64,000 nt of DNA from Synechococcus sp. RCC307. Its GTDB lineage: Bacteria > Cyanobacteriota > Cyanobacteriia > PCC-6307 > Cyanobiaceae. Numbering within the stretch: the first letter of the stretch is position 1; each line of letters starts with the position of its first letter. The position numbers and the translations under genes were made by a program. The stretch is from NCBI GenBank assembly GCA_000063525.1, contig CT978603.1, forward strand, positions 1,235,105-1,299,104, in the 5' to 3' direction. Positions 1 to 64,000 of the stretch are shown here, piece by piece. The notes under the pieces are model-generated. The model was not told where the DNA came from, made no database searches, and was given only the letters and a program-made list of their open reading frames with translations.

Positions 1-336
1 CTCTCGCTGCTGCCCTATCTGCTGTTTCTGTGGTGGGCTTGGCGGAGTCAGCGCTTTCCGCGGCTGGCTTTGCTGGGCTTTGCCCTCACCCTGCTGTTTG
101 TGGTGATCACCATCGCCGCCGCCTTGGTGGCCCAGCTGCGCTACGACGCCGAGCTGGCCAATGTGGACTGGCTCCATGGCGGGGCGGAAGCCTTTTTGAG
201 CCTTAGCAATCTGATCTTGCTGCTGGGTTTTGGCGGTGAACAACTCTTACGAGCTGACACAAAAGCCAACAGTTCAAAGGATGATTCCGGGGACATCCCG
301 TTTGACCCGTCTGCCTGCAGGCGCCTCTCCCCATGA
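1..336 (+). CDS. DUF3593 family membrane protein (5' truncated)
   Basis: The reading frame is open from the first base of the window, so the N-terminus is missing. The visible part has two strongly hydrophobic segments separated by a short loop, followed by an acidic, poorly conserved tail of about 25 residues. The pattern LHGGAEAF after the first helix is what I recognise as DUF3593, a small integral membrane family of cyanobacteria and plastids with no known function. Its stop codon overlaps the start of psaK by four bases (ATGA), which implies one mRNA and coupled translation. Function is unknown; the family call is from memory of the sequence pattern. Confidence 0.75.
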   Translation, partial: LSLLPYLLFLWWAWRSQRFPRLALLGFALTLLFVVITIAAALVAQLRYDAELANVDWLHGGAEAFLSLSNLILLLGFGGEQLLRADTKANSSKDDSGDIPFDPSACRRLSP

Positions 337-608
337 CCCTGTTTCCCGCATTGGTGTCTCCTCTGCTCGCCTTGGCTCCCGCCACCGTGGCTTGGAGCCC
401 CAAGGTTGGTTTGGTGATGATCCTCTGCAACGTCATGGCCATTGCCATCGGCAAAGCCACCATCAAGTACCCCAATGAGGGCGGTGCTCTGCCCAACAGC
501 TCCTTCTTCGGCGGCATGGGCATGGGCGCGCTGCTCGGCACCACCAGCCTGGGTCACGTGATCGGCATCGCCAGCATCCAAGGCTTGGCTGCCAGCGGCG
601 TTCTCTGA
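333..608 (+). CDS. psaK: Photosystem I reaction centre subunit PsaK
   Basis: The 91-residue product matches PsaK (subunit X), a two-helix peripheral subunit of photosystem I in the thylakoid membrane. Recognisable features are the N-terminal hydrophobic stretch, the central segment with GKATIKYPNEG, and the C-terminal glycine-rich helix GGMGMGALLGTTSLGHVIGI. Length fits the family (about 80-90 residues). The ATG overlaps the stop of the upstream DUF3593 gene by four bases. Known role: PsaK sits at the edge of PSI and helps antenna association. No terminator is obvious before the convergent gene that ends 11 bases later. Confidence 0.93.
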   Translation: MTLFPALVSPLLALAPATVAWSPKVGLVMILCNVMAIAIGKATIKYPNEGGALPNSSFFGGMGMGALLGTTSLGHVIGIASIQGLAASGVL

Positions 609-619
609 AGAGCGGGTCC

Positions 620-1786
620 TTAGCGCCCTAGCCCCAGCACGTAGGGCAGGGCGCGCCAACCAAAGCGTTCGAAGCGATAGTCAAACAGCAGCGCGGAGAG
701 CTCAACCGCGCTGCAACGTTCAAGCGCTCTGAGCCAATGCTCGAGGCGCTGATCAGACTTGGGGCTGTGCAAGCCAAGCCAGGTGCGCCGGGCCAAACGG
801 CCGCTCAAAGTCCAACGCCAACCGAGCTGCTGACGAAGCGCTTTGCGGTAGCGACTGGTGAGATCAGCTTGCGGATGCTGCAGCAGCGAAGCCAGCACGC
901 GAGCACTGGTCATGGCATGGCGAATCCCCTCTCCCCCCAACAAATTTCCAGTACTCACGGCATCGCCCAGGGCCACGAGCCGGCCACGGCCGTGGCAGTC
1001 CTGGCGCCGAATGCGGCTGCGCATCAAACCGCCATGGCGATCCAGCACCTCAGCATTGGCCAAATCCAACTGCGCCAACAGCTGCTGCTGCAAGGTTTGC
1101 AAGCCCGGTTGGGGGCGGCGTGGATCCAATAAACGACACACCCCAAGCTTGAGCACACCTGGCTGCATCGGAAACACCCAGCCATAGCCCTGGGGAACCC
1201 ACTGGGAACCCAACACGAACGACAAGCTGCCCTGCCAGCGCAACCACTGCTGCTGATTCACCTGCAGCAACCACTCCAAGCCAACCCCGCTCACCATCGG
1301 ATCGGGAGCCAAGGCGCCATCGCCAATCAAGGCCCGTTGCTGACCACTGGCATCGATCAGCCAATCGCTGCGGATGCTGCGGCGGGCGCCGCTGGCATCA
1401 CGGCAGTGGGTGATCACCCCGCCATCGGCTGCCGATTCGCTGCCAAGGGCGGTCCAACCCAACTGCAAACAGCCGCCCCACGCTTGCAGTTGCTCACTGA
1501 GCCAGCAGCGCAAGGCCCCGAAATCCAGCACCACCCCCAAGGGCTGCTGCTGCTGCCAAGCGCGCCACTGCCCGCTAGGCCCCAGCAAGTTCCAGCTCGT
1601 CCAGCGCGAACCCACCACCTGGGCGGGCAAGCCAAACTCCTCAACAGCTGCCATCGGCATGGCAGCACTGCTGAAGGCCGCCCGCCTTAGGTCAGGCAAG
1701 CGGTCAATCACGCAGACATCAACGCCGGCTTTGGCCAGGCAACGCCCGAGCTCAGCCCCCGCAGGACCGGCTCCCACCACCAGCAC
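620..1786 (-). CDS. FAD-dependent oxidoreductase, geranylgeranyl-reductase/lycopene-cyclase-like
   Basis: The product (about 388 residues) opens with a dinucleotide-binding Rossmann motif GAGPAGAELG and an acidic strand end (CVIDR). A second flavin motif near residue 270 reads LVALGDAVSTGNLLGGEGI, typical of the geranylgeranyl reductase / lycopene cyclase superfamily. The gene begins 18 bases after the dxs stop in the same frame. GTG at 1786 is the only standard start between that stop and the FAD motif, so the N-terminus is unusually short. Dxs starts isoprenoid synthesis, so an isoprenoid or carotenoid substrate is a reasonable inference, not shown. The exact reaction is unknown. Confidence 0.75.
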   Translation of the reverse strand: MLVVGAGPAGAELGRCLAKAGVDVCVIDRLPDLRRAAFSSAAMPMAAVEEFGLPAQVVGSRWTSWNLLGPSGQWRAWQQQQPLGVVLDFGALRCWLSEQLQAWGGCLQLGWTALGSESAADGGVITHCRDASGARRSIRSDWLIDASGQQRALIGDGALAPDPMVSGVGLEWLLQVNQQQWLRWQGSLSFVLGSQWVPQGYGWVFPMQPGVLKLGVCRLLDPRRPQPGLQTLQQQLLAQLDLANAEVLDRHGGLMRSRIRRQDCHGRGRLVALGDAVSTGNLLGGEGIRHAMTSARVLASLLQHPQADLTSRYRKALRQQLGWRWTLSGRLARRTWLGLHSPKSDQRLEHWLRALERCSAVELSALLFDYRFERFGWRALPYVLGLGR

Positions 1787-1804
1787 GGAGCAACGCTCCA
1801 GAAC

Positions 1805-3727
1805 TCACACCGAGAGGGTTTGGCGCTGCAGACGATCGCCAAAGGCCGAGCCGAAGCGCTCGCAGATGCGATCAGCCATTTGCGGCGGCGTCAAACCAAG
1901 GGCTTGTTTGGATTCATCGGGGCTGGCGTGATCCACCAACTGATCCGGGATGCCCAACCGCAGCATCGGCACCAACACATCACGGTCGTGCAGCGCTTCC
2001 ATCACTGCAGCACCAAAACCGCCGGCCAAACAGCCTTCTTCCATGGTCACCACGCGGCCGATACGCTTGGCCAGAGGCACCAGCAACGCTTCATCAAGGG
2101 GACGCAGGAAGCGGGCATTGACGACGGTGGCGCGGATGCCCTGCTCTTGCAGCAGACCAGCTGTGGCCATCGCTGGAGCCACCATGGCGCCATAGGCGAC
2201 GATCAACAGATCATCACCCTCAGCCAGCAGTTCACCGCGACCGATCTCGAGGGGTTCCCAGCCATCTTCCAAACAGGGAACACCTTCACCGGAGCCCCGT
2301 GGGATGCGCAAGGCAATGGGACCGTTGTGGCGCAAACCGGTCACCAGCATGCGTTGCAGCTCGGCTTCGTCCTTGGGCGCCATCACCGTGAAGTTGGGGA
2401 CGCAGCGCAGGTAAGAGATGTCGTACTGGCCTTGATGGGTGGGGCCATCAGCGCCCACGATGCCGGCGCGGTCCAACACAAAGGTGACCGGCAGCTTTTG
2501 AATCCCCACGTCGTGGATTAGCTGGTCGTAGGCCCGCTGCAGGAACGTGCTGTAGATCGCAACCACAGGCTTGAGGCCATCGCAAGCCATCCCTGCGGCC
2601 AGGGTGACGGCATGTTGCTCGGCAATGCCCACATCGACGTATTGATCGGGAACGGCCTTCTGCAACAAATCCAAGCCGGTACCAGTGGCCATCGCCGCAG
2701 TGATGCCAACGATGCGTGAGTCCTGCTCGCAGAGCTTGACCAAGGTTTGGCCAAACACCTTGCTGTAGCTGGGGGGCTTGGGCTTTTTCGCCGGGAAGGA
2801 TTTCCCGGTGGTGAGATCAAAGGCCGACTGGGCGTGATACCCCACTTGGTCGGCTTCGGCATAGGGGTAGCCCTTGCCCTTGGTGGTGGCCACGTGCACC
2901 AGCACCGGGCCTTCGCTGCGGTGAGCCTCCTGGAACGTGCGCACTAGGGCCCCGATGTCATGGCCATCAACCGGGCCCATGTAGGTGAAGCCAAGCTCCT
3001 CAAACACAGCACCGACCTTGGGCACCGCCAAGCGCTTCATGCCCTCTTTGATCCGGTTGAGCTCAGCTGGCACTTGGCCCTGCATGAAGGGCAGATGACG
3101 CACCGCTTCTTCCGCACTGCCCGTCAGGAATTGCATGGGCGGGCTAAGCCGCATGCGGTTGAGGTGATTGGAGAGGGCCCCAACCGGTGGTGAGATCGAC
3201 ATGTCGTTGTCGTTCAGCACCACCAACAGGCGCGTTTTCGGCAGATGGCCGGCGTGGTTGATGGCCTCCAGGGCCATGCCGCCGGTGAGGGCTCCATCGC
3301 CAATTACCGCAACACATTTGTGGTTTTGCCCCTGGCGATCGCGGGCAATCGCCATGCCCAGGGCCGCCGAGATGCTGGTGGAGGCATGGCCTGCGCCGAA
3401 ATGATCAAAGCTGCTCTCTGAGCGCTTGAGATAGCCAGCCACACCATCTTTCTTGCGCAGGGTGTGGAATTCGTTGAAACGCCCGGTGATCAGCTTGTGG
3501 GGATAGGCCTGGTGGCCCACGTCCCACACCACCCGGTCGTGGTCGAGATCAAGGGTTTGATAGAGGGCCAAGGTGAGCTCCACTACCCCCAGGCCTGGGC
3601 CCAGGTGACCACCACTGGTGGACACGGTTTTCAGGTGCTTCTCACGGATCTGTCGCGCAACGTCTTCGAGCTCTGAGCTGCTCAGACCATGCAATTCATT
3701 GGGATGACTCAGCTCGCTGAGATGCAT
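1805..3727 (-). CDS. dxs: 1-deoxy-D-xylulose-5-phosphate synthase
   Basis: The 640-residue protein is full length for Dxs, the thiamine-diphosphate enzyme that condenses pyruvate and glyceraldehyde 3-phosphate in the first step of the MEP isoprenoid pathway. Visible landmarks are [16 protein letters not shown] near the N-terminus, [10 protein letters not shown], the thiamine-binding [18 protein letters not shown] with [14 protein letters not shown], the transketolase pyrimidine-binding domain with [17 protein letters not shown], and [15 protein letters not shown]. The ATG at 3727 fits the usual start MHLSEL. It is followed in the same direction by the FAD reductase, forming a probable two-gene unit. 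Confidence 0.97.
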
Positions 3728-3777
3728 TCGGCTGACGTCCCGTAAGCGACAAATCTACAACCCCTTCCCAACGGTTG

Positions 3778-5352
3778 ATGGCATCAACGGCAGCAAACCG
3801 GGAGGATGGAGGCAATCAAGACCAGGTCATGGAGGGTTACCTGCAGCGGATCCTGCGCGCCAGGGTCTATGAGGTGGCCCGCGAAACGCCACTGGAGCCA
3901 GCCACGCGCCTATCGCAGCGGCTGGGCCATTCGGTGCTGCTCAAACGCGAAGACCTGCAACCGGTTTTCTCCTTCAAGCTGCGGGGCGCCTTCAACAAGA
4001 TGGTGCAGCTGCCCGCCGAACAGCTGCAGCGCGGGGTCATTGCAGCCAGTGCCGGCAACCATGCCCAGGGCGTGGCCTTGGCCGCCGAGCGCCTGGGCTG
4101 CTCGGCGGTGATCGTGATGCCGGTGACAACGCCGCGCACCAAGGTTGAAGCGGTGCGTAGCCGCGGAGCTGAAGTGGTGCTCCATGGCGACAGCTTTGAC
4201 GCCGCCCAGGCCCAGGCCCGAATCCTGGAGCAGGAGCGGGGGCTGTGTTTTATCCATCCCTTCGATGACCCCGAAGTCATCGCTGGGCAAGGAACCATTG
4301 GCATGGAAATCCTGCGCCAATGCAATGAACCACCGGCGGCGATCTACCTGGCCGTGGGGGGAGGGGGGCTGATTGCTGGGGTTGGCGCCTACGTCAAAGC
4401 CCTCTGGCCAAATGTTCAGATCATTGGCGTCGAACCGCAGGATGCCGATGCCATGACCCGCTCGCTCGCAGCCGGCGAGCGCCAAAGGCTCGAGCAGGTT
4501 GGGCTGTTTGCCGATGGCGTGGCTGTGCGGGAAGTGGGGGAAGAAACCTTTCGCGTGGCGCAACAGGTGGTGGACCGGATGGTGACGGTCGATAGCGATG
4601 CCATCTGCGCCGCCATCAAAGACGTCTTTGAAGACACCCGCTCAATCCTTGAACCGGCTGGAGCCCTTGCTGTGGCTGGCTTGAAAGCCGACGCGGCCCG
4701 TTGGCCCCCGGGCAGCGCCTTGGTGGCGGTGGCCTGCGGCGCCAACATGAATTTCGAGCGGCTGCGCTTTGTGGCCGAACGGGCGGAATTGGGCGAGCAA
4801 CGCGAAGCGATGCTGGCCGTGGAAATTCCTGAGCAGCCCGGCAGCCTGCGGCAGTTCTGCCGTTTGCTTGGCAGTCACAGCCTGACGGAATTCAGTTATC
4901 GCCAGGCCCGCGGGCACCGGGCACAAATCTTCGTGGGGGTGGAGACCAGCAACCGCCAAGACGCCATGGCATTAATGGCCTTGCTGGAAGAGGGGGGATT
5001 CTCCTGCGTGGATCTCTCCAGCAATGAATTGGCCAAATTGCACCTGCGCCACATGGTGGGCGGGCGGCTACCAGAAGCAGCACCAGGGCAAGACCCAGTC
5101 CCTGAAAGGCTCTATCGCTTCGAATTCCCCGAACGCCCCGGTGCCCTGATGGCGTTTGTGGAAGCCCTTCACCCGGGCTGGACCATCAGCATTTTTCATT
5201 ACCGAAACCAGGGCTCTGATGTGGGCCGAATCGTTGTGGGAGTCCAAGTTCCAGCTGAGGAGTTGGAGCAATGGCAGCAGGTTTTGGCTGGGCTGCCCTT
5301 CCAAAGCTGGGAGGAGACCAATAACCCCGCCTATCAGCTTTTCCTGGCCTGA
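3778..5352 (+). CDS. ilvA: Threonine ammonia-lyase, biosynthetic
   Basis: This PLP enzyme converts threonine to 2-oxobutanoate, the committed step of isoleucine synthesis. The N-terminal fold-type II domain carries LKREDLQPVFSFKLRGAFNKM (PLP lysine in SFKLRGA) and the glycine-rich phosphate loop VGGGGLIAGVG. The C-terminal third holds two ACT-like regulatory repeats (about residues 340-420 and 430-520) with EIPEQPGSLRQF and EFPERPGALMAF, the sites of isoleucine feedback in this family. An ATG at 3778 gives 524 residues; an in-frame ATG at 3829 gives a start closer to relatives, so the first 17 residues are doubtful. Divergent from dxs. Confidence 0.95.
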   Translation: MASTAANREDGGNQDQVMEGYLQRILRARVYEVARETPLEPATRLSQRLGHSVLLKREDLQPVFSFKLRGAFNKMVQLPAEQLQRGVIAASAGNHAQGVALAAERLGCSAVIVMPVTTPRTKVEAVRSRGAEVVLHGDSFDAAQAQARILEQERGLCFIHPFDDPEVIAGQGTIGMEILRQCNEPPAAIYLAVGGGGLIAGVGAYVKALWPNVQIIGVEPQDADAMTRSLAAGERQRLEQVGLFADGVAVREVGEETFRVAQQVVDRMVTVDSDAICAAIKDVFEDTRSILEPAGALAVAGLKADAARWPPGSALVAVACGANMNFERLRFVAERAELGEQREAMLAVEIPEQPGSLRQFCRLLGSHSLTEFSYRQARGHRAQIFVGVETSNRQDAMALMALLEEGGFSCVDLSSNELAKLHLRHMVGGRLPEAAPGQDPVPERLYRFEFPERPGALMAFVEALHPGWTISIFHYRNQGSDVGRIVVGVQVPAEELEQWQQVLAGLPFQSWEETNNPAYQLFLA

Positions 5353-5379
5353 GGCAAAAACGACCGCTACGTTGCGCCA

Positions 5380-5868
5380 ATGGTCTCAACCGAGCTCTCT
5401 CTTCCGGCCCAACTCGAGGCGATCCTCTACCTCAAGGGGCGCTGCCTGAGCCTGGCGGAATTGAGCGAGCTCGCCGGTTGTGAGCGCGATGAGGTGGAGC
5501 TAGCGCTGATCACCTTGATGGCGGACTACGCCCACCGCGATACGGCGCTGGAAATCCGCCAGGAAAGCGCTGGTTACAGCCTGCAATTGCGCCAAAACCT
5601 GGCGGCCTTAGTGCAAGAACTGGTTCCTGTGGACCTCAGCACCGCCAGCCTGCGGACCCTGGCCACGGTGGCGCTGAAAAAAAGGATCCTGCAATCGGAG
5701 CTGGTGGACCTTCGCGGCAGTGGGGCCTACGACCACATCAAAGAGCTGCTCCAGCACGGCTTCATCGAACGCAAACGCCAGAGCGAAGGGCGTTCGTTTT
5801 GGATCAGCCTCACCGAAAAATTTCATCGCACCTTTGCCTTAAACAACGTCAGCGCCGAAGCGGCGTAG
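5380..5868 (+). CDS. scpB: SMC-ScpAB complex subunit ScpB
   Basis: The 162-residue product is a winged-helix ScpB, which with ScpA and SMC forms the bacterial condensin that organises and segregates chromosomes. The N-terminal part (QLEAILYLKGRCLSLAEL) and the second winged helix with RGSGAYDHIKELLQHGFIERK are characteristic. The highly conserved TxxFLxxFGL-type end is present as a variant (TEKFHRTFALNNV). It is shorter than many ScpB proteins, as is usual in cyanobacteria. It starts 27 bases after ilvA and is probably cotranscribed with it. Confidence 0.85.
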   Translation: MVSTELSLPAQLEAILYLKGRCLSLAELSELAGCERDEVELALITLMADYAHRDTALEIRQESAGYSLQLRQNLAALVQELVPVDLSTASLRTLATVALKKRILQSELVDLRGSGAYDHIKELLQHGFIERKRQSEGRSFWISLTEKFHRTFALNNVSAEAA

Positions 5869-6088
5869 CAGAAGCAGCACATAAAAACAGCCTGAAGTTC
5901 GTACTTTCACATTCCTCAACGCAAATTTTCTTTGAGGTAATTCAAGTTTGATTGCCCGGCGATGTTGTTGCAGTGATAGCGAATAGTTTGAGCTGGCTTG
6001 AAGGCTTGATAAAAGCCCTTCTAGTGCCACCCAAGCCAGGCTTTATTGCTGTGGACGTGGCCTCAGCTGAACCAACAATCGACGCCCC
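5869..6088. other. Intergenic region upstream of the linker-domain gene
   Basis: These 220 bases are clearly more AT-rich than their surroundings and hold no open frame that I trust. They must contain the promoter of the phycobilisome linker-like gene that starts at 6089. I see no strong -10/-35 pair, and no clear Shine-Dalgarno before the ATG. Confidence 0.5.
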
Positions 6089-7021
6089 ATGGACAACTCC
6101 CTGTCACCCAAGATGGACTTTGGTGGGATCACCAAAACAGAGGGCGTTACTTACAACAACTCCAATGGGGCTAGCAGTGTTGCCGCCCTCACCACTGCCG
6201 ATTTCCTGAGGGATTCCTGCGCTCAAATGAAGCTGGGTGTTGGCGCCCGTGATCACCAGGCATGCCCGCACAGGGTGACTTTTGACTATTACTCACCCTC
6301 CGATAGCGCAACGTTGCAGGAGGCCATACATGCCGCCTACCGGCATCTTCATGGCAACTGCTATGTCATGGACAACGAGCGCGCCGCTGAGCTGGAATCC
6401 CAGCTCAGCCATGGCTCACTGAGCATTCGCGAATTCGTGCGGGCCTTGGTGAAGCGTGACTTCTACAAAGATCGTTTTTTCTCGGTGGTGTCACCACATC
6501 GGGGAATTGAACTGACCTTCAAACACCTGTTGGGCCGCCCGCCGCTGCATCAGCAAGAAATCTCCGCTGCGATTGCAACACAAGCCGCCCATGGCTTCGA
6601 CGCCTTGGTTGACAGCCTGATGGATTCCGCCGAATACAGCGAAGTCTTCGGTGCAGACACCGTTCCCTATTCCAGGGCCTGGACCTCAGCGAGCGGTATG
6701 CCAATGATCAACTTTGTTCGCATGGCAGCGCTGGAGCAAAACTTTGTGACCAGCGATCGCAACAACGGATCGGCCTCAATCCTGCTTGGCAACCTCACCA
6801 AAGGCACTCCTTTGCCTATCAAGGTGAGCAAGAAGGTCAATTTCGTTGGCGTGTCGGCCGCTTGGGGTGCTGGCAAGCCCCCAGCCAATTACGAAAAGCT
6901 CTGGCGTGGTCTGGCCCTGGTCGGTGGCGCTCACCTGGCCGGAATGCTCGTCAATGTGCTCTCACAAATGGCCGGAATTCATGCCCTTGATCGCATTCCA
7001 GCGATGTTCCTGGGTCTTTGA
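6089..7021 (+). CDS. Phycobilisome linker-domain protein with C-terminal membrane segment (CpcL-like)
   Basis: The 310-residue protein has a unique polar N-terminus (about 1-75), a phycobilisome linker domain (pfam00427 type, about 80-205), a polar region (205-265) and a C-terminal hydrophobic helix (about 273-300). The linker domain is recognisable from AAYRHLHGNCYV, LSHGSLSIREFVRALVKRDFY, LTFKHLLGRPP and DSAEYSEVFGADTVPY. In other cyanobacteria CpcL (CpcG2) has this layout and ties a rod-only phycobilisome to photosystem I or NDH-1. The N-terminus does not look like classical CpcG, so the assignment to CpcL is inference from architecture. A hairpin terminator follows directly. Confidence 0.8.
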   Translation: MDNSLSPKMDFGGITKTEGVTYNNSNGASSVAALTTADFLRDSCAQMKLGVGARDHQACPHRVTFDYYSPSDSATLQEAIHAAYRHLHGNCYVMDNERAAELESQLSHGSLSIREFVRALVKRDFYKDRFFSVVSPHRGIELTFKHLLGRPPLHQQEISAAIATQAAHGFDALVDSLMDSAEYSEVFGADTVPYSRAWTSASGMPMINFVRMAALEQNFVTSDRNNGSASILLGNLTKGTPLPIKVSKKVNFVGVSAAWGAGKPPANYEKLWRGLALVGGAHLAGMLVNVLSQMAGIHALDRIPAMFLGL

Positions 7022-7037
7022 TTGCTGTTGACCCATC

Positions 7038-7067
7038 AGGGGCTGCCACCACAGCCCCTCTTCCTTT
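7038..7067 (+). terminator. Rho-independent terminator of the linker-domain gene
   Basis: A perfect 8-base stem AGGGGCTG / CAGCCCCT (7038-7045 and 7052-7059) with a 6-base loop is followed by the pyrimidine-rich CTTCCTTT. It lies 17 bases after the stop of the linker-domain gene and separates it from the YggT gene. Confidence 0.75.
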
Positions 7068-7107
7068 AAAAGAGATGCTGGATAGATTCGGGTAAATCCC
7101 ACGCACG

Positions 7108-7398
7108 ATGGATCTCAGCTTCCTACTCGGTGTTCTGGCTCAAACCTTGAGCATCTACACGGTCGTGCTGATCGTTCGTGTCCTGCTGAGCTGGTTTCCC
7201 AACCTCGACTGGGGCAACCCCGTGCTGAGCGCCGTCAGCTCGATCACCGATCCCTATCTGAATGTCTTCCGAGGTTTGATCCCTCCCCTTGGCGGTCTGG
7301 ATCTATCGGCGATCATTGCCTTTATCGCCTTAAACCTGCTGCAGTCACTCCTCTCAAGCGCTAGCGCATCGTTTTATAGCGGTGGCTTCGGTTACTGA
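7108..7398 (+). CDS. YggT/Ycf19 family membrane protein
   Basis: The 96-residue product has the YggT pattern: an N-terminal helix, the conserved RVLLSWFPNLDWGNPVLSAV loop, SITDPYLNVFRGLIPPLGGLD, and a C-terminal helix. YggT/Ycf19 proteins are small inner or thylakoid membrane proteins, linked in plants to c-type cytochrome maturation or thylakoid organisation and in bacteria to osmotic shock. Function here is not demonstrated. It has its own start after the upstream terminator, so it should have its own promoter. Confidence 0.9.
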   Translation: MDLSFLLGVLAQTLSIYTVVLIVRVLLSWFPNLDWGNPVLSAVSSITDPYLNVFRGLIPPLGGLDLSAIIAFIALNLLQSLLSSASASFYSGGFGY

Positions 7399-7466
7399 GC
7401 AGCACCCAATCCAGGACACAAGGCCAGCTGGTGGAGCAAACTAATCAGGTGCTTTTGATTAGTTAG

Positions 7467-7664
7467 GTGAACCGCGAGCAAGTGGCGGCTGCCACTCAAG
7501 AAACGCTCAACGAGGTGGTTTGGCTACTGGACCGCCTTAAGGCCATGAGTGGCTGCAGTGACGAACACATCGCTGAAAGCCTGGAACGCCTGGCTGGTGG
7601 CTATCGCCAATACCGCAAACCCAAATCAGTGACCTACAGCAAGGCAAGCCAACCAGAGGCTTGA
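7467..7664 (+). CDS. Small hypothetical protein, 65 residues
   Basis: A GTG start gives a soluble, helical, charged protein of 65 residues with no recognised domain. The N-terminal half (EVVWLLDRLKAMSGCSDEHIAESLERL) looks like a small helix-turn-helix-sized bundle, and the C-terminus is basic and polar. Codon use resembles its neighbours. It follows YggT by 68 bases on the same strand. No function can be assigned. Confidence 0.55.
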   Translation: MNREQVAAATQETLNEVVWLLDRLKAMSGCSDEHIAESLERLAGGYRQYRKPKSVTYSKASQPEA

Positions 7665-7767
7665 GCACTGAGCACTGGTCTTAGCCAAGTGATTACCGAA
7701 TGTTTGCCCCAAGGCAACGGCGCCTTGACCTTGCTGAAGCAAAGTTTTCGAAAATTTCACCGCACCC

Positions 7768-7908
7768 ATGGACTTGGCGATCAGGTGCTTGTGTGCCTGC
7801 GTGATTTTGTGGGCGGCCGAAAAGATCTTCGAAGACGGCTTTCACCTCAGCCTTGTGGGGTTTGTGGGGCTGGCCTTTGTGGTGGCTTGGGCAACCCTTC
7901 AGGCGTGA
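7768..7908 (+). CDS. Small membrane protein, 46 residues
   Basis: An ATG at 7768 opens a 46-residue frame ending with TGA at 7906-7908. It encodes two short hydrophobic stretches (LAIRCLCACVILWAA and LVGFVGLAFVVAWATL) around a charged loop EKIFEDGFH, as expected for a one- or two-pass membrane peptide. No classical Shine-Dalgarno is seen. It lies between the 65-residue gene and a convergent gene that ends 29 bases further on. The amino acid pattern is protein-like, but expression and conservation are not shown. Confidence 0.5.
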   Translation: MDLAIRCLCACVILWAAEKIFEDGFHLSLVGFVGLAFVVAWATLQA

Positions 7909-7937
7909 AGTCAACAGATCGAGCATCGGGAAGGGCC

Positions 7938-8399
7938 TTAGCCCTGCAGCTCCAGCTCCAAGGGCAGCAATTCATCGTCTGAGCCAGCGCGGGTGCGCAC
8001 GGGCGCGGTAAAGCCCCTGGCCCGTGCCTTCGACACGCTCAAAGGCTCTGGGGTGCCCGCAGGGATCGATAAGCGCAGAGCAAAGTCGGAATCACCAGGC
8101 GGCACATCGCCAAGGGATCCGACCCGGGTGCGGTTCTGCAGAGCAGGCTCACCGCCGCGATCGAAGATCTGTGCAAACAGATCGGCATCCACCACGGCCC
8201 GCTTGCCGGGGTTGTGGACCACACCGCGCAGGGCATAGCAGCTCGCCCCCACAGGCCGCTTCAAATCCGGCTGGGCGCCGGCGTCACCCTCTGGGCAAGG
8301 GGCCAGCTGCAAATCACTAACGCTCAGCTCAGCGGCCCAGAGCGGCTGCGGGAACCACAGGGCAAGCACCACAAGGGCCATCAAAAAGGCGCGTTTCAT
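7938..8399 (-). CDS. Secreted hypothetical protein with signal peptide
   Basis: The 153-residue product has a clear Sec signal peptide (MKR, hydrophobic core, cleavage after LWAA). The mature part has two cysteines (CPEGD and SCYALRG), which could form a disulphide, and beta-rich segments such as LRGVVHNPGKRAVVDADLFAQIFD that resemble the FxxG-type or immunoglobulin-like domains found in periplasmic proteins. I do not recognise a named family. Its ATG overlaps the stop of the upstream MazG-like gene by four bases, so the two are translated from one mRNA. Confidence 0.7.
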   Translation of the reverse strand: MKRAFLMALVVLALWFPQPLWAAELSVSDLQLAPCPEGDAGAQPDLKRPVGASCYALRGVVHNPGKRAVVDADLFAQIFDRGGEPALQNRTRVGSLGDVPPGDSDFALRLSIPAGTPEPLSVSKARARGFTAPVRTRAGSDDELLPLELELQG

Positions 8400-8725
8400 C
8401 GCTGATCTCCACTGCCACCAATCACCTGACGCTGGGCTCGACTGGCCAGCTTGTCCAGATTGGCCTGCGCCACGGTCTCCAGGCTGAAGCCCAGCTCATC
8501 GGCGAGTTGAGACACGTACCAGAGCACATCACCAAGCTCCAAGGCGATGGCCTGGCGGCGCTCATCGCTAAACACCCCTGCCTCATCCCGCAACACCTTC
8601 TTGACCTTGTCAGCCACCTCTCCGGCTTCCCCACAGAGCCCCAAGGCTGGATAGATGGGATTGCTGCCCAGATCGGGGTACAGGGCTGTGTTGCGCGCTT
8701 GCCGCTGATAATTGTTGAGATCCAT
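8396..8725 (-). CDS. MazG-like nucleoside triphosphate pyrophosphohydrolase
   Basis: The 109-residue protein has the all-alpha NTP pyrophosphohydrolase pattern: YPALGLCGEAGEVADKVKK (the ExxE metal motif) and, about 30 residues on, ALELGDVLWYVSQLADELG (the ExxD motif). Such enzymes hydrolyse non-canonical or damaged nucleoside triphosphates. ATG at 8725 gives the N-terminus MDLNNYQRQARNTA, which is the usual family start. It shares a four-base overlap with the secreted protein gene downstream. It is divergent from pyk, leaving 45 bases for both promoters. Confidence 0.88.
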   Translation of the reverse strand: MDLNNYQRQARNTALYPDLGSNPIYPALGLCGEAGEVADKVKKVLRDEAGVFSDERRQAIALELGDVLWYVSQLADELGFSLETVAQANLDKLASRAQRQVIGGSGDQR

Positions 8726-8770
8726 TGGAACGTTCGGGTGGTAGCTTCCGCAACGCTTCAGGCCCGGTCC

Positions 8771-10555
8771 ATGCCCCTGCCCGATCATCAGCGACGCACC
8801 AAAATCGTCGCCACAATCGGGCCGGCCACAGAATCACCAGACAGCATTCGGCAGCTGATTCTGGCCGGTGCCACAACCTTCCGACTGAACTTCTCCCACG
8901 GAGATCACGAGGAGCATGCCCAGCGCGCCGCCACGATCAGACAGGTGGCCCATGAACTGGGAGTTCACGTTGGAATCCTGCAAGACCTGCAAGGGCCCAA
9001 GATCCGCCTCGGCCGTTTTGCCGACGGTCCAATCACCGTGGCCAAGGGGGATTCCTTCGCCCTAACGGCGCGCGATGTGCCCTGCACCCAAAGCATCGCC
9101 ACAGTCACCTACGACAAGCTGGCCAGCGAAGTGGAGCCCGGCAGCCGCATCCTTCTTGATGACGGCAAGGTGGAGATGAAGGTCGACTGGATCGACCAGG
9201 CCGAACAGACCCTGCACTGCAAGATCACCGTTGGCGGCAAGCTCTCCAACAACAAAGGCGTCAACTTCCCCGACTGCCTGCTCTCGGTCCGCGCGCTGAC
9301 GGCCAAAGACCGTAATGACCTGGCCTTTGGTTTGCAGCTCGGCGTCGACTGGGTGGCGCTCAGCTTTGTGCGCAACCCCTCGGATATGCAGGAGATCAAG
9401 GAGCTAATCAGCTCCTTGGGCCATGCCACACCCGTGGTAGCCAAGATCGAAAAATTTGAGGCGATCGATCAGATCGACGCCATCCTGCCGCTCTGCGACG
9501 GCGTCATGGTGGCCCGTGGCGACCTGGGCGTGGAGATGGCGGCCGAGGAAGTGCCCCTGCTGCAGAAGGAGCTGATCCGCAAGGCCAACTCCATGGGCAT
9601 CCCGATCATCACGGCCACCCAGATGCTCGACAGCATGGTGGCCAATGCCCGGCCCACCCGCGCTGAGGTGAGCGATGTGGCGAACGCGATCCTCGATGGC
9701 ACCGATGCGGTGATGCTCTCCAACGAAACCGCCGTTGGCGACTACGCCGTTGAGGCCGTGGAAACCATGGACCGGATCGCCAGGCGCATTGAAAAGGATT
9801 ACCCAAACCGCCAGCCCGACACCCAGCTGGCCTGCACGATCCCCAACGCCATCAGCATGGCGGTGAGCACGATCGCCACCCAACTCGATGCGGCCGCGAT
9901 CTTGACGCTCACCAAAAGTGGCGCCACGGGGCGCACCGTCAGCAAGTTCCGCCCCTCAACGCCAATCCTGGCGATCACCAGCGACGTCAAGGTGGCCCGC
10001 CAGCTGCAACTGGTTTGGGGTGTGAATCCCCTGGTGATTGCCACCCAGGCCTCCACCAGCCGCACCTTCAGCCTTGCCATGGGTGTTGCCCAAGAACAGA
10101 AGTTGCTGCAAGACGGCGATCTGGTGATCCAAACCGCTGGAACTCTGGCCGGCGTCAGTGGATCCACCGATCTGGTCAAGGTGGGCATCGTTTCAGCCGT
10201 GCTTGGACGGGGCACAGGTTTTGGCAGCCAACCGGTGAGCGGCCAGGTGTGCATTGCCAATTCACCCCAGGAAGCCGCCCGCATCGAAGCCGGCGAGATC
10301 TTGGTGGTGCCGCACACCGATGCGAACTACCTCGAAGCCATTCGCCGCTGCGGGGGGGTGATCGCTGAAGAAGATGGCAGCCAAAGCCATGCCGCTGTGA
10401 TCGGCCAGCGTCTCGGGATCCCAGTCATCACAGGGGTGGCCAATGCCACCCGCGACGTGCGCCAAGGAGAGGTGGTTACCCTCGATGTCCGCTACGGGAT
10501 GGTGCACCGCGGCACCCACGTCCATGACCACAGCAGCGCCGACACGATCGGTTGA
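8771..10555 (+). CDS. pyk: Pyruvate kinase with C-terminal PEP-utilising domain
   Basis: The 594-residue protein converts phosphoenolpyruvate and ADP to pyruvate and ATP at the end of glycolysis. The core contains RRTKIVATIGPAT at the N-terminus, GVMVARGDLGVEMAAEEVP and the signature around VVAKIEKFEAIDQID. A C-terminal extension (about residues 490-585) has the phosphohistidine-type pattern EEDGSQSHAAVIGQRLGIPVI, as in PEP synthase and in plastid and Gram-positive pyruvate kinases; whether it still carries phosphate is unknown. ATG 8771 was chosen because relatives begin near the RRTKIVATIGP strand. Confidence 0.96.
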   Translation: MPLPDHQRRTKIVATIGPATESPDSIRQLILAGATTFRLNFSHGDHEEHAQRAATIRQVAHELGVHVGILQDLQGPKIRLGRFADGPITVAKGDSFALTARDVPCTQSIATVTYDKLASEVEPGSRILLDDGKVEMKVDWIDQAEQTLHCKITVGGKLSNNKGVNFPDCLLSVRALTAKDRNDLAFGLQLGVDWVALSFVRNPSDMQEIKELISSLGHATPVVAKIEKFEAIDQIDAILPLCDGVMVARGDLGVEMAAEEVPLLQKELIRKANSMGIPIITATQMLDSMVANARPTRAEVSDVANAILDGTDAVMLSNETAVGDYAVEAVETMDRIARRIEKDYPNRQPDTQLACTIPNAISMAVSTIATQLDAAAILTLTKSGATGRTVSKFRPSTPILAITSDVKVARQLQLVWGVNPLVIATQASTSRTFSLAMGVAQEQKLLQDGDLVIQTAGTLAGVSGSTDLVKVGIVSAVLGRGTGFGSQPVSGQVCIANSPQEAARIEAGEILVVPHTDANYLEAIRRCGGVIAEEDGSQSHAAVIGQRLGIPVITGVANATRDVRQGEVVTLDVRYGMVHRGTHVHDHSSADTIG

Positions 10556-11798
10556 ATCCGCCGCGGTGGTCGTTGCCCGACTACCGCTCCGTGAAACCGT
10601 CGGAATGGCCCTGGGCGCGCTTGGGGCCAACCGCTTGCGCTCTCTGCTGACGATGCTGGGCATCGTCATTGGCAATGCTTCGGTGATCACCCTGGTGGGT
10701 GTGGGGCAGGGCGCCCAAAATCTCGCCAAAGATCAGCTCAGCAGCCTGGGGGCCAACGTGCTGTTTGTGGTGCCGGGCAATAACGACACCCGCCGGCGTG
10801 GCATTAGCAATCCCAAAACCCTGGTTTTGGCCGATGCCGACGCCATCGCGGAGCAGGTGCCCAGCGTGGCCAAAGTGGCCCCTCAAATCACCACCAGCCA
10901 AACGGTTCGGGCCGGCAACCTCAGCGCCACGGTGACCGTGACGGGAATCACGCCGGAATTTCTCTCTGTGCGGCGCTTCGACATGGCCCAGGGCCGTTTC
11001 TTCTCAAACGAAGACCTCAAAGCTGCCCGCACCGTGACGGTGCTCGGACCCGATCTAGCCGAGCGACTGCTGCCTGAAGGCTCGCCGATCGGACGCTCTG
11101 TTCGCATCAAGAACCAGAGCTTCCAGGTGATCGGAATCATGGCCTCCAAGGGGGCCTTCCTGGGACAAAACCAAGACGATGCGGCCTACGTGCCGTTGAC
11201 CACGATGGTGAACCGCCTGAGTGGACGTGATCCCACCTATGGCACCTCCTTGAGCTTCATCAGCGTTGAGGCCCGCGACCCGGCATCCATTAGTGCCGCA
11301 AGGTTTCAGATCACCAACCTGCTGAGGCAACGGCACCGGATCCTGCGGGAAGACGATTTCGCTGTGAGATCCCAAAAAGATGCCCTCTCGATCGTGGGCA
11401 CGATCACCGGAGGGCTCACCTTGATGCTTGCCGCCATTGGCGGTATTTCCCTCTTGGTGGGCGGCATCGGGATCATGAACATCATGTTGGTGTCGGTGAG
11501 TGAGCGCACCCAAGAGATCGGGCTGCGCAAGGCCGTGGGAGCCCGCAGCGGTGATGTATTGCTGCAATTTTTGGTCGAAGCGCTGGTGGTCTCCAGCCTT
11601 GGTGGCTTGCTGGGCAGTGGTCTTGGGGTTGGCGCGGTGATGGCGGTAGCGGCGTTCACCCCGCTACCCGCCAGCATTGGAGCGGTGAGCGTGCTGGGCA
11701 CGGTGTTGCTCTCCGGCTCGATCGGTCTGTTCTTTGGCGTTGTTCCAGCGCGCCGCGCCGCCCAACTCGATCCGATCGTGGCCCTCAGACGCTTGTGA
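10524..11798 (+). CDS. ABC transporter permease, MacB/FtsX type
   Basis: The 424-residue protein has one N-terminal transmembrane helix, a large periplasmic MacB_PCD domain (about 55-265) and three C-terminal helices with the FtsX motif SERTQEIGLRKAVGARSGDVLLQFLVEAL. This is the mechanotransmission permease type that works with a separate ATPase and a periplasmic adaptor. No ATPase or adaptor gene is next to it. ATG at 10524 overlaps the end of pyk by 32 bases; a later start near 10570 is possible. The downstream Nudix gene overlaps it by four bases. Confidence 0.9.
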   Translation: MTTAAPTRSVESAAVVVARLPLRETVGMALGALGANRLRSLLTMLGIVIGNASVITLVGVGQGAQNLAKDQLSSLGANVLFVVPGNNDTRRRGISNPKTLVLADADAIAEQVPSVAKVAPQITTSQTVRAGNLSATVTVTGITPEFLSVRRFDMAQGRFFSNEDLKAARTVTVLGPDLAERLLPEGSPIGRSVRIKNQSFQVIGIMASKGAFLGQNQDDAAYVPLTTMVNRLSGRDPTYGTSLSFISVEARDPASISAARFQITNLLRQRHRILREDDFAVRSQKDALSIVGTITGGLTLMLAAIGGISLLVGGIGIMNIMLVSVSERTQEIGLRKAVGARSGDVLLQFLVEALVVSSLGGLLGSGLGVGAVMAVAAFTPLPASIGAVSVLGTVLLSGSIGLFFGVVPARRAAQLDPIVALRRL

Positions 11799-12220
11799 GC
11801 GAAGTGGCCATCGCGATGATCGAATGCGACGGCCGCTGGCTGCTGCAGCTGCGTGACGACACCGAGGGGATTCTCTATCCCGGCCAGTGGGCCCTCTTTG
11901 GAGGACATCTCGATCCCGGGGAGACCCCTGAGGTGGCCTTGCGGCGCGAACTGGAAGAAGAGATCAATTGGGCTGGCAGCGATCTGGCCCCTTGGTTTGA
12001 ACAGCGCGATGACCAGCGCATCCGCCATTTTTTTCGAGGCCCTCTGGCCGTTCCGCTGGAGTCCCTCACGCTGCTGGAGGGGCAAGACATGGTGGTCGCC
12101 GCACTCGATGAGTTGCTCAGCGGCTCGATCTGGAGCCCGAAGTGCCAACAGCGGCGCCCGCTAGCCCCTTCGCTGCAACGGGCTGTACAAGAGCTGAAAA
12201 AAGAACGCGATCAAGCCTGA
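11795..12220 (+). CDS. Nudix hydrolase
   Basis: The 141-residue product has the Nudix box in the form GGHLDPGETPEVALRRELEEE (GX5EX7REUXEEXGU, with the last positions less strict), within a fold that starts IAMIECDGRWLLQLRDD. Nudix enzymes hydrolyse nucleoside diphosphates linked to another moiety; the substrate cannot be read from sequence. The GTG start overlaps the permease stop (GTGA), indicating translational coupling. It ends 48 bases before ftsH. Confidence 0.9.
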   Translation: MSEVAIAMIECDGRWLLQLRDDTEGILYPGQWALFGGHLDPGETPEVALRRELEEEINWAGSDLAPWFEQRDDQRIRHFFRGPLAVPLESLTLLEGQDMVVAALDELLSGSIWSPKCQQRRPLAPSLQRAVQELKKERDQA

Positions 12221-12268
12221 GAAGACTTTACAATCGCGAAACATTTTTGGTGGCACGGGGCGCTTCCT

Positions 12269-14188
12269 ATGAACAACCGCTGGCGACTGATTGCGCTTTG
12301 GGCCCTGCCCATCGCCCTGGTTGTCTTCTTTGGTTTGCAAGTGGTTCGCAGCGGCGGCCCAATGCAGGCGGCCAATGGCCCCACAGAAGCTCCGCGCAAC
12401 AGCGCCGTGGCGCGCGTGGCTTACGGCCGTTTCCTCGACTACCTCGAGGCCGGCCGCATCACCGCTGTTGATGTGTACGACGGTGGCCGCACCGCAGTTG
12501 TCGAGGCGGTTGACCCTTATATCGATAACCGCGTCCAGCGCCTGCGCGTTGACCTGCCTGGTCTTGCCCCTGAATTGATCAGCCAGATCGAAGAGCAAGG
12601 CATCAGCTTCGATGTTCATCCTCCCCGCACCACCCCACCGGCCCTCGGGATCCTTGGCAATCTGGCTTTCCCGCTGCTGCTGATCGGCGCCCTGATCTTC
12701 TTGGCTCGCCGCTCCAACAACATGCCCGGGGGCCCTGGTCAGGCCATGCAATTCGGCAAGAGCAAAGCCCGCTTTGCCATGGAAGCGGAAACCGGCGTCA
12801 TGTTTGACGACGTGGCTGGTGTGGAAGAAGCCAAGCAAGACCTCGAAGAGGTGGTCACCTTCCTCAAGCAACCTGAGCGTTTCTCTGCACTGGGCGCCAC
12901 GATCCCCCGCGGTGTGCTGTTGGTGGGCCCTCCTGGAACCGGTAAAACACTCCTGGCCAAGGCCATTGCCGGCGAAGCCGGTGTGCCGTTCTTCTCCCTT
13001 TCCGGTTCGGAATTCGTCGAGATGTTTGTGGGCGTTGGCGCCAGCCGCGTTCGCGACCTGTTCAAACGCGCCAAAGAGAACGCTCCCTGCTTGATTTTCA
13101 TCGACGAGATCGACGCCGTTGGCCGTCAACGCGGTGCCGGTGTCGGTGGTGGTAATGACGAACGTGAGCAGACCCTCAACCAGCTGCTCACCGAGATGGA
13201 CGGCTTTGAAGGCAACAGCGGCATCATCCTGCTGGCCGCCACCAACCGCCCCGATGTGCTCGATTCAGCGCTGATGCGTCCCGGCCGCTTTGACCGTCAG
13301 GTGACGGTGGATGCGCCCGACATCAAGGGCCGCCTCTCCATCTTGGAAGTGCACTCCCGCAACAAAAAGCTGGCCGAAGACGTCAGCCTTGAGGTGATCG
13401 CTCGACGCACCCCCGGTTTCACAGGAGCTGATCTCGCCAACCTGCTCAACGAAGCCGCCATTTTGACGGCACGCCGCCGCAAGGAAGCCACCACGTTGGC
13501 CGAAATCGACGATGCCGTTGATCGCGTGATTGCTGGCATGGAGGGGCAACCTCTGACCGATGGCCGCAGCAAGCGTTTGATCGCTTATCACGAAGTGGGC
13601 CATGCCTTGGTGGGAACCCTGGTCAAGGATCACGATCCCGTGCAGAAGGTGACCCTGATTCCTCGCGGTCAGGCCCAGGGTTTGACCTGGTTTGCACCTG
13701 ATGAAGAGCAAATGCTGGTGAGCCGCGCCCAACTGCGTGCCCGGATCATGGGCGCTCTCGGCGGCCGCGCTGCTGAAGACATTGTCTTTGGCCACGCTGA
13801 AGTCACCACCGGTGCCGGTGGCGATATCCAACAGGTGGCCAGCATGGCCCGGCAGATGGTGACCCGCTTTGGCATGAGTGACTTGGGTCCTCTCTCCCTC
13901 GAGGCCGGCAACCAGGAGGTGTTCTTGGGCCGTGACCTGATGACCCGCAGCGACGTCTCAGACTCGATCACCAATCAGATCGATGAGCAAGTGCGCTCCA
14001 TCGTTGAGCGCTGCTACAAGGAAACCGTTGACCTGCTTGCCGATCAACGCGACTGCATGGATCGCCTGGTGGATCTGCTGATCGAAAAGGAAACCCTTGA
14101 TGGCGATGACTTCAGAGATGTTGTTGCTGAGTTCGCGAGCATCCCTGAAAAGGATCGTTTCAGCCCTCTTTTACCTGTTAATAGCTAA
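12269..14188 (+). CDS. ftsH: ATP-dependent zinc metalloprotease FtsH
   Basis: The 639-residue protein has two N-terminal transmembrane helices flanking a lumenal/periplasmic domain, an AAA+ module with Walker A GPPGTGKT (220-227) and Walker [15 protein letters not shown], and the zinc protease motif HEVGH (441-445). FtsH complexes extract and degrade membrane proteins; in cyanobacteria they remove photodamaged D1. Which of the usual four cyanobacterial paralogues this is cannot be settled by eye, though the context (clpP, psb29) favours a photosystem II role. A short DUF7219-like gene follows after 43 bases. Confidence 0.97.
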
Positions 14189-14231
14189 GCGGGGACATAG
14201 TAGGAAGACTGCCGATTAGCCATTACACCCC

Positions 14232-14513
14232 GTGCCGAAGCTGCGCGATCAGGACGGAGAGTTTGAGGGGCCAATTCCATCAGGCGAAGCGGGTACCCAC
14301 TCGCCGATGGAAAGTCATACGGGTTATCGGGGGGATGATTGGTCCCCTCAACGGCTGGTGTTCCACCAAAATCTGGAACAATTTGCTGAGCGAGTTGGCT
14401 TGATCGTTGCCTTGCAAGGCAACGGAAAAATCAGCCAAGAAAAAGCTTTCAGTGAGATCCGCCAAATTTGGAAGGATCTCAAAGAAAGCCGAGGTGAGTT
14501 ACTGGATTTGTAG
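14232..14513 (+). CDS. Small conserved cyanobacterial protein (DUF7219-like)
   Basis: The GTG start gives 93 residues. The N-terminal 40 residues are polar and glycine-rich. The C-terminal half is an alpha-hairpin pattern: VFHQNLEQFAERVGLIVALQGNGKISQEKA then IRQIWKDLKESRGELL. I recall this arrangement from the cyanobacterial DUF7219 family, but that assignment is from memory and unchecked. No function is known. It sits between ftsH and the convergent clpP. Confidence 0.7.
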   Translation: MPKLRDQDGEFEGPIPSGEAGTHSPMESHTGYRGDDWSPQRLVFHQNLEQFAERVGLIVALQGNGKISQEKAFSEIRQIWKDLKESRGELLDL

Positions 14514-14529
14514 TCCTATTTGAACGGTT

Positions 14530-15120
14530 TTAAATCGCGTGAATCGGTCGTTGATCGATCACCTTGTCGATCAGGCCATACTCAGCCGCCTCAGCGGGAG
14601 ACATGAAAAAGTCGCGGTCGGTGTCTTTTTGAATCCGATCGAGGGGCTGGCCGGTGCGTTGGGCCAGTTCCTCATTGAGGCGCTTTTTCAAAAACAAGAT
14701 TTCATCGGCCTGAATGCGGATATCGCTGGCCTGACCCTGGGCACCGCCCAAGGGCTGGTGAATCATGATCCGCGAGTGCTGCAGGCTGCTGCGCTTGCCA
14801 GGAGCGCCGGCGGCGAGCAAGAAAGCACCCATGCTGGCGGCCAAGCCAACACACACCGTCTGCACGTCGGGTTTGACGTGTTGCATGGTGTCGAAAATGC
14901 CAAGGCCGTCATAGACGGAACCACCGGGTGAGTTGATGTACAGGAAGATGTCCTTGTCAGGATCTTCTGCCTCGAGGAACAGCAATTGAGCAACGATCCG
15001 GTTGGCCGATTCGGCGGTCACCGGTTCACCCATGAAGATGATCCGCTCACGCAACAGGCGGGAGTAAATGTCAAACGCCCTTTCGCCCCGTCCGGACTCC
15101 TCGATCACGATGGGAATCAT
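14530..15120 (-). CDS. clpP: ATP-dependent Clp protease proteolytic subunit
   Basis: The 196-residue protein has the serine-protease triad expected of ClpP: Ser96 in GLAASMGAF, His121 in IMIHQP and Asp170 in KDTDRD. The [15 protein letters not shown] helix and INSPGG loop are intact, so this is an active ClpP and not a ClpR. ClpP forms a 14-mer barrel fed by ClpC or ClpX. The clpS adaptor gene lies 2.5 kb away in the window. It is divergent from psb29, with 78 bases between starts. Confidence 0.97.
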
Positions 15121-15198
15121 GGGGACATCAGGTCAGATAGGGCGATCTTACCGACGAAAACCAGGACTCTGAGCGCTAAGGTCTCAGTCCTGCAGAGC

Positions 15199-15912
15199 AT
15201 GGTCTTGAGCAACCCGCAAACCGTTGCCGACAGCAAGCGCCGTTTTTACGCCGCCTACCCCCATGTCATCCCCGGTCTCTACCGGCGGGTGGTGGATGAA
15301 TTGTTGGTGGAGTTGCACCTGCTCGCTGGGCAGGCCGGCTTCCAGGCCGATTCGCTGTTTGCGATGGGGCTCACCCAAGTGTTCGACAACCTGATGCAGG
15401 GGTTCAAACCTGCTGAACGTCAGAAGGAGCTGTTTGCGGCGATCTGCTCTGGAGCTGGCCTAAAGGCGGATCAACTACGCAAAGACGCCAAGCAGCTCAG
15501 GGAGCATCTGGTTCCCCATGGCGAAGCCGAAATCAAATCCTGGATCGAGCAGCAGGGCCAAGGAGCACCGGATGTGCTCAAGCACGTCTTACAGCAGGCA
15601 GGCCGCAGCGATTTCCACTACTCACGCCTGCATGCCGTTGGGCTGATGGGGCTGCTGCAAGACCTCAGCGGTGGCGATGACCAAGATCCCCAAGCCTTGC
15701 AAGAGCGGGCGCACCAATTGGGGCACAGTATGGGATTGCAGAAAGACAAACTGCAGAAAGACATGGGCCTCTATGCCAGCAATCTGGAGAAGATGTCGCA
15801 GGCCGTGGAGTTACTCGAGGAAACCGTGGCTGCTGAACGCCGCAAGCGCGAGCAGCGTCAGGGTGAACCTGCTTCTGCTGCCACAGGCCAAGTGAGCGAG
15901 CCGGCCAGCTGA
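15199..15912 (+). CDS. psb29: Photosystem II biogenesis protein Psb29 (Thf1)
   Basis: The 237-residue protein has the Thf1/Psb29 pattern: SDTKR-like start (VADSKRRFYAAYPHVIPGLYRRVVDELLVELHLL), a central helical domain with DALFAMGLTQVFDNLMQGF-like sequence, and a C-terminal coiled coil (about 185-225) rich in Glu, Arg and Lys. Psb29 supports photosystem II assembly and repair, and in Synechocystis and plants it stabilises FtsH complexes. Its position near ftsH and clpP fits that. ATG at 15199 was chosen; the open frame continues upstream but overlaps the clpP promoter. Its 3' end overlaps the convergent gene by 55 bases. Confidence 0.93.
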   Translation: MVLSNPQTVADSKRRFYAAYPHVIPGLYRRVVDELLVELHLLAGQAGFQADSLFAMGLTQVFDNLMQGFKPAERQKELFAAICSGAGLKADQLRKDAKQLREHLVPHGEAEIKSWIEQQGQGAPDVLKHVLQQAGRSDFHYSRLHAVGLMGLLQDLSGGDDQDPQALQERAHQLGHSMGLQKDKLQKDMGLYASNLEKMSQAVELLEETVAAERRKREQRQGEPASAATGQVSEPAS

Positions 15913-17096
15913 GCGGGGCCACCGCTTTGATGCGCTGGCTGCCACTCGGCATCCAGTTGCTGCAGACCGCCCCACAACGCAGGTAGCCCTACCGGCAGCA
16001 ACTGCAGCTGCTGCATGGCTGCAGGCGCGGCACTGAGCTGCAAGCCCTCACGCAACACAGCACCAGATGGTGGTTGGGGCTGGCTGGCTAACGGGACATC
16101 AGCCCCCAACACCACCAACAATTCACCGCTGGGGAACCATCGCCATCCGGCTTGAACAGGACCATCAGGCTGCTGAACGCGCCTGATCGGACCCTCAGCG
16201 CTGATGGGCCATCCCGGCGCCTGCTGAGTTTCTAGCTGCCTCTGCAAACGCGCCACATCCAAGCGGTGGCGATCAGCGGGCCACAAGCGAAGCCAGAGAC
16301 TGGCGCGATAGGGCGATTGCTCTGGGTTGCGGCGAAGCTCCAACTGAAATGGGCTATTCAGCAACCAGCTGCGATGGGGCAGCAGCACTGCAGGCCAGCT
16401 GAGGGCATCCAGCAAGGGCTGCAAGAGCGGCGCCATCCGGCGCCCCTGGAGCCGCAAAACAACGGGGTCCGGCAAGATGCTGGATGGACGTCTCGCCGGG
16501 GCCCGCAAAGCGGCTTGCAGGGCTGCTGGACGGGTGCTGACCTGTCCCCAGAAACGATCCCCGCGCAGCGTTAAGCAGCCCCAGCGCAGGGGTTCAGCCA
16601 GAGGAGACCAACTCCCCAACCAACCGGCCAGGGCCTCGCCTTGCCAAAACAGAGCCGGTGGTGAACCAGCCAATGCTTCACAGCGGAGTTCAGAACTGTT
16701 TTGACCCTCCAACCCCTGCTGCAGGCTTTGGAGGCTGAGGGCATCGGCAGCAACAAGGCGGTAATTCCCCAAACGCAGGCTGTGGGGGAGTCCATCGAGC
16801 TCTGCACCCCCACGCAACATCAAATAGGGGGGAGCTCCGGCATGTTCACCCCACAGCTGAAACCAGCTGATCGCTTTGTTGCGCCAGAGCTTTGCGGCCA
16901 AAGGTTGCGGCAAACGCTGCAGCCACAGCGCTGGAGGCTGCGGCCGAGGCAGCACAGGAAATGCCTGAATCAGGTCGCTGATGGGAAGCAGCTGCGTCAG
17001 CTCTGGGCTGGCCGATGGGGGCGCCGTCGCCCATAGCAACGCAGCCAAAGCGGCTGGCCCTGCAGCTGCCGCTAGGGATCCGAGCAAACGGCGCAT
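15858..17096 (-). CDS. Membrane-anchored hypothetical protein (DUF3352-like)
   Basis: The 412-residue product has an N-terminal signal anchor (LLGSLAAAAGPAALAALLWATA) followed by a large soluble domain rich in Leu, Gln and Pro. Segments such as PPYLMLRGGAELDG, RLVAADALSLQSLQQGLEG and SGELLVVLGADVP are reminiscent of the cyanobacterial DUF3352 family, but I am not certain. It starts six bases after the 44-residue membrane protein gene, which itself follows petN, so the three form an operon. Its last 55 bases overlap psb29 on the opposite strand. Function is unknown. Confidence 0.65.
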   Translation of the reverse strand: MRRLLGSLAAAAGPAALAALLWATAPPSASPELTQLLPISDLIQAFPVLPRPQPPALWLQRLPQPLAAKLWRNKAISWFQLWGEHAGAPPYLMLRGGAELDGLPHSLRLGNYRLVAADALSLQSLQQGLEGQNSSELRCEALAGSPPALFWQGEALAGWLGSWSPLAEPLRWGCLTLRGDRFWGQVSTRPAALQAALRAPARRPSSILPDPVVLRLQGRRMAPLLQPLLDALSWPAVLLPHRSWLLNSPFQLELRRNPEQSPYRASLWLRLWPADRHRLDVARLQRQLETQQAPGWPISAEGPIRRVQQPDGPVQAGWRWFPSGELLVVLGADVPLASQPQPPSGAVLREGLQLSAAPAAMQQLQLLPVGLPALWGGLQQLDAEWQPAHQSGGPAQLAGSLTWPVAAEAGSP

Positions 17097-17102
17097 GGCC
17101 GA

Positions 17103-17237
17103 TTAATCACGCTTGCGGCGGCGGCGATCACGCCACTCCACCGCTGAGAGGTAGATCACACCACCACTAACGAACAGCAACAAAGCCGCTGCCACCGTGG
17201 CCAGCAGGGTTGTCCCCGGCAGCTCAACCACGGACAT
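17103..17237 (-). CDS. Small single-pass membrane protein, 44 residues, in the petN operon
   Basis: An ATG at 17237 opens a 44-residue frame ending with TAA. The protein has a short N-terminus, one hydrophobic helix (about residues 8-30, with LLATVAAALLLFVSGGVIYL) and a strongly basic tail WRDRRRRKRD, which by the positive-inside rule would face the cytoplasm. It begins ten bases after the petN stop and ends six bases before the next gene, so it is almost certainly cotranscribed with petN. I do not recognise it as any named photosystem or cytochrome subunit. Confidence 0.7.
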   Translation of the reverse strand: MSVVELPGTTLLATVAAALLLFVSGGVIYLSAVEWRDRRRRKRD

Positions 17238-17247
17238 CAGATGGGGA

Positions 17248-17349
17248 TCAGAAATTGATGGATCCGTCGCCGTTGCGGCCCCAGACCACCATGGCGATCG
17301 AGAAGGTGAACGTGGCAGCCAAAGCAGCCCAACCCAAGGAGATCAGCAC
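17248..17349 (-). CDS. petN: Cytochrome b6f complex subunit PetN
   Basis: This 33-residue protein is below the size normally listed by gene finders. The core [23 protein letters not shown] matches PetN (subunit VIII), whose consensus ends [11 protein letters not shown]. PetN is one of the small single-helix subunits at the rim of the cytochrome b6f complex in the thylakoid membrane. GTG at 17349 gives the family-length N-terminus (MLISLGW). The C-terminus carries a four-to-five residue extension (DGSINF) compared with the 29-residue form. It is divergent from clpS. Confidence 0.92.
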
Positions 17350-17432
17350 TGGACAGTCGATCAAACGTGCTGACTGTACTGAAAGCTGGAGGGGTGATTG
17401 CGCAGAATGGCGCAGTTGGTAGGAATTCAGCA

Positions 17433-17729
17433 TTGACCAGCTCAGCTCCCAGCCGCCAAACAGCCGGCAGCACCCTGCTGGAGCGGGCTCCCTATCCCAA
17501 TTTCAAGGTGGTGGTCCTCAACGATGAGGTGAACACCTTCCAGCACGTGGTGGATTGCCTGGTGAAGTACATCCCTGCCATGGATCCCGACCGCGCCTGG
17601 TCATTAGCTCAGCAGATCGATAGCGATGGCCAAGCCGTGGTTTGGGTGGGTCCGCAGGAGCAAGCCGAGCTATATCACATGCAATTGGGCGCTGAGGGCC
17701 TGACCATGGCCCCACTGGAGCGGGCCTGA
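17433..17729 (+). CDS. clpS: ATP-dependent Clp protease adaptor ClpS
   Basis: The product has the ClpS core [23 protein letters not shown] and the C-terminal [24 protein letters not shown]. ClpS binds N-end-rule substrates and delivers them to ClpAP or ClpCP. The start is uncertain: TTG at 17433 is preceded by AGGA at a good distance (17421-17424) and gives 98 residues, the usual length. GTG codons at 17394 and 17367 are in frame but would intrude into the petN promoter. It is followed five bases later by the DUF2103 gene. Confidence 0.93.
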
Positions 17730-17733
17730 GGCC

Positions 17734-18015
17734 ATGGGACGGGTGGTGATCACCCACAGCACCTACCTCGAAGGATTGATCCCGCTGCTCAAGCAATTGG
17801 CCAAGGATCCCCAAGTGGTGACGGTGACACCGGCGGTGATCAGCCGCGTCAAAGGCCGCTGCCAAGGACTCAAGCTGCGGATCTCAGCACCCATTAGCGG
17901 GGGCCACAAAGTGGTGGCTCGGCGCGGCACCAGCGCACAGGAGGTGTTCGTTGTCACGCCCCTGGAGCGCAGCGCCTTGCAGCAGCGGCTCGACGCCTTA
18001 CTCAATAACCCTTGA
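17734..18015 (+). CDS. DUF2103 family protein
   Basis: The 93-residue protein matches DUF2103, a small family of unknown function seen in archaea and cyanobacteria and suggested to bind metal. Recognisable is GRVVITHSTYLEGLIPLLKQLA at the N-terminus and KLRISAPISGGHKVVARRGTSAQEVFV in the second half. It starts five bases after clpS, so they are one unit. Its last 14 bases overlap the convergent VOC gene. Confidence 0.8.
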   Translation: MGRVVITHSTYLEGLIPLLKQLAKDPQVVTVTPAVISRVKGRCQGLKLRISAPISGGHKVVARRGTSAQEVFVVTPLERSALQQRLDALLNNP

Positions 18016-18433
18016 GTTCAATCCCATTGCCTTCCGGATCGGTGAACTGAATCGACGGACCATCCCCATCTGTGCCAAAGCGGCTTTGCAAGGTGGCTTT
18101 GGCATCGATGCCATGGCTTTGCAAATGGCTCAGCAGCGCCGGCGGATCAAAGGGCTGAACCTTGAAGGCCACATGGTCAACATTTCGGCCCGAGGCAGCC
18201 GGGAGCTTGGTATCGCCGCTGGCACCACCGCTGCGGCCCAGAACTCCGTTGACAGGCACCAAATCAATCAAGGCGCTACCAGCGCGCAAATGCCATAGAT
18301 CGAGGGGAGCGTTGTGCTTGGCGACTTCACAGCCGAGTACCTCGGTATAGAAGGCCAGCATGGGCTCAAGATCACGCACCCGAATCACGACGTGATCGAT
18401 ACCCATCAGGGGAATGGGGGAGGCTTGGGCCAT
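18002..18433 (-). CDS. VOC family protein (glyoxalase/bleomycin-resistance fold)
   Basis: The 143-residue product has one complete VOC module pair: GIDHVVIRVRDLEPMLAFYTEVLGCEV opens it, HVAFKVQPFDP starts the second half, and FTDPEGNGIELKGY closes it. The metal-ligand positions (His in IDHVVI, His in VDHVAF, Glu in GIELKG) are present, so it may bind a divalent metal. Members include glyoxalase I, dioxygenases and resistance proteins. The substrate is unknown. Confidence 0.88.
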   Translation of the reverse strand: MAQASPIPLMGIDHVVIRVRDLEPMLAFYTEVLGCEVAKHNAPLDLWHLRAGSALIDLVPVNGVLGRSGGASGDTKLPAASGRNVDHVAFKVQPFDPPALLSHLQSHGIDAKATLQSRFGTDGDGPSIQFTDPEGNGIELKGY

Positions 18434-18514
18434 GAACTTCCGATAGCTGGATGCACCGCTGAAGGACTTAAACCACCGAATGCCCTTGGATTCGCGGCAA
18501 TCCCGTGGCGGTTG

Positions 18515-18613
18515 TTAGTCCAGCAATCGCAGCCAAGCCCACCAAAACAATCCCACCACCAAACCAATCACCACCAGCTGCTCAATCACCAAACGCTGAG
18601 CTTCGGGGTCCAT
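18515..18613 (-). CDS. Small membrane protein, 32 residues
   Basis: An ATG three bases after the stop of the P-loop kinase gene opens a frame of 32 residues, with an amphipathic start (MDPEAQRLVIEQ) and one hydrophobic helix LVVIGLVVGLFWWAWL. The tight spacing favours a real, cotranscribed peptide. No homologue is known to me and no Shine-Dalgarno separate from the upstream coding end is visible. Confidence 0.45.
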   Translation of the reverse strand: MDPEAQRLVIEQLVVIGLVVGLFWWAWLRLLD

Positions 18614-18616
18614 GGC

Positions 18617-19210
18617 CTAGGCCTGCTGCTGAATGGCTTGCTCGAGGCGTTCCAAGCGCTGCTCCCGGGACCCCCACAACTCCAACACCCTTGGAGCTGC
18701 CTGCTCAGGCAACACGGCCCAACGCTGATCGCGATAAATCTGCTTGAAGATGGCATCCACCTCATCGCGATAGGGCAAATCAATCGGACGAATCCCGTCG
18801 TTTTCCATCTCCACTGGCCATTCGTTCGTGATCGGGAAGAACACAAGCCAGTCGAGAGACTCCAATGAGCGGCGCACCGCAGGCACCATCATCTCAACGA
18901 ATGCATCATCGATGTCGGTCGTTTTGTAGTTAGCCGTGTACTGGGAGTAAGCGATGTAATCGATGGGGCAACGATCAAAAATCACACAATCACTTGAGTT
19001 GCTGTAAGCGTGAACGCGGCTGATGTTGTAGTACATCTGCAAGCCATTATCGAAGCGATGACATTCCTGACGGAAGCGAATGTCATAGCCCTCAGCATGC
19101 AGCGCTCGAAATGGCTCTTCTTCCCGCACGTACTGCGGATGGCGGGCAACCCAGTCATGCACAAAGGTGCTTTTGCCCTGGGAATGGGCTCCACTGACAG
19201 CAATGCGCAT
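18617..19210 (-). CDS. P-loop NTPase, NadR/AAA_28-like kinase
   Basis: The 197-residue protein begins at once with a strand and Walker A loop, IAVSGAHSQGKST (residues 3-15). A second motif CVIFDRCPIDYIAYSQY resembles the lid and Asp-Arg motif of nucleoside and NadR-type ribosylnicotinamide kinases. The rest is helical and charged, ending in a Glu/Gln/Arg-rich segment. Such proteins phosphorylate small molecules or bind nucleotides; the substrate is not known. It is followed after three bases by a 32-residue membrane peptide. Confidence 0.75.
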   Translation of the reverse strand: MRIAVSGAHSQGKSTFVHDWVARHPQYVREEEPFRALHAEGYDIRFRQECHRFDNGLQMYYNISRVHAYSNSSDCVIFDRCPIDYIAYSQYTANYKTTDIDDAFVEMMVPAVRRSLESLDWLVFFPITNEWPVEMENDGIRPIDLPYRDEVDAIFKQIYRDQRWAVLPEQAAPRVLELWGSREQRLERLEQAIQQQA

Positions 19211-19261
19211 CGGCTCGCCGGGATCTACTCCGGTTTAATCAATCTTGGGGCTGATCAGCTC

Positions 19262-19372
19262 CTACTTCAAAGGCCGCTGTCCCGATCCGAAGAGATCCAG
19301 GGGAGCCCGATTGGTTTTGAGATTCGCCAGGAATTTTTTCCAGAAGCGGCGCAGTGCCTCAACAAAACGCAT
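19262..19372 (-). CDS. Possible small basic protein, 36 residues
   Basis: The gap between two genes on the minus strand holds an ATG-initiated 36-residue frame. It has a basic amphipathic N-terminus (MRFVEALRRFWKKFLANLK) and a short polar tail. The amino acid order is protein-like and strand and spacing fit the neighbours, but there is no independent support. Confidence 0.35.
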   Translation of the reverse strand: MRFVEALRRFWKKFLANLKTNRAPLDLFGSGQRPLK

Positions 19373-19413
19373 CGCGAGAAAGCAGTGGCATCTCCCCAGT
19401 CAACACGGTGGGC

Positions 19414-19605
19414 TCAGCTGCGTCCATTCCACTCCTCAAGGGTTTTCGGCAGCTCATCACCACTTTTCAGTTGCAGCAGCTCTTTATTGGGAAACATGGT
19501 TGTGACCTTATTCCAAGCCTCGTATTGCAGGGTCGTCGTGGTGCTCACCTCTAGCTCTTCTGTGGAGCCATCGCGCGCTTTAAAAACAGCAGTCCACCAG
19601 GCCAT
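19414..19605 (-). CDS. Small hypothetical protein, 63 residues
   Basis: ATG at 19605 is preceded by AAAGGAAA at a suitable distance, which sets the start ten codons inside the longest open frame. The protein opens MAWWTAVFKARDGSTEELEV and looks like a small beta-then-alpha domain, with a charged C-terminus ending in EEWNGRS. No family is recognised. It is part of a run of small minus-strand hypotheticals between 18.5 and 20.5 kb. Confidence 0.55.
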   Translation of the reverse strand: MAWWTAVFKARDGSTEELEVSTTTTLQYEAWNKVTTMFPNKELLQLKSGDELPKTLEEWNGRS

Positions 19606-19706
19606 GGCAAATTTCCTTTGGCGGCACTCAAACACTTGAGCTACCAGGCTGCCAATGAATGTTGTCAGACATTCATCAACCCAAGGTCAGCATCGCTGGG
19701 CGTTGA

Positions 19707-20177
19707 TCAGTAGCCAACGCGCCGAACTCCGATCAAATTCCGTGTCAAGGAATTGTCTTGATCAGATTTTGACTTGGTATAGAGCACCAAACCATCCACC
19801 TCGAGGCGATACATCGTTGCCTGGCAATCATCCAAACCAGGAATCAGAACCGTTGAAGGGGTGATACAACCAGGTGTGTTTTGCTGATCCATCAACGACA
19901 CCACATCGCCGATGAGGCACTCGTCGTTGTTGCGCACAATCTCTGGGTCGTAGTTGAAACCCTGCACAGTTCCATCTTTGAGCAGAAAACGCTCGTTCAC
20001 CAAGATCGGATCAGCCGCTTGGAACTGAGCCTCATTCCAGCTAGCGATGCATGTTTCCTGCTGGGCGCGCTGCTCTGCAGCCTGCTGCTGGAACTGCTCC
20101 ACGGTTTGGTCGAGATCCTGGGCCAGCGCTGGGCTGCTCAAACCAAGAGCAACCAAAGAGAAGAGGATTCTTTTCAT
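19707..20177 (-). CDS. Periplasmic hypothetical protein with signal peptide
   Basis: ATG at 20177 begins a clean Sec signal peptide (MKRILFSLVALGLSSPALAQ, cleavage after ALA). The mature protein has a Gln/Glu/Ala-rich helix (about 22-45), then about 110 residues with four cysteines (ETCIASW, DECLIGD, PGCITP, DDCQATM) that could form two disulphide bonds. This suggests an oxidised, periplasmic or lumenal domain. I recognise no family. Confidence 0.65.
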   Translation of the reverse strand: MKRILFSLVALGLSSPALAQDLDQTVEQFQQQAAEQRAQQETCIASWNEAQFQAADPILVNERFLLKDGTVQGFNYDPEIVRNNDECLIGDVVSLMDQQNTPGCITPSTVLIPGLDDCQATMYRLEVDGLVLYTKSKSDQDNSLTRNLIGVRRVGY

Positions 20178-20287
20178 ACAGCCAGTGTGCTGCTGTTGGG
20201 ATGGTTTGGCAGGCCCCCGGTAAGAGGCTGTTGACGACCAAATCCAATGCACGCCTGCTTTGCCCACACCAAGTCACACACCAACAC

Positions 20288-20539
20288 TCAAAACGAGCCC
20301 CAACAGGTGACCTCAACGTTGGCGCTACCGCTGCGTTGGCTGGCCTCGCATTCCTCAAGGAAGCGTGTGCCCAACTTGTTAGCCAGCGCATCGTCCTTGA
20401 TGAACACCGTTGCTTCTCGGTTCTGGAACGATTCAGCGGAGGCTTTGTGAGCCGTGGCAGCCTCCACGCCAAGAAATACTGCTCCACCGATCAAACCGCC
20501 AGCGGCAGAGCCAATCACCAAACGAGTCAGAGCGTTCAT
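20288..20539 (-). CDS. Small exported or membrane-anchored hypothetical protein
   Basis: The 83-residue product has a hydrophobic, glycine-rich N-terminal segment (LVIGSAAGGLIGGAVFLGV, residues 7-25) that serves as signal anchor or signal peptide, followed by a polar domain with two cysteines (EECEAS and VTCWG). The ATG lies directly after a 7-base inverted repeat that includes the Shine-Dalgarno-like AAGGAG. No family recognised. Confidence 0.6.
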   Translation of the reverse strand: MNALTRLVIGSAAGGLIGGAVFLGVEAATAHKASAESFQNREATVFIKDDALANKLGTRFLEECEASQRSGSANVEVTCWGSF

Positions 20540-20557
20540 AGGAGATCAACATCTCCT
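20540..20557 (-). promoter_or_regulatory. Inverted repeat overlapping the ribosome-binding region
   Basis: Immediately upstream of the ATG at 20539, the minus strand reads AGGAGAT-GTTG-ATCTCCT, a perfect 7-base inverted repeat with a 4-base loop. The AAGGAG in its 5' arm is the best Shine-Dalgarno match, but it is 13 bases from the ATG and would be paired in the hairpin. It could act as a translational control hairpin or as a DNA operator. Confidence 0.4.
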
Positions 20558-21278
20558 TCCAGGGTGTGGACAGCAGCGGTCCAGCCACATCCCCCGTTTT
20601 GGTGAATCGACAACACGGCACCTGCCCAATCAGAACCTCTCATGCGCTGAAGCAGTTCTGAAAACCGGGGGAATCAGGCGTTGCCGGTCCATCGAAACAG
20701 AAGTTCGTTGCCGAACGTTTCGAGTCCCTACGTCGTATGACGACCTCGATGGCACAACACAGCAGCGTGTCTTCGATTTGATCGAGCGAGCCAAGGACAA
20801 CGACATCCATGCATAGCGTTTCAACCGGACCGCTCTGGTTCTCCTTAATCAACAAAGTGCTCAAAGCAAGCGCATCGCGGCGCTGGAAAGCCAAGACAAA
20901 ACCCTGGTGGGTGTCATTGGAAGGCATCAGCACCCATTCCAGCGGGGTGCAAAAGCGTTGGAACTCCTCTCCAACCAGGGCCTTGTCGAGCCAATCAGCG
21001 TGGATTTATCGCCAGCGCTGAGCCATCACCAAGGCGTTCAACTCAGCGGTGGGAGCCGACAAACCCCGAGACGCGTTGCCACAACAATTGGGTGGACCGC
21101 CGTGCCGTGATGACCTGAGGTTCGACCTGGATAAACCAGAAGGGGGAGAAAAGCGGAGCTTCGTTTCCAGCTACTGGGCCGGTCTACGTCACTTCCGGGA
21201 CATCTCCCCCAAGTCGAAAAGGGAGTCAGATCAGAACACTTGGCAGGGCAAACACCAACACAGCAGTCCGAACCGAAT
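20558..21278. other. About 720 bases without a confident gene
   Basis: Several short frames of 60-97 codons exist on both strands, but none has a convincing start site or recognisable domain. The plus-strand frame from about 20640 to 21110 is open apart from one TAG at 20814-20816, and its translation (for example KRIAALESQDKTLVGVIG) looks protein-like. A decayed gene is therefore possible. An 8-base inverted repeat GGGGGAGA / TCTCCCCC lies at 21142-21149 and 21203-21210. Confidence 0.4.
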
Positions 21279-22439
21279 TTAGGGGGTTTGACCAGGAGCA
21301 GGCCAGTGCTCACGCACCTCTTGCAAACGTTCCATGGCTTCACGACGGCGCAACCCAGGGTCTTTGGCTTGCAGCAGGAAGGTGATGTGACCCAACTTCC
21401 GCCCTGGCCTCGACTGCTCTTTGCCGTACCAGTGCACGTGGGCCCCAGGCAGGCGCTCCAACTGCTGCAGACGATCGCTGTAGGGACAGTCCGACGTTTC
21501 AAAGCCAAGCAGATTCACCATGAAGGCCCCTGAGGCCAGCCACTCCACAGCTGCGGGCGGTTCGCCGCTCAGCAACCTCAGCTGCTGCTGGAACTGACTG
21601 GTGCTGCAGGCCTCAATCGAAAAGTGGCCGGAGTTATGGGTGCGCGGAGCCAGCTCATTAATCAACAGTCCTTGAGGCCCCAAGAACATTTCGATCGCCA
21701 GCACGCCGACGTAGTCGAGTGCTGTGACGAGTGACACCGCAATCGAACGGACACGGGCCTCCACTGCATGGCTCACGCCTGCTGGTGCCAACACCCACTC
21801 GCAGACCTGCTGATGTTGGTGGGTTTCCACCAATGGCATCAGTTCCACCTGCCCGGCCGCATCGCGCGCCACCACCACGGCCAGCTCATGCTCAAACGGG
21901 ACCAGTTCCTCGAGGATCCAGCGGCGCGGATCAACGCGCATCAACAACGCTTCAAGCGATGCGCGGTTCAGCACCCGTTCGGTTCCCTGGCCGTCGTAAC
22001 CGCCTGTCATCGCCTTGGCCATGGCGGGAAGTTCCATGTGCTCCGGCAACGCACCACCAGCACTCACCACCTCCGCCAGGTCGCACCAGCGCGGGCACGG
22101 CAGGTTGAGCCGCTCGAGCAGCAGGTGCTGACTGCGTTTATCCACCAACTGCTGCAGAACAGCCGCCGAAGGCTGAAATTCCAAGCCACGCTCCTCCAGC
22201 TGAGCAATGGTCTTGAGATCAACCCACTCGTTCTCAAAACCAATCGCATCGCAATGCTCAGCCAACTGAGTTGTCGCCGCGCCATCAGGCGCCGCGCCGA
22301 TCACCACCTCATCAGCAAGCTTGCAAGCTGGATCGCTGGCACTGGATGCCTGCAGGGCCAAGTTCAATCCCATCGCAGCGGCAGCTTCCGCCAACATCAC
22401 CGCCAGCTGGCCGCTTCCAACGATGCCCGGCCGCTTCAC
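21279..22439 (-). CDS. purK: 5-(carboxyamino)imidazole ribonucleotide synthase
   Basis: The 386-residue ATP-grasp enzyme carboxylates aminoimidazole ribonucleotide in de novo purine synthesis. It begins GIVGSGQLAVMLAEAA, has the ATP-grasp stretch AMTGGYDGQGT, and the metal-binding signature NELAPRTHNSGHFSIEACSTSQFQQ, which is the PurK hallmark. The start is GTG at 22439. It lies 25 bases downstream of a sugar ABC permease gene on the same strand, an unusual partner. Confidence 0.95.
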   Translation of the reverse strand: MKRPGIVGSGQLAVMLAEAAAAMGLNLALQASSASDPACKLADEVVIGAAPDGAATTQLAEHCDAIGFENEWVDLKTIAQLEERGLEFQPSAAVLQQLVDKRSQHLLLERLNLPCPRWCDLAEVVSAGGALPEHMELPAMAKAMTGGYDGQGTERVLNRASLEALLMRVDPRRWILEELVPFEHELAVVVARDAAGQVELMPLVETHQHQQVCEWVLAPAGVSHAVEARVRSIAVSLVTALDYVGVLAIEMFLGPQGLLINELAPRTHNSGHFSIEACSTSQFQQQLRLLSGEPPAAVEWLASGAFMVNLLGFETSDCPYSDRLQQLERLPGAHVHWYGKEQSRPGRKLGHITFLLQAKDPGLRRREAMERLQEVREHWPAPGQTP

Positions 22440-22464
22440 AGGCAGCTCAAATCAATCTCTCAAT

Positions 22465-23337
22465 CTAGTTGGCGCTACCGGTCTTCAGCCCTTGCTGAAT
22501 CAGGCCAAGCACCAGCACCACCAGAAAAAGGGCCAAACCCGCTGTGCAGGCATAGCTGATCTCCAGCTCCTGGAAGGCCAAGTCGTAGACGTAATAGACA
22601 ACGGTTCGGGTGGAATCAGCGGGTCCGCCCTGGGTCATCAAAAACACCTCTTCAAACACCTTGGTGGCGGCAATGGCCGAGATCACCGCAACCAAGGCCA
22701 CATAGGGGCGCAGCAGGGGCAAGGTGATGTCGAGGTGTTGCCTCCAGCCGACGCTGCCATCAAGTTCAGCGGCTTCGTAGAGGTCTTTTGGAATGCCCTG
22801 CAGCCCGGCCAAAAAGATGACCATGTAGTAGCCAAGGCCTTTCCAAAGGGTCACCAGCATGACCGAGGGCAAAGCAAGCAGAGGATCGGTGAGAAAGCCA
22901 ATCGGCGTGAACGCATCACCAAATAGCGCTTGGCCCCAGCCATTGATCAAGCCGTTTTCCGCATAGAGCCAGCGGAAAGCAATGGCGGCCACCACAATCG
23001 ACACCAGCACAGGGGTGTAGAAGGCGCCTCGGAACCAATGCATCCCCGGCAACGCCCGATTCACCAGAACCGCCAGGGCTAAGGCGCCCAACACGATCGG
23101 TGGCACCACGCCCACCAAGTAGATCGCCGTGGTGCCAAGCACCCGCAAAAACATCGGATCAGCCAGCAACCGTTGGATGTTGGCCAAGCCAATGAACTGC
23201 AGTGGCTCACTGACATCGAGGCCAGAGCGGGTGAAGCTCATCAACAGCGCCATCAGGGCAGGCACCAGCACGGTGAGGCACACCAGCACCATCGCTGGCG
23301 CCACGAAAAGCCAAGGAAGCCAGAGGGAGCGGCGCAT
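22465..23337 (-). CDS. Sugar ABC transporter permease, MalF/GgtC type
   Basis: The 290-residue protein has six predicted helices and the binding-protein-dependent permease EAA loop [24 protein letters not shown]. It resembles MalF-family sugar permeases, including the cyanobacterial glucosylglycerol permease GgtC. An N-terminal alternative ATG at 23361 would add eight residues; ATG at 23337 ([14 protein letters not shown]) fits the family better. No partner permease, ATPase or binding protein is adjacent. It is divergent from aroB. Confidence 0.88.
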
Positions 23338-23428
23338 GCCTTCGGTTCGCTGCCTGCGCATTGTGAGCCAAACAGGCCATACATTCAGAAGCTCTGGTTC
23401 TGTGGTGTCGATGGACAGCGGCGGCGCG

Positions 23429-24532
23429 ATGACAACCGTGACGGTGGAGCTGACGCGCCCCTATGACGTTGTGATTGGCCAGGGCTCACTGCACCAGCTA
23501 GGCGAGCGCCTCAAGCAGCAAGCCATCCGAGCGGGCACCAAAATTTTGGTGGTGTCGAACCCAGTGGTGGCTGAGCACTACGGCGCCACAGTGATGGGAT
23601 CGCTCAGCTCCGCTGGCTACGAAGCCGAGCTGCTGGTGATTGAAGCCGGGGAAGAGCAAAAAACGCCGGCCACCGTGGCTCAGATCCATGACAAGGCCTA
23701 CGCCATGCAGCTCGAGCGCAGCTCGTTGATGCTGGCGCTCGGCGGCGGTGTGGTGGGTGACATGACCGGCTTTGCTGCCGCCACTTGGTTGCGGGGTGTC
23801 GCCGTGGTGCAGGTGCCCACCACCTTGCTGGCGATGGTGGATGCCGCCATTGGCGGCAAAACCGGCGTGAACCACCCCGGCGGGAAAAACTTGATCGGCG
23901 CCTTTCACCAGCCCAGGCTGGTGATGATTGATTCCGCCACCCTGGGCACGCTGCCGATCCGCGAAGTCCACGCCGGCATGGCCGAAGTGATCAAGTACGG
24001 CGTGATTGGCGATCCGGTGCTGTTTGAAGCCCTCGAGGCCCACGGGCCGCTGGACAGCCTCGAGGCCATTGGCTCAACCTTGATGCAACAGATCCTGCGC
24101 CGTTCAGCAGCTGCCAAGGCGCGCGTGGTGGCCCATGACGAGCGGGAAGGAAGCTTGCGGGCGATCCTCAATTACGGCCACACCCTTGGCCATGTGGTGG
24201 AAACCCTGACGGGTTACGGCACGTACTTGCACGGCGAAGCCGTTGGCATCGGCATGCATGCCGCTGGTCTGCTGAGCCAGCGGCTTGGGCTATGGAGCGC
24301 TGATGAGCAGCAGCGACAGTTGACGTTGCTGAAGCGCTGCGGCCTGCCGTGGCAAGCCCCTGAGCTGAACACCGAAGCGATCCGAACCGCCATCCTGCGC
24401 GATAAAAAAGTGCAAAACGGCCGCGTCCGCTTTGTGCTGCCCACCGCCATCGGCCAGGTGGTGATCCGCGACGACGTGGACATTGAAGCTGCCGTAGCAG
24501 CGCTCAAAGCCACCAGCGGCGTTGAGGCCTAA
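23429..24532 (+). CDS. aroB: 3-dehydroquinate synthase
   Basis: The 367-residue product makes 3-dehydroquinate from DAHP, the second step of the shikimate pathway. Landmarks are the NAD-binding [22 protein letters not shown], the [29 protein letters not shown] block, and the zinc ligands in [11 protein letters not shown] and [13 protein letters not shown] at 23429 matches the family start; an in-frame ATG at 23411 would add six residues. Its stop overlaps the convergent methyltransferase by four bases. Confidence 0.97.
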
Positions 24533-25299
24533 CAGCAGGGCAACTCAGCGGTCAGGGTTGCGGATCGGAACGCAATGCCAGCGTGCACTTGCCAAGGTTC
24601 TTCTTGGCGATCAACCAGCGCAACCTTGCTGAATCCCAGCTGCTCAAAGGCTGCGCAGAACTCGGATTCCAGCCATGCGCCACTGATGCAACCGCTCCAC
24701 AGATCGGGATCCTGCTGCAACTCCAACGGCACAGGCTTGTCGCAAATGATGTCGCTGATGGCCAGGCGCCCCCCAGGCGCCGTGACACGCCTGATTTCCT
24801 GAAGCAGCTGGCCGCGCCGGGACGGCTGCACCAAATTCAATACACAGTTGCTCAGCACCACATCGATGCAGCCATCGGCAAGCAAGGGCTGACCGTCGAG
24901 GTCTTCAGCCAGCTGATCGATCTCAGCGCGCCGAAACGACACATTCCCGTAACCAATTTGACTCGCCACAGAGCCGCAGGCGCTGTTGGCCAGCTCCAGC
25001 ATGTTGGGATTGCGGTCGAGTCCGAGCACCGAACCCTCAGCGCCCACCAGCTGACTGCAGATGAAGGCGTTTTTACCGCTACCACTGCCCAGGTCAAGCA
25101 CGCGATCGCCAGGGCGAACCCAGCGGGTGGGGTTTCCGCAGCCGTAATCACGGCTGACCACCTCCTTGGGAATGGCCGCTAACAGAGCCGGATCAAACGG
25201 GACTGCAGCACACAAGCAAACTTCCTGCTCTAGGGCAGCAGCTCCGTAGCGCTCGTCAATGGCATCCCGGTGATCGGGAGGACAACAGGGATTAGGCAT
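24529..25299 (-). CDS. ArsM-like SAM-dependent methyltransferase
   Basis: The 256-residue class I methyltransferase has the SAM motif [14 protein letters not shown] and post-motif [10 protein letters not shown]. It is rich in cysteine: NPCCPPD at the N-terminus, CLCAAV, a Cys in [23 protein letters not shown] and a terminal PCC. The YGCGNP element and the Cys distribution resemble arsenite S-adenosylmethyltransferase (ArsM), which methylates trivalent arsenic. The arsenic substrate is inference; no ars operon genes are nearby. Confidence 0.75.
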
Positions 25300-25373
25300 T
25301 AAGAGAACCTAATGGCAGGGTGCTGCGCCGATTGGTGCAATCAACGAACACCCCTATCTGGGCCATGACCCAC

Positions 25374-25877
25374 TCAGTACTTATCGCTGGTGGTGACCGG
25401 AATTCCAACCAAGTCCTCGAGTTCATCCAGCTGCGGACGGCGCATGACAAAAGCCTTCAGCGGTGAAGAGCTCATGCCGATGGCGCGGATGATCAAAAAG
25501 TCCAATGAGAAACGACCAGCCCCAAGGAGAGCCACACACGCTGAGCCACCGAAGTAGAGGATCAACAACTCCAGCGCATAAATGTTGAATCCACCGGTGA
25601 CGACGATTGAGTGATAGATCGCCACTGAAATCGTTCCCACAACAGCCAGGCCACCCAAGCGAGCACCAAGACCGAAAATCATCAACCAACTGCCGATGAT
25701 TTCGGAATAGGCGGCGACGTAGGAGAGCAGAACTGGGAAAGGCAGATGCAGTGGTTTAACAACCGACTCAGCAAAGCCTTGGATATCAGCAAGCTTGTCG
25801 TAGCCGTGGTGGATCAAAACGCTTCCCACGCAAATGCGCAGGAGCAGAAGTCCAAGGGATCGAGCCATGACTGGCAT
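25374..25877 (-). CDS. DoxX family membrane protein
   Basis: The 167-residue protein has four hydrophobic helices and the DoxX pattern LGLLLLRICVGSVLIHHGYDKL at the N-terminus. The second half, GLGARLGGLAVVGTISVAIYHS, is also typical. DoxX proteins are small quinone-linked or redox-associated membrane subunits with poorly defined roles. A soluble C-terminal tail of about 40 residues follows the last helix. No partner gene is adjacent. Confidence 0.88.
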   Translation of the reverse strand: MPVMARSLGLLLLRICVGSVLIHHGYDKLADIQGFAESVVKPLHLPFPVLLSYVAAYSEIIGSWLMIFGLGARLGGLAVVGTISVAIYHSIVVTGGFNIYALELLILYFGGSACVALLGAGRFSLDFLIIRAIGMSSSPLKAFVMRRPQLDELEDLVGIPVTTSDKY

Positions 25878-26151
25878 GGGCTTTACATAACTACATCAAC
25901 CCTAAGGAGGATTTTCCGCTGCTGTGGCTGCCGCTCGTTCGCAGCAAAACGCCAGGCATGACCTTGGATCACAAGGCAGGCTCCAACCATTGCAACGGAG
26001 AGCACTGGCCAAGCAGCTTGCCGATGGATCCGTCAATCGGATTCATGGCTCCCCTGGCAACACGCTGCGCGATCACCGGTTGATCGTTGGATACGCCCCT
26101 TCAACGCTTCAAAGATCCTGCGCAAGACTCCGCTGATCTCGCCATTGCGTT
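25878..26151. other. Intergenic region with a strong Shine-Dalgarno-like sequence
   Basis: These 274 bases separate the divergent DoxX and tautomerase genes. A perfect AAGGAGG lies at 25904-25910 on the plus strand. The nearest in-frame start is GTG at 25924, 13 bases on, opening a 70-codon frame ending at 26136 that starts MAAARSQQNARHD. The spacing is too long and the product unconvincing, so I do not call it a gene. Confidence 0.35.
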
Positions 26152-26562
26152 ATGCCCCTGGTCACTATCAATGTCTGGCAGGGACTGTCCGAAACTCAAA
26201 TTGATCAGATCCAGCAGGCAACCCATGCTTGCTTGGTGAAAGCTTGGGGCATTCCTGACAACGGCGGCTTCTACCTCATCAGCGAGCGTCCCCAATCAAG
26301 AATGCGAATCGACAGAACGATGTGGGGTATCGAGCGTTCCAGTCATCCACCCATCCTGTTGCAAATCACCTCCTCGCCAAGGAGTGCAGAGATGAAGACC
26401 AGCTTCTACAAGCTGCTTGCCGGCGAGTTTGCTCGACTTGGCTTTCGACCTGAGGATCTGTTCATCAGCATTACACCCAGCAACCCAGAAGATTGGTCCT
26501 TTGGCAATGGCGTAGCGCAGCTACTCGATGCCCCCCGAACGGCTGAGTCCTGTTCTGATTGA
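26152..26562 (+). CDS. Tautomerase superfamily protein
   Basis: The 136-residue product begins MPLVTINVWQG, so removal of Met leaves Pro1, the catalytic base of the 4-oxalocrotonate tautomerase / MSAD superfamily. The central MWGIERSSHPPILLQIT and the C-terminal RPEDLFISITPSNPEDWSFGNG are typical of the larger (about 130-residue) members related to malonate semialdehyde decarboxylase. The substrate is unknown. It ends five bases before the convergent MidA-like gene. Confidence 0.85.
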   Translation: MPLVTINVWQGLSETQIDQIQQATHACLVKAWGIPDNGGFYLISERPQSRMRIDRTMWGIERSSHPPILLQITSSPRSAEMKTSFYKLLAGEFARLGFRPEDLFISITPSNPEDWSFGNGVAQLLDAPRTAESCSD

Positions 26563-26567
26563 AGCCA

Positions 26568-27752
26568 TCAGCTGGGCCACCAAGCCGGCGGACAGGCAGG
26601 CCGCTGCGGTGGCGTCGCCGAATCGCTTTCCAGCAACAACCACCAAAACCCACCCAACAGATGCGGGTCCACCAACCTCAGCAGTTGTTCACGGCGACTG
26701 AGGCGATCGGCCAACGCCAATGGACCTGGCTCGGAGAGGGCTGTGATCTCCTGGGCCAGCCCCAACTGCAGCAGCACCTCTCCCTGCAGCGCAGCCCCTT
26801 GCCAGCGCCAACCGGCAGCGGCAGCGAGCTGCTCAACCAAGGTTGTGCAGACATGGGCTGTGAGGTCCATACGCCCGGGATCGCGCAACAGCTCAGTGCT
26901 AGTGCGCTGTTCGCGGCAGGCCAACAAGGTGCCCCCATCACGGCTTGGGGCGTAGTAACGCGATGCCGGCATGGCGTAGTCAATCGCTAGCAGCCATCCC
27001 TGGCGCAAACAGGCCCGTGCCTGCTCGAGCCAGGGGCCCAGCGCAGGGCACCATTCACTGCTCCAGCCATCAGGCCGCCCGCCGCCACCGGGCGGCAACC
27101 CCAGCTGCTCCAACTGCTCCAGCACCGCCGGAGCCAAGCCAGCGCCCACCTCCCAGCAGGGCTGCTGCTGCCCATCGAGGCCCACCAGCCACTCATGCCA
27201 GTTGCCGTTCTGCAGGCCAAATCGCTGGACTGGCAAGGCATCAAGAAGCTCATGGGCCACGATCAATCCGCGGCGCGGTTCCGCTGCCAGCTGCTGCGGG
27301 GAACACCAGTGCACAGGCACCGCTGAGCCGGCCAAGGTTTGCCGCTGACGCGCCTGCAGCGCCGGACTGCTCTCCACTAGCACCAGCTCGAGCCGATCCA
27401 ACCAAGCCGGAGATTCAGCGCCGATCCCAGCGATGAGATCGCGCATCAATTGACCATCGCCAGGACCCCACTCAATCAAGGTCAGAGGTCCTGACTCGGC
27501 GGCCAGGGCATCCAGGCAGGGCCGAAACTGGCGGGCCAACAATTCGGCAAATACTGGGCCTTGAGAGGGAGCGGTCACAAAATCGCCGCCAGAGCCGAAG
27601 CGCACCTGGCCACTGCCGTAATACCCATAGGCAGGGTCATTGAGCAGCCAATCCATCACCGCCACAAAGCTTTGCGGCCCAGCGCTGGCCTGAAGGCGCT
27701 GCACCAGCCAGGAGCTCTGCTGCTGTTCCACCACAACACCTCCGCTGGACAT
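26568..27752 (-). CDS. MidA/NDUFAF7-like SAM-dependent methyltransferase (COG1565)
   Basis: The 394-residue product matches the COG1565 family: FVAVMDWLLNDPAYGYYGSGQVRFGSGGDFVTAPSQG-type N-terminus, the SAM-binding LIEWGPGDGQLMRDLI, ANELLDALP-like VAHELLDALPVQRF, and LAIDYAMPASRYYAPSRDGGTL. The mitochondrial homologue NDUFAF7 methylates an arginine of complex I; the bacterial target is not established. TTG at 27755 directly precedes ATG 27752, taken as the start. It is divergent from the TPM protein with 21 bases between. Confidence 0.88.
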   Translation of the reverse strand: MSSGGVVVEQQQSSWLVQRLQASAGPQSFVAVMDWLLNDPAYGYYGSGQVRFGSGGDFVTAPSQGPVFAELLARQFRPCLDALAAESGPLTLIEWGPGDGQLMRDLIAGIGAESPAWLDRLELVLVESSPALQARQRQTLAGSAVPVHWCSPQQLAAEPRRGLIVAHELLDALPVQRFGLQNGNWHEWLVGLDGQQQPCWEVGAGLAPAVLEQLEQLGLPPGGGGRPDGWSSEWCPALGPWLEQARACLRQGWLLAIDYAMPASRYYAPSRDGGTLLACREQRTSTELLRDPGRMDLTAHVCTTLVEQLAAAAGWRWQGAALQGEVLLQLGLAQEITALSEPGPLALADRLSRREQLLRLVDPHLLGGFWWLLLESDSATPPQRPACPPAWWPS

Positions 27753-27773
27753 CAACGAGAATGCACCACCTCA

Positions 27774-28580
27774 ATGCCGTTGGTTATGCCCCGCTGGTTG
27801 CTGTCTGCCATCTGCGCATTGCTGTTGTGCCTCTGGCAGCCATCGGCAGCCCTCGCCATCGACGACCCTTCGGTCTTACCGGATCAACCCACCCCTGTGA
27901 TTGATCTGGCCAGGATCCTCACCGACAGCCAGCGCAAAAACCTGGAGCAAGAACTCGATGGCGTTGAAGCCAAGGTGGGCTGGAAATTGCGCGTACTCAC
28001 CCAGTTCGATCAAACACCAGGACTGGCCGTGCGCGATTTCTGGCAGCTGGATGAGCGCAGCCTGCTGTTGATTGCCGACCCCCGCGGCGGCAACCTGTTG
28101 AACTTCAACGTGGGCGACGCTCTCTTTGCGCTGATGCCGCGCACCTACTGGGTGGAACTACAAACCCGCTTTGGCAATCAGTTTTATGTGCGCGACCACG
28201 GCGAAGACGGCGCCATTTTTGATGCCCTCGAAGCCGTTGAAATTTGCTTGGAGCGTGGTGGGTGCCAAGTGGTGCCTGGTTTGCCCCAAGAGCAGTGGAT
28301 TCTCACCTTGATGACATCCATCTTGGGGGGATTGATCGTGGGAATTGCTGCATTCCCACGGGAACCGGATCAAACCATCGCCTGGTCTTGGGTGCTGCTG
28401 CTTTCACCGCTTTGGGTGATTCTCTTTGGCGTCTTTGGCATCGGCCCGGTGGTGACCCGCACGGCTGATTGGTTGCCACTGAGCCGCAATATTCTCGGCT
28501 TCATTGGGAGCAGCGTTGCCGCTTATCTCTTGGCTCAATATCTCACCAGCCGCAACAGCCAAGCAGGCGACAACCCCTAG
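27774..28580 (+). CDS. TPM domain protein, Psb32/TLP18.3-like
   Basis: The 268-residue protein has a signal peptide (LLSAICALLLCLWQPSAALA), a TPM (DUF477) domain starting PVIDLARILTDSQRKNLEQELDGVEAKVGWKLRVLTQ, and three C-terminal hydrophobic helices (about 175-260). In plants and cyanobacteria this family (TLP18.3, Psb32) supports photosystem II repair under light stress. Start is at ATG 27774, with ATG 27786 as alternative. It is convergent with the following lysozyme-like gene, one base apart. Confidence 0.88.
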   Translation: MPLVMPRWLLSAICALLLCLWQPSAALAIDDPSVLPDQPTPVIDLARILTDSQRKNLEQELDGVEAKVGWKLRVLTQFDQTPGLAVRDFWQLDERSLLLIADPRGGNLLNFNVGDALFALMPRTYWVELQTRFGNQFYVRDHGEDGAIFDALEAVEICLERGGCQVVPGLPQEQWILTLMTSILGGLIVGIAAFPREPDQTIAWSWVLLLSPLWVILFGVFGIGPVVTRTADWLPLSRNILGFIGSSVAAYLLAQYLTSRNSQAGDNP

Positions 28581-28581
28581 A

Positions 28582-29355
28582 TCAAAGGCCCTCGCTCACC
28601 TTGGCGAGCATGCACTCGAGACTGTCGTCGTTGCAGGGCTCAGGGGCCACCTCAACCTGTTGGGGCTCTTCCATCAGCGCGACAGGTGGGTGGATCTGAC
28701 GCAACTTCTGCAGGTTGGCCTCATAGAAACGCTTGAGGCGGCCGTATTTCACAACCGGTTGGCCGTAGTAGCTGTAGCCACGCAGGGTGGGGAACGATGC
28801 CCACTCAGGTGCCAACTTGGCAGCCAACTGCGGGCTGAGCTCGCCGCGATCAGCCAAATGCATAGCGCCGCGTTTCTTGATCAGATACAGCGCGGCCTGA
28901 TCTTGGGCATGGGGACCAAAGCCCACCAGGTCCAAAGCCCGAACAGCTATGCGCCAGGTGGCCGGCATGAATTGATAGGCCCCAGCAGCGGCGCTGGCAT
29001 AGCCGCTGGTGTAATTCACCCGATCGGGATGGCGGTTCAGGGTTTTCATCAATGAACCGCCAAACATCACGCGATAGCCGATGTCAGCGCCTTCCTTCCA
29101 GGTGCCTTCGGCGTAGCGGATCGTGTTGAGCAGTGCGCGGCGCTCAGGCGTGATCGCAAACACCTTCGGCATGCGCGGCACGCTCGGCATGCGCAGGCGG
29201 GGAAAACGCAACTGTGCCAATTCGCTGGCTTCCGGTTCAGCGGCGGGCTGAGCTTTCGCTCCAGCAGCCAGAACAGGGGTGGCCGGCAACACGGCTACAG
29301 GTGCCAGCAAAACAGCAGCAAACAACCTGGAAGCTTGAGGGTGCTGAAGCCTCAC
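28582..29355 (-). CDS. Lambda-lysozyme-like muramidase (GH104-like), secreted
   Basis: The 257-residue product has a signal peptide (about 1-31), a Pro/Arg linker, and a domain (about 68-205) resembling the phage lambda endolysin R. Shared points are the catalytic Glu in IRYAEGTWKEG, GYRVMFGGSL, SAAAGAYQFMPATW, DFGP-like VGFGPHAQDQAALYLIKKRGA and PEWASFPTL. Lambda R is a lytic transglycosylase that cleaves peptidoglycan without water. The tail is acidic with two cysteines. A paralogue lies at 50901-51560. A cell-wall remodelling role is inference. Confidence 0.8.
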   Translation of the reverse strand: MRLQHPQASRLFAAVLLAPVAVLPATPVLAAGAKAQPAAEPEASELAQLRFPRLRMPSVPRMPKVFAITPERRALLNTIRYAEGTWKEGADIGYRVMFGGSLMKTLNRHPDRVNYTSGYASAAAGAYQFMPATWRIAVRALDLVGFGPHAQDQAALYLIKKRGAMHLADRGELSPQLAAKLAPEWASFPTLRGYSYYGQPVVKYGRLKRFYEANLQKLRQIHPPVALMEEPQQVEVAPEPCNDDSLECMLAKVSEGL

Positions 29356-29579
29356 AGATAAGGAATTAACGGGAGCGCTCGCGGCGAACCACGAGAAGCG
29401 ATCGGCGCAAATATGCCCAGAATTGAGACTGATGGGATTATCCTTCGGACGGATAATAAATTGTCCCCGAGCGCTTGCTTGACATCAATTGGTCGGACAA
29501 TTCGACAGCTTGAAGGCTCAATTCAGCGGCATTTGACTAACAAATTGTCAGCTAAAATAGCGACATCAAGCTGTCAGTA
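29356..29579. promoter_or_regulatory. Upstream region with several inverted repeats
   Basis: This AT-rich gap is upstream of the lysozyme-like gene on the minus strand. Three inverted repeats are visible: ATTATCC / GGATAAT at 29437-29443 and 29451-29457; AATTGTCC / GGACAATT at 29459-29466 and 29495-29502; and GACAGCTTGA / TCAAGCTGTC at 29504-29513 and 29566-29575. A further AATTGTCA is at 29543-29550. They may be operator sites, but no regulator can be named. Confidence 0.4.
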
Positions 29580-30659
29580 TCAGCGCGATTGCGACAGCGC
29601 TGCGAACACCCATTCGCTCGCTGCGGCAGCCCCATCAGTCGGCAAAGGCAGACCCTGAGGCGGGGCCAAAGGCTGATCCAGCAACCATTGCCCTTGCTCA
29701 AAGGCGCGCCGAGTCAGCAGCCGATGAAAACCATGTTGCTGCAGGCCTTTCTGCAGAACTTCGGCCTCTGCAAATCCACTGCGCTCCACCACGACCAAGC
29801 CGCAGTTCTGTGAAAGCGCTTCAGCAAACGTGCTGTAACCAGGCTTGGTGATCACAACTGAACACAAGGGCATCACATCCACCGGGCGGAGGTCCTCGGC
29901 AAGCCAAGTGGCATTGGCGGCTTGTGCCAAGGCTTCATTGACAACCAAAAACTGCCAATCCGGCCAGCTCTGCAGCAGAGCTGGATCCAGCGGCAAGCCC
30001 AAACCGCCAAAGCACAGCAGGGCCGAGCGCTGCCTCAGGCCGCGCCAATTGAGACGCTCAGCGATGCATTCAGGCTGAAAACGGGGCTCGCTGGCGCCCA
30101 ACCCCAGGGGTTGCACCGGAACATCCCACGGCATCGGCAAGGCGAAGGGGCAGCGCAGCAGCGTTTGACCGCGGCGGTAGTCAGCCAGGCTGCTTTGAGC
30201 CCAGTCCTGCAATGGACCACCCAGGTCTGCATAAATCGAATCCCAACCGAAATTCCCATGCCACAGCAACGGCCAGCCCAAGCGCTCGGCTAGGCGGGCA
30301 GCAGCCGGGGGGACATCGGCAACGATCACCACGGGCTCATGGGCCTGGCGCCAGTGCTCTAGCCAGCGGGCTTCAGCCTCGATTTGCTGAGGCAGCTGCT
30401 GCTCCAAACGCTCCAAGGCCTGCACCGTGGCTTCGGGATCACTGCCCAAGGCATCGGCTTGCACCACGCCTACATCCCATTGGCAGGAGCGGTGTTCATA
30501 GTTGAGACCCACAAAGGTTCGCCGCAGGAACGCCGCCGGCAATGCGGTTGAGAGAACAAACCGGCAGGCCGGCTGGCGAGCCGCTAGAGCCTGCAGCACG
30601 GCTGCTACCCGGGCGCCATGGCCAAAGCCATGGCTACTGATGCAAGCCACCACCAACAT
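29580..30659 (-). CDS. GT-B fold glycosyltransferase-like protein
   Basis: The 359-residue product has the two-domain layout of GT-B glycosyltransferases. The N-terminus reads CISSHGFGHGARVAAVLQAL, like the acceptor-side loop of MurG and UGT-type enzymes. The C-terminal half carries ALLCFGGLGLPLD, FLVVNEAL and VVITKPGYSTFAEALSQNCGLVVVERSGFAE, resembling the donor-site signature. No transmembrane segment is seen. Donor and acceptor cannot be assigned. Confidence 0.75.
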   Translation of the reverse strand: MLVVACISSHGFGHGARVAAVLQALAARQPACRFVLSTALPAAFLRRTFVGLNYEHRSCQWDVGVVQADALGSDPEATVQALERLEQQLPQQIEAEARWLEHWRQAHEPVVIVADVPPAAARLAERLGWPLLWHGNFGWDSIYADLGGPLQDWAQSSLADYRRGQTLLRCPFALPMPWDVPVQPLGLGASEPRFQPECIAERLNWRGLRQRSALLCFGGLGLPLDPALLQSWPDWQFLVVNEALAQAANATWLAEDLRPVDVMPLCSVVITKPGYSTFAEALSQNCGLVVVERSGFAEAEVLQKGLQQHGFHRLLTRRAFEQGQWLLDQPLAPPQGLPLPTDGAAAASEWVFAALSQSR

Positions 30660-30676
30660 CGCGCTAGGGCACAGGG

Positions 30677-30850
30677 CTAAAGGGAGGGCTCATCGCCATG
30701 CTGCTGCGCCCAAGCCAAATCCTCATCGGTGAGAGTTTTCGCCAACAGTCGCCACACATCGCCGCGCTGCCACAGCACCCAAGCCAAGCGGTGTTGCCGG
30801 GGCGGCGGCACCATCCAGGCCGGCCGAAAAAAGTCTTCGGTCTCTTCCAT
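30677..30850 (-). CDS. Small hypothetical protein, 57 residues, coupled to the recombinase
   Basis: The recombinase stop TAG (30851-30853) is followed immediately by ATG at 30850, opening a 57-residue frame with an aromatic, acidic start (MEETEDFFRPAWMVPPP), a basic middle (RQHRLAWVLWQRGDVWRLL) and an acidic end. The complete lack of spacing implies translational coupling. No family recognised; it may be unrelated to recombination. Confidence 0.6.
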   Translation of the reverse strand: MEETEDFFRPAWMVPPPRQHRLAWVLWQRGDVWRLLAKTLTDEDLAWAQQHGDEPSL

Positions 30851-31414
30851 CTAAACCACCCCCAGAATCCGGCGGACCGTGCTCACCGTCAGGCCAGTGG
30901 CTTTGCTGATGGAGCCATAGCTCTTGCCCTGGGCGCGCAGGTCGCGGACATGCTCAGCCTGCTCGTTGGTGTATTTGCGCTTGGGACCAAAGGGCACGCC
31001 CTTGTTGCGGGCGGCTTGGATGCCCTCACGGGAACGCTCCAACGAGAGCTCACGCTCCACCTGAACAGCAGCCGTTAGGACCCCGACCACCGGCTTAGCC
31101 ATGGTCCCGAGGCCTTTCGTATCGACGCGCCCATCAAGGGTTCGAACGTGCACATCACGCTCGAGCAGCTCAGCGACCCGGCTGACGCAGTCCTCCATGG
31201 TTCTGCCCAGCCGATCGAGCTTGGGGATCAAAAGCACATCCCCGGGCCGGCAGGCATCAATGGCCCGCTGCAGCTCCACCCGTTCGCTGAAGGGTGCAGC
31301 ACCGGAGATGTGCTCACTAAAGAGTTGATCCACAAGAGCCGCCTTGAGGCCCTCGAGCTGATGCTCGAGCTCCTGGGGCGTTGTGGAGCAACGCGCATAA
31401 CCAACGAGCGCCAT
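30851..31414 (-). CDS. Serine recombinase (resolvase/invertase family)
   Basis: The 187-residue protein has the resolvase catalytic domain: YARCSTTPQELEHQL with the nucleophilic Ser, the DVLLIPKLDRLGRT motif, and ELSLERSREGIQAARNKGVPFGPKRKY leading to a helix-turn-helix (about 148-187, SYGSISKATGLTVSTVRRIL). Such enzymes invert or resolve DNA between short sites. The usual Val before the catalytic Ser is Cys here. Repeats related to ACTTACGACA lie just upstream. No transposase or phage genes are near, so this is a lone resolvase-type gene. Confidence 0.93.
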   Translation of the reverse strand: MALVGYARCSTTPQELEHQLEGLKAALVDQLFSEHISGAAPFSERVELQRAIDACRPGDVLLIPKLDRLGRTMEDCVSRVAELLERDVHVRTLDGRVDTKGLGTMAKPVVGVLTAAVQVERELSLERSREGIQAARNKGVPFGPKRKYTNEQAEHVRDLRAQGKSYGSISKATGLTVSTVRRILGVV

Positions 31415-31423
31415 GGGGCCTCT

Positions 31424-31527
31424 TGTCGTAAGTGGATGCCTCTAGCGTGACACCTACTTACGACACATGCAAATTGCTTGTGAGCATTGGCGTATGTGGA
31501 TGTGTCGAATGGAGCTAGTTACGACAC
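31424..31527. repeat. Inverted repeat cluster upstream of the serine recombinase
   Basis: TGTCGTAAGT (31424-31433) and ACTTACGACA (31456-31465) are perfect 10-base inverted copies 22 bases apart. A third near-copy GTTACGACAC (31518-31527) pairs with GTGTCG at 31502-31507. They lie 9 to 113 bases upstream of the recombinase start. They could be recombination (res-like) sites or an autoregulatory operator. Confidence 0.55.
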
Positions 31528-31533
31528 AGCAGC

Positions 31534-32391
31534 TCAGGGGGCAACAAGCCCACCGGAATCCACCAACACCTGCTGCTCCAAGAGCTCGCCATCGAGGCCA
31601 TACCAACGGTGGGCCGCGAGTTGGACGTCGCCGTTGTGATCCAGTTCGACCCACGAGAAATGACGCCAGGGCCTACCGGTTGCATCGATGCCATGGCGCG
31701 GAACACAAGCGGCATTGAGATAGACGGTGCCCTGCCGGTCCCGCTGCACGGTGCGGCGTTGCCCGGCTCCATGCCGCAGGCGATGGTGCATGTGGCCAAA
31801 GATCACCAAGGGCAGGGGCCTCTGCTTGCGGATCAAACGGATCGCTTCTTGCAGGTCTTGGTCGCCCCAATCACAGGCCGGACGTTTCCAATCACGGCCG
31901 CAGAGATCAGCCGCTTCACTCCCCAACCCGGTTGGACCGCTATGGGCAAGCAGCACCAAGGGACGATCCGCTGGTGCCTGAAGGGCTGCTGCACTAATGC
32001 GCTGGGCCGACTCAAACAAGCTGAGCTCGCCCCAATGGGCCTTCACCGCAGGAGAGAGATAAAAGCCACCGCCAGCACTGCCTGGCCGCCCACCGACCAC
32101 AGAGAGGGGTACTGGATCCAGCGGCTTGAGCGACCAGCCGCAGTGCAGGCCACCAAGCGCTTGCTCCATCCGCGCCAGGGTGCGGCCACTGGCATCTTTG
32201 GCCGCGTCGTGGTTACCCAAAACGCAAGCCACCGGCAGCTCCAGCTCCCGCAGCAGGCGCGGCAACCTCACATCACCATCGGCCAGATCCCCCACCACCA
32301 AAAGGGCATCGGGCGCCAAAATCGTCAGCAACGAGGCATCGCCTTGGTCCCACTGACCGTGGAGATCTCCAGCGATGGCAAGTCGCAGCAC
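31534..32391 (-). CDS. TIGR04168 family metallophosphoesterase
   Basis: The protein (285 residues from GTG 32391) has the calcineurin-like ligands in order: AIAGDLHGQWD, LLVVGDLADGD, CVLGNHDA, LLAHSGPTGLG and VIFGHMHHRLRHG. This pattern fits the cyanobacterial and plant metallophosphoesterase family TIGR04168, whose substrate is unknown. The open frame extends to 32463 but would overlap nadA on the other strand, and the sequence before residue 25 is low-quality, so GTG 32391 is preferred. Confidence 0.88.
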   Translation of the reverse strand: MLRLAIAGDLHGQWDQGDASLLTILAPDALLVVGDLADGDVRLPRLLRELELPVACVLGNHDAAKDASGRTLARMEQALGGLHCGWSLKPLDPVPLSVVGGRPGSAGGGFYLSPAVKAHWGELSLFESAQRISAAALQAPADRPLVLLAHSGPTGLGSEAADLCGRDWKRPACDWGDQDLQEAIRLIRKQRPLPLVIFGHMHHRLRHGAGQRRTVQRDRQGTVYLNAACVPRHGIDATGRPWRHFSWVELDHNGDVQLAAHRWYGLDGELLEQQVLVDSGGLVAP

Positions 32392-32445
32392 AGTCCGGCG
32401 CGCAGGCGTTTCTACTCTTAGGGCACTGCGCCCTCCACTCCCCGC

Positions 32446-33399
32446 GTGTTTGCCGCCACTCAATCCGCCGCTCCGCGTCTGGATCAGGTCGAACGTATTG
32501 CGCAGCTACGGCAGCAACGCCATGCCGTGATCCTGGCGCACTACTACCAAGAGGACGCCATCCAAGACATCGCCGACTTCATCGGTGACTCCTTGGAACT
32601 CTCCCGCAAAGCAGCCAACACCGATGCCGAGGTGATCGTGTTTTGCGGGGTGCACTTCATGGCGGAGACCGCCAAGATCCTCAGCCCGCAGAAAACGGTG
32701 GTGCTGCCGGATCTCAACGCCGGCTGCTCGCTTGCTGATGCCTGCCCGGCCGATGGCTTTGCGCAATTCAAGGCGGAACACCCAGACCACGTGGTGATCA
32801 GCTACATCAACTGCTCAGCAGCGATCAAAGCCCAAAGCGATCTGATCTGCACCAGCAGCAACGCCGTGGCGATGGTGCAGTCGGTGCCGAGCGATCAACC
32901 AATCCTGTTTGCTCCCGATCAAAACCTGGGCCGCTGGGTCTCCCGCCAGGCGGGTCGTGAGCTCACGCTGTGGCCTGGCAGCTGCATGGTGCATGAAACC
33001 TTCAGCGAAGAAGCCTTACTTGGCTTGAAAGCGGCCCACCCCGATGCGGCGGTGATCGCCCACCCCGAATGCGAACAACATCTGCTGGACCTGGCCGATT
33101 TCATTGGCTCCACCAGCAAATTGCTGAACTACAGCCAATCCAGCGAAGCCAGCGGCTTCATCGTGCTCACCGAACCAGGAATCCTGCACCAGATGCGCAA
33201 GGCAGTCCCCAACAAAGAGTTTTATGCCGTGCCGGGGCTCGATGGCTGCAGCTGCAATGCCTGCCCCCATATGCGGCTCAACACCCTCGACAAGCTGGAG
33301 CAGTGTCTCGAAACTCTCGAACCAGCAATCGAACTCGATGAAGACCTGCGCTTACGAGCGCTCAAGCCCATCGAGCGGATGCTGGAGCTAAGCCGCTGA
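32446..33399 (+). CDS. nadA: Quinolinate synthase
   Basis: NadA condenses iminoaspartate with dihydroxyacetone phosphate to quinolinate in NAD synthesis, using a [4Fe-4S] cluster. The 317-residue protein shows [38 protein letters not shown] and the three cluster regions [19 protein letters not shown] and [16 protein letters not shown] at 32446 is the start. Its stop codon overlaps the presumed CTG start of the exonuclease gene. Confidence 0.96.
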
Positions 33400-34385
33400 T
33401 CGAGCACACCCCCGAAGGGCTCTTCTGCCAAGCCGCGAACGCTTGGATTGATCCCTGGCGACCCGTACCGCGGGCATTGATCACCCATGCCCACGCCGAC
33501 CATGCCCGTGCTGGTTGTGGCGAGTACTGGGCGATTGGTCGCAGCGCTGCTGTGTTGCGTCAGCGGCTGGGGCAGCAGATCACTCTCAACTGCGTGAACT
33601 ACGGCGATGAGCACCGCATTGGTGATGCACGAGTGTCGTTTCACAGCGCTGGCCATGTGCTGGGTTCAGCGCAAATCCGCCTGCAAGCCGGCGGTGAAAC
33701 GTGGCTGGTCAGTGGCGACTACAAACGCGACAGCGATCCCAGTTGTGATCCTTTCTCGGTGGTGAGTACTGATGTGTTAATCAGCGAAGCCACCTTTGGC
33801 TTGCCGATCTACCGCTGGCCAGCTGGCCGAGATGTGGCGGCTGATCTACTGCAGTGGTGGCGCGACGCACCTGAGAGGGCATCGCTGCTGTTCTGCTACG
33901 CCTTCGGCAAAGCCCAACGACTACTCGCTGAGCTGCATCAGCTCGGAGTTAGCGACACGGTGCTGCTGCATGGGGCCATGGTGCCGATCACCCAGGCCTA
34001 TCGCGATGAGGGCATTGCAATGGTGCCCACCGAAGCATTGAGCTCGTTGCCACGTCTGGCAGACCTATCGGGGAGGTTGGTGCTGGCACCCCCCTCGGCA
34101 CACCGCAGCCCCTGGATGAAGCGCTTCAAGGCGCCGCAAACAGGGTTTGCCTCCGGCTGGATGGCCGTGCGCGGAGCCCGCCGGCGTCGTGGTTACGAGC
34201 GTGGCTTTGTGCTGAGTGATCACGCCGATTGGCCCGGCCTGCTGCAAACCGTGCGCGACTCAAAAGCGCAACAGGTGTATGTGACCCATGGCCAAAGCGA
34301 CGTTTTGGCCCGCTACCTACGCGAGGTGGAGGGAATCGCCAGCGAACCACTCAGCACCCTGTTTGAAGGAGAAGCTGAGCACTAA
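33396..34385 (+). CDS. Ligase-associated DNA exonuclease, MBL/beta-CASP fold (probable CTG start)
   Basis: The product resembles the metallo-beta-lactamase/beta-CASP ligase-associated DNA exonuclease (TIGR04122). It has [10 protein letters not shown] (HxHxDH), [33 protein letters not shown] and a C-terminal [10 protein letters not shown]. The family N-terminus ([22 protein letters not shown]) is clearly encoded from 33396, but between the upstream in-frame stop at 33339 and TTG 33477 there is no ATG, GTG or TTG. CTG at 33396 overlaps the nadA stop as CTGA, the usual geometry of coupled starts, and gives 329 residues. No ATP-dependent DNA ligase is adjacent. Confidence 0.85.
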
Positions 34386-34399
34386 CAGCAGCTGTTGAT

Positions 34400-34693
34400 T
34401 CAGAGCTTGTTGTCGTCAACTTTGTGCAGCTTATGGAGCTGCTCAACCACCTTGCTCTGGAACTTGTCTTTCTTCTGGTGCAACCAATCACCCACCTGAT
34501 TGCGCTCCTCAGCGGTGAGGTTCATCTTCTGCAGGTAGTCCTTGGTGGCATCCCACAAGGCACTGCCGAACTCTTGGGAATGCCGGAGGCGCTCAGCCAC
34601 ACCGGCATGCAACTCATCGTTGTCGACGAGGGGATGGGTTTCGATGATGTCGGCGGTGGTATCGACGACAGGGGTTTCGGTGATATCAGCCAT
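34400..34693 (-). CDS. Small hypothetical protein, acidic and helical
   Basis: The 97-residue product has an acidic, Thr-rich N-terminal third and a C-terminal helical domain (about 30-95): ELHAGVAERLRHSQEFGSALWDATKDYLQKMNLTAEERNQVGDWL followed by Lys-rich helices. There is no signal peptide or membrane segment. I recognise no family. It is convergent with the exonuclease and lies 52 bases beyond the start-proximal side of the LuxR gene end. Confidence 0.6.
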   Translation of the reverse strand: MADITETPVVDTTADIIETHPLVDNDELHAGVAERLRHSQEFGSALWDATKDYLQKMNLTAEERNQVGDWLHQKKDKFQSKVVEQLHKLHKVDDNKL

Positions 34694-34744
34694 GGCAGAG
34701 ACAAACGGACTGCTTTCAGTGTGAAAACAATTCGGGCAAACGAT

Positions 34745-35452
34745 TTAAACCGCGCTGAGTAACCCCATCCGCAGGGCCATCACCGCCGCTTGGGTGCGAT
34801 CACGCACACCCAACTTGCTGATCACAGTGCTGACGTGGGTTTTAACCGTTTCTTGTGAGATGAACAGCCGCTGGGCAATCTCCCGATTGCAGTAGCCCTC
34901 ACTTAGAGCCTGCAGCACCTCCTGCTCCCGGCTGGAGAGCTGATCCAGGGCCTCAAGCCCCTCAGCCTCATCATCAGGGTGAAACGCCGCAGCATCCCGC
35001 ACAGGTCCTGGGAAATAGGTGCCACCTTCGAGGGTGCGAGCAATCGCCTTCATGAAGTCGCCCTCACCACTGCCAAGCGACGACACAAAGATCACCCCTT
35101 GGGCACCAGCATCGAGGGCCTCACGCACCACCTCCTGGGTTTCACGGCGCAGAAACAACAAACAGATGCACTGGGGCCAGCGTTGGCGCAGCTCACGCAC
35201 CAAGCTGATGCCATAGCCCTGCTCAAGATCTTCGGTGACAAGCACCAAATCAGGGGCCTGCGCCGCATGGGCTAAAGCTTCCTGCTCGCTCGTGCAGGCA
35301 CCCATCAGCCCGTCTTGAAAAATCTGGCCAAGAGCCAAAGCGGCCAGAAGGAGACGATCTCCAAAACACAGCAACTTGCTGCGGCCTTTGAGCAGCTCTC
35401 TCACCGCGGGCAGCGCCTGTTGCACCGGAGCGGAATGCAGATCAATGTCCAT
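34745..35452 (-). CDS. LuxR/NarL-type regulator with degenerate receiver domain
   Basis: The 235-residue protein has an N-terminal receiver-like domain (about 25-150) and a C-terminal LuxR helix-turn-helix (about 168-230): LDQLSSREQEVLQALSEGYCNREIAQRLFISQETVKTHVSTVISKL. The receiver seems unable to be phosphorylated. The paired acidic residues are replaced (LLCFGDRLLL), the phospho-acceptor Asp in the PDLVLVTEDLEQG strand aligns with Thr, and the conserved Lys is missing in GVIFVSSL. It is divergent from katG across a perfect palindrome, so it may regulate katG or itself; this is inference. Confidence 0.85.
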   Translation of the reverse strand: MDIDLHSAPVQQALPAVRELLKGRSKLLCFGDRLLLAALALGQIFQDGLMGACTSEQEALAHAAQAPDLVLVTEDLEQGYGISLVRELRQRWPQCICLLFLRRETQEVVREALDAGAQGVIFVSSLGSGEGDFMKAIARTLEGGTYFPGPVRDAAAFHPDDEAEGLEALDQLSSREQEVLQALSEGYCNREIAQRLFISQETVKTHVSTVISKLGVRDRTQAAVMALRMGLLSAV

Positions 35453-35471
35453 CTCTTCAGCCTGGAGAGAG

Positions 35472-35495
35472 CGCGTTAAGAGAAGCCTTAACGCG
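35472..35495. promoter_or_regulatory. Perfect palindrome between the LuxR regulator and katG
   Basis: CGCGTTAAG (35472-35480) and CTTAACGCG (35487-35495) form a perfect 9-base inverted repeat around the 6-base centre AGAAGC. It lies 19 bases upstream of the regulator start and about 35-60 bases upstream of the katG start. Both genes point away from it, so it cannot be a terminator for either and is a candidate operator. Confidence 0.6.
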
Positions 35496-35526
35496 GGCTA
35501 ACTAATCCAGAGACACCTAGCAGAAC

Positions 35527-37725
35527 GTGTCGATGGCGGAAATGCGTTGCCCATTCAGCGGCCATGGCGCCGCCACAACACCAGCGAGCGCCACTACCAA
35601 TCAGCACTGGTGGCCTGAGCAAATCAACCTGGGACTGCTGCATCAACACAATCCAGCGGCGAACCCCCTAGGCAGCAACTTTGACTACCGCCAAGCCTTC
35701 AACAGCCTGGATCTCAATGCTGTGAAAGCCGACCTTATGGCATTGATGACCGACAGCCAGAGCTGGTGGCCGGCGGACTGGGGACACTACGGCGGCCTGT
35801 TCATTCGGATGGCATGGCATAGCGCCGGCACCTACCGCCTCGCTGATGGTCGTGGCGGGGCAGGCCATGGCAACCAACGTTTTGCTCCCCTCAACAGCTG
35901 GCCTGACAACACCAACCTCGACAAAGCCCGGCGGCTCCTCTGGCCCATCAAGGCCAAATACGGCAGCAACCTCTCATGGGCTGATCTGATCATCCTGGCC
36001 GGCAACTGCGCCCTCGAATCCATGGGATTGCCAACAGCTGGCTTTGCTGGAGGCCGCGAAGACATCTGGGAACCAGAAGACGACATCTACTGGGGAAGCG
36101 AAACCAGCTGGCTGAGCGATGAACGCCATGACAACGACGGGGCCATCGAAAGCCCCTTGGCGGCAACCGAAATGGGGTTGATCTACGTCAACCCAGAAGG
36201 CCCGCACGGTGAACCAGACCCGGTTGCCTCAGGGCGCGAGGTGCGTGACACCTTTGCCCGCATGGGCATGAACAACGAAGAAACCGTGGCTCTGGTGGCC
36301 GGCGGGCACACCTTCGGCAAAGCCCATGGAGCCGCACCCAGCGCCCACCTTGGAGCGGATCCAGAAGGTGCAGCCCTCGAGCAGCTGGGCTTGGGCTGGC
36401 AGAACACCTATGCCAGTGGCTGCGGTGCTGACACCATTACCAGCGGCATTGAAGGGGCCTGGAAACCCAACCCAACCCGGTGGGATCAAGGCTATTTCGA
36501 GATGTTGTTTGGCTACGAGTGGGAGCTGCATCAAAGCCCTGCGGGCGCTTGGCAGTGGCACCCCAAAGACGTCAAAGCCGAGCACATGATTCCCGATGCC
36601 CATGTGCCCGGGCGCAGTGCACCGCCAATGATGACCACAGCCGATCTGTCACTGCGGTTTGACCCCGTCTATGAACCAATCGCGCGCCGATTTCTCGGCG
36701 ACCCACAAGCCTTTGGCAACGCCTTTGCTCAGGCCTGGTTCAAGTTGACCCATCGGGATCTCGGTCCGCGCAGCTGCTACCTCGGCGCTGATGTGCCCGA
36801 GGCAGTGATGAGTTGGCAAGATCCCTTGCCAACCACGAGCCATCCAACCATCGATGCCCCAGCGGTTGATGCTCTCAAGCAAGAGCTTCTGAACACTGGC
36901 CTCAGCCATGGCGAGCTGATCAGCACCGCCTGGGCCTCTGCTGCCAGTTTTCGACAATCCGATCGCCGCGGAGGGGCCAATGGCGCTCGCTTGCGCTTGC
37001 AACCGCAGTGCAACTGGGAACTGAACAACCCCGAGCAACTCAAGCGCGTGCTGAGCGTTCTCGAAGCTGTGCAAATGCGCTTCAACCAGCAGCATCAAGG
37101 CGGCATGCAGGTGTCGCTGGCTGATTTGATCGTTCTGAGCGGCAGCGCTGCAGTGGAGCAAGCCATGGCGGCTACCGGCCAGCGCTGCCGAGTGCGCTTT
37201 ACGCCGGGGCGTGTAGATGCCAGCGCTGAGCAGACCGACAACGCTTCATTCAATGCCCTCAAACCCATCGCCGATGGCTTTCGCAATTACCTGCGCAGCG
37301 ATCTACCCCTTAAGGCTGAACAGCTGCTGGTGGATCGCGCCCAACAGCTGCATCTGAGCGCACCGGAGATGACAGCCCTGATCGGGGGATTCAGGGTGCT
37401 GGGGCTGAACTGGGATGGCAGCGACATCGGGGTGTTCACAAGCAGGCCAGGACAGTTCAGCAACGACTTCTTCGTCAACTTGCTGGATATGTCAACGCAG
37501 TGGAGCCCGGTTGAGGGCCATAGCAACCTGTATCAAGGCATTGATACCGAAACCAAGCAGCCCCGCTGGCGAGCCAGCCGCGTGGATTTGGTGTTTGGCT
37601 CCCATGCTCAATTGCGTGCCATTGCCGAGGTGTATGGGCAAGCGGGCGGGTCAGCAAGACTGGCAGCTGATTTCAGCGCTGCCTGGAGCAAGGTGATGGA
37701 GCTCGACCGCTTCGACCTGCTTTAG
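35527..37725 (+). CDS. katG: Catalase-peroxidase
   Basis: The 732-residue bifunctional haem enzyme removes hydrogen peroxide. The distal site [11 protein letters not shown] (with the Trp-Tyr-Met cross-link Trp in AWH), the proximal haem His in [15 protein letters not shown], and the linking Tyr in [10 protein letters not shown] are present. The second, non-haem-binding domain with [16 protein letters not shown] is complete. GTG at 35527 and ATG at 35533 are both possible starts. No KatG-associated Fur/PerR gene is adjacent; a LuxR regulator is divergent. Confidence 0.97.
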
Positions 37726-37735
37726 GGCTAGACGC

Positions 37736-38002
37736 TCAACGGCCCCACCAGTGGTGGTGATAGGAGGGATCGCTACTGCCAGCCTGCAACTGGCGGGTGG
37801 TTTCGATCACGATGGCCGCCAACGAACTGGAGATGATCAACATCCCGTAGAAGCCGCGGATGCGCATGTCGTGGAGGTCAGCCGGGGTATGGCTGATGAT
37901 CACCTGAAAGAAGAACACCAAACACAAACCCACCACAAAGCCGATCCCCAGGGCGACAACAACCCGGGCACCACTAAAGCTTGGGCGTTTGGGGCTTGGC
38001 AT
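37736..38002 (-). CDS. Small two-helix membrane protein of the RND operon
   Basis: The 88-residue product has a basic N-terminus (MPSPKRPSFSGARV) and two transmembrane helices (VVALGIGFVVGLCLVFFFQVII and GFYGMLIISSSLAAIVIETT). The tail is polar and His/Trp-rich. ATG at 38002 lies three bases after the RND pump stop, with a TTG directly before it. The spacing implies cotranscription with the pump and adaptor. No family is recognised; an accessory role in the efflux complex is inference. Confidence 0.65.
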   Translation of the reverse strand: MPSPKRPSFSGARVVVALGIGFVVGLCLVFFFQVIISHTPADLHDMRIRGFYGMLIISSSLAAIVIETTRQLQAGSSDPSYHHHWWGR

Positions 38003-38005
38003 CAA

Positions 38006-41000
38006 TCAAGCGGCTCCAGCGGTGGGGCCAGCCTTGCCCACCAGGTTTTTCATCACCACGTAGAACACCGGCACCACCAAGGTGGAGAGCACGGTGGCCA
38101 CCGACAAGCCGCCAAACACAACCAAGCCCAAAGAAGCCTGGCTTTGCGCGCCAGCGCCGCTGGCCAGCATCAGCGGCAGGAAACCAAACAGCGACGAGAT
38201 CGCCGTCATCAAGATCGGACGCAGCCTTGATTTGGCTGCATCGGTGGCAGCCTCCAGGGCTGATCGCCCCTCACCCATACGTTGGTTGGCCAAATCAACA
38301 ATCAAGATGCCATTACCGGCCGCCAGGCCAATCAACATCACCAAGCCAACCTGGGCATAGATGTTGAGCACCTGGCCTGCCCCCGAGAGGAACACCAAGG
38401 CGCCCAACATGGCGGTGGGTACGGTCATCAAGATGATCAGCGGGTCGGTGTAGCTCTCGTATTGGGCGGAGAGCACCAGATACACCACCAAAATGCCCAT
38501 GCCAAAGATCACCACGGCCAGAGCACCGGCTTTGACTTCTTCCCTGGAAATGCCGGTCCAGTCAAAGCCGAGGCCCTGGAAGTTCTGAGCGGCGAACACG
38601 TCTTGGATGCCAGTAATGGCCTGGCCAGAGCTCTTGCCTGGAGCTGGAGATCCCTCAATCTTGATCGAGCGGAACAGGTTGAAGCGGTTGATGATGCTGG
38701 GACCAATCGTTTGCTTCACCGTGAAGAATTCCGCCAACGGGATTTGCTCTCCAGAGGAGTTCTTGACGTAAATCGAGCCCAGTTGGTCTTGGGTTGAGCG
38801 GCTATCGGCAGCAGCTTGCACATACACCCGGCGCACCTTGCCCTCTTGGAAGGTGTCATTCACGTAGCTGGAGCCGAAGTAGATGCTGAAGGTCTGCATC
38901 GCCTGACCGAAGTCGACCCCCAAGGCCATCATCCGATCGCGATCGACATCAATGGTCAGTTGCGGTGAATCAGGGATGAACTGCGTGAACACCTTGGCGA
39001 AGGTGGGATCACTATTGGCAGCCTGAATGATCTGCCCAGCTGAGGCAGCAAATTCACTCATCGAATAGGAGCCGCCGCTCTGATCAAGGAGCTGGAACTC
39101 AAAGCCAGCGCTGGCGCCATAGCCAGGAATGGCCGGTGGCTCCACCACAAACACCCTGGCTTCATCGATTTGGGCCGCCATCTTTTGATTGAGGCGCTGG
39201 GTGATAGCCGCCATCGTTTGATCCTTCTGGGGCCTGTCATCCCAGTTCTTCACACCAAAGAAGAACAGGCCGCGGTTGGGGCCATAGCCATCCAAGCTGG
39301 CACCGCTAAAGATGCCCGCCGCAGCCACATCAGGCTCAGTTCGCAAAATCGAGGCGATCTTTTTGTTCACCTTGTTGGTGACATCGTTGGAGGTGCCCTC
39401 AGGCGCCATCACAAAACCAATGCCGAAGCCCTGATCTTCCGTGGGGACAAAGCCAGCGGGCACCGCACTGAAGGCAAAACCGGTGAGCAGAATTCCCGCC
39501 CCCAGGGCGCCCATGATCACGCGGCGGTGCGACAACACCCAATCCAGCAACCAGGCATAGAACCGCTCAAAGCGGGCGTAGTAGGTGTTGAAGGTGCTGA
39601 AGATCACCGGCACGAAATAGCCCAGGGCGCAGCCCAAACCGGTGAAGAAGATCACCGGGATTGGATTCCAAACACCGGCAATCACTAAACCCACAACGGC
39701 GCCACCCACGGCAAAAGGCAGACGCAAGGGGCGGCCGCTGGTTTTGGAAATCGCAAAGCCAATGATGGCGGCTACACCCGCAGGGATCAGTGCCATCGCG
39801 GCCCCATCACCCACAAACAGCAGGCCGTAAACAAAACCAATCACCGTGGCCGCAATCGTGTAGGTGCGGCGATTGGGCTCTTTGTATTCGCTGCTCAGCA
39901 GCAGAGCCGAGAGCATCGGCGAAAAGGTCAGCGCATTAAACGTGGAGATCGCGATCGAGAAGATGATCGTGGCCGCGAACTGCTTGTAAATCGTTCCGGT
40001 GGCGCCTGGAAAGAACAGCACAGGCAGGAACACGCACATCTTCACCAGCGATGTGGCGATCACCGCTGAGAAGAGTTCATCCATGGTGGATTTCGCCGCT
40101 TCTACGGCGGTTAAGCCCGTCTCTTTTTTGGAGGAGGTGTCCTCAATCACCGTGATGGCGTCATCCACCACCAGGCCGGTGGCGAGCACCAAGCCAAACA
40201 GCGTCAGCTGATTGAGCGAGAAGCCAAAGCCGAGCACGAAGGCAAAGGTGCCCACCAGAGCAACGGGAATGGCGATGCCCGGCACCAAGGTGGCTTTCCA
40301 GTTCTGCAAAAACAGAAACAGGATCAACACCACCAAAACGACCGCATCACGCAGGGAGCCCACCACACCCTCAATCGATGCCGTGATGAATTCGGTGGAG
40401 TCGAAGACCTGCTCGATCTTCATGCCCACTGGCATCTTTTCTTTGAATTCCTCGATGACCTGCTTGACGCCATCGGAGACCACCAGAGCATTACTGCCGC
40501 CCAGCTGACTGATGGCCATCGACACAGCCGGGTTGCCTTCGAGGTTCACAGCCGAAATCTCGTAGCTGTTACCGCCGAGCTCCACCTGGCCCACATCGCG
40601 AAGGCGAATCAGGCCACCGTCTTTGGTGGTTTTGATCACCAGATCGCGGAACTCGTCTTCGCTGGTCAGGCGGCCCTGCAGCTGAATGGTGAAGGTGTAC
40701 TGCTGATCGTCGGGGGCGGGGGCACCGCCCACCTTGCCGGAGGGCACCAAGCGGTTTTGGCTGCGGATGGCATTCACCACATCGCTGGAGGTGAGCTCCA
40801 TGGCCGCCAGCTTGTTGGGGTCAAGCCAGATGCGGATCGCAAGTTCGCGGTTGCCGTAATAGGTAACGCTGCCAACACCGGTGACCCGCTTGATGCTGTC
40901 GGTGAGGTTTTGATCGAGATAGCCGCTAATCGTCTCAACGCTGTAGTCGATCTTGTTGGGATCTTCGTTGGTGAAGTTGTAAACAAGAAGGGTAGAGGTG

Positions 41001-41404
41001 GATGCCTTGTCCACCACAACACCCGACTGCTTCACCTCAGACGGCAAACGGGGTTCAGCCAGTGACACCCGGTTTTGCACGTTAACCTGGTTGATATCAC
41101 CATCGGTGCCGCTGTTGAACATCACCGTGATCATCGCGCTGCCGTCGGAGGAGCTCGATGAACTGATGTAGTCCATGTTCTCCACCCCGTTGATCTGCTG
41201 CTCGAGCACCGAGGTGACACCTTGCTCAACGCTGACGGCATCAGCACCGACGTAGTTCGCACTCACCCGCACCGTGGGCGGGGCAATGTCCGGCAGCATC
41301 TCCACCGGCAGGATCGGGATCGCAATCAAACCCGCGATCACGATCAACAGTGAGCAGACCGACGTGAGGACAGGCCTGGTGATGAAGTTATTAGAGAGAG
41401 ACAT
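38006..41404 (-). CDS. RND efflux pump, AcrB/HAE1 family, with extra membrane insertion
   Basis: The 1132-residue proton-driven inner-membrane pump has the HAE1 pattern: N-terminal FITRPVLTSVCSLLIVIAGLIAIPILPVEMLPDIAPP, the LVVDDAITVIEDTS transmembrane Asp pair in TM4, and the C-terminal repeat with GLAAGNGILIVDLANQ. Relatives are about 1040 residues. The surplus of roughly 90 residues lies between TM6 and TM7 (about residues 508-600), where three or four extra hydrophobic stretches occur in place of a short cytoplasmic loop. It sits between the adaptor gene (eight bases) and the small membrane gene. Confidence 0.95.
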   Translation of the reverse strand: MSLSNNFITRPVLTSVCSLLIVIAGLIAIPILPVEMLPDIAPPTVRVSANYVGADAVSVEQGVTSVLEQQINGVENMDYISSSSSSDGSAMITVMFNSGTDGDINQVNVQNRVSLAEPRLPSEVKQSGVVVDKASTSTLLVYNFTNEDPNKIDYSVETISGYLDQNLTDSIKRVTGVGSVTYYGNRELAIRIWLDPNKLAAMELTSSDVVNAIRSQNRLVPSGKVGGAPAPDDQQYTFTIQLQGRLTSEDEFRDLVIKTTKDGGLIRLRDVGQVELGGNSYEISAVNLEGNPAVSMAISQLGGSNALVVSDGVKQVIEEFKEKMPVGMKIEQVFDSTEFITASIEGVVGSLRDAVVLVVLILFLFLQNWKATLVPGIAIPVALVGTFAFVLGFGFSLNQLTLFGLVLATGLVVDDAITVIEDTSSKKETGLTAVEAAKSTMDELFSAVIATSLVKMCVFLPVLFFPGATGTIYKQFAATIIFSIAISTFNALTFSPMLSALLLSSEYKEPNRRTYTIAATVIGFVYGLLFVGDGAAMALIPAGVAAIIGFAISKTSGRPLRLPFAVGGAVVGLVIAGVWNPIPVIFFTGLGCALGYFVPVIFSTFNTYYARFERFYAWLLDWVLSHRRVIMGALGAGILLTGFAFSAVPAGFVPTEDQGFGIGFVMAPEGTSNDVTNKVNKKIASILRTEPDVAAAGIFSGASLDGYGPNRGLFFFGVKNWDDRPQKDQTMAAITQRLNQKMAAQIDEARVFVVEPPAIPGYGASAGFEFQLLDQSGGSYSMSEFAASAGQIIQAANSDPTFAKVFTQFIPDSPQLTIDVDRDRMMALGVDFGQAMQTFSIYFGSSYVNDTFQEGKVRRVYVQAAADSRSTQDQLGSIYVKNSSGEQIPLAEFFTVKQTIGPSIINRFNLFRSIKIEGSPAPGKSSGQAITGIQDVFAAQNFQGLGFDWTGISREEVKAGALAVVIFGMGILVVYLVLSAQYESYTDPLIILMTVPTAMLGALVFLSGAGQVLNIYAQVGLVMLIGLAAGNGILIVDLANQRMGEGRSALEAATDAAKSRLRPILMTAISSLFGFLPLMLASGAGAQSQASLGLVVFGGLSVATVLSTLVVPVFYVVMKNLVGKAGPTAGAA

Positions 41405-41412
41405 CGTTCAGA

Positions 41413-42513
41413 TCACTGGGCCGGCTTTGGCTGGGCAGGTTTGATCTGAACTGGCATGCCGTGCTTGAGGTTCATCAAGTTGGAGGTGATCACCATCTCC
41501 CCCGGCTGAACTCCTTCCAACACGGGGTAGAGGTTGTTTTGCACAGGGCCCACCTTCACCGGTGTTTGCAGCGCAAATTTGGTTCCCTCGGGCAAGTCTT
41601 TGAGCTTGTCAAGCGGCGCTTGGCCTGGCTGCTGCTCGAGCTGTTGGAAGCTGCCAACGCGGAAAACAAAATTTTGGCCTGAGGCGGTGGCTACGGCCGT
41701 GAAAGGAACCGCATCCAGTTTTTTGCTGCCGAGCTGAACGCTGGTGAGCACCCGTTGTCCGGTGCGGAGGGTGCCGTTGGGATTCTCAAAGATGGCTTTG
41801 ACCAGCAATCCCTGGGTTCCGGCCTGGACGGCTGGATCGATGGAGCTCACCGTGCTGGTGGCGATCGGGTCGCTGAGCCCTGGCTTCAGCAACTTGACCG
41901 TTTGACCAACTTCCACGCGATCACCGAACTTGGCCGGAATATCAACGCGCGCTTCGAGCGTGTTGTTTTTCACCAACATGGTGAAGACATCGCCCTGGCG
42001 AAGCACATCGCCCAACTTGACCTTCACATCAGCGACGGTTCCCGCCATCGGCGAGGTGAGGTTGCTGTAGCCAACGGTGGCCTGCTGAGCAATCGCCCGC
42101 TCCCTTGAAGAGATGTAGGCCTGACGACGCGAGTCGCGCTGCATCTCAGAGACAGCACCCTGGGAAGCGAGGTATTCGTAGCGCTGGTAATTGAGCTTGT
42201 CGGTCTCTGCTTTGGCTACCTCACTGCGCAGCCTGGCGTTTTCCTGTTCCTGATCCAACACCAACAGCAGCTGGCCAGCCTTCACCAAATCGCCTTGGGC
42301 GATTTTCAACTCATCAATGCGGCCACCGGCCTGGGCTGCCAAGGCCACCAAGTCCTTGGCTTCCAGGGTGCTGACGGTCTGGATGTCTTCGGTGAACTCA
42401 ACCTTTTTGACGGCCGTTTCCTGAACGGGAAGCGCCTGAAAAGGGGTACCCCCACAGCCGACCAATAGGACGCTGGTCCCGGCGAGGACAATCACGCTGG
42501 AGAAAAGACGCAC
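41413..42513 (-). CDS. RND efflux periplasmic adaptor (membrane fusion lipoprotein)
   Basis: From GTG 42513 the product is 366 residues with a lipoprotein signal peptide (VIVLAGTSVLLVGCGG, lipobox LVGC). The rest is an HlyD/AcrA-type adaptor: barrel-sandwich halves (GGRIDELKIAQGDLVKAGQLLLVLD and NLTSPMAGTVADVKVKLGDVLRQGD) around a helical hairpin, then beta-barrel and membrane-proximal domains. The open frame runs much further upstream but that part overlaps the antiporter. It is the first gene of the efflux operon; no outer membrane TolC gene is in the window. Confidence 0.92.
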   Translation of the reverse strand: MRLFSSVIVLAGTSVLLVGCGGTPFQALPVQETAVKKVEFTEDIQTVSTLEAKDLVALAAQAGGRIDELKIAQGDLVKAGQLLLVLDQEQENARLRSEVAKAETDKLNYQRYEYLASQGAVSEMQRDSRRQAYISSRERAIAQQATVGYSNLTSPMAGTVADVKVKLGDVLRQGDVFTMLVKNNTLEARVDIPAKFGDRVEVGQTVKLLKPGLSDPIATSTVSSIDPAVQAGTQGLLVKAIFENPNGTLRTGQRVLTSVQLGSKKLDAVPFTAVATASGQNFVFRVGSFQQLEQQPGQAPLDKLKDLPEGTKFALQTPVKVGPVQNNLYPVLEGVQPGEMVITSNLMNLKHGMPVQIKPAQPKPAQ

Positions 42514-42643
42514 CCCAATAGCCGTTGTTGAACGAATTATGCGGAGTTTGTCGCCATTCAGCAGCAGATAGAAACCAAATCTGCGGGTTCTTACTGACGG
42601 ACTGATTTCGGGCCATAACCTTGAAAGGTCAACCAATAAATCG

Positions 42644-43960
42644 ATGCCCGAGCTGAGTGCGCACAGCCTCGAAGTCACCGAGACCTTGATCAGCGGCGCC
42701 CGCTTCCTCGTGATCTTGGTCGCAGCGCGACTCCTCGCGGAGACGATGGTGCGCTTCAAGCTGCCCACGATCCTGGGGGAATTGGTCGCTGGTCTGATCG
42801 TTGGCATCTCCGGTTTGCACCTGGTGGTGCCACCGGAAACCCAATCAGCCTTGAGTGAAGGTTTTAGCGCCGTCTTAGGGGGATTAGCTCACGTACCAGG
42901 CGATGTTGTCGGCGAGCTCTATGCCGAAACATTCCCCAGCGTGGAGGCGGTCGCCAGCCTCGGACTGTTCTCCCTGCTCTTCCTCACCGGCCTGGAAAGT
43001 GATCTTGACGAGCTGGTCGCCGTTGGCGGCAAAGCCACCTCGGTCGCCATTGCTGGGGTTGTTTTGCCCTTTGCAATCGGCACGGCAGGACTGATGGCGA
43101 TCTTCCAGGTGGAGTTGATCCCAGCGGTGTTCGCCGGGGCATCGATGACGGCTACAAGCATTGCGATCACAGCAAGCGTCTTTGGGGAGCTGAAGATGCT
43201 GCGCTCATCCGAAGGCCAAATTGTTCTGGGCGCCGCAGTTCTCGATGACATCCTTGGCATCGTGATCCTGGCGGTGGTAGTCAGCCTGGCGAGCAGCGGT
43301 GCGTTGACGATCGGTCCGATCATCTCCCTTGTCGCTGCAGCGGTGGTGTTCGTGCTGGCGGCCATCGCCTTGAGCCGTAGCGCTGCCCCCCTGTTCGACA
43401 AGTTGATTGAAAACCTCAAAGCCACCGGTGAAATCGTGGTGGCGTCGTTTGTTGTGTTGGTGGTTTGCGCTTTCACCGCCACAGCCATTGGCCTGGAGGC
43501 AGCCCTTGGGGCCTTTGCTGCTGGCCTGATCCTTAGCAAGTCCAAACACCGCCACGACATTGAGCAACAGGTCAAACCCGTGGTGGCCCTGTTCGCCACG
43601 ATCTTCTTTGTGCTCATCGGCACGAAGATGGACTTGAGCGTGGTGAACCCCTTTGATCCATCCAACCGAGAGGGATTGATCATTGCCGCCTTCCTCTTGG
43701 TGGTGGCCATCGCAGGCAAGGTGGCGGCCGGCTGGCTCTATGCCTCCAAAGAACCCACCAATCGCCTGGTGGTGGGCTTGGGGATGATGCCCCGCGGCGA
43801 AGTGGGCTTGATCTTCCTGGGCTTGGGCAGCCAGGCCAAGTTGCTGAGCCCCTCGCTGGAGGCGGCGATCTTGTTAATGGTGATCGGCACCACGTTCCTA
43901 GCCCCGCTGCTGTTGCGCTTTGTGCTGACCAAGAACGAAACAGCGGCTGAAGCCAGCTGA
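42644..43960 (+). CDS. CPA2-family cation/proton antiporter (NapA/NhaS3-like)
   Basis: The 438-residue protein has 11-13 hydrophobic helices. Typical CPA2 features are FKLPTILGELVAGLIVGISGL, the GLESDLDEL loop, the two-Asp active-site segment GAAVLDDILGIVILAVVV, and GLGMMPRGEVGLIFLGLG near the end. Electrogenic Na+/H+ or K+/H+ exchange with the lumen or cytoplasm is the family role; NhaS3 is a thylakoid version in Synechocystis. Start overlaps nothing and diverges from the efflux adaptor by 130 bases. Confidence 0.92.
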   Translation: MPELSAHSLEVTETLISGARFLVILVAARLLAETMVRFKLPTILGELVAGLIVGISGLHLVVPPETQSALSEGFSAVLGGLAHVPGDVVGELYAETFPSVEAVASLGLFSLLFLTGLESDLDELVAVGGKATSVAIAGVVLPFAIGTAGLMAIFQVELIPAVFAGASMTATSIAITASVFGELKMLRSSEGQIVLGAAVLDDILGIVILAVVVSLASSGALTIGPIISLVAAAVVFVLAAIALSRSAAPLFDKLIENLKATGEIVVASFVVLVVCAFTATAIGLEAALGAFAAGLILSKSKHRHDIEQQVKPVVALFATIFFVLIGTKMDLSVVNPFDPSNREGLIIAAFLLVVAIAGKVAAGWLYASKEPTNRLVVGLGMMPRGEVGLIFLGLGSQAKLLSPSLEAAILLMVIGTTFLAPLLLRFVLTKNETAAEAS

Positions 43961-43968
43961 GAAGCTCC

Positions 43969-44655
43969 ATGCAACCGGTGGTGGTCCTTGGTGGGTTTCT
44001 GATCACCGATGAGGCCTACGGACCAATGGCTCAGTGGTTGCACGGGCAGGGCGACACTGATGTGAGCGTGGTGCATGCCAGCCGCTTGGATTGGTTGCTT
44101 ACCAGCTCAGCTTGGGGCTGGCAGCGCTTGCTCCGGCGCGTCGATCAAACCGTGCGGCAAGCCCGCCGTCGCTGCGCAGGAGAACCCGTGACCCTGATCG
44201 GCCATAGCTCCGGCGGTGTGATGTTGCGGCTCTATCTCGCTGAGCGCGGCCTTGAGGGCGCCAGCCTCAACGGTCGCCAACTTTGCAATCGCCTGATCTG
44301 CCTCGGCAGTCCCCACCAGGCCAAGCGCGCCACTCGGCTGCGGGCGATGGTGGACCGGCTGCTCCCTGGCTGCGCTTGTGCGCCGGAAGTGGACTATGTC
44401 TCCGTTGCTGGCCATTTGGATCTGGCCAGCGCGCAAGCCAGCGGCTTTGCTCGCCGCAGCGCGGCCAACTCCTACAAGCAAATCGGCGCCAAGCCCGAAG
44501 ATCCCGGCGATGGCTTGGTGCCCGTGAGCTCGGCCTGGCTCAAGGGTTCAAAGCTGATCGAACTGGAGGCCACTGCCCATGGGGGCCTGTTTGGCCAGCC
44601 TTGGTATGGCTCGATCGAACGGGTCAGCCAGTGGTGGCCGCAAGCCAACAGTTAG
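43969..44655 (+). CDS. Alpha/beta hydrolase, lipase-like
   Basis: The 228-residue protein has an alpha/beta hydrolase fold: VVVLGGFLITDEAYGPMA at the start, the nucleophile elbow GHSSGG (Ser), LICLGSPHQAKRATRL, an Asp in the GDGLVPVSSAW loop and a likely His in ATAHGGLFG. This resembles lipases and palmitoyl-protein thioesterase-like enzymes of cyanobacteria and plastids. It follows the antiporter by eight bases and is probably cotranscribed. Confidence 0.85.
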   Translation: MQPVVVLGGFLITDEAYGPMAQWLHGQGDTDVSVVHASRLDWLLTSSAWGWQRLLRRVDQTVRQARRRCAGEPVTLIGHSSGGVMLRLYLAERGLEGASLNGRQLCNRLICLGSPHQAKRATRLRAMVDRLLPGCACAPEVDYVSVAGHLDLASAQASGFARRSAANSYKQIGAKPEDPGDGLVPVSSAWLKGSKLIELEATAHGGLFGQPWYGSIERVSQWWPQANS

Positions 44656-44686
44656 TCACCGCCATTTCGCACAACCTCTACAGACA

Positions 44687-44716
44687 ACAAAAAGCCCCCT
44701 CCGAGGAGGGGGCTTT
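44687..44716 (-). terminator. Terminator of psbA (D1:2)
   Basis: A near-perfect 12-base stem AAAGCCCCCTCC / GGAGGGGGCTTT (44691-44702 and 44705-44716) lies 38 bases after the psbA stop. On the minus strand it is followed by T-rich sequence (TTTTTGTTG). The lipase gene ends 32 bases away on the other strand, so it may work for both. Confidence 0.8.
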
Positions 44717-44753
44717 CCGATTCAGTTGATCTGAATCGTTTGTTGATTCCAGA

Positions 44754-45833
44754 TCAACCGATGGCAGGAGCCTGGAGAGCCACAGGGGCGCTCTCGGCAG
44801 CAGCCAGGTCGAGGGGGAAGTTGTGAGCGTTGCGCTCGTGCATCACTTCCATGCCGAGGCCGGCACGGTTGAGGATGTCAGCCCAGGTGTTCAGCACACG
44901 ACCCTGGGAATCCAGGATGGACTGGTTGAAGTTGAAGCCGTTCAGGTTGAAGGCCATCGTGCTCACGCCAAGGGCGGTGAACCAGATGCCAACCACAGGC
45001 CAGGCAGCCAGGAAGAAGTGAAGGCTGCGGCTGTTGTTGAACGAGGCGTATTGGAAGATCAGGCGACCGAAGTAACCGTGGGCAGCCACGATGTTGTAGG
45101 TCTCTTCCTCTTGGCCGAACTTGTAGCCGTAGTTCTGGGACTCGCTCTCGGTGGTTTCACGCACCAGGGAGGAGGTCACCAGGGAGCCGTGCATCGCGGA
45201 GAACAAGCTGCCGCCGAAGACGCCTGCCACACCCAGCATGTGGAAGGGGTGCATCAGGATGTTGTGCTCGGCCTGGAACACCAGCATGTAGTTGAAGGTG
45301 CCAGAGATGCCCAGGGGCATCGCGTCAGAGAACGAACCCTGACCGAAGGGGTAGACCAGGAACACTGCAGAAGCAGCAGCCACAGGGGCGCTGTAAGCAA
45401 TGCAGATCCAAGGGCGCATGCCCAAGCGGTAGGAGAGTTCCCACTCACGGCCCATGTAGGCGTAGATGCCGATGAGGAAGTGGAAGATCACCAGCTGGAA
45501 AGGACCGCCGTTGTACAGCCACTCATCGAGGGAAGCGGCTTCCCAGATGGGATAGAAGTGCAGGCCAATGGCGTTGCTGGAAGGAACAACAGCACCGGAG
45601 ATGATGTTGTTGCCGTAAAGCAGGGAGCCGGCGACAGGCTCGCGGATGCCGTCGATATCAACCGGGGGAGCGGCGATGAAGGCAACGATGAAGCAGGTGG
45701 TGGCAGCCAGCAGAGTCGGGATCATCAGAACACCGAACCAACCCACATAGAGGCGGTTGTCGGTGCTGGTGACCCACTCGCAGAACTGCTGCCACGCAGA
45801 GGCGCCGGAGCGCTGCTGAATGGTGGTTTGCAT
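44754..45833 (-). CDS. psbA: Photosystem II D1 protein, D1:2 (Glu130) form
   Basis: The 359-residue protein is the D1 reaction-centre subunit that binds P680, pheophytin, QB and the manganese cluster. Residue 130 in AYMGREW is Glu, the high-light D1:2 type. The Yz region, the [11 protein letters not shown] segment, and the C-terminal processing site [16 protein letters not shown] are intact. ATG at 45833 gives [15 protein letters not shown] -10-like TACAAT lies at 45895-45900. A second psbA is directly upstream, sharing a 308-base identical tract. Confidence 0.97.
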
Positions 45834-45894
45834 GAGTGCGTTTGGGGTGTGCCCGGAGGCGGTATGGATTCCCGGAGCAATTTCCGGTCTCCGA

Positions 45895-45922
45895 ATTGTA
45901 AACGAACATTGCGGGATGTAAC
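45895..45922 (-). promoter_or_regulatory. Candidate promoter of psbA (D1:2)
   Basis: On the minus strand, TACAAT (45895-45900) sits 16 bases after GTTACA (45917-45922), a weak -35. Transcription would start near 45888, giving a 5' leader of about 55 bases. The region between the upstream terminator and this gene has no other feature. Confidence 0.4.
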
Positions 45923-45993
45923 GCGCCACCTTCATCGCTACAGCTGATTCAACCGATAAGCCCGGCTGATGCCTCTTGTGCTCGCCTTGGCAC

Positions 45994-46026
45994 AAAAAAA
46001 AGCCCCCGCCGGAGGGCGAGGGCTTG
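45994..46026 (-). terminator. Terminator of psbA (D1:1)
   Basis: On the minus strand an imperfect GC-rich hairpin (GGCTTG-free stem AAGCCC/GGGCTT with inner GCC/GGC) is followed by eight T residues (A8 at 45994-46001 on the plus strand). It lies 42 bases after the D1:1 stop and separates the two psbA transcription units. Confidence 0.75.
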
Positions 46027-46067
46027 ATGGTTCAGCTGAGCTGAACCGGTCTTGAGGAACTTCAGCC

Positions 46068-47144
46068 TCAGCCGACGGCAGGAGCCTGGAGAGCCACAGG
46101 GGCGCTCTCAGTCGTTGCCAGGTCGAGGGGGAAGTTGTGAGCGTTGCGCTCGTGCATCACTTCCATGCCGAGGTTGGCGCGGTTCAACACGTCAGCCCAG
46201 GTGGGGACCACCTTGCCCTGCGCATCCAGGATGGACTGGTTGAAGTTGAAGCCGTTCAGGTTGAACGCCATGGTCGCAATGCCCATGGAGGTGAACCAGA
46301 TGCCAACCACAGGCCAGGCAGCCAGGAAGAAGTGAAGGCTGCGGCTGTTGTTGAACGAGGCGTATTGGAAGATCAGGCGACCGAAGTAACCGTGGGCAGC
46401 CACGATGTTGTAGGTCTCTTCCTCTTGGCCGAACTTGTAGCCGTAGTTCTGGGACTCGCTCTCGGTGGTTTCACGCACCAGGGAGGAGGTCACCAGGGAG
46501 CCGTGCATCGCGGAGAACAAGCTGCCGCCGAAGACGCCTGCCACACCCAGCATGTGGAAGGGGTGCATCAGGATGTTGTGCTCGGCCTGGAACACCAACA
46601 TGAAGTTGAAGGTGCCAGAGATGCCCAGAGGCATGCCATCAGAGAACGAACCCTGACCGAAGGGATAGATCAAGAAGACCACCATGGCTGCTGAGAGCGG
46701 TGCGGCATAGGCCACACAGATCCAAGGACGCATGCCCAGGCGGTAGGAGAGTTCCCACTGACGGCCCATGTAGGCCGAAATGCCAATCAGGAAGTGGAAA
46801 ACCACCAGCTGATAAGGGCCGCCGTTGTACAGCCACTCATCAAGAGTTGCTGCTTCCCAGATGGGATAGAAGTGCAAGCCAATGGCGTTACTGGAAGGAA
46901 TAACAGCACCAGAAATGATGTTGTTCCCGTAGAGGAAAGAGCCAGCAACAGGCTCGCGGATGCCGTCGATATCAACCGGCGGAGCGGCGATGAAGGCGAT
47001 GATGTAACAGATGGTCGCTGCCAGGAGGCAGGGGATCATCAGAACACCGAACCAACCCACATAAATGCGGTTGTCGGTGTTGGTGACCCACTGACAGAAG
47101 CTTTCCCAGCTACTGACGCGACCACTGCGGACTGCGGTGGACAT
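46068..47144 (-). CDS. psbA: Photosystem II D1 protein, D1:1 (Gln130) form
   Basis: The 358-residue protein has the D1 signature throughout and Gln at canonical position 130 (AYMGRQW), the D1:1 type used under normal light. The N-terminus [14 protein letters not shown] differs from the neighbouring copy, and Ser124 (GISAYM) replaces Tyr. The C-terminal tail ends [22 protein letters not shown]. The 5' region (47145-47282) is very AT-rich and holds its promoter, but I cannot choose a clear -10/-35 pair. Confidence 0.97.
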
Positions 47145-47282
47145 GAGGACGGAGTGATTGAGATGTATGCGGCCAAAAAATGGCAGCCCTTACAAAGTAC
47201 GCATCAGCAATCGCTAAGACAAATAAAGTCACTCAAGTTTTTTAAGCGATGTAAAGAGAACGGCTTTATTCTTTTTGGAGTG

Positions 47283-48557
47283 TTAACTAATATTTAGCGA
47301 CGTTGAGGAATGTTGCTTTAACCAGCTGCTGGCTTGGTCGGCAAAGCCATTCCAATCCAGGCGCTCTTGTTCAGCCGCCTCAGCAACAATCACCGGCAGT
47401 CGGGCTTTGAGTTGACTCAACTCGCTGTCGGGGACTCCAGCAGCCAAAGCCAAGTAATCCGCCATCGCTCGAGCCAAGACCCGCGTGAAATAAGCGGCCG
47501 CCAAGGCCTGCAAGGCACCGCCAACGAGCCATGTGGCGCCATGCAGCTTGAGCAAACCAGCCAGCGCCTGGCTTCCCCACTCCAGGGCTCCCAAACTCAG
47601 GGCGCAGCGGCCAAGTTCCAGGGCGGCAGCTTGCAGTTGTTCACTGGTCCACTGGCAACGCCAGAGCTGTGCCATCTCCTTCAGCAGCAGGCCATTAATC
47701 ACCGCCGCGAGCAACAAATCGGCCGAGGGAAGCGGGGAAGCAAACACAGCCGCCGCCACGATCCATTGACTGCGCACCACAAGCGGCTGCAGGCGCTGAC
47801 GGCGCTCAACCTCCAATTGCCGCTGCCATTGCCCGTGCAGCTGACGTAAACAACGCAACTGGGTCTGCTGGCGTTGACGTGTTAATGACGGAAGCTTGAT
47901 TGGCAGCGCTTCATTGCGCTGCCAGAACTGAAAACGGGAACCCAACTGCGACGACCAAGCGGCCATCTGCTCAGCGCTGCCTTCAGCAGGGCCCAGCACC
48001 AGCAGAGGCAACTCCAGAGGCGCTGCTTCCAACCAGCGCAGATCGGCAGCACTGGGTGCAGCAGCCAAGGCATAGATGACCAAATCCGCCCGCAGCAGCT
48101 GCTCAGGCCAGGCCCAACGCTCAGGGGCCAACGGCAGGCTCTTGGCCAGGTGCAACTGAAGCGGCGCGCTCGATGGCAGTTTCTGCTTCAGCAGCTCCAC
48201 CAACTCCAATTCGCCAGCTCCGGCCAGCACAACGTGACGATCCGGACGTTCGCCAAGCTGCTCAAGCTGTTCGAGTTGCTGCTGTTGTGGCTGGGAGGGC
48301 AGCTCAAGGGCGTCAAATTGCTCCAGCAAGCCGCGGCAGTGCTGCAGCAGAGCTTTGGGGGACTGGGGCAGCCGATCTTCCGGCTGTTGGCGGCGACCGC
48401 CGATCCACCACAGCCCAGCGGACGCTGCTGCCAACAAACCAAGGGAGCTGGCGCCGCCATGGAGAAGATCGCCAAGCACCACACCACCACCGAGCAAGGC
48501 TGAGCCCACAAGGGCTGGCTTCAGCCAAGGGCGAGTGGCAAGCGCGGGGATCGGCAT
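47283..48557 (-). CDS. DUF697-type membrane-associated protein
   Basis: The 424-residue product has two N-terminal hydrophobic helices (about 15-50), a central region like a degenerate GTPase domain without a Walker A loop (HVVLAGAGELELVELLKQKL, LVIYALAAAP), and a C-terminal DUF697/YcjF-like region with hydrophobic helices and RVLARAMADYLALAAG. Cyanobacterial members are linked to GTPase families of unknown role. The central Gln-rich segment QPQQQQLEQLEQL is low-complexity. ATG 48557 is preferred over the upstream GTG. Confidence 0.65.
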   Translation of the reverse strand: MPIPALATRPWLKPALVGSALLGGGVVLGDLLHGGASSLGLLAAASAGLWWIGGRRQQPEDRLPQSPKALLQHCRGLLEQFDALELPSQPQQQQLEQLEQLGERPDRHVVLAGAGELELVELLKQKLPSSAPLQLHLAKSLPLAPERWAWPEQLLRADLVIYALAAAPSAADLRWLEAAPLELPLLVLGPAEGSAEQMAAWSSQLGSRFQFWQRNEALPIKLPSLTRQRQQTQLRCLRQLHGQWQRQLEVERRQRLQPLVVRSQWIVAAAVFASPLPSADLLLAAVINGLLLKEMAQLWRCQWTSEQLQAAALELGRCALSLGALEWGSQALAGLLKLHGATWLVGGALQALAAAYFTRVLARAMADYLALAAGVPDSELSQLKARLPVIVAEAAEQERLDWNGFADQASSWLKQHSSTSLNIS

Positions 48558-48599
48558 GAAATGGCGTTGACAGCCCCTGTCTAAGACCCCTCGCAAGGG

Positions 48600-49124
48600 A
48601 TGGACGCTGTTTTTACCTTGGGAACGATGGGATCGCCACTGCCGCCACTACCGCGACTGCACCTTCAGCTGCAACGCTGCTGGGAGCTCCTGCTGGCCAC
48701 TTCGGGCTGGGATGAAGGCTTGCCCGTCCCTGTACTCGATCGCAGCTGGCTGCAATTGGACATCCTCAGCATTGATGCGCTGCTGGGCCAATTCCCGGTC
48801 GACAGCTCGGCCCACGCACCGGAGTTGGTGCGCTTCCAGTCGCTGCTGGAGCAAGGAATGCCGGCCGATGAAGCCGAACAACTGTGCTGGCAAGACTTTG
48901 GCCCTGAGGCCTGCCACCGGGCCCTGCGCCGCTTCTGGCAAGAACAACAGCAGCCCAGCTGCCTGTGGAGTCTTGAGGACTACCTCACCTTGATTGAGCG
49001 CTACCGGCGCACTCTCCACAGCGGCAACCCTGAATTGCCACTTTTGGTCTTGCCGCGCCGCGACGGCAAACAACGGCTGAGCTGTCACTGGCTGCCCCAA
49101 ACGACCGGCGATAGGCCAAACTGA
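48600..49124 (+). CDS. Hypothetical protein, Leu/Gln-rich, soluble
   Basis: The 174-residue product has no signal peptide or membrane segment. Its central part VLDRSWLQLDILSIDALLGQFPVDSS and the helix-rich RFQSLLEQGMPADEAEQLCWQDFGPEACHRALRRFWQEQ look like a compact helical domain, possibly of a conserved cyanobacterial family I cannot name. It diverges from the DUF697 gene and precedes the RGG-type gene by 22 bases. Confidence 0.55.
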   Translation: MDAVFTLGTMGSPLPPLPRLHLQLQRCWELLLATSGWDEGLPVPVLDRSWLQLDILSIDALLGQFPVDSSAHAPELVRFQSLLEQGMPADEAEQLCWQDFGPEACHRALRRFWQEQQQPSCLWSLEDYLTLIERYRRTLHSGNPELPLLVLPRRDGKQRLSCHWLPQTTGDRPN

Positions 49125-49146
49125 GCCGCTGCAACGGGCAGGGTTG

Positions 49147-49641
49147 ATGGCCGATCAGGATCGGGAACAAGGAGGACGCGGGCGCTCTCGCCAAGGCGGC
49201 CAGCGCGATGGTGCTGGCGGCTTCCGGATCCGCCTAAGCGATAACGAATTGCAGGCGGCCCGCACGCTGCAAGAAGCCTTTCAACTGCGCTCCACCGTGG
49301 CCGTGCTGGGTTTCTCCCTGCGCACCATGGCTGATCTGCTGGAGCAGGGGGCCCTCGATGAGGTGATCAGTCAGCAGAAGCGCAGCGGTGGCGGCCGTCC
49401 CCCGCGCGGCGAACGCCGAGGCGGCGATGGCCAAGGCCAGCGCGATGCACGCCCCAACCCGTTTGCCCGTCCCAGCAAGCCTGCGGCTCCCGAGCCCGAG
49501 CCCGAACCCGCGGCTGAAGAGCCTGCTGCTGCTGCTGACGAAGAGACAACAACGGAATCAGCAGCGGCCAGCGAAGAAGCCAGCGAAGAAGCCAGCACCG
49601 AAGCGGCCAGCGAGGCCACTAGCACCGAAGCGGAGGCCTGA
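49147..49641 (+). CDS. Arg/Gly-rich and acidic low-complexity protein
   Basis: The 164-residue protein has three parts: a Gly/Arg/Gln-rich N-terminus (RGRSRQGGQRDGAGG), a short conserved domain (IRLSDNELQAARTLQEAFQLRSTVAVLGFSLRTMADLLEQGALDEVI, about 27-75) that may be helical, and a long tail rich in Pro, Glu, Ala, Ser and Thr. RGG-like ends are found in RNA-binding proteins, but no RNA-binding fold is visible. TTG at 49144 precedes ATG 49147. It overlaps trpS by one base (TGATG). Confidence 0.7.
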   Translation: MADQDREQGGRGRSRQGGQRDGAGGFRIRLSDNELQAARTLQEAFQLRSTVAVLGFSLRTMADLLEQGALDEVISQQKRSGGGRPPRGERRGGDGQGQRDARPNPFARPSKPAAPEPEPEPAAEEPAAAADEETTTESAAASEEASEEASTEAASEATSTEAEA

Positions 49642-50663
49642 TGGCAAGACCCAGGGTGCTGTCGGGTGTTCAGCCCACAGGGTCTTTGCATCTCGGCAAC
49701 TGGCTTGGAGCCATCCGCAATTGGGTGGACCTGCAACGCAGCCACGACACCTTCTTTTGTGTTGTGGACCTCCATGCCATCACGGTCCCCCACGACCCGA
49801 AGCAACTCGCCGCCGACACGCGCTCGACGGCAGCGCTCTATTTGGCCTGCGGCATCGATCCGGAGCAGGCCACTGTTTTCGTGCAGAGCCAGGTCCCCGC
49901 GCACGCGGAACTGGCGTGGCTCCTCAACTGCGTCACGCCGCTGAACTGGCTTGAGCGAATGATCCAGTTCAAGGAAAAAGCCGTTAAGCAGGGCGACAAC
50001 GTGTCCGTGGGCCTGCTGGATTACCCGGTGTTGATGGCCGCCGACATCCTTCTCTATGACGCCGACCAAGTGCCGGTTGGCGAAGATCAAAAACAGCACC
50101 TCGAACTCGCCCGAGACATTGCGCAGCAGAGGATCAATAGCCGCTTTGGCAGCGAGGAGACGCCGGTGCTCAAGGTCCCCAAACCGATGATCATGAAAGA
50201 GGGGGCCCGTGTGATGAGCCTCACCGATGGCAGCGCCAAGATGAGCAAAAGCGATCCCAACGAGGGGGCACGGATCAACCTGCTCGATCCACCGGAGCTG
50301 ATCACCAAGAAGATCAAGCGCGCCAAAACCGACCCGGTGATGGGCTTGGAATTCGGCAACCCTGAGCGCCCTGAGGCCGACAACCTGCTTGGGCTCTATG
50401 CGCTACTCAGCGGCCAGAGCCGTGAGCAGGTGTCCAGCGAATGTGCCGAGATGGGCTGGGGACGCTTCAAACCCCTGCTCGCCGAGACCACGGTGGAGGC
50501 CCTCAGGCCGATTCAGCAGCGTTACAGCGAAATCAGCGCTGACCGCAGCGGCCTCGATCAGGTTCTGGCGGCGGGGCGGGAACGGGCCAGCGCAGTGGCC
50601 GAGCAAACCCTGCAACGGGTTCAAGAGGCCATGGGCTTCGCCAGACCCGCGACAGCTAATTAG
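49641..50663 (+). CDS. trpS: Tryptophan-tRNA ligase
   Basis: The 340-residue class I aminoacyl-tRNA synthetase charges tRNA-Trp. It shows the HIGH-type motif PTGSLHLGNWLGA at the N-terminus, the GDNVSVGLLDYPVLMAADILLYDADQVPVGEDQKQH block and the KMSKS motif AKMSKSDPN near residue 200. Length and start are normal. It is translated from the same mRNA as the preceding gene, since their stop and start codons share a base. Confidence 0.97.
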   Translation: MARPRVLSGVQPTGSLHLGNWLGAIRNWVDLQRSHDTFFCVVDLHAITVPHDPKQLAADTRSTAALYLACGIDPEQATVFVQSQVPAHAELAWLLNCVTPLNWLERMIQFKEKAVKQGDNVSVGLLDYPVLMAADILLYDADQVPVGEDQKQHLELARDIAQQRINSRFGSEETPVLKVPKPMIMKEGARVMSLTDGSAKMSKSDPNEGARINLLDPPELITKKIKRAKTDPVMGLEFGNPERPEADNLLGLYALLSGQSREQVSSECAEMGWGRFKPLLAETTVEALRPIQQRYSEISADRSGLDQVLAAGRERASAVAEQTLQRVQEAMGFARPATAN

Positions 50664-50900
50664 TTTCTGAAGCAAAGATAAACAGAGGTAATCATTGGGC
50701 GCCTCGGCGGCCGTCCTCATCAAACCCTCAGACGCCGATACCCCTGATCTCAACTCTGTCGCAGACTGCGACTTGCGCGTCTTAGCCCTTCTCTCGATTC
50801 GGCTAGGACGGCCTTCCGTGTTGGCAACCCTTTTCGTCGGACAAAGCGTAAACAACCGTTAATTCGAAACACTGGTGGTCCGTCGATTAACAGCGACTGC
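50664..50900. other. Intergenic region between trpS and the lysozyme-like gene
   Basis: These 237 bases hold no trustworthy open frame. An 8-base inverted repeat GGCCGTCC / GGACGGCC lies at 50709-50716 and 50806-50813, and a TTGGCA at 50820 with AT-rich sequence downstream could be part of a promoter, but nothing is convincing. Confidence 0.35.
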
Positions 50901-51560
50901 ATGGATCTGGCCCTCACTCTGCGATCTGGTCTTGGCTTGAGCTTCTGCGCCCTCAGTGGCGCTCTGGTCATCACCTCCGAAGGAAGTGCCTCCTACTTGC
51001 AATCCTCGATGGCTGCACGGGTTCTGACCGCGCGGCAGGAGCAAGCACGCCCGAGCTATGTGCTGACCCCTGAGCGCAAAGCTCTGCTCAACACCATTCG
51101 TTTTGCCGAAGGCACCTGGAAGAAGGGCTCTGACATGGGCTACCGGGTGCTCTACGGAGGTTCCACCTTCAGCAGCTTTGCGAAGCATCCAGAAAAAGTG
51201 ATCGTCAAGCGCTACACCAGCGCTGCTGCTGGCGCTTATCAGTTCTTACCCGGCACTTGGAAGATGGCCTCCAGCAAGCTGGGGCTTGGAGATTTCGGTC
51301 CCCGCAACCAAGACCAGGCCGCGCTGTTTTTAATTGAGCGCCGCAATGCCCTGGCCATGGCTGATCAAGGCGAGCTCACGCCGCAACTGCTGGCCAAGCT
51401 GGCTCCCGAGTGGGCCTCACTACCCACCCTGCAGGCGAAAAGCTTCTACGGCCAACCGGTCAAAAAGCACCAAGACCTCAAGGCCTTCTACGAAAAGAGC
51501 CTGGAGCAAGAACGCCGCCAAGCCGCTGGCATGGGGCCAATCAGCCTGCTGCTGAGCTAG
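50901..51560 (+). CDS. Lambda-lysozyme-like muramidase (GH104-like), second copy
   Basis: The 219-residue product has an N-terminal hydrophobic export signal and a domain (about 50-185) that aligns closely with the gene at 28582-29355. It shares the catalytic Glu in IRFAEGTWKKG, GYRVLYGGS, SAAAGAYQFLPGTW, DFGPRNQDQAALFLIERRNA, DQGELTPQLLAKLAPEWAS and YGQPV. The two are clear paralogues that differ in the N-terminal linker and C-terminal tail. A role in peptidoglycan turnover is inferred. It is convergent with hslO. Confidence 0.8.
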   Translation: MDLALTLRSGLGLSFCALSGALVITSEGSASYLQSSMAARVLTARQEQARPSYVLTPERKALLNTIRFAEGTWKKGSDMGYRVLYGGSTFSSFAKHPEKVIVKRYTSAAAGAYQFLPGTWKMASSKLGLGDFGPRNQDQAALFLIERRNALAMADQGELTPQLLAKLAPEWASLPTLQAKSFYGQPVKKHQDLKAFYEKSLEQERRQAAGMGPISLLLS

Positions 51561-51561
51561 A

Positions 51562-52470
51562 TCAAGCCGAACGGGGCAGCGCTTCAATCAGCGCTGCCAG
51601 GTCCTCGCCGCTGAAGCGATAGACCTCTCCACAGAAGTGACAGGTGAGCTCAGCTCCGTTGTCCTTCTCGATCATGTCGGCCAGCTCCTCGGCTCCCAGC
51701 AAGGCAAGCGCACCTCGACTGCGCTCCCGCGTGCAGGGGCAGAAGAACTCCACGGGTTGCTCAGCCTGCTCATCGGCCAGCACCTCAGGGTCCAGATCAG
51801 GGAACACATCCCGCAGCAGGGAATGCAGATCCCCTTGGCAGGCCTCCAATCGCTGGGAGAAGCCTGTGATTTCGCGGCAACGGTCTTCCAGCAAGGCCAC
51901 CAAAGCAGGCTCACGGGCCGCCTTGGGCAGCACCTGCACCAACACGCCTCCACTGCAGCGGATCCCGCTGGAGTCGATGTGCTCGCCAACAAACACTGCT
52001 GAGGGGGTTTGTTCGGAGTGCAGCAGGTAGGAGGCCACGTCTTCACCAATGCAGCCACTCACAAGCTCCACCGTGCTGCTGTATGGGGGCCCTTGGCCCT
52101 CATCTCGCATCACATTCAGATAGCCCGTGCCAAGGGCTTGCTTGAAATCAAAGCTGGCCGGATCACCCACCAGATCAAGCTCGAGGCTGGGGTTTCCCAC
52201 ATAACCGCGCACCCGGCCATCCCGGCCGGCATCGACGCTGAGCCCTTTGAGGAGCCCATCGGATTGGGTTCGCAGGGTGACGCGGCCATGGGCCACCTTC
52301 ATTGAGCTGGCCAGCAGCAGGCCAGCGGTCATGGCGCGGCCGAGCAGGGCACTGGCCAAAAACGAGAGCTGATGGCGCTCGCGGGCCATTCGAGTGGTTT
52401 CGGTGGTGGTGACCGCCACCAGTCGAATACCACCTCCTGCAGCCATCGCACGCACCAACCGATCAGCCAT
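51562..52470 (-). CDS. hslO: Redox-regulated chaperone Hsp33
   Basis: The 302-residue protein is Hsp33, a holdase switched on by oxidation. The N-terminal half shows [35 protein letters not shown] and [15 protein letters not shown]-like sequence; the C-terminus has the zinc-binding cysteines [10 protein letters not shown] and [12 protein letters not shown] (CXC and CXXC). Start ATG at 52470 was chosen because it matches the family and follows MADRLVRAM. It overlaps the upstream ABC ATPase by eight bases, implying coupling. Confidence 0.96.
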
Positions 52471-53134
52471 GGGCAGCGCGCGAAAGGCTGAATGGTACGC
52501 AGCGTCCTTGCTGCAGGAGGTAGGAGGCCCCAGCCACAGAATCAAACCCCTCCGGTTCGTGGGTGACGATGAGCACCAGCCGGTCGCGGGCCAGCTCGCC
52601 CACCAGACTCACCATCTCCTGACGCACTGACCAATCCAGACCGGCCGTGGGCTCATCGAGTAACAAGATGCCTGGCTCGCGCAGCAACTGCACCGCCAGA
52701 GCCAAGCGCCGCTGCTGACCGCCACTGAGGCGTTCAGGCGCCTGGGTCAGTGGCATACCGGCCAAGCCCACTTGGGCTAAGGCCTGATGCAAGCGTTCAG
52801 AGCTGAGGCGACGGTGCCCCAACTTGAGCTCTTGGCCCACCGTCAAACCAATGAAATGGCGCTCGGGGAATTGGAACACCAAACCACTGAGCCAGCGCCG
52901 TTGACGGGCGGTGGTGGGGGAACCCTGCCAGCTGATCTGCCCTTGATCCGGGCTGGCCAACCCAGCAATCAACTCCAGCAAGGTTGTCTTACCGCTGCCG
53001 CTGCGGCCCACCACCAAGGCCGGACGCCCCGCAGCCAGCTTCAAACTCACTCCACTAAGGATCGCGGCCTCAGCTGCCGCCGGGTGATAAGCAACCTGAT
53101 CAAGCTCCAGCACCCTTTGGCGTCCTCGCCGCAC
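52463..53134 (-). CDS. ABC transporter ATP-binding protein
   Basis: The 223-residue ATPase has Walker A GRSGSGKT, the Q-loop in [10 protein letters not shown], signature LSGGQQRR and Walker [13 protein letters not shown]. The FPERHF Q-loop wording resembles CbiO/ECF-type ATPases. No permease, T-component or binding protein is adjacent, so the transport partner is unknown. GTG at 53134 is the start. It is divergent from the DUF3531 gene with 19 bases between starts. Confidence 0.92.
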
Positions 53135-53153
53135 AGAGACCTAGCTTGACGCC

Positions 53154-53597
53154 ATGGAAGTCCAGTTTCGCGAATTCGACGCTTTCGATTGCTGGTTCTG
53201 GTTGCGGTTTCCCAACCCACCTGGGCAGGGCGAACGCCAATACATCGAAGAGCTATTTAACAGCTGGTATTACCTGGGGCGGCTGGGCAGCTTCAACGCA
53301 GAAAACCTGCAAGTGCATGAGCAGGGCGCTGATGTGAGCTGGATGGCTTACGACAACGAAAGCGTGAGCGGCAGCTCCAATGCGTTGATGCACAACATCG
53401 GCGATATGGAATACCAGGACAACTGGGCGCGCATTTGGTGTGATCTCGGCACGAGCGATGGCGTGGGCCTCGATGCCCTGATCAATGGGTTGCACAGTAT
53501 TGATCGCGAGTACGTGGAGATCCTTGAGTTGCGGGTGGGCGGCATCAATGAAGACTGGCCAGCAGAAGCTGGCGATGAACGTTTCTTTGAAGAGTGA
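53154..53597 (+). CDS. DUF3531 family protein
   Basis: The 147-residue product matches the plastid/cyanobacterial DUF3531 family: VQFREFDAFDCWFWLRFPNPPGQGERQYIEELFNSWYYLGRLGSFN and later DMEYQDNWARIWCDLGTSDGVGLDALINGL. It is soluble and acidic. No biochemical role is known. It ends 15 bases before rsmE and is probably cotranscribed with it. Confidence 0.9.
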   Translation: MEVQFREFDAFDCWFWLRFPNPPGQGERQYIEELFNSWYYLGRLGSFNAENLQVHEQGADVSWMAYDNESVSGSSNALMHNIGDMEYQDNWARIWCDLGTSDGVGLDALINGLHSIDREYVEILELRVGGINEDWPAEAGDERFFEE

Positions 53598-53612
53598 GCC
53601 GAGGCGCTCGCC

Positions 53613-54371
53613 ATGGCTGAACTGCGCCGGATCCTGATCACACCGCAGCGCTTAGCCGGCTGCGGACAGGATGTGGAACTCACCAGCGATGAACGGCACT
53701 ACCTCGAGAAGGTGCTGCGGCTGCGGCCTGGCAGCCCCTTTGCCATCGTCGATGGCCAGGGCGGCTTGCATCAGGCCGAGTTACGCAGCAACGGTTGGGC
53801 GCAACAAGGGGCATGCGTGGAGCAACAACCACCCCAGCAACTCGAACTGGTGTTGTTGATGGGATTGATCCGCCGAGATTTTGAGGTTGTTGTGCGCATG
53901 ACCTGCGAGCTGGGCCTCGATCAGCTCAGACCGCTGCAGGCCCAACGCTCGGTTGTGGAATCCAAGGGTCAACGCCCACAGCGTTGGCAAAGCCAGCTGC
54001 AGGAAGCCTGTGAGCAGTGCGAGCGGCTCTGGCTGCCGCAACTGCACCCGGTGTCGAGCGCCATCGATGGCTTAAGCCAGGCCAAGTCAGCCGGGGAGCT
54101 GCGCTGCATTGGCGTGACCCGCGAAGCCGGCGTGCCGCTCTTAGCTGAGGTACTGGAAGCAGCTTCACCGACACAACGTTGGCAGTTGGCCTGCGGCCCG
54201 GAAGGCGGCTGGACGGACGATGAGCGCCAAGCAGCTGCCGCTCATGGTTGGCAGCCCGTGAGCTTGGGACCAAACATCTTGCGAGCATCCACCGCTGCCA
54301 TCAGCGGCTTAGCCGTGATGCAACACCAAAGGCAGCGGCTCAGCGCGACAAATTCCCCACCATTTCTTTAA
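53613..54371 (+). CDS. rsmE: 16S rRNA (uracil-1498-N3)-methyltransferase
   Basis: The 252-residue SPOUT methyltransferase modifies U1498 in helix 44 of 16S rRNA. It has an N-terminal PUA-like domain (HYLEKVLRLRPGSPFAIVDGQGG) and the SPOUT domain with the GPEGGWTDDERQAA and LGPNILRASTAAI knot motifs. The C-terminus overlaps the convergent low-complexity gene by 32 bases. Confidence 0.95.
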   Translation: MAELRRILITPQRLAGCGQDVELTSDERHYLEKVLRLRPGSPFAIVDGQGGLHQAELRSNGWAQQGACVEQQPPQQLELVLLMGLIRRDFEVVVRMTCELGLDQLRPLQAQRSVVESKGQRPQRWQSQLQEACEQCERLWLPQLHPVSSAIDGLSQAKSAGELRCIGVTREAGVPLLAEVLEAASPTQRWQLACGPEGGWTDDERQAAAAHGWQPVSLGPNILRASTAAISGLAVMQHQRQRLSATNSPPFL

Positions 54372-54792
54372 AACCAGCCAAGGCAGCGCCGGGGCGGCGG
54401 CGGCGGCGGGGCAGGACGTTGGCGGGGTTGAGCAATTCAGCCGCAAAGGTTTCGGTGCTGCGCACCGGAGCTGCTTTGGTTTCTGTCGCGCGCTGAGCAG
54501 CCAGCAACTCGGCAGTGGTGAGCGCTTTTTCCGGCTGGGCGGGGCTGGACTCGGGCTGCGCTTGGGCTGCTGCAGGCTGGGATTTGGTGGCTGCAGTCTT
54601 GGCTTGAGCGGCAGCTGGCTGTGCTGGTGTAACGCCTTGGGCAAACAGGATCGGCGCCTCTAAGGCTGCGCTGGCCTCATCGGCCTCGGGTTCTTCAGGC
54701 CTGGTGGGGGCAATCACCACATCGGTGTTGCTCTCTTCTGACAGCACCAAAAAAGGCTTGCGCTCACCACCAAGAAGCTTGTCCAGCACCAC
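54340..54792 (-). CDS. Ala/Gln/Pro-rich hypothetical protein with basic C-terminal motif
   Basis: The GTG start gives 150 residues: a short ordered N-terminus (VLDKLLGGERKPFLVLSEES), a long Ala/Gln/Pro/Thr/Ser low-complexity middle, and a basic end LPRRRRRPGAALAGFKEMV. The low-complexity middle suggests a linker that brings the two ends together. No family recognised, but the two ordered ends look conserved-type. It ends within rsmE. Confidence 0.55.
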   Translation of the reverse strand: MVLDKLLGGERKPFLVLSEESNTDVVIAPTRPEEPEADEASAALEAPILFAQGVTPAQPAAAQAKTAATKSQPAAAQAQPESSPAQPEKALTTAELLAAQRATETKAAPVRSTETFAAELLNPANVLPRRRRRPGAALAGFKEMVGNLSR

Positions 54793-54819
54793 AGCTCACA
54801 CCAAGGCCAGCGCTGATTA

Positions 54820-56085
54820 TCAGGTGCAGATGTCCGGCTGTGTGGTTTCCGTTGGGCAGTGCAACATCCGCGTGCTCCTGGCCGCACCCAACAGCTGACG
54901 CACGACCAGCTCGGAAACCCCTTGCTGGCGCCACTGGCGGGCGCACTCTTGGCGCAGTTCTGTGGCATTACAAAAGCTGTGACGCCGCAGGCCATCAGCC
55001 CAGCGGCGGGCCAACAGCGGCGGGGTTACATCAGGCAACGCACCCCAGAGGTGGGCCTCCCCAGGCCCATTGCATTGCTGCCAGAGCGGCTTTAAGGGCT
55101 CAGGAATTTGCAGACAGCGCTGCTGAGCCGAACGGCCCGAACGAATGCACAGCACTGGATTGCCATCGATGCAGGTCCAATCGATGGGCCTGAGCTCAGC
55201 CGCCTCTCTTGGCCTTAAGCCAAGCCAACGAACCAGGGCATAGATGGGATCGCTGCGGCGCTCGTGGTCGAGCTCTTTGAGCAGTTCAGGATTGAGGGGT
55301 CTCAGAGGGAGGCTGCTGGCGTGGAGCGGCGGCAGAGAGGCAAAGGGGTTGTGCTCCACCAGGGCCGAGCGCAGGGCATCGGCGTAAAACGCATCAATCA
55401 AGCTCAACCGGCGCTGGGCTGTGGCGAGGTTGACGCTGCTCAGCACATGGTTGCGCCAGCGAAAGGCGGCGCCCTCGGTGATCGCCCCGGGCAGGCTGAC
55501 ATCGCTAAAGACCAGCAGCCGCCGCAGCTCCCGCTGCCAGGCCTGGCGCGTGCTGGCACTCACAGGCCGCAAACGCTGACGCGCGGCGACCCAACCCGCC
55601 ACGGTGTTGGGCCGAAGGCGGGGGGCTGGCAGCGGCGGCAAAGGACTGACGAGCTGGGCCAGAAACGCCTCACGCGCCTCCAAAAAATCTGGCTCCTCAA
55701 GCACCAATCCACGACTGCGGAAGCCGTTCATCAACAGCTCCACCAGCTCGGATTCATCAGGCCGGCTTGGGGTTGGCAGGGCTGCCGCTGAGAGTCGCTC
55801 ACGCCAGCGGCGGGCACACTCGCGGGCCACCAGGCGAATTTCACGCCCACGCAGCTGAAGCTCTCCGGCGCTGAGGCCCAGCAAACGCTCTACCTGCTCA
55901 TGCACATCGGCCGCCAGGCGATGGGCTTGAACGAATGTCGAGGCGAGGTAGCGGCGAATGGAACGCCGGCCCAAGCTTTGTTGCAGCGCCCTGGGAACAG
56001 GGCGCACATACCACCAACCAGCCGGTGGACCTGCCGCTTCAACCAGACACTCATCCCAGGCAGCTGCAGCGACCTTGTCGCTCAC
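54820..56085 (-). CDS. Tyrosine-recombinase-like protein, catalytically degenerate
   Basis: The 421-residue product has the layout of phage integrases: an N-terminal helical arm (about 1-140), a core-binding SAM-like domain (about 145-240) and a C-terminal catalytic-like domain. The Arg I motif is present in WLGLRPREAAELRPIDW. The HxxR motif is altered to TELRQ, and the C-terminus QLLGAARSTRMLHC lacks the Tyr nucleophile. It therefore seems a DNA-binding, non-recombining relative. No att sites or phage genes are near. GTG start. Confidence 0.7.
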   Translation of the reverse strand: MSDKVAAAAWDECLVEAAGPPAGWWYVRPVPRALQQSLGRRSIRRYLASTFVQAHRLAADVHEQVERLLGLSAGELQLRGREIRLVARECARRWRERLSAAALPTPSRPDESELVELLMNGFRSRGLVLEEPDFLEAREAFLAQLVSPLPPLPAPRLRPNTVAGWVAARQRLRPVSASTRQAWQRELRRLLVFSDVSLPGAITEGAAFRWRNHVLSSVNLATAQRRLSLIDAFYADALRSALVEHNPFASLPPLHASSLPLRPLNPELLKELDHERRSDPIYALVRWLGLRPREAAELRPIDWTCIDGNPVLCIRSGRSAQQRCLQIPEPLKPLWQQCNGPGEAHLWGALPDVTPPLLARRWADGLRRHSFCNATELRQECARQWRQQGVSELVVRQLLGAARSTRMLHCPTETTQPDICT

Positions 56086-56245
56086 TCCTCCTCCTGATGA
56101 GACGTGCCATTCAACACATCAACCAATATTGATAGCTCAAACCGATAAGCAGTGTCTTAACCGTCACACAATCTCTTCTTATTCAAATATTTGCTTTGGT
56201 TTCTGGTGTTGTCCCGCTTGACTGGTCCGGTTTTGCACTATCGCC
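56086..56245. other. Divergent intergenic region
   Basis: This AT-rich 160-base stretch separates the integrase-like gene and the DUF92 gene, which point away from each other, so it must carry both promoters. A palindromic CAAATATTTG is visible near 56182-56191. I cannot pick a convincing -10/-35 pair. Confidence 0.35.
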
Positions 56246-56965
56246 ATGGGGGCCGTAGCGGCCTGGGGCCTCAGTGCCCTGATCAATGCCGGCCTGATCC
56301 TGCCGGTCACGCGTGTGCCAGTACTGACGCGCAGCGGCTGGTGGCATGCCTGGGCCTTGGGAACCCTGCTGGGAGCCACGCTGGGATGGCGGGGCTGGCT
56401 CGCAGTGGTGCTCTATCTGGCCCTTGGCTCGGCAGTCACCAAGTTGGGCTTTGCCCGCAAGGCGGAACTGGGGATTGCAGAAGCCCGTGGCGGCCGGCGC
56501 GGCCCAGAAAACGTTTGGGGCTCAGCGGCCACAGGCGCAGCATTAGCGCTGCTGAGCCAACTGCCCGGAGCTCCAACCCATCTGTTGCTTGTTGGTTTTG
56601 TGGCCAGCTTTGCGGCCAAGCTCGGCGACACCTGCGGCAGTGAAATCGGCAAACGCTGGGGCCGCACAACCATCAGCTTGAGCCGATTGCAAGTGGTTAC
56701 CCCAGGCACCGAAGGCGCCGTGAGCTTGGAAGGCACCCTCGCCACCCTGGCTGGTGCTGGTGTGTTCAGCCTGATTGGTTGCAGCCTGTCGCTCGTGGGT
56801 TGGGAGCTGCTGCTGCCGATCAGCGTGATCGCCTGGCTCGCCACCTTGGTGGAGAGCTTGATCGGCAGCGAACTGCAGCCTCAGCTGCCTTGGCTCAGCA
56901 ATGAAGGGGTCAATGCCCTGATGACGGCCATTGCCGCCGCGGCCGCGATGGTGGTGTTGCGTTGA
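56246..56965 (+). CDS. DUF92/TIGR00297 membrane protein, VTE6-like
   Basis: The 239-residue protein has six or more hydrophobic helices and the DUF92 signature: GFARKAELGIAEARGGRRGPENVWGSA, SFAAKLGDTCGSEIGKRWGRTT and PGTEGAVSLEGTLATLAGA. The plant homologue VTE6 phosphorylates phytyl phosphate to the diphosphate, feeding tocopherol and phylloquinone synthesis from chlorophyll-derived phytol. The same role here is likely but not shown. It overlaps the convergent sigma factor gene by 56 bases. Confidence 0.88.
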   Translation: MGAVAAWGLSALINAGLILPVTRVPVLTRSGWWHAWALGTLLGATLGWRGWLAVVLYLALGSAVTKLGFARKAELGIAEARGGRRGPENVWGSAATGAALALLSQLPGAPTHLLLVGFVASFAAKLGDTCGSEIGKRWGRTTISLSRLQVVTPGTEGAVSLEGTLATLAGAGVFSLIGCSLSLVGWELLLPISVIAWLATLVESLIGSELQPQLPWLSNEGVNALMTAIAAAAAMVVLR

Positions 56966-57689
56966 ACTGCTGCAGCACCTGCTGACGCAGCTGCTGCAGG
57001 CGACGATTCACGCGGCATGGCGACCAATCCAATTGACGTGCCAACTGGCGCTGACTCAAGCCTTGGTGCATCACGCCGCATAAGAGGAGTTGATCATCCG
57101 GGCTCTGCGCCTCGATCCACTCCTCCAGTTCCGCTTCCGCCAAGCGTGCTTCTGGGGTAGGACGCTGATCAGCGGTCTCGAAAGCGATGCCCTCAGGGGC
57201 GGCATCGAAGGAACGCAGATTCAAGGCTGCGCGCATCTGTAAAGCCATCTGCAGGCGCTCAACGCGGCAGCCGAGGCTGCGGGCCTGGCCGCGCCGATCC
57301 AGAGGCGGCAGGCCGGCTTGCTGGCGCTGGTTTTGCAACTGATCCCAACGGCTCAACAGCTGACGCAGCCGCCAAGGGGAGCGAATCAGGTGGTGCCGAT
57401 CGCGCAGGTAGTGCTGCATTTGGCCGCGAATCAACGTGACCGCATAGGTGCTGAAGGCATAGCCGCGCTGCGGTTGGTAGCGCTGAACAGCATCGAGCAG
57501 CCCAAAGCAGCCCTGCTGAAACAAGTCGTCGTAGCAGGCGCTGCTGGCCTGGGAAAAGCGGGCGGCCTGCTGACGCACGAGATTGAGGTGGGCTTCAACA
57601 AGCCGGTTGCGAAGCTTGAGGCAACGGCTCTGGCCATAGCGGCGATGCAAGGCCAACAGCTCGGGCGTCGGCGCTTGAAATTTGGTCAT
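56910..57689 (-). CDS. Group 3 sigma-70 family RNA polymerase sigma factor
   Basis: The 259-residue sigma factor has region 2 (VEAHLNLVRQQAARF, YDDLFQQGCFGLLDAVQRYQPQRGYAFSTYAVTLIRGQMQHYLRDRHHLIRSP), a short region 3, and region 4 (DQLLLCGVMHQGLSQRQLARQLDWSPCRVNRRLQQL). It lacks region 1, and its size fits the alternative (SigF-type or marine group 3) sigma factors. Its regulon cannot be read from the sequence. Start ATG 57689; a GTG directly precedes it. No anti-sigma gene adjoins. Confidence 0.88.
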   Translation of the reverse strand: MTKFQAPTPELLALHRRYGQSRCLKLRNRLVEAHLNLVRQQAARFSQASSACYDDLFQQGCFGLLDAVQRYQPQRGYAFSTYAVTLIRGQMQHYLRDRHHLIRSPWRLRQLLSRWDQLQNQRQQAGLPPLDRRGQARSLGCRVERLQMALQMRAALNLRSFDAAPEGIAFETADQRPTPEARLAEAELEEWIEAQSPDDQLLLCGVMHQGLSQRQLARQLDWSPCRVNRRLQQLRQQVLQQFNATPPSRPRRQWPSSGH

Positions 57690-57742
57690 CACGATGCAGA
57701 TGAGCTCTGAACCTCAGGCTCAGCTCCAGCACATGGTGTTGA

Positions 57743-59278
57743 TTAGCTGCTCGCAGAGGGGGGACACCCCTCCTGGGGGAGCGGACCGCTCAGCAAGCGG
57801 CGGCGATACAGATCAGCCAATTGTTCGCCCACCAAGGTGAGGGCGGCATACACCACCAAAACCGGCAACACCTCGCCCCAGGCAAACGAACTCAACGACT
57901 CCAGCAGCACCACCCCCAAACCACCGGCACCCACCAGCCCCACCACCACGCTTTCGCGCAGGATCACATCAGCGCGGTAGGCACCAAAACTCAGATAGCT
58001 GCGGCCGATGCCGTTGAAGCCAGCCATCAGCAACACCTGCCGCGGACTGCCGCCGGCGAGCCGCAATGCCTGAGCCGGCTGGGGTGGCAAGGCGTCCAGC
58101 CCCTCCAGACCAAGACGTCCCAGGATCCCGGCGTTGTGAATACCCAGCGCCAACACCGCCGGTAATAGCCCGGGCTGAAGCACAAACAGCAGCAACAGAG
58201 CGGTTAAGGGCGGCGGCAGCAAACGCGCCAATAGACCGCACGCTGACAGCAACAAGCGCGGCCAGCGCCCTGGCCCCAAGAGCAGCAACAACAACGGCAA
58301 CAGGGCCACCGCCAACAAAGCCGCCAAGGCAGTCAGCAGCAGCGTGCTGCCAATCAACTGCGGCCAGTCCTGCAGCCAACCGTTGGGGTCCCACAGGGGC
58401 AGCACCTCCGGCCATTGCCAGGGGGAAAACAGCACCTGCCAGCGCAGCTCCAACCAGCGCGATGCCGGCAGCAACAGCAGCAGCAACGCGGCAAAGCCGA
58501 CTAATACTTCGCTGTTGGGCTCTTGCCAGCGCTGCCGCAAGCGCGCCAACACCAGCTCAAGGGCCAGCATCACCGAGGCCAGCAGCCAAAGGCTGGTCCA
58601 CACCTCATGGAACTGCAAGGACTGCAGGGCCAAGCGCAGATCAGCGCCAATGCCCCCAAGGCCAAACACCCCCAGCAAGGTGGCCGAGCGCAAGGCGCAC
58701 TCCAGCCGGTAGCCCCCATAGCTGAGCAACTGGGGCCAAAGCGGCGGCGAGAGCGCCATCAACAACGCGGCGGGAGCCGGCGCACCCGCCAACTGCAACG
58801 CCTCAAGGTTGCGGCGCGGAAAGCCATCGAGCTGTTCGGCCACCACACGGGCAAACAAGGCTCCATAGGGCAGAGCAATGGCCAGCACCGCCACAGCGGG
58901 ATGCAAGCCGAGCAGCTGCAACAGGATCAAGCCCCACAGCAGCTCATGCAACGAGCGCGGAATCGCGAGCACGCGGCGCAACAGCAGCGCCGGCCAACTG
59001 CACCCCCAGAGCGTGCGGCTCACCACCTCAGCGGAGAGAACCCCGCCAATCACGCCAAGCAACAAGCTGAACAGCCACGACCAGAGAGCCACCGCCACGG
59101 TGACGGCGATTCCTCTGAGCGATGCCGCGATCAAAGCTGGATCGGTGCTGGGTTGAACCGCCGCCACCAGGAACTGGCCGATCAGATCAAAGCCGCCGCC
59201 ATGCCAGGACGCTGGCAGCAGCGCCAGCAGCGGCAACAGCACCAACGCGGGCAGCAGCAGCTGGCCAGCGGGGCTCAT
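57743..59278 (-). CDS. PhnE-like ABC permease, fused double domain
   Basis: The 511-residue protein contains two PhnE-type permease modules in tandem (about 1-265 and 285-500), each with its own EAA-type loop: EALQLAGAPAPAALLMALSPP and ALRLAGGSPRQVLLMAGFNGIG. The second ends with ILRESVVVGLVGAGGLGVVLLE, the PhnE signature. Most relatives are single-domain and dimerise, so this fusion would supply the whole pore. ATG at 59278 overlaps the stop of the ATPase gene by four bases. Confidence 0.9.
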   Translation of the reverse strand: MSPAGQLLLPALVLLPLLALLPASWHGGGFDLIGQFLVAAVQPSTDPALIAASLRGIAVTVAVALWSWLFSLLLGVIGGVLSAEVVSRTLWGCSWPALLLRRVLAIPRSLHELLWGLILLQLLGLHPAVAVLAIALPYGALFARVVAEQLDGFPRRNLEALQLAGAPAPAALLMALSPPLWPQLLSYGGYRLECALRSATLLGVFGLGGIGADLRLALQSLQFHEVWTSLWLLASVMLALELVLARLRQRWQEPNSEVLVGFAALLLLLLPASRWLELRWQVLFSPWQWPEVLPLWDPNGWLQDWPQLIGSTLLLTALAALLAVALLPLLLLLLGPGRWPRLLLSACGLLARLLPPPLTALLLLFVLQPGLLPAVLALGIHNAGILGRLGLEGLDALPPQPAQALRLAGGSPRQVLLMAGFNGIGRSYLSFGAYRADVILRESVVVGLVGAGGLGVVLLESLSSFAWGEVLPVLVVYAALTLVGEQLADLYRRRLLSGPLPQEGCPPSASS

Positions 59279-59982
59279 GAATACAGCTGCTCCAAATCCG
59301 CGGCTGACAGCGCCGAAGGAGGGCAATCAAATAACAGTTCACCGTGGCGCAGGCCTACCACCCGATCAAAATCCTCCAACCAATCGGAGCGGTGCAGGCT
59401 CATCAACAACCCCCGAGGAGGCATTGCCAACCCCAATAGCAACTGCAACAAGCGCCGTGCCAAGGGCGGATCGAGCTGGGCGAGGGGTTCATCGGCAAAC
59501 AGCAACTCCGCGTTTTGACGCAGCAGCCGCGCCAAGGCCACCCGCTGACGCTGCCCACCCGAGAGCGAGCTCAGGGGCAAGGGGAGCAGTGATGCGTCTA
59601 GTTCCACCTGGGCGAGCGCTTCAGCGCAGGGGCGAGACTCCAAGGGCTGCAGCAGGTTGAGCAGCACCTGCCACCACGACCAGGCCGCTAGGCGGCCGGT
59701 GTTGAGGTTGTGCTGAACAGAGAGTCCTTCGATCAAGCGCAGGTCTTGCCAGAGCGTGCCAATCCGCGAGCGCAAGCGGCGGCGAAGCCGTGGTTCGCCA
59801 AACCACTGCACCGAACCGCTGCTGGGCTGAATCAATCCATTGGCCACAGCGAGCAGGGTGCTTTTCCCCGCGCCGCTGGCCCCCACCAGGGCAACGCGCT
59901 CTCCAGGTTTGAGGCTGAGGCTGAGGCCACGGAGCCGTGGGCGCTCACGCCCTGGAACCGTGACATCCCTCAGCTCCAGCAT
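59275..59982 (-). CDS. PhnC-like ABC transporter ATP-binding protein
   Basis: The 235-residue ATPase shows Walker A GASGAGKST, Q-loop GTLWQDLRLIEGLSV, signature LSGGQRQRVALARLL and Walker B ELLFADEPLAQLD. The last lacks the usual run of hydrophobics-DEP in strict form but is intact in DEP. Similarity to PhnC fits the binding protein and permease genes on either side. Its start shares a base with the upstream binding-protein stop (TGATG). Confidence 0.92.
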   Translation of the reverse strand: MLELRDVTVPGRERPRLRGLSLSLKPGERVALVGASGAGKSTLLAVANGLIQPSSGSVQWFGEPRLRRRLRSRIGTLWQDLRLIEGLSVQHNLNTGRLAAWSWWQVLLNLLQPLESRPCAEALAQVELDASLLPLPLSSLSGGQRQRVALARLLRQNAELLFADEPLAQLDPPLARRLLQLLLGLAMPPRGLLMSLHRSDWLEDFDRVVGLRHGELLFDCPPSALSAADLEQLYS

Positions 59983-60863
59983 CAGCGGATCTTGCCGAGC
60001 GATCGGCCCACCGCCTCGATATTGGCGTAGTCAGCGTCCTTGGCCGGAATGAACCGTCCTGCCGCAAACAGCTCCAGGATGGTTTTTTGGCGCGGCTGGC
60101 TTGGGCTGAGGTTGAGCAAGCTCTGCTGCAGCTTGCCTGTGAACCCAGCACCAAAGCGCTGATCCAAATTGCCCTGGGCGATCCAGTGGTAGTCGGCATA
60201 GGGCGGAGTGCGCCACAAGAGCACCACCTTGTTGGTATCGACCTTGCCTTCCTTCAGGCGGCTATCCCACACCTGGCCATTGAGGGCACCGGCTTGATAA
60301 GCGCCGCTTTGCACCAGCGCAAGGGTGGCGTCGTGGCTGCCGCTGAAACCCGGGCGGCCAGAGGCAAAGTCTTTCGGGGTTACCCCTGCCTGAGCGAGGA
60401 AGTATTGGGGCATCAAACGGCCGGAGGTGGAGCTCTCTGAGCCGAAGGCAAAGCGCTTGCCCTTGAGTTGCTGCAGGTCGTTTTGAGCACTGAAAGGCTT
60501 CAGGCCAGCCGATTGGTTGGCGATGAAAACCGAGCGGAACTTGGCATCCACATCGCGCTGCGCAATGACCTTGGAGCCAGGGGTCTGCAACCGAGCTTGG
60601 ACCCCGGTGAGCCCGCCAAACCAAACCAAATCAAGATCCCCGCGGCGGAAGCCAGTGACAGCAGCGCCGTAATCGACAACGGGCTTGTACTTCACCGGCA
60701 CGCCCAGCTGATCACTGAGTTCTTTGGCCAACAGGCCATAGAGGCGGTTGAGCCGTTCTGGGTTTTGATCGGGAATCGCGCTAATCCTCAGCACCTGGGA
60801 AGCCAGGGCAGGGGCCACCGGTGCCAGCAGCAGCACCAGAGCCAGAGAAAGAAACCGAATCAA
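59982..60863 (-). CDS. Phosphonate/phosphite/selenate-type ABC substrate-binding protein
   Basis: The 293-residue periplasmic protein starts at TTG 60863 with a signal peptide (FLSLALVLLLAPVAPALA). The mature part begins VLRISAIPDQNPERLNRLYG and contains [51 protein letters not shown] and FSGSHDATLALV. This is the PhnD superfamily; the ISAIPDQNP opening is what I recall of the putative selenate-binding subfamily (TIGR04553). Relatives in picocyanobacteria bind phosphite or phosphonates. The ligand here is not known. Confidence 0.88.
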   Translation of the reverse strand: MIRFLSLALVLLLAPVAPALASQVLRISAIPDQNPERLNRLYGLLAKELSDQLGVPVKYKPVVDYGAAVTGFRRGDLDLVWFGGLTGVQARLQTPGSKVIAQRDVDAKFRSVFIANQSAGLKPFSAQNDLQQLKGKRFAFGSESSTSGRLMPQYFLAQAGVTPKDFASGRPGFSGSHDATLALVQSGAYQAGALNGQVWDSRLKEGKVDTNKVVLLWRTPPYADYHWIAQGNLDQRFGAGFTGKLQQSLLNLSPSQPRQKTILELFAAGRFIPAKDADYANIEAVGRSLGKIR

Positions 60864-60868
60864 GAAGA

Positions 60869-62035
60869 TCAGAGCGTGTGCAGGAAAGAGTTCAGACGGC
60901 TCAAGCCGTCATCGATGGTGGCCGTCTTGACGGCACAAGACAGACGGATGCAACGGTCATCGCCAAAGGCCACCCCGGGCACTACCGCCAATCCTTTTTG
61001 ATCGAGCAATTGCTGGCAGAAGGTCATTGAATCGAGGCCAAAGGCACTGATATCCGGGAAGGCGTAGAAGGCCCCATTCGGGGGCACCACCACCACATTG
61101 CTGAGCTGTTGCAAACCAGCGGTGAGATGGCTGCGGCGCTGCGAAAAGCTACGGGCCATCTCCTGGACACAGTCCAGCGGTGCTTGCAATGCCGCCAGAG
61201 CCCCGCGCTGGGCAAAGCTGCAGACATTGCTGGTGCTCTGGCTCTGCAAGGCGATGGCCGCTTTGACCACCTCGGCAGGACCCGCCAAATAGCCCAAGCG
61301 CCAGCCCGTCATGGCCCAACCTTTGGCGAAGCCATTAACAACGAACAACCGATCAGCCAGATCAGGCGCCAAAGCGGCAAGGCTGTGATGGGTTTGCCCA
61401 TCGGCGAGCAGGTGCTCGTAGATCTCATCGCAAACCACAGCCACCTGCGGATGGCGGCGCAACAAGGCGGCAATGGCTTCCAACTCCTCGCGCTGCAACA
61501 CCAATCCCGTTGGATTGGAGGGTGTGTTGAGCACCAGCAAGCGGCTCTTGGGGGTGATCAAGGCTTCGAGGGCCTCGAGATCAAGGCGGAAGCCATCGCT
61601 GGCATTGCTGCTGAGCAAGCGCACCTCGGCTCCTGCCAAGCGCGCCAGCTCGGGGTAGGTCAGCCAGTACGGCGCCGGCAGCAACACCTCATCGCCAGGG
61701 TCGAGCAGCACCTGAAAGAGGTTGTAAAGCGCCTGCTTGCCGCCATTGGTGACCAGCACCTGGTCACTGCGAACCGCCATGCCATTGCAGCGGCTGAGCT
61801 TCTCAGCGATGGCTTGGCGTAGCTCTGGATCGCCAGCGGCTGGGCCGTAGCGGGTCATGCCCTGCTCGAGGGCCGCCGCTGCCGCCTGGCGAATGAAGGC
61901 CGGCGTGTCGAAGTTGGGTTCTCCAGCACTGAGGCTGCAAATGTCCTGCCCCTCGGCCTGCAGCTGTTTAGCCCGGGCCGCAATGGCAAGCGTCAGAGAT
62001 GGCTGCAACGAAGCCGCGCGGGCCGAAAGCTTCAT
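60869..62035 (-). CDS. PLP-dependent aminotransferase, aspartate-aminotransferase family
   Basis: The 388-residue fold-type I aminotransferase shows SLSAGEPNFDTPAFI, YGPAAGDPELRQAIA, NTPSNPTGLVL, VVCDEIYEHLL, the PLP lysine in VNGFAKGWAMTGWRLGY, and the C-terminal Arg in CIRLSCAV. These match the cyanobacterial AspC/aspartate or prephenate aminotransferase group; the exact substrate is unclear. ATG 62035 gives MKLSARAASLQPS, the usual start. It lies five bases beyond the binding-protein gene, so the four genes may share a transcript. Confidence 0.93.
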   Translation of the reverse strand: MKLSARAASLQPSLTLAIAARAKQLQAEGQDICSLSAGEPNFDTPAFIRQAAAAALEQGMTRYGPAAGDPELRQAIAEKLSRCNGMAVRSDQVLVTNGGKQALYNLFQVLLDPGDEVLLPAPYWLTYPELARLAGAEVRLLSSNASDGFRLDLEALEALITPKSRLLVLNTPSNPTGLVLQREELEAIAALLRRHPQVAVVCDEIYEHLLADGQTHHSLAALAPDLADRLFVVNGFAKGWAMTGWRLGYLAGPAEVVKAAIALQSQSTSNVCSFAQRGALAALQAPLDCVQEMARSFSQRRSHLTAGLQQLSNVVVVPPNGAFYAFPDISAFGLDSMTFCQQLLDQKGLAVVPGVAFGDDRCIRLSCAVKTATIDDGLSRLNSFLHTL

Positions 62036-62129
62036 GGGCATGGGCACACCCTCGTGGTGCCGCTCGGATCTTCGAATCCTCCAGTGTGCCTCAGCACTCG
62101 GGCATGCTGTGCGGGGCAACACCGCGGCA

Positions 62130-62480
62130 ATGGGTGCACCGTTCTGGGTTCTGGCCAGTGAGGCCCCAGCGGCCTTGGCACGCTTTTACAGCCAGCTGCT
62201 GAACGTGCCCGTTGAGATCAAGGGTTCGGTGCAGCAACTCACGCTGAGCCAGGGCCAGCAGTTGGTCATCTACCAACCCTCAACGCAAAGGCCCCAACCA
62301 GCGCAACACGGCCGTCTAGCGCTCTGCCTGCCCAGCGCCAATCTCCAGAGCAGCCTTGAGCAAGCCCTGGCCCAAGGGGCCAGGGCCCTGGAATCGATTC
62401 GCCAGGAGTCCTTTGGACGTGAAGTCTGGATCGAAGATCCCGAAGGCAATCGCCTTTTGCTTCTGGAGTGGGCCCGATGA
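62130..62480 (+). CDS. VOC family protein, short
   Basis: The 116-residue product begins APFWVLASEAPAALARFYSQLLNVPVEIKGS and closes REVWIEDPEGNRLLLLEW, the usual VOC first and last strands. The metal-ligand His at the first position is missing (PFWVL), so it may not be an enzyme. ATG at 62130 matches the fold. Its stop overlaps the UDG start (ATGA). Confidence 0.8.
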   Translation: MGAPFWVLASEAPAALARFYSQLLNVPVEIKGSVQQLTLSQGQQLVIYQPSTQRPQPAQHGRLALCLPSANLQSSLEQALAQGARALESIRQESFGREVWIEDPEGNRLLLLEWAR

Positions 62481-63061
62481 GCAGCTCCTGGCCCCACCTC
62501 AGCGCCGCTTGCCACGGCTGTGAACGCTGCGAGCTGGCCACAACTCGGCACAACGTGGTCGTGGGGCGAGGCAATCCCCAGGCACGCGTGCTGCTGATTG
62601 GTGAGGCCCCAGGCCAACAGGAAGACGAACAGGGTGAACCGTTCGTTGGCCGGGCCGGACAACTGCTGGAGAAGCTCTTGGGGGAAGCCGGGCTTGATAG
62701 CCGCCGCGACCTCTACATCGCCAATGTAATCAAGTGCCGGCCACCCCAAAACCGCAAGCCCACGCGCACAGAGATCGAGCGCTGCTTGCCTTGGCTGTAT
62801 CAGCAACTGGAGCTGCTGGATCCCCCCCTAGTGGTGCTAGCGGGAGCCACAGCACTGCAGGCGGTCTTGGGCATCAAAGGCGGCATCAGCAAACTGCGGG
62901 GCCAATGGATTGAGCAGCAAGGGCGCGCCTACCTGCCGGTGTTTCATCCCTCCTATCTGCTGCGCTTTGGCTCCCGCGCTCCGGGCGCGCCCCAAGAGCT
63001 CACGCTCGCGGACATGCAGGATGTTCGTCGCAGACTGGATCGGAAGGACTGGCCGCAATGA
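62477..63061 (+). CDS. Type-4 uracil-DNA glycosylase, [4Fe-4S]
   Basis: The 194-residue protein removes uracil from DNA in base-excision repair. The family-4 motifs are GEAPGQQEDEQGEPFVGRAGQLLEKLL (active site), IANVIKCRPPQNRKPT and FHPSYLL (HPSYLLR). Four cysteines for the iron-sulphur cluster are plausible: CHGCERC at the N-terminus, KCRPP and RCLPWL. ATG 62477 overlaps the VOC gene by four bases, and the end overlaps the next gene by four. Confidence 0.95.
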   Translation: MSSSWPHLSAACHGCERCELATTRHNVVVGRGNPQARVLLIGEAPGQQEDEQGEPFVGRAGQLLEKLLGEAGLDSRRDLYIANVIKCRPPQNRKPTRTEIERCLPWLYQQLELLDPPLVVLAGATALQAVLGIKGGISKLRGQWIEQQGRAYLPVFHPSYLLRFGSRAPGAPQELTLADMQDVRRRLDRKDWPQ

Positions 63062-63606
63062 CAGCACTGCCCCAGCTCAAGCCCCCGGCCATCAGCGACA
63101 ACACCGCTGGTGAGCTGGTGGTGAGCTGGGAGCAATACCACCGGCTGATCGAGCACCTGGCGCTGCAACTGCATCAAGCCGCAGCGGATTTTGATCAGAT
63201 CGTGGCCCTCTCCCGCGGCGGTTTGCGGGTGGGTGATCTGCTCTCCCGTCTGTTCGATCGGCCCTTGGTGGTGATGGCGGCCAGCAGCTACAGCGGCGAT
63301 GGCGATCGCATTCAGGGCCAACTGAAGCTCGGCCATCAACTGGCCCACACCTGCGACCAGCTAGGGCCTCGGCTGCTGCTGGTGGACGACTTGGTGGATA
63401 GCGGCACCACCTTGGTGGAGGCCAGCGCCTGGCTCAACACAGAAGTGAGGCCATCCCAACTGCTCACGGGGGTGCTGTGGCTCAAAGGCGGCAGCAGCTT
63501 TCAACCAGATTTCTGGGCCATGCATCTACCCGAAAACCCCTGGATCGTGCAGCCATTTGAGCGCTGGGAGCTGCTGCACCCCGGCGAACTCGAACCCATG
63601 AGCTAA
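63058..63606 (+). CDS. Phosphoribosyltransferase family protein
   Basis: The 182-residue product has the type I PRTase loop [17 protein letters not shown] and an N-terminal [21 protein letters not shown]. It resembles xanthine-guanine phosphoribosyltransferase-like proteins used in purine salvage, though the substrate is not certain. It starts inside the UDG stop (ATGA). ispG follows after 40 bases. Confidence 0.9.
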
Positions 63607-63646
63607 TGGTCTATGCCATGGTTTTGCGCAGACCTTGGCCCGCTCC

Positions 63647-64000
63647 ATGACCGGCACCCTGGCCCCCACCACCTTGAGCGACACCGATTGGAGCCAGGAT
63701 CCGCGCTTTGACACGGTGATTCACCGGCGCAAAACCCGCAGTGTGCGGGTGGGCGACATCTGGATCGGCAGTGAGCACCCGGTGGTGGTGCAATCGATGA
63801 TCAACGAGGACACCCTCGATGTGGAGGGGGCCACCGCCGGCATCCTGCGGCTGCATCAAGCAGGCTGCGAAATCGTTCGGCTTACGGTGCCGAGCCTCGC
63901 CCACGCCAAGGCCGTCGGTGAGATCCGTCAGCGCCTCGAAGCCGCTGGGGCGAGCGTGCCGTTGGTGGCCGATGTGCACCACAACGGCATGAAGATCGCC
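63647..64000 (+). CDS. ispG: 4-hydroxy-3-methylbut-2-enyl diphosphate synthase (3' truncated)
   Basis: The first 118 residues of IspG (GcpE) are visible; the gene runs off the window. Recognisable is the N-terminal stretch [35 protein letters not shown], then [14 protein letters not shown] and [10 protein letters not shown], matching the TIM-barrel that forms HMBPP in the MEP pathway. The [4Fe-4S] cysteines are beyond the end. Together with dxs at 1.8-3.7 kb, two pathway steps are in the window. Confidence 0.95.

Follow-up and report, generated by a model that had tools for sequence, protein, structure and literature searches.

The window analyzed in this work is a stretch of 64,000 nucleotides (C1:1235105-1299104) of the complete genome of Synechococcus sp. 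RCC307 (G000; 2,224,914 bases). Its ORF at 6089-7021 (Table 1) is mpeG, a name given by Six et al. 2007 to an additional gene of RCC307 for a linker of phycoerythrin-II (PEII) that lies outside the phycobilisome region and encodes a relative of the N-terminal part of MpeD (PMC2246261). The gene and its nature as a PEII linker are therefore already published. Twelve PF00427 domains were found in the genome, in agreement with the published list of RCC307 linkers; among them, this gene is the only one encoding a PEII linker outside the phycobilisome region, and its nearest paralogue is domain 1 of MpeD (53% identity over residues 9-250). It is located about 400 kb away from the other rod-linker genes, and the earlier note had described it as far from any phycobiliprotein genes in the window. 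The gene order ilvA-scpB-mpeG-yggT is conserved in L043, L044, L046 and L047, i.e., in those loci of relatives that extend that far. MpeG orthologues are full length and share 57-93% identity; the chromatically acclimating strain RS9916 is also reported to carry mpeG. Since the orthologues retain the start codon and both ends of the protein and strong purifying selection acts on the C-terminal tail (dN/dS of about 0.01-0.09 where estimable), neither the ORF nor its tail is a chance product.

Table 1. Features of the mpeG locus (positions in the window) and genes encoding the tail alone in other genomes (positions in the respective loci).
Feature	Position	Strand	Description and evidence
mpeG CDS	6089..7021	+	310 aa, ATG start; PEII-type linker with CpcL-type membrane tail; ORF, full-length orthologues
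N-terminal extension, PEII-linker type	6089..6298	+	residues 1-70; homologous to MpeD/MpeC/MpeE/MpeF N-termini; M1 conserved
Cys44 codon, first Cys of presumed phycourobilin-binding pair	6218..6220	+	invariant; spacing as in MpeD
Cys59 codon, second Cys of presumed phycourobilin-binding pair	6263..6265	+	invariant; spacing as in MpeD
PF00427 phycobilisome linker domain	6302..6676	+	residues 72-196; Pfam E 3.7e-43; with PEII linkers in trees
CpcL-type tail	6851..7018	+	residues 255-310; SAxW..GKPPA motif, hydrophobic helix, conserved LDRIPAMFLGL end; HMM, hhalign, shuffle control, dN/dS
Predicted membrane-spanning helix	6899..6973	+	about residues 271-295; hydropathy maximum at residue 274
scpB, upstream neighbour	5380..5868	+	PF04079 E 6.7e-37
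YGGT-family membrane protein gene, downstream neighbour	7108..7398	+	PF02325 E 5.9e-22; synteny
Stand-alone tail genes	L051:7968-8165; L127:7590-7763; L129:7695-7874; L128:7817-8032; L137:9836-10015; among others

The earlier note had described a linker domain followed by a C-terminal hydrophobic helix, and both parts were recovered here: PF00427, which is the single domain found in MpeG by Pfam (with no CpcD domain after it), and a C-terminal segment that contains the best hydrophobic 19-residue window of the protein (KD 1.57 at residue 274). It had also recognized in this layout the architecture of CpcL (CpcG2), the rod linker associated with photosystem I. This comparison holds for the succession of a PF00427 domain and a C-terminal membrane helix and for the tail, which is homologous to CpcL tails, but not for the linker domain. 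A tree built with 126 PF00427 domains places CpcG and CpcL in a separate clade (support 100/98) that excludes MpeG, so that the candidate membership of MpeG in CpcL was rejected. Clustering within the rod-core CpcG linkers, which the earlier note had named as evidence against its proposal, was thus not observed; MpeG does not cluster with CpcL either. Its linker domain belongs instead to the clade of the PEII linkers, together with domain 1 of MpeD, MpeC/E, MpeF and the PpeC-type linkers of Prochlorococcus. When the N-terminal extension is included, MpeG forms a group by itself (92/88) beside the MpeF, MpeD and MpeC/E groups. NCBIfam CpcG models give MpeG 86-93 bits, for cut-offs of 420-440. 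As judged by phylogeny, the linker half of MpeG is a PEII linker, because its PF00427 domain groups with those of PEII linkers.

The N-terminus leads to the same family. It had been called unusual and unlike those of CpcG/CpcL. The lack of resemblance to CpcG/CpcL over the first 75 residues was confirmed, but this stretch has its counterparts at the N-termini of MpeD, MpeC, MpeE and MpeF, with which the first 70 residues align along the pattern ALTN.EFL..SC..M..GVGPR.H..CPHRVT. According to this alignment, the N-terminus of MpeG is the usual extension of PEII linkers and not an odd one. All of the eight MpeG sequences compared have both Cys44 and Cys59, whose 15-residue spacing is identical to that of C42 and C57 in the MpeD of RCC307. 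In the MpeD of strain WH8102, region 43-59 contains two cysteines that bind a phycourobilin (PMC2246261). The cysteine pair typical of PEII linkers is therefore present in MpeG at the sequence level, and phycourobilin binding by Cys44/Cys59 is predicted. A Pfam match of residues 35-96 to RE_ApaLI, under the cut-off, was judged to be due to chance. MpeG thus shares its N-terminal extension, its cysteine pair and its PF00427 clade with MpeC, MpeE and the N-terminal half of MpeD, which differ from it by the absence of any membrane tail (MpeD has another linker domain and a CpcD domain in its place). The PpeC-like single linker of Prochlorococcus-type genomes belongs to the same superclade of PEII linkers as MpeG but has no tail and, in the sequences seen, only one of the two cysteines.

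The C-terminal tail of MpeG (residues 255-310, VSAAWGAGKPPANYEKLWRGLALVGGAHLAGMLVNVLSQMAGIHALDRIPAMFLGL) is of another type. An HMM built from 12 CpcL tails, MpeG being excluded, matched all 12 MpeG tails (E 9e-11 to 3e-7). Among 5426 ORFs, it also found all MpeF tails and all the small proteins consisting of a tail alone (stand-alone tails), and its matches with E <0.1 were exclusively tail-type linkers, CpcL-type proteins and stand-alone tails. Furthermore, hhalign aligned the MpeG and CpcL tails over 43 columns with 97% probability and 47% identity. As a control, 60 column-shuffled tail HMMs, in which the hydrophobic core was shuffled separately, gave a best E of 0.24. These profile comparisons indicate true homology between the MpeG tail and the membrane tail of CpcL; the former is about 12 residues longer than the latter, from which it also differs by its end (Table 1). 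In several comparisons, the tail is the most conserved segment of MpeG.

The KD maximum of MpeG is close to that of the CpcL-type protein of RCC307 (1.55), the tail-less PEII linkers ranging from 0.70 to 1.15; this peak is nevertheless modest, and the tail includes glycines and one histidine. The basic residues K263, K270 and R273, on the linker side of the helix, would suit a cytoplasmic linker domain. The AlphaFold model of MpeG, too poor to be relied on (mean pLDDT 40), contains a helix at residues 266-294. A profile search of the PDB, CpcL chains included, did not retrieve any solved chain matching the tail. Therefore, the MpeG tail is linked to the best-studied CpcL tails only indirectly, via CpcL-type proteins of picocyanobacteria and other cyanobacteria, and a kinship with a solved photosystem subunit was discarded. 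Two other candidates were dropped: (i) Pfam DUF1097, whose match (E 0.014) is under the cut-off and was attributed to chance, and (ii) the high-light-inducible proteins, suggested by an E-x6-A-x2-G spacing but devoid of Pfam support. Among the viral contigs searched, no phage copy of the tail was found.

Two other types of tailed linkers are to be considered together with MpeG. The phycobilisome region of RCC307 (C1 ~1765 kb) encodes a separate CpcG-type protein of 257 aa (L141:10052-10825) that ends with a CpcL-type tail, SAVWAGGQPPAWALKLWLGLFATGGFELVRFVLTIAAEMLKTAQG, and whose gene, according to its position, is presumably the cpcGII of Six et al. 2007. In that study, neither CpcGII, in the strains tested, nor MpeG of RCC307, searched for by mass spectrometry, was detected in soluble phycobilisomes (PMC2246261). 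A membrane anchor would explain the absence of both proteins from such preparations. MpeF, encoded by other chromatic acclimaters (L052-L057), has the same architecture as MpeG, a PEII linker with a CpcL-type tail, and its tail is nearest to the CpcL-type tails of cyanobacteria other than picocyanobacteria (hhalign, 99% probability, 43% identity). A joint clade of MpeG and MpeF is not rejected (p-AU 0.476), which is compatible with one or two acquisitions of the tail.

Among the 201 genomes of the family that were searched, full-length MpeG was found in six genomes of the genus of RCC307 and in four of a related genus, g5, and tailed MpeF-type proteins in six further genomes. The PEII alpha subunit MpeA (at least 83% identity) is encoded by 24 of the 201 genomes, one of them with a partial gene. 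It is present in every MpeG/MpeF genome apart from three incomplete MAGs with MpeG that contain no PEII contigs and are uninformative. Within this sample of 201 genomes, tailed PEII linkers are thus restricted to PEII-containing genomes. The type-IV chromatic-acclimation (CA4) regulators fciA/fciB, carried by RCC307 at C1:1738.8-1740.8 kb, were found in the 13 MpeG/MpeF genomes of the same sample other than the three incomplete MAGs, and in no other genome of it. A strict coupling of tailed linkers to CA4, perfect in these 201 genomes, was abandoned after extension to the full genus g5: four CA4-B-type genomes (G431, G434, G435 and G439) carry fciAB without any tailed linker, and G418 carries a tailed linker without fciAB. 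In high-quality genomes, a tailed PEII linker is present in 14 of the 18 genomes with fciAB compared to one of the 11 without (Fisher p 5e-4, uncorrected for shared ancestry and, for the added g5 genomes, counted regardless of PEII). The link with chromatic adapters was already reported by Six et al. 2007 for a smaller number of strains (PMC2246261). Here, it also covers fciA types with about 55% identity that lie in the phycobilisome region and are probably CA4-B (PMC3877281).

In published models, the PEII of marine Synechococcus is located at the far ends of the rods of core-containing phycobilisomes. MpeG is a chimera of a PEII linker and a CpcL-type tail, and we propose that it tethers a PEII disc or short rod to the thylakoid outside these phycobilisomes, a reading to which we give a probability of about 0.7. 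The domain make-up, tail homology, conservation, phylogeny and restriction to PEII genomes were established directly; from there, we infer the membrane insertion of MpeG, its chromophore binding and PEII as its partner. The N-terminal extension and PF00427 (a gamma-type subunit) would occupy the cavity of the PEII hexamer, with one phycourobilin probably carried on Cys44/Cys59. The tail would comprise a proline-containing hinge (GKPPA), one helix spanning the thylakoid and a short conserved lumenal end. MpeG could then hold PEII on the thylakoid without a core, as CpcL does for phycocyanin rods, its presumed partner being PEII and not phycocyanin. CpcL couples phycocyanin rods to photosystem I, and its membrane part is unresolved in the Synechocystis structure (PMC10322944). 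By analogy, the docking target of MpeG is perhaps photosystem I, or it may be a neighbouring complex. We only tentatively extend this to a second, core-less and membrane-anchored PEII antenna, the counterpart of the CpcL-phycobilisome, that would feed photosystem I with blue light in chromatically acclimating marine Synechococcus and whose docking site would be shared or regulated by the stand-alone tails.

PEII emits near 565-570 nm, which is distant from the chlorophyll Qy band, so that a photosystem would receive energy directly from PEII with poor efficiency, unless other discs lay in between. For this reason, a PEII pool that is bound to the membrane but not coupled energetically, and which would act as an assembly platform for bilin lyases during chromatic acclimation or as a store or light screen, is a serious rival, although we consider it rather improbable. 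It is a sub-case of membrane anchoring and overlaps with the anchored disc proposed above, which leaves the downstream target open. Besides the poor spectral overlap, the frequency of tailed linkers in fciAB genomes speaks for such a pool, but this association is neither strict nor corrected for shared ancestry, and the tail is common to CpcL, known for its coupling to photosystem I (PMC10322944).

Two other explanations were considered. MpeG could be a common rod linker that, in certain conditions, takes the place of MpeC/MpeE or supplements them in the PEII rods of standard phycobilisomes, its tail serving for protein-protein contacts rather than for insertion into the membrane. Such a conditional use, proposed by Six et al. 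2007 (PMC2246261), agrees with the type of its linker domain and N-terminus. However, the homology of the tail with CpcL tails, which distinguishes it from the C-termini of MpeC, MpeE and MpeD, its strong conservation and the absence of MpeG from phycobilisomes analyzed by mass spectrometry make this explanation unlikely. Even less probable, to the point of being almost discounted, is the possibility that mpeG is itself a CpcL gene (CpcG2-type) whose N-terminus has diverged: the layout is alike and the tail is homologous, but the phylogeny and NCBIfam scores place MpeG outside CpcG/CpcL and RCC307 already possesses a CpcL-type gene.

The account of MpeG and MpeF in the available part of Six et al. 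2007 (PMC2246261) differs from the present one by the absence of the membrane tail, of the kinship with CpcL and of the stand-alone tails. None of these three points is mentioned in the literature searched, outside of which lie most subscription journals, and an earlier mention is possible. Our analysis suggests that the phycoerythrin of some ocean Synechococcus is docked straight on the photosynthetic membrane. If so, abundant phytoplankton of the ocean could also attach their blue-light antenna to the membrane itself, chromatic acclimation would be tied to a relocation of the antenna beyond the change of chromophore, and this would bear on how photosystem I gets light in marine Synechococcus.

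The stand-alone tails are single-helix proteins of 57-60 aa that belong to no Pfam family and whose identity with the MpeG tail reaches 89%. They were found in 12 genomes of the 201-genome sample and in about 19 of 34 genomes of genus g5, the RCC307 genome being devoid of such a gene. Such a gene is present in about half of the Synechococcus genomes with PEII that were examined. The MpeG tail may derive from these proteins, or they may be partial copies of it. In G070 (L126:7271-8045) and G185 (L137:9461-10015), the neighbour of the stand-alone tail gene is homologous to unk10, which belongs to the CA4 island and encodes a Nif11 domain. Two Prochlorococcus-type genomes (L138:7478-7756 and L139:7432-7665) encode, in a conserved neighbourhood, proteins of 77-92 aa that show weak similarity (E about 1e-5) and the motif LWRxxxLxGAxHLxxxxxxLxAQMxGxxxxDxxxxxFLGL. 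Finally, in the single cell AG-673-B04 (L048:6800-7117), mpeG is close to a small gene that, in G112 and G161 (L128:8118-8471), is found next to the stand-alone tail gene, an arrangement that hints that mpeG arose or landed near a stand-alone-tail locus.
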